Assembly (NCBI RefSeq): GCF_032854445.1
Contig: NC_088307.1
Location: forward strand, 10,478,001 to 10,542,000
Length of the DNA stretch: 64,000 nt
Reading direction: 5' to 3'
Source of the DNA: Liolophura sinensis
Taxonomy: Eukaryota > Mollusca > Polyplacophora > Chitonida > Chitonidae
The notes beneath the pieces are model-generated. The model was not told the DNA's origin, ran no database searches, and saw only the letters and a program-made list of their open reading frames with translations. Positions 1-64,000 of this stretch are shown here, one piece after another. Both the position numbers and the translations under genes were made by a program. Numbering within the stretch: position 1 is the first letter of the stretch; every line of letters starts with the position of its first letter.

Positions 1-2410
1 GACGTTAGCGCATCGCGGGTGATCTTTTTTTTGAAGTGTGTGTGGGGGTATGCTGTATATAGAGGATAATGACTGATTAAATATATAGGTCCCGTTAATC
101 GTGCTTATGTAGGAGTCAGACTTTAGTACCACAGGAATCTTTTTTCTTCTCCGGATCGGTAAAGATTTATGCTGAATTATACCTACATCGCAGAACATTT
201 GTATATAGCTCAACAACATTGTTTGTTTTTCTTCTTATTTTGTTTTTTTATTGGCTACAGTGACATGGTCGCCAAGATGTTAGGTATTTTTGTGTTATTA
301 CAGAATGACGTGAGTATCGGGTATTTTTCTCAAGAATTATAAGTCACCAGTTTTTCTTTAATCCCACCCCCAACATTGTAAGTTAAGTGAATGTTTAGAA
401 GTAACAACCCCCCATCCCTCTGAAAACCTCTGCCAAAATATTTAAATGAGGCACTGTCAATTCACTGGAAATGGAGCATGCGCACAGCACTCGGTAAACT
501 CCCTATGTAAACAAACATTGCCGAAGTCTAGAGTTGTACATGGTGGTCAGCTTGAACGGTGGAGTACATTGAAGAAAGAGAAGGGACCCACGAAACACGA
601 AAATGTCGCAAAACTACTGCTAAATTCGTGGATGCAAATGTTGTTGCTGTGGACAGGAGGTGAACTGGCACACGTTTATGACGTTTATTAGTTTAATGAG
701 ACGATTATTCGTAACCTTTTCTCAGTGCTGTTTAAGCTGCTGTACTCTGCATGTATCTATGTGTATCACTATTCGAAATTATCCGAGTTCGTCCACTGAT
801 CGGGAGTCCGCACCATGTCATAGGGAACGTTCCGAAGGTCGCGCATATTTTTCCGGGCCTTTTGGTTGAATATTCATGAGGCAAAATGACACGCCTTCTT
901 TTTGTTGCATTCAAATACTCCATTGATATTTCTTTATTTCAGAGTGAGCGATTTAGTTCATGAACGAACTTTAAAACTTCCAAATTTTTGGCGACCATGT
1001 CACTTTCTTATTCTTGATCATGTATATTTATATGTTTTGGGTATTGTTTGCTTGAAGAATTGTGTTCACTCATTCACAGTATATTATCGATGTCACAACT
1101 CGTTCTTTGCCGGATTTTTCCCCCTCTTTTAGATTTAATTTATTAGATTTGTGTTTGATACTTAAACAACGGCGGTCATTGTTTATGAAAGGAGAAAATC
1201 GGTCATTTCGTACTGATTCTAAATGACGTTTAACATCGTTTACAACAACAACAACAACAAAATGTGACTAATGAATGTAGTTCTGCGGTAGATTTTTGAC
1301 CATGTTGAACAAACTGACTAACTCTTTCTACTCTATGCGCTAAACATGGTTTGGGTGTTAAATTTTCACGTTTAGTACGATTGTACGTGACAATGCATCT
1401 GTATGTGTATTTATTGAGGAAATGTAACTGTTTAACGATTAAAACGAATCTGTGACGTCAATGTGCATCAGTATGGGCCGACATAACCGACGTAGATAAA
1501 AAATAAACATACTGTACGCCTATCGTGATGTGTGGAGTTTCATCGCCATTTTTTTGTATCCATCATTGTCATTTCATTCCAATTATTTCAACCTAATTAA
1601 CGGCTCATTTAGAACTGTTGATAACAAGACTGTAGTACTAACGATACCACTATAACTATACTAATATATTTTTGTACTACGCAAAATTTGTAGTATGATA
1701 TCGATTTGCTTTGTCTGTTAAAAGTGGAACAGGGTTTCATTAACCTGTCGAATTTGAAATGAGATTTGTTTTTCTTGGCATAGTTTGAAGAAGGGTTTTG
1801 TTCCCTGTATATCGCCTAAAGTGTATAATTTTAAAACGTAATATGTTTTACCCGCAGCAAGGCTGAGACGGTACACGGTTTGCTTTTGACGTATATTAAC
1901 TTGTTTGCGTTCGTTGCATACTATAGACGATTTATAGATGTGTGCGCGTGTTTGTTGTGTTGCGAAACATTCCTCACTTTGTAAATAAAAAAATATTCAC
2001 TAATCCAATGAAGCTTAAGATGGTCGTCAGACTAATAAAATGTATTTTCTGCGTCCATGATTATAGCTTACGTAAACCTTGAATTTGTTGTCAAAGCTAA
2101 TGTTGGTGTGACTTTTAATGTCAAGGGGATCACGGATTCGAATCCCATTCTAGCTCGCTCCTTGGCAGAACCGCATACTAGGAAACCACATGACGATGCA
2201 GGCACCTCTGATATTTTACTGGACAGGAAATTTGTGGATTTCACCACTCTAACCTTCCAGTTTAGTTTGTCCAATCGCTATGATACTGCAGTATTTGTTG
2301 CCTCACTAAGCCCGGCAAATGCACTCTGCGTACACATTGTCCGTCGCCCTTCGGGCGGCACTTTTGGACGCTTGCGCAGTCTAGCTTTCTTTTGATGACA
2401 CTTTCAGCAG
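1..2410. other. Left flank, no gene recognised
   Basis: I could not support any coding exon here. Open frames are short and without recognisable domains. An AATAAA hexamer followed by A-rich sequence at 1984-1989 could be the poly(A) signal of a plus-strand gene entering from the left, which would make much of this a 3' UTR; that is a guess. Near the right end, 2134-2146 reads GGATTCGAATCCC, a good match to a tRNA B box, so about 2100-2395 may be an old tRNA-derived repeat. Confidence 0.4.
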
Positions 2411-2634
2411 TACACTAAAAAAAAAAACCCGTTAATTTTAGCAGAAAGTCTTATCCGAGTCAGGTCAGGTGTCACATTCAACATAATATCCTGTTAGTCT
2501 AATAGAATGGTTATGCTGAATTAATAGAATATGTGTGTTATATTTAACAGAATGACCTGCTGCAACATTCTTAGCAGCACACAGACATGAGATTTCTGTT
2601 AAAGTTTACAAATCATTATTTTTTTTTTAGTGTA
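2411..2634. mobile_element. Short TIR element (MITE), copy 1
   Basis: About 224 bp. It begins TACACTAAAAAAA and ends with the reverse complement, TTTTTTTAGTGTA. Further in, TTAATTTTAGCAG on the left pairs imperfectly with CTGTTAAAGTTTAC on the right. Its core (around ATAATATCCTGTTAGTCTAA) is repeated in a second copy at 40601-40850, which shows that it is a dispersed element. It has no coding capacity, so it would need an autonomous relative. A TA target duplication is possible because both ends abut TA, but that cannot be separated from the TIR itself. Confidence 0.7.
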
Positions 2635-2932
2635 CTGTTGAATGAGGAGTGGCCGTCAACGAACACTAGACTCTGCAAGCGTAAACATGCGCGACGTGAG
2701 CCCGTTATTGTCATCATCGAAGGCCACGAAGGAAGTTTGTCAAACCACCCATAAACTGGTAGCCTTTGTATAAACATGTGGAAAATTATTCAGTGCTGCG
2801 TTAAGCAACAATCACTTGATTAATTAGTTGATGAGAGAACATGATTAGAAATAAACTACTTTAAATCTTGGACTAGAAGAACAGTACCAGATTAAACTGA
2901 ACATCCTATCATCATGTATTATGTATTTAACT

Positions 2933-3267
2933 GGGCCAGCTTCATTGACCTCATGGTCAGAGCATCCGCCTCAAATTTGGGAGACTTGGGATCAAACCCA
3001 GGTCGGGTCATACTAAAGAGTTTACAAATGGCACTTGTTGCTGCTTCGTTTGGCGCTCAGCGCTAAAAGATCAGAGCAAGGACAATTGGCTGGTTGGCGT
3101 GGTGTCAGTATAATGTGACTGATGGGTGAAATATTATGCCTTGCATTTTCGATGTGATTCTTCAGCTTAAAGAAACAAGAAACACACAGTGTATGTACAC
3201 ACATCCAATGACTCCTCGTCGTCATATAACTGAAAACCTGCCATGTAAGTACGACGTAAAACCTGAA
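2933..3267 (+). mobile_element. tRNA-derived SINE, family B
   Basis: The head looks like a tRNA: A-box region CTCATGGTCAGAGCATCCGC and B-box-like GGGATCAAACCC. It is followed by a body containing TTTGGCGCTCAGCG and GTCAGTATAATGTGACTG, and a 3' part with CGTCGTCATATAACTGAAAA and TACGACGTAAAACC. The same body, in the opposite orientation, recurs at 30823-31160 and 62434-62807, and a diverged part lies at 13342-13530. Confidence 0.75.
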
Positions 3268-3279
3268 GCATACCTGCAT

Positions 3280-3495
3280 TTATTTATTTATTGGATTGAG
3301 GTCTTGCTCAAGCAATTTTTCGTTGTGGTAAGAGTTATGGGCGAAGAAAAACAGGGCGTCTGGAGTAAACCACAGACATTCGTATAGTACCTGACAAACC
3401 CCTTGTCTAAAATGTTGTAGCCGGAGCAGCAGCAACTGGATTCGAACACCCGACCCCACTGCCCAAGTCCGTGACAATCGCAGCATGGTGTGTCA
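3280..3495 (-). mobile_element. tRNA-derived SINE-like repeat, minus orientation
   Basis: On the minus strand the segment carries GGTGTTCGAATCC (3444-3456), a near-perfect tRNA B box, and it ends at a TTTATTTATTTATT stretch on the plus strand, that is, an AATAAATAAATA tail. This is the usual SINE architecture. The body differs from families A and B. Only one copy is visible in the window, so its membership of a family is inferred. Confidence 0.5.
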
Positions 3496-3846
3496 TGATT
3501 TGTACCAAACACTGTCATGACTGCAGGTAAATGTTTGCTTCATGAGGAACTTACAGTGAAGTGAAGGCGAGAAGTTTCGCTAACCAAACCAAGCATTGCG
3601 ATTACCAGTTTCATGCTTTGTTGACGCAAACATGTATGAACAATGGGGAGGGGGAGGAGGAGGGGGTATTTAGAGAGATAAAATAACTATTCCCCTCCCT
3701 CCCCCAATTTTTGGGGCATAACTTTCTCCATTTCTCCTAAAAGTAATATTTTCGTTTTACAGTTACTTTTCATGTATCTTTTAAGAAGCTCACGAGACGC
3801 CATGTGCAACTTGTGACGTAAAATCATTCCAAGTGGTATCCGCGAG

Positions 3847-6800
3847 TCACATTTTTCTGAGGAAACCGTTCATATTCCATGTTCCGTTGTACCTAAAACA
3901 AAACCAGAAAGCACTGGTCAGTCCGCATTAGTTTAGTCTAAAGTAAACGAAAACAGACGCATAAAACGCATATTGTATGTTGGCCAGGTATTAAGGAAGA
4001 ATGTCCGAAAAGTATTTTATAAACGTCACTTAACATTTTGCTATTAAAGACAAACGTCAGATCATTACTGCTTGCCAAGTTGCATCATCAGTACAGTGCA
4101 TACATTTATCTCCCCTGAGGTGTTTCCTTTCAATGATGTCTTTAGCAATAGTTATACCTCCATACACACTAAGAAAACGTTCCGGTAACAGGAGGCTATA
4201 AATTGAACAAATCAATAAAAACATTAATTTCTGTATGAAAATGTTTATTATCTCAATATTTGCTAAAATGCCGATGTAAATAAACAAAGAAAACTACGTT
4301 ATATAAAACTAAAACAATTTTTGTGCACTTGTTTTCATTCTAAAATAATATATTCATGGAAAAGAAAATTAAAAATGACTAAATGAATAAAAATGAAGGT
4401 GTTTTTGGAAAATACTTAAATTCATCTATTAATTCAAAGCTTAATGTCCGTCATTCAGATAAATTCAGAAAAAATGAGGGGACGAACTAAGGGAAATAAT
4501 CCTGTAAAATACATACCCGAACATGTCGTTGTAGCGAGTGTCCACCAGCAGATCGCCCGGATGTTTCTTACAGAACTCCCGTAGGACCTTCATCTTTTCG
4601 GGACCCCAATTCGGTTTATGAATGAGTCCACCGTCAGCACTCGATTCGGCGATGGTGTCATGGTGGGTGTCTTCTGCTACGAAGTAGTCACCCGTTACCA
4701 TGTATTTATAAAAATATTCCAACTGGCCAGCAACGTTCTCGTGCGAATCCTCGATGATCATCCATGGGTGCGGGAGCGACTGTAAGAAAAAAAAAATGGT
4801 CTATTAAGCTCAGTATATTCCAGTGCTGACAAGATACTGTCAGAAAAGAAAACTTAAATATCAAACAAATACCAATGAAAAGAGTATGCATTTTTTCGCA
4901 TGTGCAATCCATAAAAAAATCTAAGGTGTACCTCAAGTTGATAAATTATAAATAAATTCAGCACCAAAACCCGCTGTGGGCGACTCCATTTTATTTAAGA
5001 ACTAGTCCTGAAGTCTTCTGTGTTAAGTGGATAATTTTTGTCGGAAACCTCCGAAGTGCAGTTCGTACATTTCCGGTAGAAAATGTACGTGACCTGTCAA
5101 CCGCCGGTACTTCGCGTTGCTTCGGTAACTGGCGCTTGACGATCGGGAAACCGGAATCTTGGATGTATTTTCCGAGTTTACACGAACAAGCTGGCAGTTT
5201 TAACGACTCTCACTGGCTAAGAGGCAACACTCCCCCAGCATATATTACAGGGTGTTAAAGACAGAAGACGCGATTGATTCAGCGATTTATGCCAGCTTTG
5301 CCGTTTTCAGGCTTTACGTTTATGGCGAAGAAAAATCGCAAAATTATGCAGCATGCACCACCAGATAGAAAACAAAAAATGTGCTATTTTCTGCCTATAG
5401 TGCCATGTTTTAAAATCTTCTTCTAGTCTGATATGTAGTTCAGGATGTTGCCTATTGAATAAAATTACACAAAATCCTCTCAGCCTTCTTACTGTGGTGT
5501 AAAAAAAAGCCTTAAGTTACGATTTTCTTCAAGCCCCAGTGGTAAGTCAGGAAATTAATCAGAACCTAATGTGTTGACGTCAGCGGTGATAGCTGACAAA
5601 CTAGCGTGCTTTGGGGGAGGGGGATATAGGCACCTGGTTCCGCATTCCCAATATGTTCAGCGATGACGTCATTTCCGAATATTTCCGAAAATTGACGAAA
5701 AAGGTGCATAAATAGAGCGGTTATTGATAAAATGTGCCTGAAAACTGGGGAAAAAATATTCTCATTTCTTTTTGACTGAATTTGATTCATTTTTTTTTTA
5801 AATTATGCAACTTTTGTTGACATTAATTTACCAATCACTTGTTTCGCCGTGCTCCGGAGGCACAAATGACTCCCATTTTCTCCAATAACTTCGTAAGTGA
5901 ACAAAAGATCAGCTGCTCAATTTTTATCCGTTTTTCGTATACTCTGAACAACTTCTCGTGAAACATTTTCCAGGTGCCAATAAATATATATGTAATTAAA
6001 AATAGTTGCCTAATATTTCTGACAGTAAACATTTTTGTTGAAATTAAGTTAACAAACAGTAATCTGGCTACGTTCTTGTATAGGCTCGCAAACGAACCTG
6101 CTTTCCTTCACTAACTTCTTATGTTCATAATAGTTCTACACTTCAATTTTCTACGTTTGGTTCGTCCACTCTGAATAACTTTTTGTGAATTTTTTTTCTG
6201 GTAAATGTAAATAAAAACTAATTGCTTAACATTTTTGACAGGTCACGTGGTACAGTAGGAGCTTTTTTAACCTTCAGCGATAAAAGAGTGCGAACTTGAA
6301 ACTTCTCTATTGCCTTGACACGAGACGCTTTGACTCAGTTCAACAGCAAGTCGTGGACACCGCTTAGCCTTTCTGAAATGCCGGCGAGCAGCTGCTGTAC
6401 AGTAAGTTTTATCCCTTGTGTCAAGTGGTTTGAATAACGGCAACTTAGGAACTTCCTTCATACGCAAATTTGGATACTTTTGTAATTCATCCCTCTATGA
6501 AACTCACCTTGCGTCTTTCCGACAGGCATCATTGTTGCTAAAAAAAATGACTGCTTTTCTTTACATGGCCACGTCCTAATTTCATAAATTATATAAATAG
6601 TTCGTTGAAAGTCGTTTTGGAAAATGGTCTTGCGATTATCGATCTGGAACACCTATTATGGTTAACGATTGGCATACGAATGTCTGATGCGACGCCTAGG
6701 TTTAACCCAGTCTTACCTCAAGCAGGCTCTCCGGGAATACCTCGTCAATTTTGTAAATGTCTCCTTGGATGAAGGTGATGATGTCATTTTGTTTTACCTT

Positions 6801-7992
6801 TGGGTCAAGGTTAGACAAGTCTATATCGGACGAGATTACGCGAGACTTCAACCCGAACGTGGTCACGTGATCTGCCAGCCACAATGCCGAGCCTCCCCGG
6901 AAGGCCCCGATTTCTATAATGGTGGCGGGTTTTAGCTCCCATAGCATGGACTGATATATCGTGATGGATAACGGGTCCTTCCACATTATAATGCCTTGCC
7001 ACTCTGTCAGACATTTTCCTTTCTTTATAGCCTGGAATTATGAAACGGAAACTGTTTTTGTTTTAAATTTATTTATTTATTTATTCGATGTTTTGCGAGG
7101 TACTCAAGGATATTTCACTTATACGACGGTAACCAGCATTATGCTGGAAGGAAATCGTTAACTGGTTTCATCATGAACATATCCGGGCCCTGCGTGGCCT
7201 CGTGGTTAGTGTTCTAGAACAGCGCTCAGGAGCCTGTCACCTATGTGGTCGCTGTAAGTTCAAGTCCAGCTCATGCTGGCTCCTCTTCGGACCCTACTGG
7301 TGGGAGACGCGGGTCATTGTCCTGCACCAGCACGCTAACCCCTAGGCCACGGAGCACCAAATACAAGTATTATATTCATTTATTTGGTTGGCTTTTTAGG
7401 CCATACACAAGAATATTTGTCTTAGACGACGATGGCCAGCTTTATAAAGTGGAGAAACCTGGCAACGCTCGAGGGAAATAAACGACCTTCCGCCGGTTTT
7501 TGCCAGCTCTTCCCACGTATGACCGGAGAGGAAGCCAGCATTAGTTGGGCTTGAACCGAGAGGCTCCCCAATCACTGGGGCGGCACTGGCGGGCTAACAT
7601 CCCATACAAGTACTACGATAAGACCACAACATAACTTTAATACAAACAGCCGCGGTAAAGGATGCTGTAGATCATTTTACACTGCACGTAGATTTACAGT
7701 GATGGGAACAATATATAAACGCAGCACGTTGTGTTAAGGCATGTACGCAAAGAAAGACGTCTTGTGAATCAGCTTGCACTGCTACTCACCTGAAATGCCT
7801 CTCCTGTAATGGCGGACTTGTCTTCCCGTGTTTCCATCCGTACATAACGGGACCTGTCATCGGGCACTTCATTTTTCAGTTTATCTCGTGCATCCTTGAA
7901 ACTATCGTAGAATGACGATGCTGAATTTGACTTATTAGCCTCTTGCTCCATTCTCGTAACGTTAGCTGTGGTGGATTGTCGTATATGATAGC
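3847..7992 (-). CDS. CmcI-like SAM-dependent methyltransferase family protein (3' four exons, 5' end missing)
   Basis: Four minus-strand exons join in frame: 7790-7992, 6717-7031, 4517-4779 and 3847-3892, giving about 274 codons and a TGA stop. The first two introns are phase 0 and the last is phase 2, all GT-AG. The second exon encodes a Rossmann SAM-binding start, IIEIGAFRGGSALWLADH, followed by an acidic turn (ISSDIDLS). The third has PHPWMIIEDSHENV and YFVAEDTHHD, the acidic metal-site segments of the cephalosporin hydroxylase / rhamnosyl O-methyltransferase (CmcI) family. The protein ends DMFGYNGTWNMNGFLRKM. Family members bind SAM and a divalent metal; the substrate is unknown here. The upstream exon begins mid-codon behind an acceptor, so at least one 5' exon lies above 7992. 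I could not identify it; a signal anchor would be plausible. The family is mainly bacterial and patchy in animals. Confidence 0.75.
7063..7160 (-). mobile_element. SINE family A, 3' fragment
   Basis: TTTATTTATTTATT followed by a diverged GGTGTTTTACGCCGTACTC-type tail and a CACTTATACGACGG core, in minus orientation. It lies in the intron just 5' of the 6717-7031 exon and is truncated before the tRNA head. Confidence 0.7.
7186..7350 (+). mobile_element. SINE family A, diverged head fragment
   Basis: The segment contains a recognisable tRNA-like head (GGCCTCGTGGTTAGTG, then GTCGCTGTAAGTTCAAGTCC, the B-box region) and CTCATGCTGGCTCCTC. The central and tail parts are lost. A second, inverted head-like piece (CACGCTAACCCCTAGGCCAC) follows at 7332-7351, which suggests two old insertions back to back. 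Confidence 0.6.
7374..7605 (-). mobile_element. SINE family A, diverged near-full copy
   Basis: Minus orientation. It runs from the TTTATTTGGTTGG tail through AGAATATTTGTCTTAGACGA and CCGGAGAGGAAGCCAGCATT to a degraded head (CACTGGCGGGCTAAC). Divergence is high compared with the copies at 27943 or 29949, so this is an old insertion. Confidence 0.7.
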
Positions 7993-10167
7993 CTGCAGAA
8001 AGCAAATCGTGGTGAAAATGGCCTATTAATCTCAATCAGTTGAGCTCGTTCTAACAGGCCCAGTTACGCTTTGACCTACAAAAAAAACCACCTTGTCATA
8101 ACAGCCTTAAAAGGACGGAAGCCTGTTGATGTTACAGTTAAAAAAATATATATGCGTAAAATTTTACAATGGTTTTTGTTTTGATTAAATCAACAGGATG
8201 AATGTGGGAAGTCAGTCTAGTGGGAATAACTTGGTATTGAAAAGTCCACACATTCAGTTCATCATATACATGCGTTATCAGAGCAAACTACTACATGTAC
8301 AATTGCACAAAAGCTGCACTGTGTCTTTACGTGGAAAGCATTATTCGATAATTACCATGCAAACAATATGGAGTAGGCTACATGTATATGGTAATGCGCG
8401 ATTCGTCCTGGCCTTTATATGACAATTCACGCCCAAAACGTGTGCCTGGTGCATGTACGTGTTCACAGCATACGTTTACAAAATGACCGGCGAAGGCGAG
8501 TTAAGTTTGTACAATGTAGAGGATCGAGTAAGAAAATTCTAAGAAAAATTAAGTTGGTCTGCATGCTGCATGGTCTGTTGATCATTTGGTTGTGCATGGG
8601 GAACACATCAGTTTCATGCATGATTTAAGGGCTGCGGTTGAACCATGCATCGTGCGTGATTTTATCTCTCAGTTCTCTCTAACCTATAACACGAGCTCCA
8701 TGGTAGTAGGCCTATATAGAGTGCCAGATAGCAGTGTGAGTGAAAACTTGGTGCAAAGTACGACGTGAAACTCCCAGCATATATACATATACGTAGTGGT
8801 ACACGTGTAAATCCGCCTGCATGTATGTGGGCATACACGTTGCCCTACAAAAAAAACAAACCATGTATACATTTATCGATAAAGTATCCTATTTGAAGAT
8901 TTAAAAAGTATATTTTTGTGATGTTGCATCACCGAGACATCACAGTTCAAAATAAGCAAAACAAGCACATTGAGAAAATCAAAAACGCTAGCCGCCATGT
9001 TATCAATTTCCATCAGAGACGCGAGTTATTTCTAAAACTGAATTATCCGTTTCCGCTTTTGTTATGATTTTTGTACGGTGGGTATCTTGGGCCACCTCTT
9101 GGTATATATAGTCTTTGCATAATCATGTTAATAATGTAAATATGTAGTTTTCATCAAAAAATAGGCATTTAATATGAATTATAATAATATTTATGAATGT
9201 TTTAATAATAATATGATCAATATCTAGGTTGAACATATTTGTTAGCTGAAAGGATCAAATTCTGGTGCAAATATAGCTATTAAACATGTGTTACATATAA
9301 ACATGTGCTCTTTTATAACATTATTTAACAAAGACAATAAGTTGTGGTCCAAAATACCCACAATACAAAAATATTTCCAAATACCCTTTTCTCTTGAGAG
9401 CAACAATCGAAAAAATATAAAAGACCATACATGCAAAAAAGTTTTCATGCTCTTTCATTTGATTTTGGGGTCATGGTTTATGTTTTCTTCTCCTTTGACT
9501 CCAGGAGTACGCCATTCAGTTTAGATTATTTTCAGTTATATTTTGCTCTATAAAAGCAAAAGGAAAAAATATTGAAGATCACTTTTACAACTAACATTTC
9601 GCACTCTTTCATCTAAACTTTATGTAATTCTTGTTTTTACGCGATACTTTTTTCAATATTGGGAATTCAGTTGATGTGTGCTATACACGGAGTCAGAATA
9701 CGTCTCTTTGTAAAGATGGGATTGTCAGCTTTATTCCCGTTTCCTTCACAGTAAACAAAGACGCAAGAAGAACACTGGAGATCTACCATTTCGCATGTTT
9801 GCAAGATATTTATTCAAGCATGTGAATAAATTGCACTGAAAGCTGCTTTTCCTATGCTAAAAAGACTAAGCAAATATATTAAGCATACAGCTCAACCCCA
9901 TCAAAAGAATAGTAAAAAGTAACTTACATATTGATTTAATCAATGTAAATAATCATTTCTTTGTGGCTTGACCATCTCTTGGGATATTTTATCCGGGTCT
10001 GAGTACGACCTGACGGAAGTTGGGTATTTCCAGCACGACTTATTACACAGAATACGAGTTGTTCATATTGCGTCGAAATGACGTTTTTTTTTAAACGACT
10101 GATATTCAATGCTTAATGACACTTTACAAAATGACATAAAATTTGTTTTCTTCCTCTACAGAGAGAC
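7993..10167. other. Gene-free stretch
   Basis: AT-rich DNA with short, unrecognisable open frames. The missing 5' exon of the methyltransferase-like gene may lie here or further right, but no candidate with the required phase (one base carried into the next exon) and a convincing protein was found. Confidence 0.35.
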
Positions 10168-10372
10168 ATATAAGGCCGAGTGGTCAGTGTGCCAGCTCGG
10201 GACAATGACTCATGCAGGAACGTCTTACCATTACATGTGGCCGCTATGAGTTCAAGTCTACATCTGGCAGACGCTAGCTTCCTTTTCGGTATTGCGTGGA
10301 AAGGTCTGTCAGCCGTGATATAAATGACATCTTGAGTACGACGTACAACACCAATCAAATAAATAACTACAT
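10168..10372 (+). mobile_element. SINE family A, diverged copy
   Basis: Plus orientation: head AGGCCGAGTGGTCAGTGTG, B-box region GGCCGCTATGAGTTCAAGTC, and tail CTTGAGTACGACGTACAACA with CAATCAAATAAATAA. An internal part of the body is deleted. Confidence 0.75.
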
Positions 10373-12327
10373 ATTCTTCTTGAATATATCTTCCGTCCAC
10401 ACAATTTCAGCCCTTCCACTCCCTGAAGCCCTTACAACACTTGGGAAACCTGAGGCTGGAAGGGACAGAAAATCTTCGTGAAGACTTTGGAATTCTGCAA
10501 AATGGAATCGGGCTAGAATGATATTTCTTTATACTCTATGTTGTTGTTGAAGTTAAACCTGCCATAAGTTGCTGCTGCACCGTAAAATGGGTTCCAATCG
10601 TAAGGCCGGGCAATGTTGCAAAACGTTCACGTTTAGTGCAGGCCGGAAACTACGTCGACATAGTGCAGTGCTGCCTCACTGGAATGCCATGTCGTAGCCA
10701 CCAACTACGACGCTCACCAAGTTATACCGGACTGTACAAAAGCATACAGATTGTCGGGTCTTAATCTTGTATTTTATACAGTGTTCCAAACGCGTATTAT
10801 TTGGTGTGAACCAAACTAAAGGAGGTGTGTTCCTCAATAAATAAAATGCCACAAGAAGCGTGTTCAGGAAAGACAGCTGAATTTCAACCAACTTTTGCCA
10901 CCTGACTTTTTTTATTTTTTATATTTATTATTTCTGATAATTTCTCGAAGGACATAAATTATACATTATTCGGCAGTATTCTTTTTTTAATCACGTTAAC
11001 GATCTTTCCTGTACAGATAACTTTCGACTGAATCTTCGAGATTTACATGGAATTTGTGGAACAATCCCTTAGTGTTCCAACGTATTTCATTTTGCAAACT
11101 GTTACATTAACCTATCTGAAAACCAACTAATTTCTGCTTGTGGTGTTCACACAGCAAGACACTGTCCACACAAAACTGGTTAAAAGGATCGAAAAACACA
11201 GCGCAACGCACTAGATACACATCGGTAATGAGCAAAGTTGCAAGGGGAACATGGCGGCTCAGGCTAATCAACCTTGGAAACTAGTTCAAGGTCAATGATA
11301 AAGAAGCATAGTGCTTTTCTGCACGCCTAGGTACAAATTTTAATAAACTTGCTTCAAGACTTCAGAGGGACATTTTGTTTACAAGCTTGTCGCTAAACAT
11401 AACTTATGTAAATGCAACGACCTTGGAAAAAAAAACAACTGACAAAGGTCACTAGAATAAATAGGATTTTTTCAATGGCTAATTGTACAATTGGTACGTG
11501 TTAGGTCAAACTGACTACAAGTGTTAAAGAGAAATCGTCTTTTCTACGAAAACTGTACCATTTTAGGCCGTGTTGTAAAAACTAGGCAGAATTTACTGTG
11601 TAGAGACAGTCGACGGTTCCACAGTTAAGCAGAGTTCTGAAATCTATGCTACGTTCACAGCAGGGGCACAATACCTCTCTGTTCAGTATCGTTTACAGTG
11701 TCATATGATTTATACCATATCAAAGATTGAGAGACAAATGATCAGGAAAAGAGGCCATTATAAAGGTACGTGTTTAATTCCGCTTAGCCCGGGGTTAGGG
11801 TCAGTATATTCATCGTGATGAATTGAATCGCCCGATGTATCAACAGTTGCATTCAAAGTGCAGCTGATACACTTTGTTACCGACAACTTCTATTCTAGCA
11901 TGATACATGATTTGAATACTGATTTCACTCAATCGCATAGAGACAAAATGATTTTGTTATCTGATTTGCTGGATTCTGAGGATTCTTAAGATCATAGAGA
12001 AGTGTTTTAAGGTTTGTTTGGAAGGTAGGATGACCTGGTAGAAATGTAAGTTTCTAAACAAAAAGTAATATTTTTATGACTTAATTGTTGTACGATTAAA
12101 TTATACTGACGAGTTATAAGCATTTAAGAACTCTTCTGTCTAGCGAGGTACGTTTTGCCTTGTTAACTGCTCGATACAAGTCTTTCTCATTGCAAACCAT
12201 TCAGTGCGCCTGCGATAATTTTTTGCGCACGCAAAGTGATTTTTCCCTCCAATTAATCTGTTTGAAACAGTAGAATGTCATGCATTGGAGGCTTGTTCCG
12301 TGTGTTGATTTAAAAAAGAGTTAACGG
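10373..12327. other. Gene-free stretch downstream of FPGS
   Basis: No exon recognised. A short piece at about 10664-10695 (TGCCTCACTGGAATGCCATG) matches the body of SINE family B at 13400-13425. The rest is unique-looking AT-rich DNA. The 3' UTR of FPGS, read leftward from 12763, must begin here or in the SINE to the right, but I saw no clear poly(A) signal near its stop codon. Confidence 0.4.
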
Positions 12328-12597
12328 GGGGTCTCTGTGGCTGAGAGGGTTAGCACGTCAGCACATCGCCATTACATAGGAGCCTCTCACCAATGCGGTC
12401 ACTGTGAGTTCAAGTCTAGCTCATGCTGGTTTCCTCTCCAACCGTGCGTGGGAAGGTCTGCCAGCGGCATGCAGATAGCCGTGGGTTTCCCCTTGGCTCT
12501 GCTTGGTTTGCTCTCACCATAATGCTGGCTGCCGTCGTGTAAGTGAAATATTCTTGAGTACGGCGTAAAACACCGATCAAATGAATAAATAAATAAG
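12328..12597 (+). mobile_element. SINE family A, full-length copy
   Basis: Complete structure: tRNA-like head (GTCTCTGTGGCTGAGAGGGT, B-box region GGTCACTGTGAGTTCAAGTC), body (CGTGGGAAGGTCTGCCAGC, CCATAATGCTGGCTGCCGTC), conserved core GTGAAATATTCTTGAGTACG, and tail CACCGATCAAATGAATAAAT. It lies about 170 bp beyond the FPGS stop codon in the opposite orientation. Confidence 0.9.
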
Positions 12598-12763
12598 TAT
12601 ATATGTTTAACTATAGCTGCTATTCTCTGAGGTCAATGCAATATTTTGTCTACATATTGTAATACACGTGTAATCTGTTTAGGCAAAATTTTTGACAGAT
12701 ACAACACACACATATATATATTTTTTTTTACTACAAGGAGCTAGTAAGCCCTATGTTGCCTTA

Positions 12764-15700
12764 CTAGGAGGCGGGGCTATTCACTGATTCAATCAGTTTC
12801 AATACTCCGCCCACTAAATGTATACTCCCAGTCACAAGGATCTGAATGTGACTGGCTTTCTGGAGGTAACCTGGAATGATGAGTGTGGCCTGTCGTCTTG
12901 GCAACGCTGGGTCCCGCCCCTGAGTGGTCCACTGAAGGGCCTCAGACAGGCATGTTATCACAGACGAAGGTATATTGTCGGAGTTTTGGGTCTCCTGTGA
13001 GTTGGGCGCAGTATCAAGGGTTTCCAGCTCCACAGGGACAACAGGAAGTTGACCCAAGTCCTCGATAAACTGGAGCTGTTGTTGGCTGTTGGCAGAGGTT
13101 TGATGATGTAGTTTTGTTGGTCTTTCGTCCCATATTTCTTTCATGTAGCAACAACGGTTCAGTTGATTCTCCTGAGTGACAGAAGTTTTGGTTAAATCTG
13201 CAAATAAAAAAAAAATGGCTATGATCATGTCCATAAAATAGAAATGACAGAGTTGAAAGAAAAGCTCTTTGCTTCAAATCAAATGCTGGTTGTCAAGAAA
13301 ATTTCACTTCTTTTCATTGCTTGCTTGAGGTTTAATATTGATTTTATGGTCACATCACAATAGTACTCCCTGGCAGCTGATTGATCATAACGCAATCCCT
13401 TGTAGTGCTGGCTCACTGGAATGCCATGTCAAAGATATGAGACACGACATCCCACCCAGTCACATTATATGGACACCAAACAAACCTGTACTTGGTCTTT
13501 CCGGTGACAAGCCTTCCTGAATTTGAGCCAGAAGTGAAGAAGATTAGTACAAAGATTGCCAAGTTTCATGGTCTTGTGTCACTTGTGACTTGTGTCACCC
13601 AGGCTGCTGACATCTGAGAACCTAGTGGACAATACACTTTGACCAAGTCCATTCATTTCTGTGCCCAGCCAAGTTCTGTATTTGCATTAAAATCTTTTGA
13701 CATCAAAGAGTCCCAAGCCCACTTGTATGAAACATCGTAAATCAGATATCTTGTAACGTGGTGGTGCAGAATATAGCGGTACAAGGTGATGTTATTTATG
13801 ACAGGAGTTATGAAAAAATGGTCTACAAATTTTTTGAAAGTGGCTTCTGTCGCCAGAGGCAGGCTCTAAAAAGTATATTTAATGAGGACAAACTCTACTG
13901 AGGGCATGTGGCTCACCTGGTGTGGAGATGTCCTTGTACAGAGAATTTGGAGAGAACACCACGTGATCGAAGGCACAGCTCTGCAAAATACGGTTCCAAA
14001 TATTAAAGGTACATTCATCTGTTTGGTGTCTTAACCGGTACGTGTAATCAATCAGGTTTTTCACCTCTATAACGAATCATTTTATTCATAGGGAGGGAAC
14101 ACAAGTGAAAACAGATCAAATGACTACCCTTATTCAGGCATACACAGATGTACCTTTGTCAGGTGCATTTTATTTGTACCTTTCAAAGACACCTATACCT
14201 TTGCCAGGTGCATTTTATATGTACCTCTGCAGGGCACATATACCTTTGCTGGGTGCATTTTATTTGTACCTTTGCAAGACAGATATACCTTTGTGAGGTG
14301 CATTGTATTTGTACCTTTGCCACATTGTATTGGCACCTTTGCCAGTTATACCACTACGAGGTTCATTGTATTAGTACCTTTGCGAGGTGCACTGTACTTG
14401 TACCTTTGCCAAGTGCATTGTATTTGTACCTTTGCCAAGTGCATTTACTTTTGCCAAGTGAATTGTATTAGTAAAAAGTAATGATTTGGTTCAATGGATA
14501 CAGAATTGCTGCTCACAGGCATACCTGCATATATATTGTGTATTGTTCTTATTATAACATAACCAAATATTTTAGTACAACACTTTTAAAATAATAACCT
14601 ACATGTGAGTGTTAAAACTCATTGCAATTGTTAGTTCATATATGCATTGCATTCATCACTTTAAAATCACGCCAAAGGAACATCACACTGGGATCATTAA
14701 TAGCCACCATCAAGAGCACCATTTTATTTTTTTGGGGATAAAAAATGAGTAACAGACTTTGTGTTATTCAGCACAAGTAAATTTAAAAAAAAAAATTGCA
14801 GGGAAATCAATATTTTCAGATAGGGAGACGCCAATTTTATTGTCTTTTTAGGGGAAAAAATGGAGTAGAAATAAACTTGGAAATCCACTTTTCATTTTGT
14901 TCCATCTTAATGTTTTTATGATTTTGGGCTTTCTGATAAATAGAAATGTCTTAACAGGAAAAATTGCTTGGATAATTCACATTTTTCAAAATATGAGGAT
15001 TTTCGAGTTTTATTTTTATACCTTGTGACGACATTTCTAAAAACGAAGTATAATTCTACCTGTAAAGCAATAATTTTAAAAAAACTGGTGTGGTTTAAAT
15101 ACTGTTTTCTTGTGACAACACATTAGTGCTCGTGTTACCTGATTCAATCAAAGTGAAAAAGATATTTATCATTCTCTTTTGGAGGAAGCTTTAACAGAAC
15201 TACCCTAATTCTCCAACTTTTTCAACCGCCTCTGCAACTAAAATTTTGAACCATTTTGAGAGAGCCATGACATGTAGAGAAATAATTTGCACAATTTTAG
15301 GAAGCTTGCATCTTTAATGAAACAAACAAATCATTTCTAGTGTCATTTTCTTAATAACTGTATGCATAAATTACACTGAAAAAAAGTTCTTCAGTGATGG
15401 AAAACGTTGACGATTTACAGTCCTTCACTTTTTCATGTGATGAGCCAAGAAGTGTTGATTCTGTATCCTTGTATGTCACATATATGTCGAGCATGAGCTA
15501 AAAAGAATTTTAATTCTCACACAATTTCTTCTTCTTGTATTAATGTACTTGTAATATCCCGTTCCAGATATACTGGATGGAATATGTGAACTTCTGTTCT
15601 TCAGGAACGTTAAAGAGACGCACCAGAGATTACAAAAAAAAAAAGAACTCTATAACTGTCAGCTTAATTTCAATTGAATTTTTGCCATTATTTTAGAAAT

Positions 15701-18700
15701 AAGATATCAGCTGTGTGTGTCTATCACAAATATCAGCCTCGTCTGTGCCTGTGTTACTGTTCTCAATGGTTAATAAAAATTGTGAAATTCACAACCCTGA
15801 TCGGATTATAGAATCATTTAATGAGCCTGATATTTTCTGGAAGAACAATAATTTGAGCTATTCTTGGTAAATAAAGAAAATTTGATCTCATCAGCAAACA
15901 TCAGTTTTTTTTTTCACTCTGGTATAGCCTCTTTAAAACGGCTAACTTTTCCACTAGTGACATAGCATATTGGTGGAAGTACTTCATGTAAGGCTTCACG
16001 TTGTAACAGTATAACGACTTAGTGGACCAGAACTTACTTGAGATTTATTTGATGACAAAGTGTAGTTAGACAGGATACTCTGGTGAAATGAAAGTGAAAG
16101 CAGGCAATAAGCAAATCACAATGCAGCACACCATCGAGGAAAACATAAAAAAAAAAAAAAAGAACTGATGCAAGAGAACACATGCACCAACATCATCTAC
16201 ATATATGCAAGGTTATTTGGGATGCAAAGCAGTGTTTAATTTATTGCAGATTAAAGGTTTATTATTTTAATTTATCTGAAGCCTGGTTAATTAGATATCA
16301 ACTTAAAGAAAGACAGAAAAATTAAGTTACGGTAAATTTTTGTTTAGGGACTTGCAAAGTGTATCCCAGGATTCACTGCATAGATTGTGGTTGTTACTGA
16401 CTGAGCGCAGCGGGAGAGCATCGGCGGTGGTGATCAGGGGATTATACAGTATGGACAGTCCCCAATATAATAAACACACTCACCCTTAACTGAGCCCTCA
16501 GTCTGCTCCTGCCACCAACAGTTTATGTTTTTCTCACTTTAAATCATAATGAAGTCAGTACTTAAAGGTTTACTTTACAAACCCTTATCGTGAAGTAAAT
16601 ATGATCAGCATTTTATGACGAAAGGGAATTCGAGAGAAAACTCCTGGAGATTGATGAGCGTGAGCATGACCACCCAGTACCTTTGCACATGTGGACTGGC
16701 ATGTCAAATATCTGTTTACATACATGCAGAGCTCTTCATGCACAAAGCTATTATGGAACTTAGCACCCTGCAAATCCTGAATGGCCAATTACAAGCAGAT
16801 GATCGCTCAAACTGCATTTAAAGCAACAACTCACAAGTACAGGACTTGAAATCTCCACATGTCTGTTATACTGTTGATGGTGTGACTTTTGCCGATAAAA
16901 GGCAAAGAAATAATCTAAACTGTCGCTGGCGAGACCTGAGCACATCTGCATACTGGTAATCATAAAACGTGCACTGTACTTTGATATATAGCCATTCAGT
17001 GCTGCGCAAACTTCTAATATGTCAACAACACAGACAAATCCTGTCTGACTTCCGAGATATGCCAGATTTACACACAGTGCTACTGAAAAGCGGTAAAAGG
17101 TTACAGTGGTAGTTTTCGGAAACTGTGTTTTCTGTCTTTAATGGAGGGTTCCTGATTTCAAAACGCAGAAAGTTAACTCTTCCGCAATAGAAGGACAGTT
17201 CCGAAACAAAACGTGCATGTAGAAAGTCAGAGCTGCCAAGTGCCATACAGGGCAATGCAAAGGGCAAGAGACTGATCACTCTCTTCTGTCATCTTACCGG
17301 CAACTCAGATTGTGCGAAAGTTAACAGTAACTCACATGTCAAACTTGAGGTCCTTTACTGTAGCATGGAAATGCTGAGGCATTCCCTATACAAGACCTAT
17401 GCATACGTTGTACATGTACTCTGTTCATCAAAGTAACATAAGCATTATGTCATCTTTTACAGAAAAAAATCTTATTTGTCCACCCATAAGGATGTCCTGT
17501 CGCCAGGACGTTCGTTAGTAGCCATCAAATCACTCTGTGAAATCACACAACTGACATACATGACAGCTTGTCCTTGTCTGAGCTTAAATTCAAGAAAATC
17601 AGTGTTTTCAGTGTATTGGGATCAACTATAGGACTTATAGGATTCATCGACAACATGTGTGCTGTACCATGGCAAATGTCCTATATTAGGACAACATTGG
17701 GATTAACTATAGGACTTATAGGATTCATCGACAATATGTGTGCAGTACCATGGCAAATGTCCTATATTAGGACAACATTGGGATCAACTATAGGACTTAT
17801 AGGATTCATCGACAATATGTGTGCTGTACCCTAACAAATGTCCTATATTAGGACAATATGGGGATCAACTATGGGACTCATAGGGCTGCATATTAAACCT
17901 TCATTTTTTAAATGAGTCGGTGAAGTCAGTCATGCCAACATAAGTCTAGCTAAAACAGTATACAGGGTTCATAAAAACAACAAAACATGAAATGGATATT
18001 CCTATGAAACTGAAACATACATGTAGCAGCTGTTTATCAAAACTATTCTGTTTGTTGAATATCACTAGAAACCATGCAATGGTCACATATCACATGATGA
18101 ACAAACCTTTAGCTGGGTAAGTCTAGCACTGATATCTCTGTCACCAGTCATGTTGAACAGCAAGATTTTCACAACCTTTCCACTGAAATAAGAGGAGAAA
18201 GACAGTCTTCAGTAACCGTGTTAATGTTCAAACATGTGACATGTCTGACAAACATATGACGTGCCTGAAGAACATGTGACATGTCTGACAAACATGACAT
18301 TTGAAAAACATGATATGCTTGATGAACAGATGACGTGCCTGATGAACGTATGACGTGCCTGATGAACATGACATAGTTGGCCATCAAACAAATGGCACGT
18401 CTGACAAACATATGCCTTATAAATATAGACACGCCTGACACGTGTGACACACCTGACACGTAGGTGACATGCCTGACATGTAGGTGACACGCCTGACACG
18501 TATGTGGCACGCCTGACACATGTGACATGCCTGACACGTGGGTGATACGCCTGACATGTATGTGACACCCCTGACACATACGTGACTCGCTTGACACGTG
18601 TGTGACACGCCTGACACGTATGTGGCACACCTGACACATGTGACATGCCTAACACATATGTGACACGCCTAACATGTATGTGACATGCCTGACACATGTG

Positions 18701-21700
18701 ACACACCTGACATGTGGATGACACACCTGCATGTCTAACACGTATGTGACACGCATGATACGTACAACACGTGGGTGACACGCCTGACATGTATCTGACA
18801 CCCCTGACACATATGTGATTCGCCTGGACACGTGTGTGACACGCCTGACACACATATGACACGCCTGACACATGTCTCACATCTGACAAGCGTATGGCAT
18901 TCCTGATACATGTGACACCCCTAACACATGACATGTCTGACACGTATGTGACTCGCCTGACACGTATATGACACATGTTACATATGTGACACGCCTGACA
19001 CGCGGGTGACACGCCTGACATGTATGTGACACATGTCCCATGTCTGACAAGTGTATGGCATTCCTGATACATGTGACACCCCTAACACATGACATGTCTG
19101 ACATGTATGTGACTCGCCTGACACGTATATGACACATGTTACATATGTGACACGCCTGACACGCGGGTGACACACCTGACATGTATGTGACACATGTCCC
19201 ATGTCTGACAAGCATATGGCATTCCTGATACATGTGACACCCCTAACACATGACATGTCTGACACGTATGTGACTCGCCTGACACGTATATGACACATGT
19301 TACATATGTGACACGCCTGACACGCGGGTGACACGCCTGACATGTATGTGACACATGTCCCATGTCTGACAAGCGGATGGCATTCCGGACACATGTGACA
19401 CCCCTGACACATGACATGTCTGACACGTATGTGACTCGTCTGACACGTATGTGACACGCCTGACACGTATGTGACACCTGATACATATGTGACACGCCTG
19501 ACACATGTGACATGCCTGACAAATGTGCCATGTCTGAAAAGCATATGGCATTCCTGACAAACTTCTGATTATGGAGCTTACGTTATATGACGGGCCTCAC
19601 TGGACGCCACCTCTTGAAACCAATGTATACATTGCTGAAACGAGGAAGGAAAACATCAAGTCTCATTTTGTGTCTCAAGTTAAATGTTTGTCATCATGAA
19701 ATCAGGGTCACATGTATTTTTTCAATTCAATTTTTGTGAAATTGACGTGTACAATTAAATATGTATCTAAATCTCTAACTGAAGATGTTTTTTGATGATG
19801 ATTTCGGTGTTTCTTTTTGATTTCTCCTTTAAAGGGATATAGAATCGTTTCGGATTGGCTGGTGTTAGAGACAGGCAAGTCTAGGAAATGTCTTGTTGAT
19901 TCTGATTGGCTGTGTTAGAGACAGGCAAGTCTAGGAAATGTCTAGTCGATTCTGATTGGCTGGTGTTAGAGACAGGCAAGTCTAGGAAATGTCTAGTCGA
20001 TTCTGATTGGCTGGGGTTAGAGACAGGCAAGTCTAGGAAATGTCTCGTCGATTCTGATTGGCTGTGTTAGAGACAGGCAAGTCTAGGATGTACCTAACCT
20101 AAGCTGAATTTTAAGTATGGCAGATTTATTCAAACGAGACCATAGCTGCACAGTTTAACCTACGCAGCCCTATCTCCACTCTCAGCCAATCAGCATCGAT
20201 TCTGTTTCCCTATGCAACAATGGTTTCAGTGATCTGACAATATACTGATAGTGCAAGCTGTGGGATGATATAGCTCGAGAGAAGTGCTTTTCAACGAGTG
20301 CAAATATCATACTGACCAATGTATTGACCAATGAAAACCAAGAATCACTTAATAATATATAATAATGGGGTTTGCAGTCCGCATATAAGGGGAAGTAACT
20401 TTTGTTACATAGCAGTGCCTTCAGTCTACCAGCCAAGCTAATGCCAGATATGCCTCTCCCTCATGACTTGTTATGTTATTGAAGTTAATGGTATTTTTAT
20501 TCATGTGCTTGTAGGCGGACATGACTGCTCTACTGTGAGTTGTCAAGATTGCTTCCCTTTGCAGAGGGTAAGTGAACTCCAACGGATTTGTCTGTCTTGC
20601 ACTACCTTGACAGTCATCTTTCATCAGGTTCATCTATATTTTATGTTGGGTCCTCTGTGGCCGAGGTGGTTAGCAAGCCAGCACGGCCCAATGACCCAAG
20701 AGCCTCCCACCAATGCGGTCGTTGTGAGTTCAAGTTGGTGGGTTTCCCATGGTTTCCCCCCATAATGCTGTCCTCCGTCTTATAAATGAAATATACTCAA
20801 GAATATTTCACTTATACGATGGCGGCCAGCATTATGGTGGAAGCAAACCCAGCAGAGCCCGGGGGAAACCCATCACCATCTGCAGGTTGCTGGCAGACCT
20901 TCCCACTTACGGTCGGAGAGGAAGCCAGCATTAGCTAGACTTCAACTCACAACAACCGCGTTGGTGAGAGGCTCCTGAGTCATTACACTGCACTAGTGTG
21001 CTAACCAACTGAGCCACGGAGGCCCCTATAATAAAGATTAGTTTTATTATGGACTGTATAATAAAGATTAGTTTTATTATGGACTGTATAATAAAGATCA
21101 GTTTTGTAACAAACTGTGTATTAAAGATTAGTTTTGTAACAAACTCTGAAATAAAGATCATTTTTGTAACAAACTGTGTAATAAAGATTGGTTTTGTAAC
21201 AAACTGTGTAATAAAGATTAGTTTTGTAACAAACTGTATAACACAGCATTATTATCATACATTGGTACCTCTAAGCTTTCCTTTGTGTGCGCTCCATCGA
21301 TGTAATAGGTTACCTCCGGTTTAGTCAGTATCTGGTTACGCCCTCTCCATGAACATGTCTGTAACCCTGTGAACAAACCCCCCAAGCCAAAAGCACAAAC
21401 TTATTAATTGGCATAACTTGGAAAAGAGACCTACTGTAAATCATCAACCTTTTCAAGCAGTAAAGCACATTTTTCAATTTAACTTGGAAAAGAGGCCTAC
21501 TGTAAATCATCAACCTTTTCAAGCAGTAAAGCACATTTTTCAATTTAACTTGGAAAAGAGGCCTACTGTAAATCATCAACCTTTTCAACCAGTAAAGCAC
21601 ATTTTTCAACTTAACTTGGAAAACAGACCTACTGTAAATCATCAACCTTTTCAACCAGTAAAGCACATTTTTCAATTTAACTTGGAAAAGAGACCTACTG

Positions 21701-24700
21701 TAAATCATCAACCTTTTCAACCAGTAAAGCACATTTTTCAATTTAACTTGGAAAAGAGGCCTACTGTAAATCATCAACATTTTCAACCACTAAAGCACAT
21801 TCTTCAATTTAACTTGGAAAAGAGGCCTACTGTAAATCATCAACATTTTCAACCACTAAAGCACATTTTTCAACTCAAATTGGAAAAGAGGCCTACTGTA
21901 AATCATCAACCTTTTCAACCAGTAAAGCACATTTTTCAATTTAACTTGGAAAAGAGACCTACTGTAAATCATCAACCTTTTCAACCACTAAAGCACATTT
22001 TTCAATTTAACTTGGAAAAGAGACCTACTGTAAATCATCAACCTTTTCAACCAGTAAAGCACATTTTTCAATTTAACTTGGGAAAAAGACCTACTGTAAA
22101 TCTTCAACATTTTCAACCAGTAAAGCACATTTTTCAATTTAACTTGGAAAAGAGACCTACTGTAAATCTTCAACATTTTCAACCACTAAAGCACATTTTT
22201 CAATTTAACTTGGAAAAGAGACCTACTGTAAATCATCAACCTTTTTAACCAGTAAAGCACATTTTTCAATTTAACTTGGGAAAAAGACCTACTGTAAATC
22301 ATCAACCTTTTCAACCACTAAAGCACATTTTTCAATGGAATTCATGCATACAATTATTATAAAAATGAAGCTAACAATGATGAGTTTGTGTCATTAACGA
22401 TAGAAGCTTTATAAAACTGTACAAATTATTTTTCTCTGACACTCCAACGTTCTCTCACAATGTTTCAAAGTACTGGTTGCAGAGGCGGTTGAACAGGTTG
22501 AAGAATTAGTGTGCAGAATTAGTGTGCAGAATTAGTGTGCATGTATTGTGAACCAAAGATTATGACGGAGTTAGCTCTATACTCCTGACAGCCCATGTAC
22601 TGCTCACTGCACTCCCTTCCATATATCACTGCCACCACTAGAAAAGCCTGACCTTTGCTGCCTGCATGGTGTATGTAATTAAGTGGGTTCAGCCAAGGAA
22701 CAGCCAACCTGAACTATTAACACAGGCATTGCTCTCTCCTTTCCTAGTTGTTTCAAATATGAAGACGATTTTTTCAATATTTTTTCATGCATTAAAATTA
22801 ACATGGGTGCCACTGTAAAAGTGACATATTTTTGGGTAGGGAACAAAACAATAATCAAATAAATAAATAAATAAATTAATAATTAAAACCAAACAATTTA
22901 TTCACCTTTTTTGGACTCTGCATCAACAGGGTAAGCATCCAATACTGGGATATCTTTAATTTCCACATGTGGCAAAGGTTTAGCCATCTCATGGTAAGTT
23001 TTTTCTGCAAAGACAAATAAACTTTTAATCAAGCATGTTGGTTACCGTTATGCACACATATACAGAAAGACAAAATCATCAGAAAAATCCAGAGAGCAAA
23101 AAATAGAATTAAAATCACAAAGCTTTGGGAATGTTTCACATATTTATTCAGGCAGCGAAATTTGGCCTGCCGGCGAAACCCAGAAATCGGTTACGTCTTT
23201 TCCGCCTCGCCTAACCGATCATTCGGTTACGCCACGTATGTTTATCAACCCGATCGGTTACGCTAATTGTTTACGTGGTTTATGTTTCAGGCATCATTCT
23301 GGATCATTAATAAAAGTATTCAGCTCAATGTTATGTTTGTTTTTCTTTTCTATATCTAGCAGCTCATACCGTAAGGTTGGTGAACAAATGAAAGAGAAAT
23401 TTTACACTCACACGGTGTTTCAACGTTGTGTGTTGCCTGGTTGGTACTTGACTCCTGTGGCACATTTTTACGTAAAATTCCGTTATACAGGCTTATATGT
23501 GAAAAGATAAGTCAAAATAAATAATTTGAGTATTATCTCAAAGCCTGTAAAGCATATATGAATGATTACATTTCCATGTGACCAGCACAGGCAGCTGGCT
23601 GTGGCTGACCGCATACTGGCCGCGTTGTGATTATGAAAGCTGTTCAGTCCAGTTTATCTGTAGTTACCTAATGCACACTGACTCTAAGGACGTTCTCGTT
23701 GGACAGTTGGCCTAACCGATTTTCCGGTTAGCCAAATTGAACCGCACGTAACCGTTGCGCGACCGACGGTTTCGTTCGCGCCAAATTTCGCTGCCTGTTA
23801 TTTACTTATTTAATTTGTTTTTTATGGTGGGAGGAACCCGGGGATTGCCCGGGAAAACCCACAACCATCCGCAGGTTGCTGACAGACCAGGAAAGTTCTT
23901 GTATATTCAATAATTAATATACAAATTTGTATATAAATACTTTGAACAATTTGATTCAAACAGATCAAACCTTTATTTCTATGGGCCAGCCATATATTAC
24001 ATAACTGTAGAGCAAGAGCGGCATTTTTTTCTTGAACTCGGCCCATCAATCCTAATTTGAAGTTTGGATCTTCCGATTTTATCCTATGACCTTTGAACTC
24101 TGGGGTCAAGTAAAGAGAACACTGCAAACATAAGGAAAGGGACAAAGATAACTAAACAGAATTCCAAAGTCAACCAACATACCAGGCAAAGAGTGTCCCA
24201 CAATATTATTTGCATTTTGGAAGATATGTATTTTTGTAAAATCCCGCACATCAGTACATACATGTAGAATGCTGTTCCATGAATCAAACAGAGAGGGTGG
24301 GGTTTTTAAAAAGTTCTCACAAATGTGTTGAGGAAGTGAAATTGTTCACCTTCAGAACACATGGTTTATCAAGGCTAAATCTGGCCTCAGGATGGAACCA
24401 GCGGTGAAGGGCGCCTCACTGTTGAATATTTCGATTCTCATACATGTTTAAGGGCCTCGGTTCCTACGGTTGACCTCCACCCCACGTGCACACCACAATA
24501 TGTACCTATAGCCCGAAAATTCAGTCTAAGAATGGCTTGTATTTACCGATACGTGGAGAGCCCTGCGATCCCGGATGACATGTGCATCTGATCATCACAG
24601 TGTATCATAGCTACCCCAGGCCGTCATTAAAAAGTTGTTTGTTGTGGGCAACAAACCCTGTTTTCTGAAGTTGGGTTGGTCAGTCTGCATATTTTTTTGT

Positions 24701-27700
24701 TAAAAAAAAATTAAAAGTAATTGCCTTTGTTTTCTTTTCCACTTTGTTGTTTTCATAACCAAGTTCTTTCACAACGAAGTCAAATATTCCTTCTTGATTG
24801 TGGATCCAACATTAAATTTGAGTAAATTTATGAACTTTAAACCTAAACAACTGAAGTTGAAAGGCATCCACTGCTTTCGCCTCTGTGGCGAAGGGACGCC
24901 AATTTGCTTTCGCCACACAGAAATCATATTCCCCAAAACTAACGTGGCGAATGGCTAGCCGAGGCTAAGATGATAATCAGTCTTATAATAAATTCGGGCT
25001 GTTTCTTTTTTTTTTTCTTTGACGCAAAAGGCACTTTAAGGGAAAAGCAGAGTCCAGTAATCGGATGCTGAGAAGCGCTGGATTAGGCCCTGTTTATGTG
25101 GGTATAGTATACATAGATGTAGTGCCACAAATAACACAAAGGGAAATAACTCTCATCTTACCCTGATTTCTTCAGACCTGTCTAAAAGGACATGCAGAGC
25201 TGATGGCTCCTGTGGGACTGTCACTGCTGGTACCCCAGCCTGTGGAAGAACAACGTAACAAGTTAGTCTATAGGAAGACAAAAGGTAGGCGAATGGCTGT
25301 GAAATGTTACAAGTGTGTCAGTGGCGACACAGTGGTTTTAGGCAATTCATCCACAGACAAAGAAATACCGCTACGCATTTAACAGATGAAGGTTGGTTGA
25401 ATGGTAGCAGAATGCTAGAAGACTGCTACAAGTGTGCTAGCAGTGAGCTAGTGGCATTCAGCACCATATCCTCAGGTCACAAGCCTAACTCTACATCCCC
25501 AAATGATGTGAATGGTAGCAGAATGCTAGAAACCTGTTACAAGTGTGCTAGCAGCGAGCTAGTGGCATTCAGCACCATATCCTCAGGTCAGAAGCTTAAT
25601 TCTACATCCCCAAATGATGTGAATGGTAGCAGAATGCTAGAAGCCTGCTACAAGTGTGCTAGCAGTGAGCTAGTGGCATTCCGCACCACATCCTCAGGCA
25701 AGAAGGCTAACTCTACATCCCCAAATGATGTGAATGGTAGCAGAATGCTAGAAGACTGCTACAAGTGTGCTAGCAGTGAGCTAGTGGCATTCCCCACCAT
25801 ATCCTCAGGTCAGAAGCCTAACTCTACATCCCCAAATGATGTGAATGGTAGCAGAATGCTAGAAGCCTGCTCCAAGTGTGCTAGCAGTGAGCTAGTGGCA
25901 TTCCCCACCATATCCTCAGGCAAGAAGCCTAACTCTACATCCCCAAATGATGTGAATGGTAGCAGAATGCTAGAAGTCTGCTACAAGTGTGCTAGCAGAG
26001 AGCTAGTGGCATTCCCCACCATATCCTCAGGCAAGAAGGCTAACTCTACATCCCCAAATGATGTGAACGGTAGTGGCATGCTAGAAGCCTGCTACAAGTG
26101 TGCTAGCAGTGATGCTTCACTTAGACACTTTGGATGTCTGGATAATAGGTGAATGGTAGTGAAATGCTAGAAGCCTGCTACAAGAGTGCTGGTGGTAAGC
26201 TCGTGCCATCAGATACTACAGTGTATATCCACAAAACACAGATGAGGGCTGTGTGAATGGTAGTGAAATGCTAGAAGCCTGCTACATGAGTGCTGATGGT
26301 AAGCTTGTGACATCAGATACTACAGTGTATATCCACAAAACACAGACGAGGGCTGTGTGAATGGTAGTGAAATGCTAGAAGCCTGCTACATGAGTGCTGG
26401 TGGTAAGCTCCTGACATCAGATACTACAGTGTATATCCACAAAACACAGACGAGGGCTGTGTGAATGGTAGTGAAATGCTAGCAGCCTGCTACATGAGTG
26501 CTGATGGTAAGCTTGTGACATCAGATACCACAGTGTATATCCACAAAATACAGATGAGGGCTGTGTGAATGGTAGCGGAATGCTAGAAGCCTGCTACAAG
26601 TGTGCTGGTGGTAAGCTTGTGGCATTAGGCAGCACATACATAGACTACATTATTAATGGTAAACACTCAGTAGATGCGAGCTAGGTGAATGGTAGTTAAA
26701 TGCCAGAAGTCTACTACAACTGTACTAGTGAATGAACTCAGCCATCGGAATGTTAGAAGCCTGCTACAAGTGTGCTTGTGGTAAGTTTGTGGCATTGGGC
26801 AGCACATACATAGGCTACATTATTAATGGTAAACACTCAGTAGATGAGGGCTAGGTGAACGGTAGTTAAATGCCAGAAGTCTACTACAAGTGTACTAGTT
26901 AATGAACTCACCCATCGGAATGCTAGAAGCCTGCTACAAGTGTGCTGGTGGTAAGTTTGTGGCATTGGGCAGCACATACATAGACTACATTATTAATGGT
27001 AAACACTCAGTAGATGAGGGCTAGGTGAACGGTAGTTAAATGCCAGAAGTCTACTACAAGTGTACTAGTTAATGAACTCAGCCATCGGAATGCTAGAAGC
27101 CTGCTACAAGTGTGCAAGTGAATGAACTGAAACCACGTTCTATGGCAAAGTCCTAATCTCGCCTCAGACTAACCTTAAAAATCCCTCCTTTCTGCCAGGC
27201 TATCTTCTCGATCGTGTCACCCAGGACACTGATGTGGTCCAGGCCAAGGGAGGTCACTCCACACACTATGGGTTTGCGGATCACATTAGTGGTATCATAC
27301 TCCCCGCCTATTCCCACCTCCATGATTGCAACGTCAACATTCTCCTTGATGAAAACGTGAAAGGCCATGATTGTCAGGAAGGCAAAGTAGAAAGGCATCT
27401 CATTGTTGTGGAGAGACTGGAAAAGGAAATCATAAAATCAAAAAGTTATTCTTTAGCTAATTTTTCTGATTTTTGCGACAGATATTAGTAGTGTGGAAAG
27501 TAGAATATTACATTTCTTCACCAGGCCTTTCGGAAAAATAAACATATGACTATACTGTTTACTTGATGGTTCTAACCATGTGAGAAAAAACAAACTCAAT
27601 ATTTCTGCTACAATTACATATATATCGGCTACAATGAGCAGTCCCAAAAATGAGAAGAAATAGTGTTCTTAACAGAACTGGTGATAGGCTATACTATGTT

Positions 27701-27939
27701 GAGAATATTAACTTTTGGCAAAATGTCTTTTATAAAGGGATACCATGACAATATGATCAACATACATGATGAGGGCCAACATAATGTTAACATCAATGTT
27801 TGAAATACTAATTTTCATTACTCAACATGGTGCTCTAGAGTTTTCATTTTAATACATGACAGTGGGCGAGGACCAGGTAGTCGCGGTCAATTTACAGTTT
27901 AACCATGTGAGCCAAACGGGCCCATGTGAAACTACCAGT

Positions 27940-27974
<35 letters not shown>

Positions 27975-30900
27975 TTTGATTGGTGTTTTACGCCGTACTC
28001 TAGAATATTTCACTTATACGATGGCGGCCAGCACTATGGTGGGAGGAAACCGGGCAGAGTCCCCACGACCATCCGCAGAATACTGGCAGACCTTCCCACG
28101 TATGATCGGAGAGGAAGCCAGCATGAGCTGAACTTGAACTCACAGCGACCGCATTGGTGAGAGACTCCTGTGTCATTACGCTGCGCTAGCGCGCTAACCA
28201 ATTGGGCCACGGAGGCCCCCTACTACCAGTTTAAAACATCTGCATGTACTACAGGAATCAAAACTCACTGCTGTTTGTGTCAATCTGTCGTGCACCTCCC
28301 AGAAATACGAGCTGAACATGTCTCTGCTGATTGGCTGTCCGTTTATTTGTATCCGTTCACGAACTTCTACTAAATGTGGCGAGCTTGGGAAAAGAATCAG
28401 AGCCGAAAATTACAACCACAGTTACTCTTCAGCAGTTAAATATTCGTCAGCATTAATGCTGCGAACCAAATTGACGCTGACCTGTATTTGATTTTTGTTT
28501 ATGGGCGGAGGAAATTGGAATGCCTGAGAAAAGTCAATAGGCCTTTGGCAAATTACAGAAAAATGTCCGATGGTCAATGTACATGTATGTATTGTATTGT
28601 ATATACAGTATTTAATTTAATTTATTTATTGATTTGAATTGTGTTTTACGCCATACTCAAGAATATTTCACTTATACGATGGATGCCAGCGGTATGGTGG
28701 GAGGAAACCGGGCAGAGCCCGGAGGAAACCCACAACCATCTGCAGGTTGCTGAAAGACTTTCCCTCGTATGACCGGAGAGGAAACCAGCATGAGCTGGAC
28801 TTGAACTCACAATGACCACATTGGTGAGAGGCTCCATCAATAACACTTAAAGTCTGGTTTGTAAAAAAGCACTTTCAGTAGGATATAAAGGCTTCTTTTG
28901 ATGGCAACACTTAAGTTTTTTTGGTAAGGAATTAATCAATCTTCACCAAAAAATCTTTAAAATGGCCTTATCAATCAGAATCAAACAACATGTGTCACTA
29001 GAAAACTGCTTAAGTTTAGGTGCAGTAGAGCAGTTTGACAGTAGAATTATGACGTCCAGAGGGTTAGCCAGAAATGTGAAAGAGGGTGTCCAAACATCCC
29101 TTTTTGAGGCTATTTTGTTATAGCAAGGTGTCCAGATTCCATTTTCCTTTACCTCTTCCATGTTAAAAGTGCTGAAAACAGGGTGTCCAAACATCACCAG
29201 TTTTCTGTTTCACCTGTCCACTTGGACAGACGGGTCTATTTCACCTGTCCACTTGGACAGGCGGGCCTATTTCACCTGTCCACTTGAGCAGACGGGTCTA
29301 TTTCACCCATCCACTTGGACAGATGGGCCTATTTCACCCATCCACTTGGACAGGCGGGCCTATTTCATCCATCCACTTGGACAGACGGGTCTATTTCACC
29401 TGTCCACTTGGACAGGCGGGCCTATTTCACCTGTCCACTTGAGCAGACGGGTCTATTTCACCCATCCACTTGGACAGGCGGGCCTATTTCACCCATCCAC
29501 TTGGACAGGCGGGCCTATTTCACCCGTCCACTTGGACAGAGGGGCCTATTTCACCCATCCACTTGGACAGATGGGCCTATTTCACCCGTCCATTTAGACA
29601 GATTGGCCATATTTCACCCGTCCAATTGGACAGGAAGCTGGCTAACCTTATAATGAACGACCTCACACCGAGCTCAGGTCATCAGAACAATGACTTTGAA
29701 AAGAACCGTTAACTGCTTCTTGTCCCCAAGGCCCTCTACAACAGTTAGAGGGGCAGAATTTACAATTTCCCTGTCCAAGATCTGAATCAAATCACCTGAA
29801 AAAGCCAGTCTTGTATCCATGGTGACGGAGAATGCTTTCAGACATGGCGCAAGTTGATCCCTTCCCTTTTGTACCACTGACATGGATGACTGACAGCTTG
29901 TCAATGTCATCAAGCTTCAAAAAAATGGATAGAAGAAATGGAAAATGATTTATTTATTTATTTATTTGATTGGTGTTTTACGCCGTACTCTAGAATATTT
30001 CACTTATACGACGGCAGCCAGCATTATGGTGGGTGGAAACCAGGCAGAGCCCGGGGGAAACCCATGTCCACCCGCAGGTTGCTGGCAGACCTTCCCACCT
30101 ATGGCCGGAGAGGAAACCAGCATGAGCTGGTCTTGAACTCACAGCGACCCTGTTGGTGAGAGGCTCCTGGGTCATTACGCTGCGCTAGCGCGCTAACCCA
30201 CTGAGCCACGGAGGCCCCAAAACGGAAAATGAGGACAATGAGACTTTGATAATTGATCAAACAAATAGAAGTACTGACTTATTTATTTCATTAAAATCAG
30301 ACCAAAATTTTAGTTATGTTCCTGACTCTGCATGATTATCAGGCATCTGTTGAACACAAACTTGTACATAAATGTATGCAAATTTCTCTTTGGTAATCAG
30401 CTAAAAGGTTTAAATAAAATGTGGGACTGATGCAAATGGGGATCAGAATCCAACTAAACAAATTTTTTTTCGGTTTTATTTTTTATACCCTTCAACAACA
30501 TTAAAAAAATTAAACAATTACTCACGAAATCCATCTAACCCAAAATTAGATGATTTTTCCAATTTTATTTTTCATACCCTTCGACAACATTAAAAAGAAT
30601 TCATTGGGCAAGTATCACAAAAAAGTTAAACAGGTGCGGCCTTGTGGGCCATACATGCCATATAAAGGCACAATGTCTTTTCTTCTGATTTTTGCATTTG
30701 ATTCTTCAGAAAATTCATTTTCGCAGAACAAAACCAAGCATTTTATAAAACACTTCATTTGCCCAGGCATGTCATTAAATGATGGACATGATGGATGTGA
30801 CAACATACACTATGTTCCGCAAGAGTGAGTGCCTGGGGTTTAACGTCGTGCTCAACAATTTTTCAGTCATATGATGACGATGGAATCCTTAAAGTGTATA

Positions 30901-33900
30901 TAATGTACCTCCTTGTTGCAGGACGGATTTTCCACCGCTCTTTTATCTAGTGCTGCTTCACTGAGACTTACAGAAGGCAAGTAAGCCTCCCCGCCCAAGC
31001 CATTATACTGATACGGGTCACTATCCCTTTCATGCTGAACGCCAAGCGAGGAAGTTACAACTTCCTCTTTTAAAGTCTTAGGTGTGACTCAACCCAGGTC
31101 TGATCCTGGATCTACTGCTCCCGAAGCGGACGCTATACCAGCTATGCTATCCGGGACGGTGTTCCTTAAGAAATCAAACAAATTTTTAATAAGTCTCTAC
31201 AGATTTTAACAGATTTGGGTATGATATTTAAATTCTTTGCACAATTTGTTTCGTACATTTACAAATCAAAAATGTGGCAAACTGTCTTTCATCCTTACCG
31301 TCAGACCAACTCTTTCCACATATTTGAGAGTTGACTGAATCTTGTTTTTATGCAGATCATCTTTGATGGCCAAATTCTGAAGGTTGGACTGGAGATGATT
31401 TAAAGCACAAATAGCTCTCTGCAAAGATAGAAGTAAAAAAATGATGTATAAACATGAATTTACAGGCCTTGCTGTGGATACCTGGATACCTGTGAAGTGT
31501 TTTCGATGGTATCCAGTTGGATTTATTTATTTATTTATTTGATTGGTGTTTTACACCGTACTTAAGAATATTTCACTTATACGACGGCGGTCAGCATTAT
31601 GGTGGGTGGAAACCGGGCAAAGCCCGGGGGAAACCCACGACCATCCGCAGGTTGCTCAGAACCTTCCCATGGACAGCCAGAGAGGAAGCCAGCATAGGTA
31701 TCCAGTTGGACACCCATAATATATTTCATAGACACACAATTTTGGGGGGACGTATGTTTGCCCGAACAAATCACCTGTGTCTTTAGGCCTCCATCGCGAA
31801 TTGAGATTTCAAATTAATTGCTCATTTTCGTGAGATAATCATGTAAACAGCGTATTATGTAAGACAGGTTGGATGTTTCCTGTCTAAAACAAGATGGCCA
31901 CCCAATGTTAAAGCATTGGGGAAAAGGTCACTTTTTGCCACTTCACTAGCAGCCCGTAAGGCCCACTTGTACAAAATGATGTCACAAAAGCTCTGCAGAA
32001 ATACTCAGAATATCTGCAAAGCTGAAAATGATACAAATCCAACTGATACAAGATTTGCCATTCAAAATTGGCATCTTCCTATGCAATAAAATTGGGAGAG
32101 CCGTTTTCTTCACCAAAGCCATTTGTTACTAAGGAGATCACATGGTCTCTAAGCTTCTTACAGAATGACAGCAGTCCAGGTGTTGAATTCTCCATGTTTC
32201 ATTTTTTTCTGCCACACTATACCTTACACACACACCTAATCTCAAAAAATCGAATCGCAGAGAATTTGGTGGCTCAGGTCAACTGGCACGAAATGTTTAC
32301 AGACACTGACAAAATGTCGAAAGGCAAACAGCTCAAGCTGACTGTACTTACGTACATACAGATCTAACCTAGCTTACCAATTCTCATCTACATTAGTTCA
32401 GTCATGGATGGGTGCATTTATTTATTTGTTTTCACTGGTGTTTTACACTGTTGGCCTGCATACACTCAAGAATGTTTCTTAGGACAGCGGCCAGCATCAG
32501 CATGGGCGGAAAAAAATGGGCAGAGCCCTGGGAAAGCCTCATGGGCATGTATAATCACCCTGACAAATTGAAGTGGTTCAGCGACATCTTAATATCTACT
32601 GTAACGGGATCAAAAGGAAAAGTTTTTCCTCCAAGCCAACGTTATCAAAGAATCCCCAACAGAGCCAAGAAGATATTTTGGCTTCTAACATTGTGCTCTC
32701 ATTTTGCATAAGTCAGTAGCCTCCACATGAGCCTCTTCTGATGCCAGGGAAAAACTGCCATAGGGGAGATCCCAAAAATTACACTAGGGTAGTCAGGTGT
32801 GGGGATACCTTTTCTCGGGTAAAAATTGCGCGCCAAAACCAGGGAGCATGTAATTGGGTATGCACATGTATTGTTGTGATTTCCTGAGCTCTCTGACAAT
32901 TACCAACGTCTGATGCTAAGAAAACATATCTGTTACACTGCTCATCTGTGATGTGAAAACAAATGGAAAGGTCAGGGCAAGGGTGCATTTCCATTCTCTA
33001 AAGCAAAGGGGGAAGTTCATACACTAGGACAAAGCTGATATGTTTCATCCTTTAAACTTCATGCAACACAACACGATTTTGGCTCTGTTATCAAGCAGAT
33101 TAAATTAGGTCACAGCCAATGAGTGGAGATGAGGCTCACATGGGTGCTTACACTCAGCGTATTTGTAGTCGAATATGTACAGTGTACCTATGTGGAGGAT
33201 AGAAAAAAGACAGTAGAATTCTTCTAACCATAGAGGTAGAATCCGTACACATCACGCAAAGCTGAATTCAAATTAGAAAATTACGGCACATTTATCAAAC
33301 CGAAGCGCAGCGTAATGACCCAGGAGCCTCTCATCAATGCGGTCGCTGTGAGTTCAAGGCCAGCTCATGCTGGCTTCCTCTCCGGCCGTAAGTGGGAAGG
33401 TCTGCCAGCAACCTGCGGATGGTCATGGGTTTCCCCTGGGCTCTGTCCGCTTCCTCCCACCATAATGCTGGCCGCCGTCATATGAGTGAAATATTCTTGA
33501 GTAGGGTGTAAAACATCAATTAAATAAATAAATAAATAAATAATATCAAATCGAAAGTGAAAATGGAACAGGTTTTTTTCAGTATTGATTTCGGCTCTCC
33601 TCTTCCTCATTAAAATGTTTAATTAAAAAGCTTCATTAAATTAGAAAATTTAGACACATTTATCAGATCAAAAGTGAAAATGAAATAGGTTTTATCAGTA
33701 TTGATTTTGGCTCCCCTCTTCATCATTAAAATGTTTAATTAAAAAGCTTCTTTAAGATTAGAAAATTTAGGCACATTTATCAGATCAAAAGTGAAAATGG
33801 AACAGTTTTTTTCAGTATTGATTTCGGCTCTCCTCTTCCTCATTAAAATGTTTAATTAAAAAGCTTCATTAAAATTAGAAAATTTAGGCACATTTATCAG

Positions 33901-36900
33901 ATCAAAAGTGAAAATGAAATAGGTTTTATCAGTATTGATTTTGGCTCTCCTCTTCCTCATTAAAATGTTTAATTAAAAAGCTTCTTTAAAATTAGAAAAT
34001 TTAGGCACATTTATCAGATCAAAAGTGAAAATGAAATAGGTTTTATCAGTATTGATTTTGGTTCTCCTCTTCCTCATTAAAATGTTTAATTAAAAAGCGT
34101 CTTTAAAATTAGAAAATTTAGGCACATTTATCAGATCAAAAGTGAAAATGGAACAGTTTTTTTCAGTACTGATTTTGGCTCTCCTCTTTCTCATTAAAAT
34201 GTTTAATTAAAATGGAACAGGTTTTACAGTATTGACCTTATTTTAATCAGTTTGAAAATTGTTGGCCCGATAAGAAACTGTCCAGGAGGTTTCCCCTCGC
34301 TTCTTGTCAATATTACCAGCTGGACAGGAAATACTTTCACACGATTGCTCCCTCTGTACAGGACCACAAAATTCTAGCACAAACTGTAAACCTAAATTGT
34401 GTTGTGGTACTCACAAAAATGTTTAACACATGCTAATTTGTTAATTTCATTGTAAAGATTTTAAAATATTTATTCCGAGAATGGACAATGTTTTCACGGA
34501 GTAGATAAACCGTATCTTCTCGGTATATTGATACCAAAATATCAATCTAGAGAAAATATATATTTCCCCTCCCAAAACAGTCACCATACTGTTTTCCGCG
34601 TTGTGTTCTACACACTAGGCTATCCAATCTAAGTAAAGCAGATGGTTGTGTGGCATTATTTACAGGGAAGCATTCAACACCCCTCTGCATTAGGCATTAT
34701 ATCTGCAGGATTGTCTTGAATCTACCGACCTCTTGTCTTCCTCGCCATTCGTGTATTGGGGCCAAATAAGAATGGAACATGGATGCTAATGATAATGCCG
34801 ACTTATATACGAGGATAAAACACCTGTGGCAGTAAAGCACCCATGTCTGACTTGTGGGCAGATTTCCATTCATCACTGACCCATGGGTCTACTTTGGCGG
34901 GAACAGGACATAAATCTGAGAGCCAAGTCTCGATGGCGGGGTGGGTGGGTGGGGCTACACACTTTTTAGATTAATTTTAAAGTGAACATAAAGTCAGCCA
35001 TTAAAGCTGAATTGATTAATAAAGTTGTATTCCAGAAATGGTCTTTAAAAAGTTCTACACCTCTTATCAACCAAGTAAATAGCAAATGATCGTCAGTACC
35101 TAGCCACTCATTTGGTGATGCCATTGATACCCAACCAAAGAGTATCAGTTCTGTCCTTTTTTCAAAGGGGCAATGTTTCGCCGGCTCACCCTGGCAAGTT
35201 ACTGCAGTCTCCTGCCCAACATGTATGCATTGTGACACGGGCAGTTGTTCTCAGTTCCGTTCCATGGTCCAAAATGCATCAGTTTAACACTTATACTAAC
35301 TACAACATCCGATTTATTGCACTGCTAATTGTCTACCCACAATAAGAAACAAAGCTAACTATGGAGAGGTAATAGGTTTTTTGACGTGACAGCCAATTGT
35401 CATGTGACGCTCCTAGCGCTAGTGATTGGCCAAGTTCACAAGGGCTTCTGCACCATGGTTACTCAGAGTGAATTGTCCGTCAATGCCATATCCCCAAAGC
35501 TGAACTTCATCTTCTTGGCTTTCAAAACTTATAGAACTTTTTTACATATTTTTCTGTGACAACTTTCTCCTGTATTCTTTTTTCTATGCATATATAGTGG
35601 CAGACTTTATGTTCACTTTAAAAAGATAACTTGTAATATATTACCATGAGCATTTCAAGTAAAAGTTAATACATGTAGTGTGGTACATGTCCATTGTATC
35701 ATTACATTATCTCAGCTGGGCTTAAACCATACAAATGCCTCAAAGCCCACTGATATATGTACCAGACAAGCCTGAGAGAATATCGAGCTCTTAGGAGTAT
35801 GCATTGCTGTGAATGGCATCCGTAAGGCCAAAATTAAAATCTTGTTTGTTTGGTGTTACAAGCCATTTGTAACAAAAGAGGGGTAGGTAGGTCGAGTAAT
35901 TTTTTTTTTCGCTTTTTTTTTTTTGCTGAAAGAAAGAATAATTGTAGAATCCTGTTCAAATCACTGATCACAATTAAACTCCTGACTCCTCAACTCTGAT
36001 CAGAACGCAGTACTAAATTATGTCACCCATAATTTGGCAATTCTCAAAATAAACATTCTTAAATCTTTACAATTAAACTAACACATGAACATTTTTATGA
36101 GTACTACGGCACAATTTAAGTTAACAGTTTGTGCTAGCTTTTTGAGGTCCAGTGCAGAGACAGCGACAGTGAAGTGGAACCCAATGAAAAAAAATCTATA
36201 CTAAGAAATCTGTTTCCATTTTTCTAAATTTCCTAATCTTAATTTTAACTTAAGGATTCTTCCCTCATGCGAACGATCACACATTTAGTGTGTTCTCAGT
36301 GCACATCACCTACAGTGTACATGTACATCATTCAATGTACCTGCTTATCTAGAAGTATGAAAAAGGTAAGCACCTAAGTGAACCTCTGCTCAGATCGCCT
36401 GCTATGACCTAATTTACCCTGTCCAAAACATTTATACATGATGAAGAGGCGAGCCATAATCATGTCGTGCTGCATGAAGTTTAAAGGATGGAACATATCA
36501 GCTTTCTATTGCAACTAACCATTGTTTCCACTTCACAACAATGTATCAGTAAACAGATACATTTTCTACCCACCACCCACCAAAGCATCTGGTCCTGGTG
36601 ATATCAATCACAGTTCAGGAACATATACCAAAAGCTACATGTTCCCTAGCATTGAGTTTTGACCCGGAGAAAAACTATCCACACACCTGACACATTTTGA
36701 AATTTTGAGATCTCCCAAACCATATTTTTCCATGCCAACAAAAGGGGCTCATGTGGTGGCCTCTGATATATGTGAAATGGGATTAACACAAAGGTGGATG
36801 GGAACATCAAAGGGGCTCTGTTGGGGATTCTTTAATATGGTTTAAAACAAAACTGTATGATGTAGTAAGGTCTCAGTTTGTCACCGTGATTATACCAGTC

Positions 36901-39786
36901 CAAGGCTGAATTAAATTTAATCCACAAAAAATAAACTAGGGGATTTAAGTAAGTATCGCGTACGTTATAAACAGAGTCACGCAATTCTCACCAATTCAAT
37001 ATCGCAAAATTAGGTGTGTTTTTTAGGTAGAGCGTGGCAGATAAAATTGGATCAGGGAAAATTCCATAGTTTGCCGTCCTAAGACGCTGACAGCTGCGAT
37101 GTTTACAAGGCTTTCCTGAACATTTTACACTGATAGTCTCACAAAATGAGTCATTAATCTGAAATCTCGACTCCCTATCTCGAAACACAATGACACTGGT
37201 CATTTGTTCAATGAGGTAATGGAAAATACGGTAACACAATCAGATGCATGAAAACACAGGTATCTCGATCTATGGGTATCAGATGGAGCATAAACGTCAA
37301 AGCCTGTATGGCCCGCTTTGCCCAACAGCTGGAGAGGATATTTTATATCTCGAAAGAGCACCTGTCACCTGTGAACAGACTGATATTTTAAATGATCGTC
37401 CCGAAAAAAAAGTAATTAACACAAGTAACTGAATGAAATAAACTAAAAGAATTTGACATCTGTAAAAACACACACACAAAAAAAATTTCAGTTGAACCCT
37501 TTTTCAATGGTCACTCAGGCTATAAGGTCGGTATAATTTAAAAAAAGGTTAGACAGGTGCGTGGATACCTTTTCTCCCAATTAAAACTCTATGTTATGCA
37601 ACATGTAGCTGGGAATATACTGGTATAATCTGGACAACTTGGCCATGTGAAAATGCGATTTCACCGGACAAATCAGCCATGTGAACACCCCAATGCAAAA
37701 ATACTTGTAATGTATAATGTAACCATGCAACATTCCTTGACATTCTTGACAATGTGTTTTCTTTCAATTCCTTCACAAGTTAATACCTTCCTTCTTCCTT
37801 CACACAGAAGACGCACTCATGACCAGCTAGGCATGGTAGTGCAGTTTTCAATCAGGTGTGTGCTTCAATGGTGGTGGGGGTTGAGGAAAGGTGTGTGTGT
37901 GGGGGGGGGGGGGGGGGATGGATGACTATATGCTCTATCAGCAAAGCTCTAGATAGACTGATATCTGACTTACTTCTTAGACATGCTGTATTACAATTAC
38001 CTGTATCTAAGTAGGCCTCCTGACAATAAAAAACCAAAGCTTGAACAAACAAATGCTCCGCAAAGCTACAGATTTAGGTACATCTATAAGCCAGGTCAGG
38101 TTGAAGTCTTGTTTAGATGTGCTTTGTAAAGAACAACCTGCTTTTAAAGGGACAATGACCAGAAAAGCGTAGTTCTATTTTAATCTCTCACAGAGGACAG
38201 GAAATGTGGTTAGGGAGGCTTTCCAACGTGGGTGTCAATGTGAGAAAATCTGTCTGATTTTTCTGCTAAATTGGTTAAAACAAGTAATGTAAATTACCTA
38301 CCAGTACTGTACATTATATACATGTAGGCCTACATTGCACGCACATATTTGTTAATTATTTGCCAGTGGTACATATACATATTGTGGATAATTGAAAGTT
38401 CAATCAGTTTTAATTAGTGGGATTGAGGCTGACTAAACAGTCAGGTCGGCATGATGCTTAAGAAACTTTTAATGCCAATTAGTGTAAAACTTGAATAATG
38501 AGACAATCTTAACGTGCTACTATACAATCATGCATGAGTAAAACCCCAAGCATACATATATAATTATGCATGAGCAAAACCCCAAGCATATGTACATAAT
38601 TATACATGAGTAAAACCCCAAGCACATTACGTATCATTATGCAGGAGTATACCCCCAAGCATACATACAAATTATACAGGAGTAAAACCCCCAGCATACA
38701 TACATACATACATATAATTATGCAGGAGTACAAACCCAAGCATACGTACACAATTATGCAGGAGTAAAACCCCAAGCATACATACATAATTATGCAGGAG
38801 TAAAACCCCAAGCATACATACACATAATCATGCATAAGTAAAACCCCAACCATACCTACACAATCATGCATGAGTAAAACCCCAAGCATACATACACAAT
38901 CATGTATAAAACTCCAAGCATACATACATAATTATGCAGGTGTAAAACCCCAAGCATACATACGTAATTATTTATTTATTTATTTGATTGGTGTTTTATG
39001 CCGTACTCAAGAATATCATACGTAATTATACAGGAGTAAAACCCCAAGCATACATACACAATCATGCATGAGTAAAACCCCAAGCATGCAAACATAATTA
39101 TCCTGGAGTAAAGCCCCAAGCATACATACGTAATTATACAGGAGTAAAATCCCAAGCATACATACACAATCATGCATGAGTAAAACCCCAAGCATGCAAA
39201 TATAATTATCCAGGAGTAAAGCCCCAAGCATACATACGTAATTATGCAGGAGTAAAACCACAAGCATACATACAAATTATATATGAGTAAAACCCCAAGT
39301 ATGTACATACATTTAATCATGCTGCTATACATTTTTAAAAATTGAAGTTAAAGTTACTTAAATCGATCTAAACGGAATACATCCTAGTAACTGACTTATT
39401 AAATACGACATACTGTAACCGTCAAATGTTTACACGTGCTTATGCAACCCCGAAATGACGTAACTTCATAATCCGATTACCTTATTAGTTTAAAACCATG
39501 TGGGGATTAAAATGTGACCTACTTGATACCGTTTATCCGCAGCAGACATCAGATCCATTTTCGTGGCCTGAGTGGAGTAGAAAAATCCAGCTCGAGTTAG
39601 ATTTCGGCGGCCGATCCACTTTCCATAGGGTGATGACCTACAAAATAAATCACTGCAAAGATTTGTAAACAAACATCGCAGCATGGAGACGTCTTGCACA
39701 CGGTTGTCTCTTCGCTTCAACACACGCGGTCTTCTCCAACCGCGCGAAACTAAACAAATGAGACCCATGCTTGCTTTCGGGTACAT
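12764..39786 (-). CDS. FPGS: Folylpolyglutamate synthase, 13 exons
   Basis: ATP-dependent ligase that adds glutamates to folates and so retains them in cytosol and mitochondria. Exons in gene order: 39523-39786, 31299-31418, 29796-29914, 28269-28383, 27174-27416, 25162-25239, 23971-24121, 22906-23004, 21269-21366, 19582-19634, 18107-18182, 13917-13980, 12764-13197. All junctions are GT-AG and in phase; total 637 codons (human about 587). Exon 3 holds the ATP P-loop [11 protein letters not shown] (GTKGKGS at 142-148). Exon 4 has [11 protein letters not shown]; exon 5 has [14 protein letters not shown] and [11 protein letters not shown]; exon 9 has [11 protein letters not shown] (DGAHT 420-424); the C-terminus has [16 protein letters not shown]. 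The N-terminus before Met77 is Arg-rich and without acidic clusters, like a mitochondrial presequence. Met77 ([12 protein letters not shown]) aligns with the usual cytosolic start. An acceptor-like TTATTTTGTAG inside exon 1 leaves its 5' structure slightly open. Introns are packed with minisatellites and SINEs. Confidence 0.95.
13342..13530 (-). mobile_element. SINE family B fragment
   Basis: TAGTGCTGGCTCACTGGAAT and CACCCAGTCACATTATATGG are the reverse complement of the body of family B (compare the GTCAGTATAATGTGACTG region at 3105-3122). The ends are eroded. It lies in the last FPGS intron, between the exons at 13197 and 13917. Confidence 0.6.
14150..14475. repeat. Minisatellite, about 30-bp unit
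   Basis: Imperfect tandem units built from GGTGCATTTTATTTGTACC and CTTTGCCA, about eleven copies, in the FPGS intron between 13980 and 18107. Unit length varies because several copies are partly deleted. The open frames here are repeat artefacts. Confidence 0.85.
14476..15609. other. FPGS intron, no gene
   Basis: AT-rich intronic DNA. A segment near 15200-15290 (CAACCGCCTCTGCAACTAAA) is similar to the reverse complement of 22430-22510 (GGTTGCAGAGGCGGTTGAAC), so both belong to an unnamed interspersed repeat. Nothing else was recognised. Confidence 0.4.
15610..15937 (-). mobile_element. Non-autonomous TIR element, TTTAAAGAGGC family, copy 1
   Basis: The ends are TTAAAGAGACGCACC on the left and GGTATAGCCTCTTTAAA on the right, inverted relative to each other. 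Internal sequence matches the copies at 53352-53689 and 55660-55975, for example the stretch around TTCTGGAAGAACAATAATTT against ATTATTGCCTTCCAGTAAAT in the other orientation. No coding capacity. Confidence 0.6.
17618..17890. repeat. 81-bp tandem repeat, 3.3 copies
   Basis: Units start GGGATCAACTATAGGAC at 17618, 17699, 17780 and 17861, a strict 81-bp period with few differences, so the expansion is recent. 81 is a multiple of three, which produces an 88-codon open frame on the plus strand, antisense to FPGS. I regard that frame as incidental. Upstream (15938-17617) I saw no gene. Confidence 0.9.
18220..19560. repeat. 1.3-kb minisatellite with a 161-bp higher-order unit
   Basis: The basic unit is about 18-19 bp (GACACGCCTGACACGTATGT and variants). 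In the right half the units are organised into a higher-order repeat: ACATGTCCCATGTCTGACAA recurs at 19031, 19192 and 19353, exactly 161 bp apart. The array almost fills the FPGS intron between the exons ending at 18182 and starting at 19582. Long minus-strand open frames of a Cys/His/Val-rich repeat result from the composition and are not annotated as genes. Confidence 0.95.
19853..20090. repeat. 50-51-bp tandem repeat, five copies
   Basis: Units contain GATTGGCTGGTGTTAGAGAC and AGGCAAGTCTAGGAAATGTC, starting at 19853, 19904, 19954, 20005 and 20056. Each carries ATTGG, the reverse complement of a CCAAT box. The array lies in an FPGS intron, so a promoter role is not implied. Confidence 0.9.
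20648..20796 (+). mobile_element. SINE family A, internally deleted; left arm of an inverted pair
   Basis: Head CCTCTGTGGCCGAGGTGGTT, B-box region GGTCGTTGTGAGTTCAAG, then a shortened body and a tail that stops at AAATGAAATATACTCAAG. It abuts a minus-oriented copy at 20797, forming a tail-to-tail inverted pair. Confidence 0.8.
20797..21026 (-). mobile_element. SINE family A; right arm of an inverted pair
   Basis: Begins at GAATATTTCACTTATACGAT, lacks the A-rich tail, and runs through GGAAGCCAGCATTAGCTAGA to an intact head ending GAGCCACGGAGGCCCC. Together with 20648-20796 it can form a hairpin in the FPGS pre-mRNA. Confidence 0.85.
21027..21242. repeat. 30-bp tandem repeat
   Basis: About seven units of ATAAAGATTAGTTTTATTAT or ATAAAGATTAGTTTTGTAAC followed by a short ACTGTATA or AACTGTGTA linker. 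It lies just downstream (in FPGS sense) of the DGAHT exon, whose splice donor is at 21267-21268. Confidence 0.9.
21415..22335. repeat. 66-bp tandem repeat, about 14 copies
   Basis: Unit starts AACTTGGAAAAGAGACCTAC, continues with TGTAAATCATCAACCTTTTC and ends AAGCACATTTTTCAATTT. The period of 66 bp is a multiple of three and free of stops in one plus frame (276 codons) and partly in one minus frame (153 codons). It sits in the FPGS intron between 21366 and 22906, so the plus frame is antisense to FPGS. No start context, splice structure or domain supports a gene. Confidence 0.95.
23149..23797. mobile_element. Non-autonomous DNA transposon with 17-18-bp TIRs
   Basis: The left end CAGGCAGCGAAATTTGGC is the exact reverse complement of the right end GCCAAATTTCGCTGCCTG except for context beyond it (CTGCCGGCGAAACC against GCGAACGAAACC in TIR orientation). 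Total length is about 649 bp. Subterminal CGGTTACG / TAACCGAT motifs recur several times near both ends. Flanks are TATTTATT and TTATTTAC, suggestive of a short T/A-rich target duplication but not a clean one. No transposase. It sits in the FPGS intron between 23004 and 23971. Confidence 0.75.
23805..23890 (-). mobile_element. SINE family A internal fragment
   Basis: TTTATGGTGGGAGGAACCC and CACAACCATCCGCAGGTTGC match the central body in minus orientation. The head is missing. It is immediately next to the TIR element at 23149-23797. Confidence 0.7.
25394..27112. repeat. Composite tandem array: 111-bp, 104-bp and about 170-bp units
   Basis: All units share GTGAATGGTAGCAGAATGCT and GCCTGCTACAAGTGTGCT. 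From 25394 to about 26130 the period is 111 bp (for example 25508 to 25619); from about 26150 to 26660 it is 104 bp (26253, 26357, 26461); from 26680 to 27112 it is about 170 bp (26855, 27025). The 111-bp part is open for 282 codons on the plus strand as a 37-residue repeat, [20 protein letters not shown] plus a Ser/Asn-rich linker. It lies wholly in an FPGS intron, antisense. Coding status is doubtful. Confidence 0.9.
27943..28221 (-). mobile_element. SINE family A, full-length, with target-site duplication
   Basis: The 12-bp direct repeat ACTACCAGTTTA flanks it (27931-27942 and 28222-28233). The long (TTTA)n tail is on the left and the head ends GGGCCACGGAGGCCCC on the right. It shows low divergence from the consensus seen in the window, so it is young. 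It lies between FPGS exons 4 and 5. Confidence 0.95.
28617..28835 (-). mobile_element. SINE family A, head truncated
   Basis: Tail TTTATTTATTGATTTG, GTGTTTTACGCCATACTCAA, body to GGACTTGAACTCACAATGAC and GGTGAGAGGCTCC, where it stops before the A box. A 5' truncation of this kind is normal for elements copied by target-primed reverse transcription. Confidence 0.9.
29208..29640. repeat. 31-bp minisatellite, about 14 copies
   Basis: Unit CACCTGTCCACTTGGACAGG plus CGGGCCTATTT. TGTCCACTTGGACAG inside each unit is a near-perfect palindrome. Because 31 is not a multiple of three and the unit is stop-free, all three plus frames stay open, which explains three overlapping 80-145-codon frames that are not genes. 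It lies between FPGS exons 3 and 4. Confidence 0.95.
29949..30223 (-). mobile_element. SINE family A, full-length, with target-site duplication
   Basis: Flanked by GGAAAATGA at 29940-29948 and 30224-30232. Complete tail, core (CTAGAATATTTCACTTATAC) and head (GAGCCACGGAGGCCCC). It is inserted about 30 bp from FPGS exon 3, on the intron side of its splice acceptor. Confidence 0.92.
30823..31160 (-). mobile_element. SINE family B, full-length copy
   Basis: Reads GAGTGAGTGCCTGGGGTTTA on the left, with CATATGATGACGATGGAATC, the body CTGAACGCCAAGCGAGGAAG, and a tRNA-like end CCCGAAGCGGACGCTATACC (reverse complement of the A-box side). It matches 62434-62807 over its whole length. It lies in FPGS intron 2. 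Confidence 0.88.
31522..31696 (-). mobile_element. SINE family A, 5'-truncated, with 14-bp target-site duplication
   Basis: The direct repeat GGTATCCAGTTGGA occurs at 31508-31521 and 31697-31710. The element keeps tail, core and most of the body and breaks off at GGAAGCCAGCATA, before the tRNA head. This is the clearest record in the window of a truncated insertion. Confidence 0.95.
32410..32550 (-). mobile_element. SINE family A, old fragment
   Basis: TTTATTTATTTGTTTTCACT, TGGTGTTTTACACTGTTGG, ACTCAAGAATGTTTCTTAGG and GCGGCCAGCATCAGCATGGG match tail and core with many substitutions; the head is absent. Confidence 0.7.
32640..33195 (+). repeat. Left arm of a long inverted repeat in FPGS intron 1
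   Basis: Reverse complement of 36300-36835 with moderate divergence. Shared blocks include AGAATCCCCAACAGAGCC, GTCAGGTGTGGGGATA against GTCAGGTGTGTGGATA, and CATCCTTTAAACTTCATGCA. A third partial copy lies at about 37550-37680 (GGTGCGTGGATACCTTTTCT). This looks like an unclassified dispersed repeat present in both orientations. Confidence 0.7.
33302..33540 (+). mobile_element. SINE family A, lacking the first part of the head
   Basis: Starts GAAGCGCAGCGTAATGACCC, then GGTCGCTGTGAGTTCAAGGC (B box), body, core and tail with AAATAAATAAATAAATAA. Imperfect flanking repeats TATCAAACCGAAG and TATCAAATCGAAAG fit a target-site duplication. Confidence 0.88.
33545..34220. repeat. 117-bp tandem repeat, six copies
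   Basis: AAAGTGAAAATG recurs at 33554, 33671, 33788, 33905, 34022 and 34139, exactly 117 bp apart. The unit also contains GGCTCTCCTCTTCCTCATTA and ATGTTTAATTAAAAAGC. Copies are over 90% alike by eye, so the array is recent. FPGS intron 1. Confidence 0.95.
34975..35624. mobile_element. Non-autonomous TIR element, about 650 bp
   Basis: TTTTAAAGTGAACATAAAGT at the left (34975) and ACTTTATGTTCACTTTAAAA at the right (ending 35624) are reverse complements; the next bases (CAGCCA against TGGCAG) extend the TIR to about 26 bp with one mismatch. The interior has no transposase-like frame. TTAA-like sequences at both ends leave the exact target duplication uncertain. FPGS intron 1. Confidence 0.75.
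36300..36835 (-). repeat. Right arm of the long inverted repeat in FPGS intron 1
   Basis: Partner of 32640-33195, separated by about 3.1 kb. Reading the minus strand from 36835 gives AAAGAATCCCCAACAGAGCC, then the same order of blocks as the left arm down to GTACACTGTAGG. The spacer contains the 117-bp array and the 650-bp TIR element. The remaining DNA to about 38500 showed no gene. Confidence 0.7.
38515..39310. repeat. About 36-bp minisatellite, roughly 20 copies, split by a SINE tail
   Basis: Unit AATTATGCAGGAGTAAAACC then CCAAGCATACATAC, with variable copies. It lies 210-1000 bp downstream of FPGS exon 1, inside intron 1. The array is interrupted at 38971-39016 by a short SINE piece. Minus-strand open frames ([16 protein letters not shown] type) are repeat artefacts. 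Confidence 0.95.
38971..39016 (-). mobile_element. 46-bp SINE family A tail with target-site duplication
   Basis: Only TTTATTTATTTATTTGATTG, GTGTTTTATGCCGTACTCAA and GAATAT were copied. It is flanked by CATACGTAATTA at 38959-38970 and 39017-39028. This is an extreme 5' truncation, landed in a minisatellite. Confidence 0.9.
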
Positions 39787-40460
39787 TAATAGAATCTGAC
39801 GTACAGAGCTAACTCAGCCGCAGTGCCGCATTGAAATCAGACTATCAGTATCACGTGGGCATACTGGACTGGGTTTACTTCTCCACTTTATGTTTATAAT
39901 TAAGACAGCTGTTGCTGATGTCCAGTTTTCCTTATGTTAAACATGACTATTTCCATTTTGAGCGTTTTGGTTCATTTAAATAATGTAACAAAATACAAAG
40001 ACTGTCCAGACTATTTTTATTACTAATCACCGATACCACGTTCACAGTAGGCCTAATTTGAACCCTGCCAAACTTTATAGTTTTCGTCATATCCACTGGA
40101 AGAAGATCTCTGTCCTTGTGTGTTTTTTTTTTTTTTGTTTTTTTTTTTTTTTTTTTGTTAAGTCCTGTATAAAACCAGTATAACGGCTTTTTACCTCACG
40201 TGCTCGAATGAAGTAACCCGGCCCACGTGCTACATGCAGGTCTGTTAAAAGAATATACTTCATTCCTGAAAATTCCCTCAGATTATTAGATGCTTTTAAT
40301 TGGTATTCATTACAAACACATTTTAGTCTAATTCAGACATAAAACAAAACCTTCTTAAGAAACTGGAAATGTTTATCGGTACGTACCGTAAACATGTAAG
40401 ATTAATTTTAGATGCTTAATTCTTATTCTTTACAAATGAGTTAAGTCTAATTAGACAAAT

Positions 40461-40515
40461 AAATCGCCATCGTATAAGTGAAATATTCTTGAAAACATCA
40501 ATCAAATAAATATAT
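40461..40515 (+). mobile_element. SINE family A tail fragment
   Basis: CGCCATCGTATAAGTGAAAT, ATTCTTGAAAACATCAATCA and AATAAATATA match the 3' end of family A, with a small deletion in the GAGTACGGCGTAAAA part. Confidence 0.7.
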
Positions 40516-40600
40516 GAAATCAGATCATAAAGTCAAGCACTCCTGAAGATAGAATTCTGTTAATATTAAAAATTGCTTTTTTTGTTTGTTTCTTTTTCTG

Positions 40601-40850
40601 TATCTGAAAATTAATCAGTTAATTTTAACAGAAAGTGTTATCTAAGTGATGCAAGAATGTGTTATTATAACACAATAGTCTGTCTTACTCAACATAATAT
40701 CCTGTTAGTCTAATAGAATCTTTATGTTGGATTAACAGAATATGTGTGTTATATTTAACGGAATAACCTGCTGCAATAGCAGAATGCATTCTAGCATCCC
40801 TCAGACAACAGACGTTGTGTTAAAATTAACAAATTAATTTTTTGAGAGTA
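40601..40850. mobile_element. Short TIR element (MITE), copy 2
   Basis: Second copy of the 2411-2634 element. It shares AACATAATATCCTGTTAGTC, AGAATATGTGTGTTATATTT and CCTGCTGCAA. The ends are more degraded (TATCTGAAAATTAAT on the left, ATTAATTTTTTGAGAGTA on the right), and an extra segment near 40650 (GAATGTGTTATTATAACACA) is itself palindromic. It lies in the FPGS-MAP2K7 intergenic region. Confidence 0.75.
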
Positions 40851-41317
40851 TGTGTATAGTAGACTTATATGTATAGCCAATCTAGGTCAATAATAAAAAA
40901 AACAAAACGTTTTAATAGGTAATAAATAAATTTCATGTGCAGCTATAAGGCATTTCATTCTCTAATTGTTGAGAATTTTTGAAATTCAAATATTAAAACA
41001 CAAGTCGACCAAGACATTTTTCTTGGCTAAAATTGCTTTTAGTAGGAACGCGTGTTGCAAAAATGGATGCCATTGTGGACGACATGTGTATCCTTTGCAT
41101 GTAAAAAGGTAAGAAAGGGAAAAACATACAAAAAGCAGACTTCCACTGCTTTATTTTTATTTATTTATTTTTTTTACCAGTCCACATCAGACACTACCAG
41201 TTGCCTGTTCCTTTTGAACTTACAATGCGCCCCGTGGGTAAATTTAAGGCATTAACATTTCCAAAACAGCGCGGCTAAAAATAAGTAACTAGATGTCACG
41301 TGACGCTATCAGCGAAA

Positions 41318-44300
41318 ATGGCGACATCTCTCCAAAACAAGATAAATGATCTGGAAAGGAGATTGCGAGCAGAAAACATATCCAGGGATAGAGATCGAAC
41401 TCGACACCTGGATCTAAATGTTCCTAGTTCAAGGAGGCCACAATTAAATAGTAAGTATTGCCCAGCAGGATGAGAAAAGGGGGATTTCTGGGTCGTTTTA
41501 TTCGACAGGCGCTTCGACAAAAATGCCTTCAGCTTCCCTGTTCGAAGAAAAGCTAAATGCCAAAGCGTGAGATCGTGTGAATTTTTGAAATTTCATCATC
41601 ACTGTTCTTGTGGATAAATCAATTAATGTATTTGGTCTTTTCAGATTCGTTAGAAATTTAGTGCCCTGTAGTGAGAAATTCATAGTCTGTTTTCGTCCGT
41701 GTCGAAATGTCAAACAATGTCAAGTGGCGAATGTCATTTCATTTCTGTCAGTGTCACTCAGGCATTGTTGACAGTGTTTCGTTACCGGAACCCTATTAAA
41801 AGTACAAAAAGTAGCAAGAATCCGTGGTAAGGAATTTGAAACAAACTTTGAATACATAAATTAGAGTTTTCTCGGTTTCTTTTCAGTCTTCCTAGAAATG
41901 ATAGTTTATTATTTATAGTATTACATTGTTTTCTTTTTTATCTTATCCGATTACAGATATCGGCTATGTTTGTGTCTACAGTTAACAATACTCTCCAACT
42001 TAATTGCTAATACTGAGCTATTGGGACTACTGACTGAAATCTCACAAATAACACCCTTGCAGAACTTAACTTACAGGCATCAACAATTGATACTCGTTAT
42101 AATCCACCATAATAATGCATAGTGAGGAACAGGCAGGGGGTTGTCAGTTGAGAAGTTATTGGTATTTTGTCTCTGCCCACAGCATTTTAATCTCTTTGAA
42201 AGGAAAGGGTTACAGTAACATGCCCCTCCCCCCCATCCCCAGTTACCAAATAATGATTTATTTGATTTATTTGATTGGTGTTTTATGCCGTACTCAAGAA
42301 TATTTCACTTATACAATGGCAGTCAGCATTATGGTGGGTGGAAACTGTGCAAAGCCCGGGGGAAACCCACGACCATCCGCAGGTTGCTGACATGACCTTC
42401 CCACTTACGGCCGGAGAGGAAGCCAGTATGAGCTGGACTTGAACTCACAGGGACCGCATTGGTGAGAGACTCCTGGGTCATTACGCTGTGCTAGCCCGCT
42501 AACCAACTGAGCCACGGAGGCCCCTACCAATTAATGTGTTCATGTGCAACTATAAGGCAATAGTGGCATAAGCAAATTCAGAAAATAAGTCTGGTTGTCT
42601 GGCCAATGGCCAATGGGGCCAGAAGTTTGAAACCAACTCTTTGCTGTTGAGGCTCACGGCCAGTGGGATATTCTGGGCACTGCAGTTTTCTGCAATCCAT
42701 ACCTCGATGCACTAATATTAACGAAAACTTAATTTATTTAACATGTACATAAGAGACAACTCCAGCTCTTCAGTCATGTAATGTGTGGTAATCTAACATG
42801 AGCATCAACAGATAACAGCTGCTTTACTTTAATACACCTACAGGTTTCACCCATGCAAACTCTCGGAGGTAAAAGTATTTTCCAAATAACATGGCAGTTA
42901 ATGGACAAGACAGTACCTGGCTAAAACATATTTCAGTCGACAGCAGGGTACTGAAGATTTTAAAAAAATATCGTACTTTATAATTTAAATGAGATTTCAC
43001 CGAATAACATGTACAACAAAATGACTGTGGCAAAATAAATGGCTGTGAGTCGAGGCAGCCATTTTGAGAATTTTATCCAGTCAAACACGCTGCTATCAGA
43101 TTATGTGGTCTAAGCTGTGACATAGCCCGTACCCATTCACTCCATGAAGTGACATATGATAACACAAAACTACACCATCATACATCATTGAGATCGTTGA
43201 CAACGATTTAGTTACATGTAGCCGAAGGGCCATTTCACAATGTTTTGCTGGGCAGGTCTGTATCATTTATCGACCACCACAGACGTAAAGTTAGTTGATT
43301 TACAACTTACAGGTTTATGGGAACGAGAAGATGGAATCTCTCAGGACAATGCTTAAAATTAATTAAAAATCTTATGATATTATAAATAAAAATATATTAT
43401 GATCTTATGTATAAATTTTTTTCTCTGAATTTATTACAACTGAAGAATTTACGTTTTGACTGGTCATCTTTCTGGCATACAAGGGAAATTTTTTTTTATG
43501 TTTTCTTTTAAAAAATACAGGAAAATTATTGAAATGTCATGTTCAAGCCGAGGTACTTTCTCTGACGCCCTTTCATCTTAGAAACCACCACTACAAAATT
43601 GAAGCATAACATCCAGCGACGGTTGAAAGCCGAGATCAGCCTCAGTGGTACTTAAATTTATTGAGCATGAATCTAGTTGTACAACAATCCCTTATACTGT
43701 AATTTTGTGACCATTTAACTGGGGTCCAAATCACCAGCACAACCCCTCGGGAGTCTATGAATTGAACCAGGAACCCCAGGCCGTGCATCTACAGCTAATC
43801 TATTGAAACAGGGTCCCTGGAGTTCCTTGTAAATGATATAGTAGGCCTGTTGTATCAACAGTTCAAGCAGTGGAAGGAATATTCTTCCAGTATGTCCAAT
43901 TTCCGACAAAACTGCTAGTGTATTTGTCACTTATGCATTCATCACCAAAGTCCACAACTTTTATCTGTCATAGGTTACTGCTTAGACTATTATGTGGAAA
44001 ATACCTTCAACATTAGAGAACTAGAGTGAACGTTATGTCACCTTGCCCTCGATAATAGGGACGTGCTGAAGGTGTGTCAAGTCAGAGTTTCACTGAACTT
44101 TTACTGGGTTGAAAAAGATCCAAAAAAAGATTTTATTTTGGTTTAAGATAGTTTGAATGATAATCTTTCATTGGACATAAACATCAGTCAGGTGCTGTCT
44201 TTCACTTTTAAACTTTACTTCATGGGACAAAACCAAAACCACTATTTGTTGATGTTCACAAGGAATGCTGATCGATTTCTGACATATATTTTGCTAGTTT

Positions 44301-47300
44301 CATGTACTGTCAGGCATAGGTCTCAGAATATTGCGTATTGTTCTTCCTTTGACGGCATCATTCTATTTTGTCCTTTAGCCACCGCTGCAGGCCACTAAAG
44401 CGTCACGGTGAACCCATCTCCTCTGAAATGTACATGTACATGTACCATTATGTTGTTGTCTGACTTTGTATTACTGGACAAAATGTTTAACCGTTTGATT
44501 TGAGTTTTTCAGTTGAGAGCAGTTGAGATGAACTGGACGCAAGCATGCATAGATCAGTGGAACTGTATACAACTGGGTGCTTCGAGTCACAAAGGGTTTA
44601 CCAGAAACCAGCAGATTTTATTAGTTTTGTTGGTTTCCTCCCTCCATAATGCTGGCTGCTTTCGTATAAGTGAAATGTTTATGAGTATGGCATAAAACAC
44701 CAATTCACTGAATAATTATCGTGTTTGGTATGTTTTCAGTGGGAGAGTTTGGCGCCTCCCCCAGGTCAAGCTCCGCCCCGTCGTCAGGCCGTCGTCGACC
44801 AGCCATGTTGCATTACAGTCAGCCTACCAAAGGAGTTGATGCGTAAGTTTCTGCTAATTTTGTCTAAAATCTTAATGCTGGTTCTAATTAACTCAAAAGA
44901 AATGGGAGTTTAGTTCAGACTAAAGTTAATATTGCACTTAAGTTCTAATACACTTTTGATCAACTAGACCCTCAGTGAAAAAGGATGAGATTTAGATGTG
45001 TATCTAAATTTATGAAAGAGATCATTCAGAAGTGTAATTGTGCCCTTATCTTGAGGAAATGTCACTTTTTTTTAATAGAGCTGAGATTGAACAGAAATAC
45101 CAAGAGATTATGAAACAGACAGGTATCCTGAATATAGATGGTGAGGTAAGTATTGAGCTTTCTGTGTTAAAGTTTTGACAAAATAGCAGGTTCGTTGAAG
45201 AATCCGTTCGGTGAAATTTTCAGAGCTGGTTTACATTGAAGCTTCCAGCTGTGCCTGTGGTGTTTGTACAAGTAATGTTGAACTGTAAACATATTGAAAT
45301 TTAATAAATTATTCACGAATTTTGAAAATAAAGGTACTGATTACTTATAGTCATGGCGTTGGTAACAGGTAGAATACAGATACACTGATTGGGTTAAAGT
45401 GAATTTTAATTTAGTAAAATGGTATAGACACAGGGTATGGTCCCAAAAGTCACTGGCCCTAAGAAGGTCACCCCATCACATAGTTATTTTGTGATAAGAA
45501 TATAAACTGGTTTACTGTTTATTTTTTAATAATAAAGGAGCTTTTAAATCTTTTTGTTTTCACAAAATTCATCCACACTGTTTATAATATGAAATGGGGG
45601 AACCCCCTTGGCTGAGGGAGGTTAACATACCAGCAAGGCGCAATTGCCAATCCCACCAATGCAGTTGCTAACTGTCACATTGAGTTTAAGTCCAGCTTAT
45701 GCTGGTTTCCTCTCCAGCTGTACATGGTAAGATCTGTTAGCAGCCGATAGTAATAAATAAATATAACTTGATGTCATTAAAAAAATGTCATTATTTGTAT
45801 CTTTCAGAAAATTTCAACATTATTTACCTTTCGGAGAATTCCAACATTATTTCTGTCTTTCAGAAAATTCCAACATTTTTTCTGTTTTTCAGAAAATTCC
45901 AACAGATATCAACGACCTGGAGTCTTTGGGAGAGTTAGGCCATGGCACCTGTGGTCAGGTGATTAAGATGTCGCACAAAAAACACAACTATGTCATGGCC
46001 GTCAAGGTGAGAAAAGCAGCGCTCAATTTTGTTTGTTGTAATTCACCTAAACCTTAGCTTATTTTCAGGACACATTTTGCTAGATTCTTTTTGATTCATC
46101 CACCTTTTAGCGCCATTTAAGCTTTTTTTGTCATGATTGGATAATTTCTCGTCAGGAAAACTCAGGTGATGGCTTCAAAAAGCACATTGTGCCTTACATG
46201 CTTCTGAAGGTACAATTTTAGATATCAAATAGCAGTAGTTTTAATTGATAATCTTTTTTTTTTTTTTTGCAAGAGACATTTATTTCAAGTTTTAATCCTA
46301 TTTATATACATTCATTCATTCTCTGAGAATTTTCCCAAAATGTATTTCTTCAAAGTTTAAATTTTGTTTACTGTAATTCTTCAACCTTTTCCCATGTTTG
46401 CAAGGTGTTTATTCAAGCATATTCTGAAGACATTACTCTGTGTAGACTGATAAAATTACACTTTATAGGAACCTCCAAAAACTAAAAAGGTGCACAAATT
46501 GCACTGACGGCTGCTCTTTTGTATGCAAGAAGGTTGCGGAATGAGGGTACTTATTAGGGTATTCATTGAAGATTATTTTGCGATATGCATTTCTTTCAAG
46601 CCATGCTTTTTCCCACACCTGGAATTGGAAAAATAATCAAAAAAAGTACAGCACAAATGTGGTTAAATGAACATTAAAATATTAATAAATAGCTCAGTAC
46701 CATCACTTGTCGTGTTTAGTAGAAAGTGGATTTTAAGTATTTTTCCCCGTCCTTGTAAATTTATATGGATCAAGGAATCAGAAAAGCCAATGTTGGTTTG
46801 AAAAAAAAACAAAGTAAGTTTCAGCCTTAAAAGATACCTGATCTCTGATGAATGTTTTGTTTTCTTGCTTCTTTTGCAGCAAATGCGACGATCTGGTAAT
46901 CGTGAAGAAAATAAACGTATCATTATGGATCTAGATGTGGTCATCAAGAGTCATGACTGTCCCTACATAGTTCATTGTTTAGGATGCTTTATTACACCCG
47001 TAAGTTATGCTGTAATATAGGCACATATACATTGTACATATTCCAGTCATGACTGCCCCTACATAGTTCATTGTTTAGGATGCTTTATTACACCCGTAAG
47101 TTATGCTGTAATATAGGCACATGTACACTGTACATATTCCAGTCATGACTGTCCCTACATAGTTCATTGTTTAGGATGCTTTATTACACCCGTAAGTTAT
47201 GCTGTAATATAGGCACATATACACTGTACATATTCCAGTCATGACTGTCCCTACATATTTCATTGTTTAGGATGCTTTATTACACCCGTAAGTTATGCTG

Positions 47301-50300
47301 TAATATAGGCACATATACACTGTACATATTCCAGTCATGACTGTCCCTACATAGTTCATTGTTTAGGATGCTTTATTACACCTGTAAGTTATGCTGTAAT
47401 ATAGGCACATATACACTGTTCATATTCCAGTCATGACTGTCCCTACATAGTTCATTGTTTAGGCTGCTTTATTACACCCGTAAGTTATGCTGTAATATAG
47501 GCACATATACACTGTACATATTCCAGTCATGACTGTCCCTACATAGTTCATTGTTTAGGATGCTTTATTACACCCGTAAGTTATGCTGTAATAAAGGCAC
47601 ATATACACTGTACATATTCTAGTCATGACTGTCCCTACATAGTTCATTGTTTAGGCTGCTTTATTACACCCGTAAGTTATGCTGTAATATAGGCACATAT
47701 ACACTGTACATATTCAAGTCATGACTGTCCCTACATAGTTCATTGTTTAGGATGCTTTATTACACCCGTAAGTTATGCTGTAATAAAGGCACATATACAC
47801 TGTACATATTCTAGTCATGACTGTCCCTACATAGTTCATTGTTTAGGATGCTTTATTACACCCGTAAGTTATGCTGTAATATAGGCACATATACATTGTA
47901 CATATTCCAGTCATGACTGTCCCTACATAGTTCATTGTTTAGGATGCTTTATTACACCCGTAAGTTATGCTGTAATATAGGCACATATACATTGTACATA
48001 TTCCAGTCATGACTGTCCCTACATAGTTCATTGTTTAGGATGCTTTATTACACCCGTAAGTTATGCTGTAATAAAGGCACATATACACTGTACATATTCC
48101 AGTCATGACTGTCCCTACATAGTTCATTGTTTAGGATGCTTTATTACACCCGTAAGTTATGCTGTAATATAGGCACATATACATTGTACATATTCAAGTC
48201 ATGACTGTCCCTACATAGTTCATTGTTTAGGATGCTTTATTACACCCGTAAGTTATGCTGTAATAAAGGCACACATACACTGTACATATTCTAGTCATGA
48301 CTGTCCCTACATAGTTCATTGTTTAGGATGCTTTATTACACCCGTAAGTTATGCTGTAATATAGGCACATATACACTGTACCTATTCCAGTCATGACTGT
48401 CCCTACATAGTTCATTGTTTAGGATGCTTTATTACACCTGTAAGTTCGGCTGTGATAGTCACACATGCATATTCCAGTCATGATTGTACCTACATAGTTC
48501 ATTGTATAGGATGCTTTATTACACCCGTAAGTTTGGGTGTAATAGTCACACATACATATTCCAGTCATGATTGTACCTACGTACTTCATTGTTTAGGGTA
48601 CTTTATTACACCAATAAGTTATGCTGTAATAGTCACACATGCATATTCCAGTGATGATTGTACCTACATATGTCATTGTTTACTGTACTTTATTACACCA
48701 ATAAATTACGCTGTAATAGTCACACATGCATATTCCAGTCATGATTGTACCTACGATACTTTCTTGTTCAGAGTACTTTATTACACCAATAAGTTACTCT
48801 GTGATAGTCACACATGCATATTCCAGTCATGATTGTGCCTACATACGTCATTGTTTAGGGTGCTTTATTACACCAATAAGTTACGCTGTAAGAGTCAGAC
48901 ATGCATATTCCAGTCATGATTGTGCCTACATACTTCATTGTTTAGGGTACTTTATTACACCAATAAGTTACGCTGTAAGAGTCACACATGCATATTCCAG
49001 TCATGATTGTACCTGCATACTTCATTGTTTAGGGTGCTTTATTACACCAATAAGTTACGCCGTAATAAAGACACATGCATATTCCAGTCATGATTATACC
49101 TACGTGCTTCATTGTTGTACGGTGCTTTATTACGCCAATAAGTTACGCTGTAATAATGACACGTGCATATTCCAGTCATGATTATACTTACGTACTTCAT
49201 TGTTTAGGATACTTTATTACACCCGTAAGTTTGGCTGTAATAGTCACACATGCATATCTGTGGAGACTTGAACATTTCTACAGGACACAAGACTGAATAA
49301 ATAAGTTTACACAATGCTTTACATATATATATATATATCAGCAAAAAACTGTTTTGAGCAAAAAAGGTTTGAGCATCTCTTCTTTGAATATTCATTTCCA
49401 AGCTATGATGTGTTTTTTTTTTTACAAAAACTTTATTAAAACTGTATTGGTTTAAAGATGAGCAATATACGTCACCTAAAAAACTAAACTACTTAAACTA
49501 AAGACTGTACAACAAAAGCCTTGTGTGGTAATTTCAACTATGCTGTGTTCTGGTTTACACATCAGAGTGAAGTGTGGATCTGTATGGAGTTGATGTCTAC
49601 CTGCCTGGACAAGTTGTTGAAGAGGACACGCATGGCGATTCCAGAGCAAATCTTAGGCAAAATGGCTGTAGCGGTACGTACATACACGGACATGGATAGA
49701 TTTGTTAAATGATTTTGATGTTCATAACGTGAAAATTAAGCTTCATTTTGAAGCCATTCTGTTTTATGCAGAGTTTCCGTCAGCGGTGAGAATATTTGGG
49801 AATGACGTGATGGGGAACACAAAACCTGGTTACATGTGGTACCTTCAGTGTGGACTCTCACCCCAGCAAGTTTTGACAGCTACATGTGTTTCCAAAGTCA
49901 CTGCTGGGGCTTTAGGAAAACTGCATTTTAAAGTCATTTTTACTCCTCAAGAAGAAAGCTGAGAAGTTTTTGTCCTTTTTTCTATGTTCGAACACAACTC
50001 GATATCTAGAAACTAAAAACAGTCATATTGTGTATCCTTCAATATCATTTGAGGAAGTTTTGAACGGGGAAGTTATCTTTACCTCTTGTCTGTTTCAGAT
50101 TGTCAGGGCGTTGCATTACCTGAAAGAGACGCATGGAGTCATACATAGGGGTTTGTCAGTTTCTTGTTTTAATACTTTACATGACAATCCAACACATGAA
50201 GCTCCAAACTTACTAAAGCCTTGTTCTTGCTGCCAACAATACTTTTCCAACCAGTGCGGTTGCAGAGTGGTGTGCAGCCCTTTCTTGGTAACATGCAGCT

Positions 50301-53300
50301 TAAATAAGTTTAGGCCACACCAATTTGTATTTTTGTTTAACAGGCAGAATGACTTTTTTCCTCAATGTTTGCGGAGGGTATAAAAATGAAAATAAAACCT
50401 ACTATTAACTGTCCCTGCTATTCTTCCTCTTAAAGTCATGTTTACTTGATCAGAAACCTGTAAGAAACAGGAAAATCATAAAAATGCTCATATCAGTTAA
50501 ACTAAGAAGGGAATTTTCAATGTTTTTTTCCATTCCATTTTCAATTCCCAAGCTTTTTACATTGTTATTGTTGATTTCAGTTTGGAGACAAAAACTGCAT
50601 CAATTGGTTTAGCAAATTTCATGGTTTCTCAAAAAGTATAATTTTATCAGTCTACACAGAATAATGCTTTCAGAATATGCTTGAAGAAACACCTTACAAA
50701 CATGTGAAAAGGTTGAAGAATTACAGTAATTTGTGGGAAATGTAGATTGTCCCTGATGTTCTTCCTCTAAAAAACATGTTAACTGGAAAATCTTAAAAAT
50801 GTCCATGTAAAGCAAAACAAAAACCTGTATTTTGAATTTTTTTATATTCCTTTTCTAGATATTTTTGGTCTCGGCTCACTTGTAAAACCTAAAATGAAAT
50901 TCTTGTTGCCTTAAGCAGGTGTGCCTGGCACCTGACAAAGTGCGATAATTTACAGCAAATACTTGTGTTTTCTCTGCTTAGAAATCTGACTGCCGCTGTA
51001 CATGCACAGTAAGCTGTCTTTCGTAACAGTTGTTTCAGTAGTAGGGGTCTTGTCCTAGGATTCACTCCAATAGTTACGCGAAAATAACGGGAATTCAGCT
51101 AAAGAGACAAGCCCTTCAGTCCGTTTATGTTTAATTCTTTTGCACTGTTTCAGATGTTAAGCCTTCAAATATCTTGTTAGATGAGAAGGGTACGGTAAAG
51201 CTGTGTGATTTTGGAATAAGTGGTAGACTTGTGGATTCCAAGGCGAAAACCAGAAGTGCTGGCTGCGCGGCATACATGGCTGTGAGTTGGATTATCTCCC
51301 CTTGACCGTGTTCTTCATCAGAGCTCTCTTTACCATTCAACTAAATTAAATGTTGAGGTCTATTTTCAACAATTTCTGATATTTAACTCAACATTTAATC
51401 CTGGAACTAGAAAATCTCATTGGGCCTTATTTTAGGGTCCCTTGCAGAACAGTGCTGGCCTTAAAACTTAATGTAAAGCAGCACAGTCACACCATTTTAA
51501 GAGAATGTGACCATCTTGATCACTTCAGCAAGTCTTAATATCCATTCTCGACTGGTTACATCGAGGAAAACTCCACTAAAATATCCATTTCTCTTCAAAA
51601 TCCAGCTTCCCCCGGGCTCTGCCCGGTTTCCACCCACCATAATGCTGGCCGCCGTCGTATGAGTGAAATATTCTTGAGTACGGCGTAAAACACCAATCAA
51701 ATAAATAAATGAATCAAAATCCAGCAACCTGCAGATGGTCGCCCTACCCAATTTCTCCCTCCATAAATGCTGGACGCCACCATATAAGGGACATATTCTT
51801 GAGTACGACGTAAAACACCAATCAGATACCTAAAACCACTTTTTGCAGTCATGATGCATCAGGTTTTCCCCATTCCTGACATAAAGTCTGTCCTGCATCA
51901 ACAATTGAAGGAACGCAGAATTTGTAACCGAACAGGAGGGATACCCTCTCCACTATAAACTCTCATCGCCTATGTCTTGTAAACTTCCCGATGCATTTAC
52001 AAGAGTTCTCAAAGCTATATCATTGGGTTTCCTTCTGATTTCCTCCCACCATAATGCTGCAGGTCCCGCTATAAAACTGAACGGAGAATGTTTCTCTACT
52101 ACGGAAACATTGGCAGTAGAGGGACATAGGTGCTGAATTACATTACACATTGTTGCTGTTCACTGACAAGAAACAGGGAAAGACAACTCTAGGCTACCTG
52201 CTAAAGGGAGTTGGCGAAGGTTAGGGGGGCAGTTGTTGTGTGTGAAGATTGAATTGCTGACTGAAACATTATGGAAGAACAGAAAACTTATAACCATGTA
52301 AATCTGATGTTTGTTTACAGCCAGAAAGAATTGAACCTCCGGATCCCAAGAAACCAGACTATGACATCAGAGCAGATGTTTGGAGTTTAGGAATTTCTTT
52401 GGTAAGATTAGTCCTGGGTTTGAGAATGTAATGCTGTATTGAATTGACATGAAGCATTGAAGCCATGTGGTACATGTACGCTGGTCATGCCTTGTTTCAC
52501 CAGTCTGAAATTTGTATCATACGGTAAGCTTCTAGTGTCAGTGCTTTGTTTCACCAGTCTGAAACTTTGTATCATGTGGTAAGCTTCTTGTGGCAATGCT
52601 TTGTTTCACCAATCTGAAACTTTGTATCATGTGGTAAGCTTCTTGTGGCAATGCTTTGTTTCACCAATCTGAAACTTTGTATCATGTGGTAAGCTTCTTG
52701 TGGCAATGCTTTGTTTCACCAATCTGAAACTTTGTATCATGTGGTAAGCTTCTTGTGGCAATGCTTTGTTTCACCAATCTGAAACTTTGTATCATGTGGT
52801 AAGCTTCTTGTGGCAATGCTTTGTTTCACCAATCTGAAACTTTGTATCATGTGGTAAGCTTCTAGTGGCAGTGCTTTGTTTCACCAGTCTGAAACTTTGT
52901 ATCATGTGGTAAGCTTCTAGTGACAGTGCTTTGTTTCACCAGTCTGAAACTTTGTATCATGTGGTAGGCTTCTTGTGGCAGTGCTTTGTTTCACCAGTCG
53001 GAAACTTTGTATCATGTGGTAAGCTTCTAGTGGCAATGCTTTGTTTCACCAGTCTGAAACTTTGTATCATGTGGTAAGCTTCTAGTGGCAGTGCTTTGTT
53101 TCACCAATCTGAAACTTTGTATCATGTGGGAAGCTGGTAATGCTTGGTAGTATGGAAATATTTTCACACCTATCTTGACTTTTAATTCTCGAAAAGCGTC
53201 CTACCCCATGCCACATTGTCATTATGACATATCTTACTTGTATTTAGTCAGTGACAACTTCATTGGGATTTGCTGTGTTCGTTTTTGTTATTGTATCACT

Positions 53301-56141
53301 CTGTCTGTAGAACAGAGGATAAAAACCCAGTTTTAATATAACTCTGGTTACTTTAAAGAGGCTATAATGAAGATTTTTGGCAAAAAATTCACATTCGATT
53401 AATCAAATAAAATTTTCTGATACCAAAAATACCTGAAATTATTGCCTTCCAGTAAATATCGGACTCTTATCTCAGTGTGCTAAAATAATTCAAACATTTG
53501 ACAAATATTTTAATATGACCTGCTTTATAACTTTTAGAATTTTGTTACCGATTTTGAACGGTCAAGTGCAAAGAGCGAGGTTAATATTTTGTGAAAGGTC
53601 TTGGATTGTTCCCAAATGATAGCAAAAATTTGATCGGATTTGCACAGATAAATTTTTGGCTAAAAAAGGTCAGGTGTTGCTTCTTTAAATATGTAGCTTT
53701 TCTGCCAATATTTGTATATGTTGTCTTTTACCTTTGTTCAGGTGGAATTGGCCACAGGGGAATTCCCATACAAAGGATGTAAGACAGATTTTGAGGTTCT
53801 CTCAAAGGTCATACAGGAAGACCCACCTCGTCTCCCCCCAGGAAATGGATTTACCCTAAATTTCTATTCCTTCGTTACAGACTGGTATGTACCATTTGGA
53901 TCACAGGGCATGCTGTTGTTTTCCTAGTTCAGAAAGGTAGCTATCATTCATTCATACAGATGGATGGGCCATCATTGTATTCATTGTTTCCTGTTGCTAG
54001 TAATTTTTCAGATATATCTTAGAATTATATCACTTTTATTTGCTTTTTTTGTCATATTATTACATAAATCCAAGGGAAAAAATCTTTTGTTTCACATTTT
54101 GATGTTAGAATGGCAAGATTTTATCTGTTGAAGTTTTGATATGGGTAACAAATGTAAACTGTTGGAGAAGTTTTGTGCCCATTGGTGAGGGAGACAAATT
54201 CTCCTAGCACAGGACACAAACTTGCAGGTGATGCCTGTGGATTTTAAATTTTTACACAGATTTAAGACTTTGCAAATAAGCTAGGTACACCCCCCCCCAC
54301 CCCCCAACAATTTTGTCATTCACTTTGCAAAGGGAAACTACTACATTTTTGAAACTACAGTCAAACTCTGCGATTATCTCCCCTTATGTGAGATCGCAAT
54401 CTAACAACAATTTGTTACATATGACACAAAGAACTGAAAAAATATTCAGTTCCGTGTTACTCAACTGACCCTAGAGATTTTTGGGTGACCCGGAATGTTT
54501 TTTACGATCTCAAGTAAGGGGGGATTTTGTTTAGTCAGGAGGAGTTAACCTCCTCTTGCCCTGCCATCTCTTAGTGTCTGCCCAAAAGTACCCAAGTGTT
54601 ATTATGCATTTCTTCTGCAGTTTGACAAAAGACTATAGGAAGAGACCAAAATACAAAAAACTTTTGGTAAGTACTGCATCAGTTGTACAAAACATTTCTT
54701 TTACTTTTTGTTTGATTATTGTTAATTCTGTTCTTGTGAATTTTTTAACTTGGTTGATCACGGCAATTTTTATTTGCGAAGGAAACACATTAAAATATGG
54801 TCATGATAATGCAGTCATTGGATTTGCACATCCCTAAGCTCACAACTGCTTTTCAATTATATCTTGTGCCTTGCTTACATGTTTGAGGTTAGCAGCTGAC
54901 TGAGTGGCTAAAATTGTCAAATAGAGCACATGTATATCACTTTATGTTTCAATCAGTTGGTTGTGTTTAAAGACATGTTAAACACAAAGCAAACAAACTG
55001 AACGAGTTAGTCATCAGGCCCTGGGAGCATGAAGCAAACATAAGTCAAAATTGATTTGTATGGTCCTATTTGTTATTTTTAGCCGAAATTTGTTTTACAA
55101 TAACTCACCCAGAATTTACAATGTCAAGCAATATTTTGACCTTGTTAGGTAAGAAGTAACAGTTTTAAAGTGATTTGAAATTTTGACTTCTGAGTCTAGA
55201 ATCGCTTGGAGAACCTGAGGCTAGGAACTTGATGACTTAATTTAATGATATCTTTATTAAGTAGACTGTAATAAACGTACTAACATTGTTATTTATGTAG
55301 GTATAGAAACATATTCTAACACCATTCATGTTGCTAAATCATAGATGTAATGTCCTTTTATATCATTTTGAGCTGGTATTTTTCGCTTGTGTCTTGAATG
55401 GCTTAAATTCTCTACAAATTCGACTAGTAAAATATAACTTTAGATGCAGTATGAAAACATAAATCATTAAATTTGAAGATTATGATATACTCTTTAGGTA
55501 GGGGCACATGAAAACCTCACAGAAATTATGTATTTTAATACCCGTTCATATCAGAGAACATTCCTCCATTATACCAAAACATACATTTGTTTGTGGTTGA
55601 ATTTGTTCAGGATTTAGCGTAATTTCAAAACCAGAAAATGTAAACTGGAGACTTTTTTTTTTACAATCAGCACAAATCCATTCAAAGTTTTTGTATTATT
55701 TTTAGAACAGCTCATATAATTACCTTTCAGAAAGCCTCAACCTCATCTTTACATGTTACCCTTCAAAATCAATGCCCAAGTTTCTAAAAGTTATAAAACG
55801 AGTTGCATCATAACTTTGAAATTTTTGAATCATTTTCACTCTATAAATGGTACAAGTGTGGATGTGATATTTACTGGAAGGCAATGATTTGAGCTGTACG
55901 TCGCGAATACAGAAAATTAGATTTGATAACCTAGTATGGAATTTTTGCCCCAATTCTGTGGTATAGTCTTTTAGCCAACATTTTCCAAAATTGTATTAAA
56001 TTGACTCTGACGGATTTCCCTCATCACCATTTGCAGGAACACAACTTTATCCGACACTACTCCTCCAAGAATGTGGACGTGGCGTCGTGGTTCGCTGACG
56101 TGAAGATTTTAATAGACCAATATCCAGGCAGGGTCTCGTGA
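41318..56141 (+). CDS. MAP2K7: MAP kinase kinase 7 (JNK kinase), 12 exons
   Basis: Dual-specificity kinase that activates JNK under stress and cytokine signalling. Exons: 41318-41450, 44740-44842, 45079-45145, 45893-46006, 46880-46999, 49566-49673, 50099-50150, 51154-51281, 52321-52401, 53742-53884, 54621-54666, 56037-56141; 1,200 bp, 399 codons, all GT-AG and in phase (human about 419). The N-terminus has JNK-docking-like motifs, RTRHLDLNV (about 27-35) and RRRPAML (62-68). IEQKYQEIMKQTG is the conserved MKK7 pre-kinase segment. Glycine loop GHGTCGQV 117-124; catalytic Lys139 (MAVK); HRD 231-233, split between exons 7 and 8; DFG 251-253; activation loop S261-K-A-K-T265, the dual phosphorylation sites of MKK7; APE-equivalent APER; C-terminal docking (DVD) region VDVASWFADV. 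ATG context CGAAAATGG is adequate. Oddities are in the introns: a tandem array growing out of exon 5, and copied acceptors before exon 4. Confidence 0.97.
42256..42524 (-). mobile_element. SINE family A, full-length, in MAP2K7 intron 1
   Basis: Flanked by TACCAAATAATG (42244-42255) and TACCAATTAATG (42525-42536), a target-site duplication with one substitution. Complete tail, core and head. The rest of intron 1 (42537-44627) shows no gene. Confidence 0.93.
44628..44717 (+). mobile_element. SINE family A 3' fragment next to MAP2K7 exon 2
   Basis: CCATAATGCTGGCTGCTTTC, GTATAAGTGAAATGTTTATG and AAAACACCAATTCACTGAAT. It ends about 22 bp before the exon 2 acceptor, so it overlaps the normal branch-point region of that intron. 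Confidence 0.8.
45596..45768 (+). mobile_element. SINE family A, diverged copy before MAP2K7 exon 4
   Basis: Head CCCTTGGCTGAGGGAGGTTA, B-box region CACATTGAGTTTAAGTCCAG, CTTATGCTGGTTTCCTCTCC, then a deletion straight to AATAAATAAATA. Old copy, about 125 bp upstream of the exon. Confidence 0.75.
45800..45905 (+). promoter_or_regulatory. Tandemly copied 3' splice site of MAP2K7 exon 4
   Basis: The polypyrimidine tract, CAG and first 12 or so exon bases (TTTCAGAAAATTCCAACA) occur four times, with the AG-bearing triplets at 45805, 45832, 45861 and 45890. Copies 1, 3 and 4 keep CAG; copy 2 has CGG. Only the last (exon from 45893) gives the conserved reading frame KIPTDINDLESLG. Using copy 3 adds 29 nt and copy 1 adds 85 nt, and both shift the frame. 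Confidence 0.85.
46366..46475 (+). repeat. Left arm of an inverted repeat bracketing MAP2K7 exons 5-7
   Basis: In intron 4. ACTGTAATTCTTCAACCTTT, GTTTATTCAAGCATATTCTG and GTGTAGACTGATAAAATTA are the near-exact reverse complement of 50620-50733 in intron 7. By eye the arms are about 90% identical over 100 bp. Confidence 0.85.
46951..49255 (+). repeat. Exon-derived tandem array: MAP2K7 exon 5 end plus its splice donor, 25 units
   Basis: Unit 1 is the real exon end (46951-46999) with its donor GTAAGT at 47000. Units 1-16 start every 96 bp exactly (46951, 47047, ... 48391). Units 17-25 start at 48478, 48565, 48652, 48739, 48827, 48914, 49001, 49088 and 49176, a period of 87-88 bp. Each unit repeats 49 exon bases (TCATGACTGTCCCTACATAG ... 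TTATTACACCC), the donor and about 40 bp of intron ending CATATTCCAG, itself an acceptor-like end. Donor GTAAGT is intact in units 1-17 and 25; units 18-24 have CCAATAAGT or a similar sequence and lack GT. The array fills most of intron 5 (47000-49565). Confidence 0.97.
50620..50733 (-). repeat. Right arm of the inverted repeat bracketing MAP2K7 exons 5-7
   Basis: In intron 7. It reads ATTTTATCAGTCTACACAGA and GGTTGAAGAATTACAGTAAT, the reverse complement of 46366-46475. The arms are about 4.1 kb apart and enclose exons 5, 6 and 7 and the exon-5 array. Confidence 0.85.
51607..51713 (+). mobile_element. SINE family A, 5'-truncated, with target-site duplication; nested
   Basis: TCAAAATCCAGC occurs at 51595-51606 and 51714-51725. 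Between them are CCCCCGGGCTCTGCCCGGTT, the body end, core and AAATAAATAAAT tail, with little divergence. It is inserted at the left edge of an older copy (51721-51826). MAP2K7 intron 8. Confidence 0.92.
51721..51826 (+). mobile_element. SINE family A, older truncated copy
   Basis: CCAGCAACCTGCAGATGGTC starts inside the body; the CGTGGGTTTCC part is altered, then CCATAAATGCTGGACGCCAC, CTTGAGTACGACGTAAAACA and CCAATCAGATA. It is more diverged than the copy inserted at its left edge. A further eroded piece lies at about 52028-52075 (TTCCTCCCACCATAATGCTG). Confidence 0.85.
52470..53137. repeat. 55-bp tandem repeat, 12 copies, after MAP2K7 exon 9
   Basis: GGTAAGCTTC recurs at 52523, 52578, 52633, 52688, 52743, 52798, 52853, 52908, 52963 (GGTAGG), 53018, 53073 and 53128 (GGGAAG). 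The unit also contains CTTTGTTTCACCAATCTGAA and ACTTTGTATCATGTGGTAAG. ATGTGGTAAG is a good donor-like match repeated about ten times. The array starts about 70-120 bp downstream of the true donor at 52402. Confidence 0.95.
53352..53689 (+). mobile_element. Non-autonomous TIR element, TTTAAAGAGGC family, copy 2
   Basis: Left end TTTAAAGAGGCTATAATGAA; right end GTGTTGCTTCTTTAAA; the outer 10-12 bp are inverted and imperfect. Interior AATTATTGCCTTCCAGTAAA is shared with the copy at 55660-55975 in the opposite orientation. Its right end lies about 50 bp before the exon 10 acceptor. Confidence 0.65.
55660..55975 (-). mobile_element. TTTAAAGAGGC-family element, copy 3, ends eroded
   Basis: In minus orientation it reads CTAAAAGACTATACCACAGA, GGCAAAAATTCCATAC, then ATTGCCTTCCAGTAAATATC, which matches copy 2. 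The left boundary is uncertain. It lies in MAP2K7 intron 11, about 60 bp from the last exon. Confidence 0.5.
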
Positions 56142-56819
56142 TCAGTGCAGACATCATGTACAGACGAACGGAGGAACAGACAAACAAACAGGGCGCAAAA
56201 AAGAAAAACAAAAAAAAAACCTGAAAGCAAATACTGTCTGGAAGATTAAATTGTGATATGTTTTCATTAAAAATCTCTACACAGTCTCTGTAAATAGAAT
56301 GCATATATTTCTTACAGTAGACTTAAATAGCAGCTACGTAAATGTACTAGCCACACCCCTATGTCATGCATGAAACTTGTCCTCTTAATTCTGTGACCGT
56401 TTTTTTAGATTTGACATTTGCCCTTTAAGATGAGATCTTTTCCCTCCCAGTTGTGACCTTTGAACTACAGGTACAATGAATCTATGGAATTTGATCAGTT
56501 TACAGTGTTTATGGCATGTATAGTGTTTTAACGTGGATTTAAGACACCAAAACAACAAATCATCAAACATTTGTAAACAGTCCCTCCTGGCACATGTCTT
56601 ACCCAGCTGTCAATATGTAAAATTCATGAATCTTCTTCTCATCTTTTATTTTCACTATTTTCTGGTATTTTTAACACTGTTAAATCTGTTAAAACTCACT
56701 TGCAAATCATCTCACAGGCCTGGTGTGTGGGAAGAATAACTTCAGTTGACTTGCTACATGTACATTTAGATATATTTGAAGAATGGTGGACTGAAAACGA
56801 ATGTTCTCAGTGTGATCTT

Positions 56820-58020
56820 CATTGTTATTTTTGCACAGTGTCACCTTCATTCTTTATAGTGTCACCCTCCTTCTTCATTGCCTTGCGCTCTTTTTTCATA
56901 GTGTGATCCTCATTCTTCATAGTGTCACCTTCCTTTTTTATTACGTGACCCCCCCCCCCCCCTCTTTCCTTCGTAGTGTGATTGCCATTCTTTATAGTGT
57001 CCCCCACCCTTATTGCATGACCCCCCCTTCTTCATACGATGTAGTATGACCCTCCTCCTTTGTTGTGCGACCTTCGTTCTTCAGTGTGGCCCTCATTGTT
57101 AATAGTGCCACCCTCCTTCTTCATTGGGTGACAGACCTTCGTCATAGTGTCACTTTCCTTTTTTATTATGTGCCCCCCCCCCCCCCACCTCCTTCGTAGT
57201 GTGATTGCCATTCTTTATAGTGCCCCCCACCCTTATTGCTTGACCCTCCGTCTTCATACGATGTAGTGTGACCCTCCTCCTTCGTTGTGCAACCTTCGTT
57301 CTTCAGTGTGGCCCTCATTGTTAATAGTGCCACCCTCTTTCTTCATTGGGTGACAGACCTTCGTCATAGTGTCACCCTTAGTGTTCATTGATATACTGCC
57401 CTTATCCTTGGTCAGAGTGACCTTGGTTTTTCATATCAACCTCATTCTTTAATGTGTCACTGTTCTTATTCATACTCATCTTGAATATCACTTCTATTTT
57501 CTTGTCAGTGTCGCCGTCAGTCTTCATAGTTAAAGTCCCCCTCATTTATAAGGACTGTGTCACCCTAATTCTTCCCGTTTCACCTTCATTCTTCATCATG
57601 TCACCCTCATCCGTCATAGTGAGTGTACAAGTAAGTCTCTTTTGTCACGTTATATTGAACTGACTCTTCTGGTGTCACCTTCATTTTTCATAGTGTTACA
57701 CTCATTCTTCAAGGTGTGACACTCATTTTTCATAGTGAGTGCCCCACTCATCCTTCATAGTGTCAGACTCATTCTCGCAGTGCCACCTCCATTCTTCATA
57801 GTGTTACCTTCAACCTTTATGGTCAGTGTCATCCTTACACTTAACAGTGAGTGTCACCCTCATTTCTCATTGGGTCACCCTTATTTCTCATTGTGTCACC
57901 CTCATTTCTCACTGTGTCACTGTCATTTCTCATTGTGTCACCCTCATTTCTTATTGTGTCACCCTCATTTCTCATGGTGTCACCCTCATTTCTCAAGTTT
58001 CACCATCATCCTTCACTGTC
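56820..58020. repeat. Degenerate short repeat TGTCACCCTCATTCTTCATAG
   Basis: Units of about 18-23 bp such as GTGTCACCCTCATTTCTCAT, with a larger duplicated block: about 56950-57130 and 57170-57350 share CCTTCGTAGTGTGATTGCCA and CATACGATGTAGT. Poly(C) runs occur at 56949-56962 and 57174-57186. Open frames here are repeat products. Confidence 0.9.
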
Positions 58021-58489
58021 AGTGACATTCTCATTGCCCATTTCATATATCCTGACAACAACAAAATTATTACCTCCAAAATGTTGCCCCACATTAGAAT
58101 CTTGCAGCTAGTGTAAATTTGCTTTTAAAAGAATTTGGTGTACAGTTTAAGATGTAAGCCTCAGATAATGCATTTAATTCCACCATCAAATCGTGAGATT
58201 AGTTATCTGTTGCCTAGTCACTTGCCAACCACAGACTTGAGCATGTGTTTGCTTCATTAGTTACCTCTGACAAATCGCGTGTCATCAAATTCAAGATTTA
58301 GAGATTTCAGTCAACAAAAACAGCTATCAGTAAAAGATTAGATTTGCGATAGTACAGGAACATTTTTCCATTTTATTGAAATTGCTGAAGAACTATACTT
58401 GACTTCATATACATGTAGGTTTGTTAAGTTTGTTCTACTGCAGAGAAAAGTTGAATGTGTCACTAATCCGTATATTTATCTGGACCTTT

Positions 58490-59700
58490 AAATACAGTAT
58501 TTCATTACAACTGCATATAGTGTTTTATGGAGGTGCCTAAATGGTTCATCAAACCTGCGTATAACTGTATCTGTATGCGGACACCTAAATGTTTCACCAA
58601 AATCAGCATGTGCCTGTAAATGTTTCCCTGATGCGGCACATATAACTGTATGCAAGTTTTCAAAATGTGTTCACCAAATCCACATTTATAACTGTACATG
58701 TGCATAGAACCCTCTGTGCTCCATCAAATGTACACATCACTAGAAACAAGCCTAAAACCTATACAAGAATGTATCATGGTAGGCCAGTCATATGTCACAA
58801 TTTTACTTACTTTTATCAGTAAGGGAATGCCTGGAGTCTTTTCATCATGTGTAACATGTACATGTAAATTCCTAGATGTGATACCCGGTACTGGCATTCT
58901 GTTCTACACAGGCAGGTTTATACCTGTACATGGATCAGTTCTATGATATGTCTGTCCCAAAATCTGTTTCTCAAGAGAAGGCATAGATTTTGGCTTTGTA
59001 TTTCAATCCCCAAAGTAGCTACAAAGCCTATGGATATGTGCAATCATTCACTTGCAAATCCCAAAATGTCTGCATGTTCGTCAACATTCATTTGCATTCA
59101 TGTATATCACTTCATGTTTCAATCCCCAACGTGCCACAAATTCCACAAGTGCAGAAACATCAGGTTTTTCACATGTAATGTGAATTTCCAGGTGTGCCAC
59201 AAAAACCATGCATGTTAATAATGCATGCACAGTTAGCATTTGTAACCGGTGGATCCAGCAGACCGCTATCTAATACTTTGTGTGCCGATCCACCAGATGT
59301 GCCACATATTCAGCATACTTACCTGTAGAGCAAATTTCATATATTAAGTGTGAAGGCGTCAATAAATCATGTTTATGTCAATCCCCAGATACGATACAAC
59401 TGCACATATATGTGTAGAAGAATCACTAATTCATGTATATGTGAATCCCCAGATGCGTTTCAAATTCCACATAAATATGCGTGGAAGCAGCCGTAAATAT
59501 TTGCATGTGGATTCCCAAATTCGCCGCGGTTTCCACGTATTTCCACATATTTATGTGTATATAGAAGCATCCGTTAATTACATGAACATGTATGTGAATC
59601 CCTAGGTGTTCCACCAATTCCAGGCATGTGTATAAGGCTCTGTAAGTCACGTGTGAATCCCCCTAGATGTGTCACCAAAGCTGCCAGCCTGTATATCACA
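58490..59700. repeat. Diverged tandem field of about 65-75-bp units
   Basis: Recurring order of CATGTATATGTGAATCCCC, AGATGCG or AGGTGTGCCAC, and AAATTCCACATA. The clearest copies are at 59380-59640 (CAATCCCCAGATACGATACA, GAATCCCCAGATGCGTTTCA, GATTCCCAAATTCGCCGCGG, GAATCCCTAGGTGTTCCACC). Old and heterogeneous. Confidence 0.65.
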
Positions 59701-59876
59701 AGCCCCAACCTGGAACCTCAGTCGTGTCACGAATCAGTCTTAATACACATGTGTATGTTGTTGTTTGTAAATAGTTGACTGTCATTATCCCATGTTTAAC
59801 TGATTGCCATGTACATCAGTGTATATATATATGTACAATTATGTTCCGTTCTATGGGAAACTTGACTATAGTATCC

Positions 59877-59882
59877 AATAAA
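59877..59882 (+). terminator. Poly(A) signal AATAAA, candidate MAP2K7 3' end
   Basis: AATAAA in TCCAATAAACTCTGAACG, followed within 30-60 bp by G/T-rich GGCGTTGTTTTGTGGTTGGC, the usual downstream element. Assignment to MAP2K7 is inferred from strand and lack of any gene between. Confidence 0.55.
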
Positions 59883-60021
59883 CTCTGAACGTAAATATAC
59901 CGTGAGGAGAGCTGTGCGGCGTTGTTTTGTGGTTGGCTGCCAGTAGATGGTCAAATACAGATACTAGTATACATGTATAAGATTTCACTTTGCCGTGTTT
60001 CAAGGGACAGGGCTGTTGCGG

Positions 60022-60070
60022 TTGCATATTCTTGAGTACGCCCGCAAAACACCAATCAAATAAAAAAAAT
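60022..60070 (+). mobile_element. SINE family A tail fragment
   Basis: TTGCATATTCTTGAGTACGC, CCGCAAAACACCAATCAAAT and AAAAAAAATGA; only the last 50 bp are present. Confidence 0.75.
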
Positions 60071-60179
60071 GAATGTTGCCTTTGTTGCCCAGGGGATGTG
60101 ACGGTAAAGTTTTTACATGTAGTGGGATTTCTGGCAACTGGCTTGCAAAGTGCACAACAAGAAAACAATTACAGATATG

Positions 60180-60427
60180 AGAGACCTCCGTGGTTAGCGT
60201 GCGAGTGCGGCACATTGACCTACGATTCTCTCAACAATTCGGTCGGTGTGAGTTCAAGTCCAGCTCATGCTGGCTTCCTCGATCTCCGGCCGTACGTCTC
60301 CTGCGGATGGTCGTGGATTTCCCCCAGGCTCTGCCTGTTATCCGCCCACCGTAATGCTGGCTGTCGTCGTATAAGTGAAATATTCTTGAGTACGGCATAA
60401 AACAACAGTCAAGTAAACAATAAATAA
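60180..60427 (+). mobile_element. SINE family A, near full-length, with target-site duplication
   Basis: ATTACAGATATG flanks it at 60168-60179 and 60428-60439. The head is slightly shortened (GACCTCCGTGGTTAGCGTGC); B-box region GGTCGGTGTGAGTTCAAGTC, core GTGAAATATTCTTGAGTACG, tail AACAATAAATA. Confidence 0.93.
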
Positions 60428-60579
60428 ATTACAGATATGCGCTTACAAGGTGCCACGCATGTACATTAAAGAAATACACCCCATCAGCAAGTACACTCCT
60501 TACAGCGCATGTGCCATTCTCTACGCTCGCATCAATGCCGCCATTAGACAAGCTTTGAACTGTGGATCCAGGTACGTGG

Positions 60580-60682
60580 GGAGGTCTTCGAGCATCTTGC
60601 GGATGGTCGTGTGTTTCCCCCAGGCTTCGTATAAGTGAAATATTTTTGAGTACTGCTTAAAACACCAATCAAATAAATAAAC
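60580..60682 (+). mobile_element. SINE family A with internal deletion
   Basis: CATCTTGCGGATGGTCGTGT and TTTCCCCCAGGCT join directly to TCGTATAAGTGAAATATTTT, so the CCGGTTTCC...CTGGCCGCCG segment is missing. Tail ACCAATCAAATAAATAA. Confidence 0.85.
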
Positions 60683-62433
60683 CGGAGGATCCCGCGCAAA
60701 GCACGTGGGCTTGTTTAGGCTTAGCCTCATCACTTGTGTCCTCCTGTGGAACTATTTAATAAACATTCAGCATGAAAATTGTTTCAGGCGTTGGTTAGAA
60801 TGATGTTGTGCATACTCTGGATAAAGAGAATGCATGTGCATGAAATATAATTAGAAACAAAGACTGAGACAGGGTTGTTGTGCTCCATGACATCACTTCC
60901 ACCCTCATCACCGTGTCCCCAGTGACCTCGGCGTTTTTCAAGATTACTTTACAAAATTTGCTAGTGGAGGCAGTGATGTAAAGCGAATGTATAGAACGGC
61001 ACAAGAGCTGTAAGGAGTGTGAGGAGTATGACGTGCAAGAAAGAACGTCTTCACAACAACGACACCACCAACATCGCCGTCCTCGCGTAGAGCTGCTCCT
61101 CGCAGGTAAAAATAAATCGTGTGGTTTTTGCCATTCATATTAAGCTGAAGTTTAACTTCTTCCGTTAAATAAGAATAGAGAGGAGAAGGTGACTCAATGG
61201 CGAACTTTTACTTGGAAAGGTAGTCCACATGGAGCTGCAGCTTTGCGTGGAAGTCTACAAACGTATATAAACATAGGTCTTACTTACTGTCGAATTCAAG
61301 CCATCATGTCTCAGAGACGGCTTCCATTTTTGGCCAAAATATGTTAGTTGGCTTCTCCTACCGTTGTATAAGATGGTAGATGTTTTTATTATTTTTATTT
61401 TTGGGGGGTAAAAGTGATTCCTCACTTAATTTCAGCATAAATTTTGAACACTTGTGAGATACATGCGATCATGCAATGCAAAATCTCGCTTCTCATGAAT
61501 TTTGAAACGTGAATCTGATAACGTGCATATTTCTCTCTAACGGTTGATTTCGCCGTAAATGAATTGCCACACTTGTCCAGATTAATATTGCACTGAAAAT
61601 GTTCATCGCTTATATCTCTCTTTGCTATGAGGGCCTTGTGACCACATAGCGTTCACCGTCAGTCATGTTGAAACAATTGTAACAATTTTTGTGACGTTAT
61701 TTGGTCAGATAAATGAATCGGGGCCACACTGACGTCACGGTGTTCCAGTGGCAGGTAGAGTTCACTTTTATTGTGCTATTTTCAGGGTCGCTATTCTGAC
61801 TCAATGATCTCATTAGGACTGCATCTCTATGAAACAAATCGTAAAATCTGAATTCCCCTGATTTAAAAGATTTTATCCTGGAAAAATGAGGCCGGTATTA
61901 TTGTTTTGTCTACTATCCAAAAATGGAACTACAATCAATCGCCTACACATAGTATTTATAACACTCTGGTTCATGCGCTGTAAGGAGTATCTCGCCAACA
62001 GCACACGTCGCGAGTGATGTCCGACTTCAAGCCCATGTCCTGCTTAGTTTCGGCTCCATTATTTAAACTGGAGGATCGTCAGGTAAACCTACCTGGCGAA
62101 GGAAGGCGGATTTCCCCTAGCCGGTTTCTTCCATACGTAACTGAATTTCTCTTGAGTTTATAGGCCTGTAAGTGGAATATCCTAGAAAATATCAAAAAAT
62201 CCCTGATAAACATATACTTATAGAAAACAAAATGTGCGGTCATCTGGTGGGTGTGACGCATACCCATTTCGAATACGTACCTCACCATAAAGAACAAAAA
62301 CACCAACGCCGACAACAAAGGCAGTAGCAACAACAAAGCGGTCCGCTGGAAGCCGACACATGCACAGGTAATCCGTCATACCGCATTGGGTCATACCGTT
62401 TGGAAGCTAAAAAGTTCACACCTGGTCATTTAG
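60683..62433. other. Gene-free intergenic stretch
   Basis: Neither strand shows a supported exon. A minus-strand open frame at 60944-61138 (with GDVGGVVVVKTFF) has no domain, no matching neighbours and no clear splice signals, so I do not call it. Confidence 0.4.
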
Positions 62434-62807
62434 TGAGTGTGTGAGTTAGTGAGTGAGTGCTTGGGGTTTAGCGTCGGTCGTAGTTAACAATTTTTCAGTC
62501 ATATGACGACGAAGGAATCCTTCGAGTGCATGTAATGTACCTCCTTGTTGCAGGACGGATTTCCACCGCTCTTTTTTCTAGTGCTGCGTGGCTGAGACGC
62601 CTTACCGAAGGCAAGTAAGGCGCTTCACCCGAGCCATTATACTGATAGGGGTCATCCAGTCGTTGCACTATTCCCTTCATGCTGAACGCCAAGCGAGGAA
62701 GTTATAACTTCCTCTTTTAAGGTCCTGGGTGTCACTCGACCCAGGACTGACCTTGGATCTACCGCTCCCGAAGCGGACGCTCTACCAACTGTAATATCGG
62801 GGTCGAT
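62434..62807 (-). mobile_element. SINE family B, full-length, with 13-bp target-site duplication
   Basis: CCTGGTCATTTAG occurs at 62421-62433 and 62808-62820. In minus orientation the element reads TTGGTAGAGCGTCCGCTTCG (A-box side), then CTTCCTCGCTTGGCGTTCAG, ATCAGTATAATGGCTCGGGT, CGTCGTCATATGACTGAAAA and GACGCTAAACCCCAAGCACT. It matches 30823-31160 closely. It ends about 330 bp before the start codon at 63153. Confidence 0.95.
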
Positions 62808-63152
62808 CCTGGTCATTTAGCTAGCTGAACTTGTTCCGACAGCCGCAGCATGACTGCGTTGATTTCCGAGGTGATGATCAGCAAATACAACCGTATGCTC
62901 TCTGCCTTGTTCAACGACGCATTTTACAGGACTGGAGCAAACACAAAAACATGTCACGACGTTGTCTTTTACCGCCACCAGCCTCAGCACAACGAGGCGC
63001 GGTGTGCGAGCAAAATCTCCAGCTGTGCCGGACGTCTGTTTGCCTACGTGCATCGTCGTTCAATTCCGCGGTTGCCCAATTACCTGACACCCAGAGAACT
63101 CTGGGGAGAAGGGGTGCCGGCAATTTGACCTCATCAGTTCACAGTCTACACC

Positions 63153-63272
63153 ATGTCAGGAAGGACGGTTCTGGGTTGTCTGTATCTTGTGGTTACTACC
63201 CTGGCGATTTGCCCTCATAAGGAAATAGGTTTACTGCGTTGGTCCCATCATTCGAGTTGGCCAAGTGGCAAG
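63153..63272 (+). CDS. First coding exon of a secreted, probably G8-domain (CEMIP-like) protein; continues beyond the window
   Basis: A 40-codon exon with start context CACCATGTC ends AAG|GTAAGTAC, a consensus donor in phase 0. It encodes MSGRTVLGCLYLVVTTLAIC, a clear signal peptide (short basic start, hydrophobic core), followed by PHKEIGLLRWSHHSSWPSGK. A Cys-Pro then LxRWS...SWPSG is how the G8 domain of CEMIP / TMEM2-type extracellular proteins usually opens (W-S-x-x-x-x-W-P-x-G). These proteins act on or bind hyaluronan or other matrix polymers. Only the first part of the domain is visible, so the family is inferred and the signal peptide is what the sequence shows. The next exon is outside the window. 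The following intron carries a fresh 31-bp tandem array. Confidence 0.6.
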
Positions 63273-63599
63273 GTAAGTACGTGTTAATTACGTGATATGT
63301 TGATGATTCTGTTTTTGTAACATATTTGTTTATTTGCTTGATGATCTGGCCTTTGCACTTCGTTAGCAACGTGTTACGGATATTTTCACACAGTATGTGA
63401 AAGCTAGAAAGTAGCCCCTCCCCAGAGTATGCCCCCTATACCAGAGGGCAGAAAAATACTACCTCCACATATTATTTAGCAGAGAAAAAGTTTCAACGAG
63501 GAAGCTAATATCTGCTAAAAGTAAAAGCTCATCAGGAAAATTGCGCCAGTTAAAGACTGAGGATGGGGAATAATAACATGCAACTCTTCAAATTACATG

Positions 63600-64000
63600 T
63601 ATATCAGCGGAGGAAAATAGTACTTAAAAGTACATGAGCAGAGGAAAGCAGTTCCTCTTCAAAGTTTATTAACGGAGAGGAGGGAGTAGCACATACTCAA
63701 TAGAAAATATGTAAAAGAAAGCGACACCTCAAGCATATCTGAGAGAAAAATAGCGCCTCCTCAAATACATGGCGGAGGAAAGTAGCGCCTTCTCAATACA
63801 TGGTGGAGGAGAGTAGCGCCTCCTCAATACATGGTGGAGGAAAGTAGCGCCTCCTCAATACATGGTGGAGGAAAGTAGCGCTCCCTCAATAGATGGTGGA
63901 GGAAAGTAGCGCCCCCTCAGATACATGGCGGATGAAAGTAGCGCCTCCTGAAATATATGGCGGGGGAAAATAGCGCCTCCTCAAATACATGGCGGAGGAA
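63600..64000. repeat. 31-32-bp minisatellite, running off the right end
   Basis: Clean copies from about 63765: CATGGTGGAGGAAAGTAGCG plus CCTCCTCAATA. Degenerate forms extend back to about 63600 (GCGGAGGAAAATAGTACTTA). It lies in the intron after the 63153-63272 exon and continues past the window. GGAGGAAAGTAGCGCCTCCT contains inverted GGAGG and CCTCC. Confidence 0.92.

Follow-up and report, generated by a model that had tools for sequence, protein, structure and literature searches.

A coding exon of the chiton Liolophura sinensis is followed by a tandem array in which the end of the exon and its splice donor are repeated many times. The question raised by this locus is how such an array arose and whether the copies matter for the splicing of the host gene. 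The array is very probably a neutral minisatellite of the boundary-spanning type known as 'mirage', anchored on a functional MKK7 exon. Analyses were performed on the window (i.e. the whole stretch of 64,000 nt) and on the genome (609,464,459 bases in 632 contigs).

The host gene was identified with the exon pair 46880-46999 and 49566-49673. Twelve of its 57 PDB matches were MKK7 and these ranked as the top 12 (best E 6.1e-32), in agreement with the MAP2K7 (MKK7) identity given in the original prediction. At least three coding exons were detected by tblastn upstream of exon 46880-46999, and a human MKK7 probe gave more exons on both sides of the pair. Eight exons (45893-54666) separated by GT-AG introns were modelled; once joined, they form an open frame of 264 codons. 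The exon that seeds the array (46880-46999, +; gene model and PDB MKK7 matches) encodes 40 codons of the kinase domain. It is followed by the array-bearing intron (47000-49565, +; gene model), 2,258 bp of whose 2,566 bp are array, and by the next MKK7 exon (49566-49673, +; gene model and PDB match). No second MKK7 gene was seen: two of the 20 matches of the exon pair are on contigs other than that of the window (53% and 47% identity; E 3.3e-5 and 3.9e-4). In the same assembly, G000:C99 (108,685 bases) contains seven COX1 matches (Pfam), one of them partial, about 15.5 kb apart, and G000:C632 (15,209 bases) contains one; C99 has the appearance of mitochondrial genomes in head-to-tail order, perhaps concatenated during assembly. 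The order of the mitochondrial genes, which apart from COX1 were named by eye from their translations, fits that of chitons. Minisatellites are abundant in the window, 25 merged arrays with a period of 12 or more making up 17.4% of positions 1-64000. A dispersed repeat of about 80-100 bp was also noticed at ~49889-49997: 39 of the 40 matches listed for the right flank (40 of 225 candidates scored) are elsewhere in the genome, most of them in that stretch, and this distribution is SINE-like. An Rfam scan of the window gave no match.

The array was delimited with TRF, which reported a 96-bp array at 46949-49242 (24.7 copies, 92% matches, score 3121) and a second, overlapping array with an 87-bp period at 48383-49257. 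Splitting into units gave 25 tandem units between 46949 and 49257, each made up of 51 bp from the end of the exon, the donor position and the first part of the intron. Unit 1 (46949-47044, +; unit split and reading frame) contains the functional exon end (46949-46999), the working donor, whose GT begins at 47000, and the intron start. Units 2-15 (47045-48388, +; unit split) are 96 bp long like unit 1 and all carry GTAAGT. The next units (u16-u25; 48389-49257, +; unit split) are shorter, 87-88 bp for u16-u24 and 84 bp for u25, which is cut off, and GTAAGT is found in three of these ten (u16, u17 and u25). The motif is thus present in 18 of the 25 units (u01-u17 and u25), and in u18-u24 the GT is lost, the sequence there being AATAAGT or AATAAAT. 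At the unit junctions, the intron sequence GCATAT meets the exon sequence AGTCATG with about three extra bases in between. Counted by eye, AG is kept at all 24 junctions and CATATTCCAG is exact at 18 of them. An array of 25 units grown out of a coding exon, with 18 intact donor copies, had been proposed from the first look at this DNA, and both points were borne out. Some details need correction. The copied exon end is 49 bp long after the AG, as proposed, but 51 bp when the would-be acceptor AG is counted; 16 unit starts are in 96-bp phase, but only 15 units are 96 bp long; an acceptor-like AG is indeed present at each junction, but the exact CATATTCCAG proposed for every unit is restricted to the 18 junctions above. 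When the older part of the array was used as a DNA query, five matches were obtained, none of them outside the array. Neither this query nor that of the right flank revealed a second haplotype.

Two blocks of different age can be recognized. The mean pairwise difference is 2.7% within u01-u15, 12.8% within u16-u25 and 16.8% between the two groups. The low value of the 96-bp block fits the recent spread or homogenization that had been suggested for it. Units u10 and u11 are identical to u01 over 96 of 96 bp; since the working exon end has two exact copies inside the array, this end is either the source of the turnover or involved in it. By eye, u06-u07 and u08-u09 resemble a copied pair. Identity to the functional boundary drops with distance (rho -0.76, 24 copies; the units share ancestry, so that the p-value is only a guide). 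In the old block, the exonic parts differ by 12.7% and the intronic parts by 13.0%. In the young block, exonic variation (1.3%) is lower than intronic variation (4.2%), which counts against a neutral reading, on few changes. Nonsynonymous changes make up 13 of the 20 distinct exonic changes, with 75-80% expected (p 0.09-0.31; 23 of 25 units, the other two containing indels). Again on few changes, the array copies are under no clear constraint. Within the MKK7 array, 17 of the 24 copies retain GT, below the 21.4 expected from neighbouring mismatch; the seven losses are all in adjacent units and probably represent one event.

Predicted splicing products were then considered. Use of any of the 17 downstream GTAAGT donors tested would lengthen the mRNA by 96 to 2,225 nt and would bring a stop, the TAG of unit 1, as the seventh codon past the exon; added stop codons had been anticipated for such donors in the original prediction. 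Single inclusions of mini-exons were tested for 17 units; in all of them TCA TGA is read in frame, so that the stop is the second added codon. A 49-bp unit had been expected to shift the frame: the frame is indeed broken, but by more than a shift. The mini-introns would measure 47 nt, or 38 nt before u17. With all tested downstream donors and mini-exons, a stop is reached by the seventh codon at the latest. Productive mRNA is therefore expected to rely on the first donor, the only one to leave the frame open among the tested products. This fits the rule that, between large flanking introns, the sites nearest to each other across the exon are preferred (PMC9225289). Human genes contain many usable unannotated intronic splice sites (PMC10809524), and low-level use of decoys in the MKK7 array is possible.

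A smaller array of the same type was found at the preceding MKK7 exon. About four copies of a 29-bp unit containing a pyrimidine tract, AG and the first bases of the exon (45789-45904, +; TRF and sequence) end in exon 45893-46006 (+; gene model and tblastn), whose acceptor is the 3'-most copy. This copy continues the frame. AG is kept in two of the three upstream copies, and use of the nearest one would shift the frame. Another MKK7 intron, the next but three, contains a 55-bp array (52487-53135; 11.8 copies according to TRF). Most of its units have a donor-like GTAAGC (by eye), and it holds no copy of the exon end at 52401.

The recurrence of such arrays in other genes was surveyed at 30 myosin-head loci (PF00063, among 81 matches listed) and 30 kinesin-motor loci (PF00225, among 132 listed). 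The union of these loci covers 178,411 bases and 98 of the 213 matches, hence 196 edges; these are the best-scoring matches and not a random sample. The edges are the ends of family matches rather than mapped splice sites, and cases may be missed. The recurrence test flagged 17 of the 196 edges. Twelve of the 17 were inspected, plus one edge from a TRF screen; the flagged edges outside the inspection (L011, L025 donor, L046, L055 and L056) have one weak match each. Boundary-spanning arrays were accepted by eye at 8 of the 196 edges, seven from the flagged set and L025 from the TRF screen. Five are donor arrays (L016, L019, L023, L031 and L054) and three are acceptor arrays (L025, L039 and L041). 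Locus L054, with 20 further copies of the donor and of some 54 bp preceding it in the exon, is much like MKK7. On inspection, the L065 and L029 donors were rejected, as was the L022 donor, for which a second look gave no match. The L037 acceptor was dropped (the array stops short of the acceptor), the L029 acceptor was left uncounted (a single distant duplicate) and the array at L015 lies near an exon but has no copied exon end. A further donor mirage, outside the 98 counted matches, was seen in L066 (positions 1-361; G000:C1:26644400-26644760), where a myosin exon end is followed by 31-bp units with a donor-like GTAAGT and an acceptor-like AG.

Uniform birth of arrays predicts that about 0.9% of the edges (1.7 of 196) would be affected, as calculated from the number and unit lengths of the merged arrays (57 in 194,526 bases, counting overlaps). 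The Poisson probability of eight or more edges is 4e-4, in a test devised after the data had been seen, and the excess of arrays at exon edges is a lead. The eight surveyed arrays and the two of MKK7 were pooled: the splice dinucleotides mismatch in 35 of 352 positions and their neighbours in 408 of 4,491 (p 0.57). Donor copies of six arrays (n = 104) were scored with a human matrix; 61 are weaker than their own working donor, 41 equal and 2 stronger. Decay explains the weaker copies; selection against decoys would explain them too. The correlation between distance and identity is negative in seven of the nine testable arrays (p < 0.05 for three of them); in L016 and L041, identity rises weakly with distance. 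We tentatively consider, as a possibility with the balance against it, that minisatellites arise preferentially at exon edges in the chiton genome, the working exon being a protected master copy that reseeds the array while introns grow outward like a conveyor belt. If this were true, intron growth by mirages would be pervasive and would have had separate origins in chitons and amphioxus.

Other explanations of the MKK7 array have to be weighed against neutrality. The copies could tune splicing, decoy donors and poison mini-exons sending a share of the transcripts to nonsense-mediated decay and the number of units setting MKK7 output. The early stop brought by every tested decoy use, the retention of GTAAGT in 18 of 25 units and the abundance of usable unannotated sites in human introns (PMC10809524) speak for this explanation. 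We consider it improbable, since GT is gone from old units, splice dinucleotides decay like their neighbours, other genes carry similar arrays and the mini-introns are just 38 or 47 nt long. The tuning of MKK7 output put forward in the original prediction finds no support here: like arrays occur at 8 of 196 surveyed edges and at the preceding MKK7 acceptor, and the evolution of the copies resembles that of sequence free of constraint.

Intron gain in progress, in which internal mini-exons would turn into new exons (a process proposed for the globins of amphioxus in PMC3087553), is less probable still. AG at 24 of 24 junctions and a donor in 18 of 25 units would provide the sites, but all 17 single mini-exons tested start with TCA TGA in frame and further mutations would be needed. 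Least credible is an array collapsed, expanded or misjoined during assembly. Purge and scaffolding steps were indeed used to make the assembly (PMC11068029), but the units show structured differences with an old and a young block, other loci have like arrays, and the mean HiFi read of 8,347 bp, at 14x (PMC11068029), is longer than the 2.3-kb array. The MKK7 array is a genuine mirage of recent origin that is anchored on an exon and most likely neutral, and the genome contains further arrays of this type.

A history of this neutral mirage can be proposed. A duplication would have brought intron GCATAT next to AGTCATG within the exon, with a few filler bases in between, and so created a tandem unit of ~87 bp in which the exon end, the donor and the first part of the intron are combined. 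The extra bases of the junction are such as end joining might leave. Copies may then have been added by unequal exchange or slippage, and next to the exon a variant longer by 9 bp, functional exon end included, would have undergone a recent expansion. The functional exon end, i.e. the first unit, would be the sole copy whose coding sequence is needed and would be retained while the others drift. By exon definition, which would favour the shortest exon, the first donor would be paired with the acceptor of its own exon, and the decoys would be removed with the intron.

By itself the MKK7 array is of little weight; the wider mollusc pattern is more interesting. It extends an amphioxus curiosity to a distant phylum, one chiton genome having several such arrays. 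With many near-identical sites next to a single working one, such arrays offer natural experiments on the choice of splice sites, in which decoy strength and distance vary and the context is constant. The route proposed from mirages to new introns also becomes testable.

Intron gain by tandem duplication (the Rogers model; reportedly also the subject of Zhuo et al. 2007; see PMC2812944 for changes driven by human minisatellites) resembles the MKK7 case in the intragenic tandem duplication of a sequence with splice signals. Such a gain would create an intron absent from relatives; the MKK7 copies sit within the flanking intron. Changes in human minisatellites activate cryptic splice sites (PMC2812944). 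The dual-specific array of human UBC (PMC10809524) also has tandem units with a potential splice site in each. In UBC, however, the units form part of the coding sequence and one site acts as both donor and acceptor (PMC10809524), whereas inclusion of an MKK7 unit gives a stop. The MKK7 donor, CCC/GTAAGT, has no AG before the GT as in a dual-specific AG/GT site, AG and GT being 49 nt apart in the unit. Intronic minisatellites are described in earthworm metallothionein genes, and no boundary copy is named in the portion of PMC12783039 consulted.

The closest counterparts are the amphioxus mirages. The original prediction knew of no described case of this form, but boundary-spanning minisatellites are known in amphioxus Adh3 and globins (PMC3087553) and in troponin C and PGBD5, added by PMC3902484. 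A literature search limited to open-licence papers found no mirage outside cephalochordates, which is weak evidence. For the amphioxus mirages, which reportedly leave splicing undisturbed (PMC3087553, PMC3902484), RT-PCR suggested regular splicing, and a route to new introns was proposed from those of the globins (PMC3087553). Like the arrays of Adh3, BflGb6, BflGb9, troponin C and PGBD5, that of MKK7 consists of boundary-spanning units that repeat the splice site, with the functional copy at the exon edge: all 25 units span the exon-intron boundary including the splice-site position, the rest of the copies are intronic, and only the first donor continues the frame among the tested sites. Its units of 84-96 bp are within the published range, between the 10-72 bp of Adh3 and the 150-160 bp of BflGb6 (PMC3087553). 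Donor and acceptor versions and turnover inside the array occur in amphioxus as in the chiton. The host is different, a mollusc instead of a cephalochordate, and so is the number of units, 25 in MKK7 compared with 6 and 3 in the two haplotypes of BflGb6 (PMC3087553).
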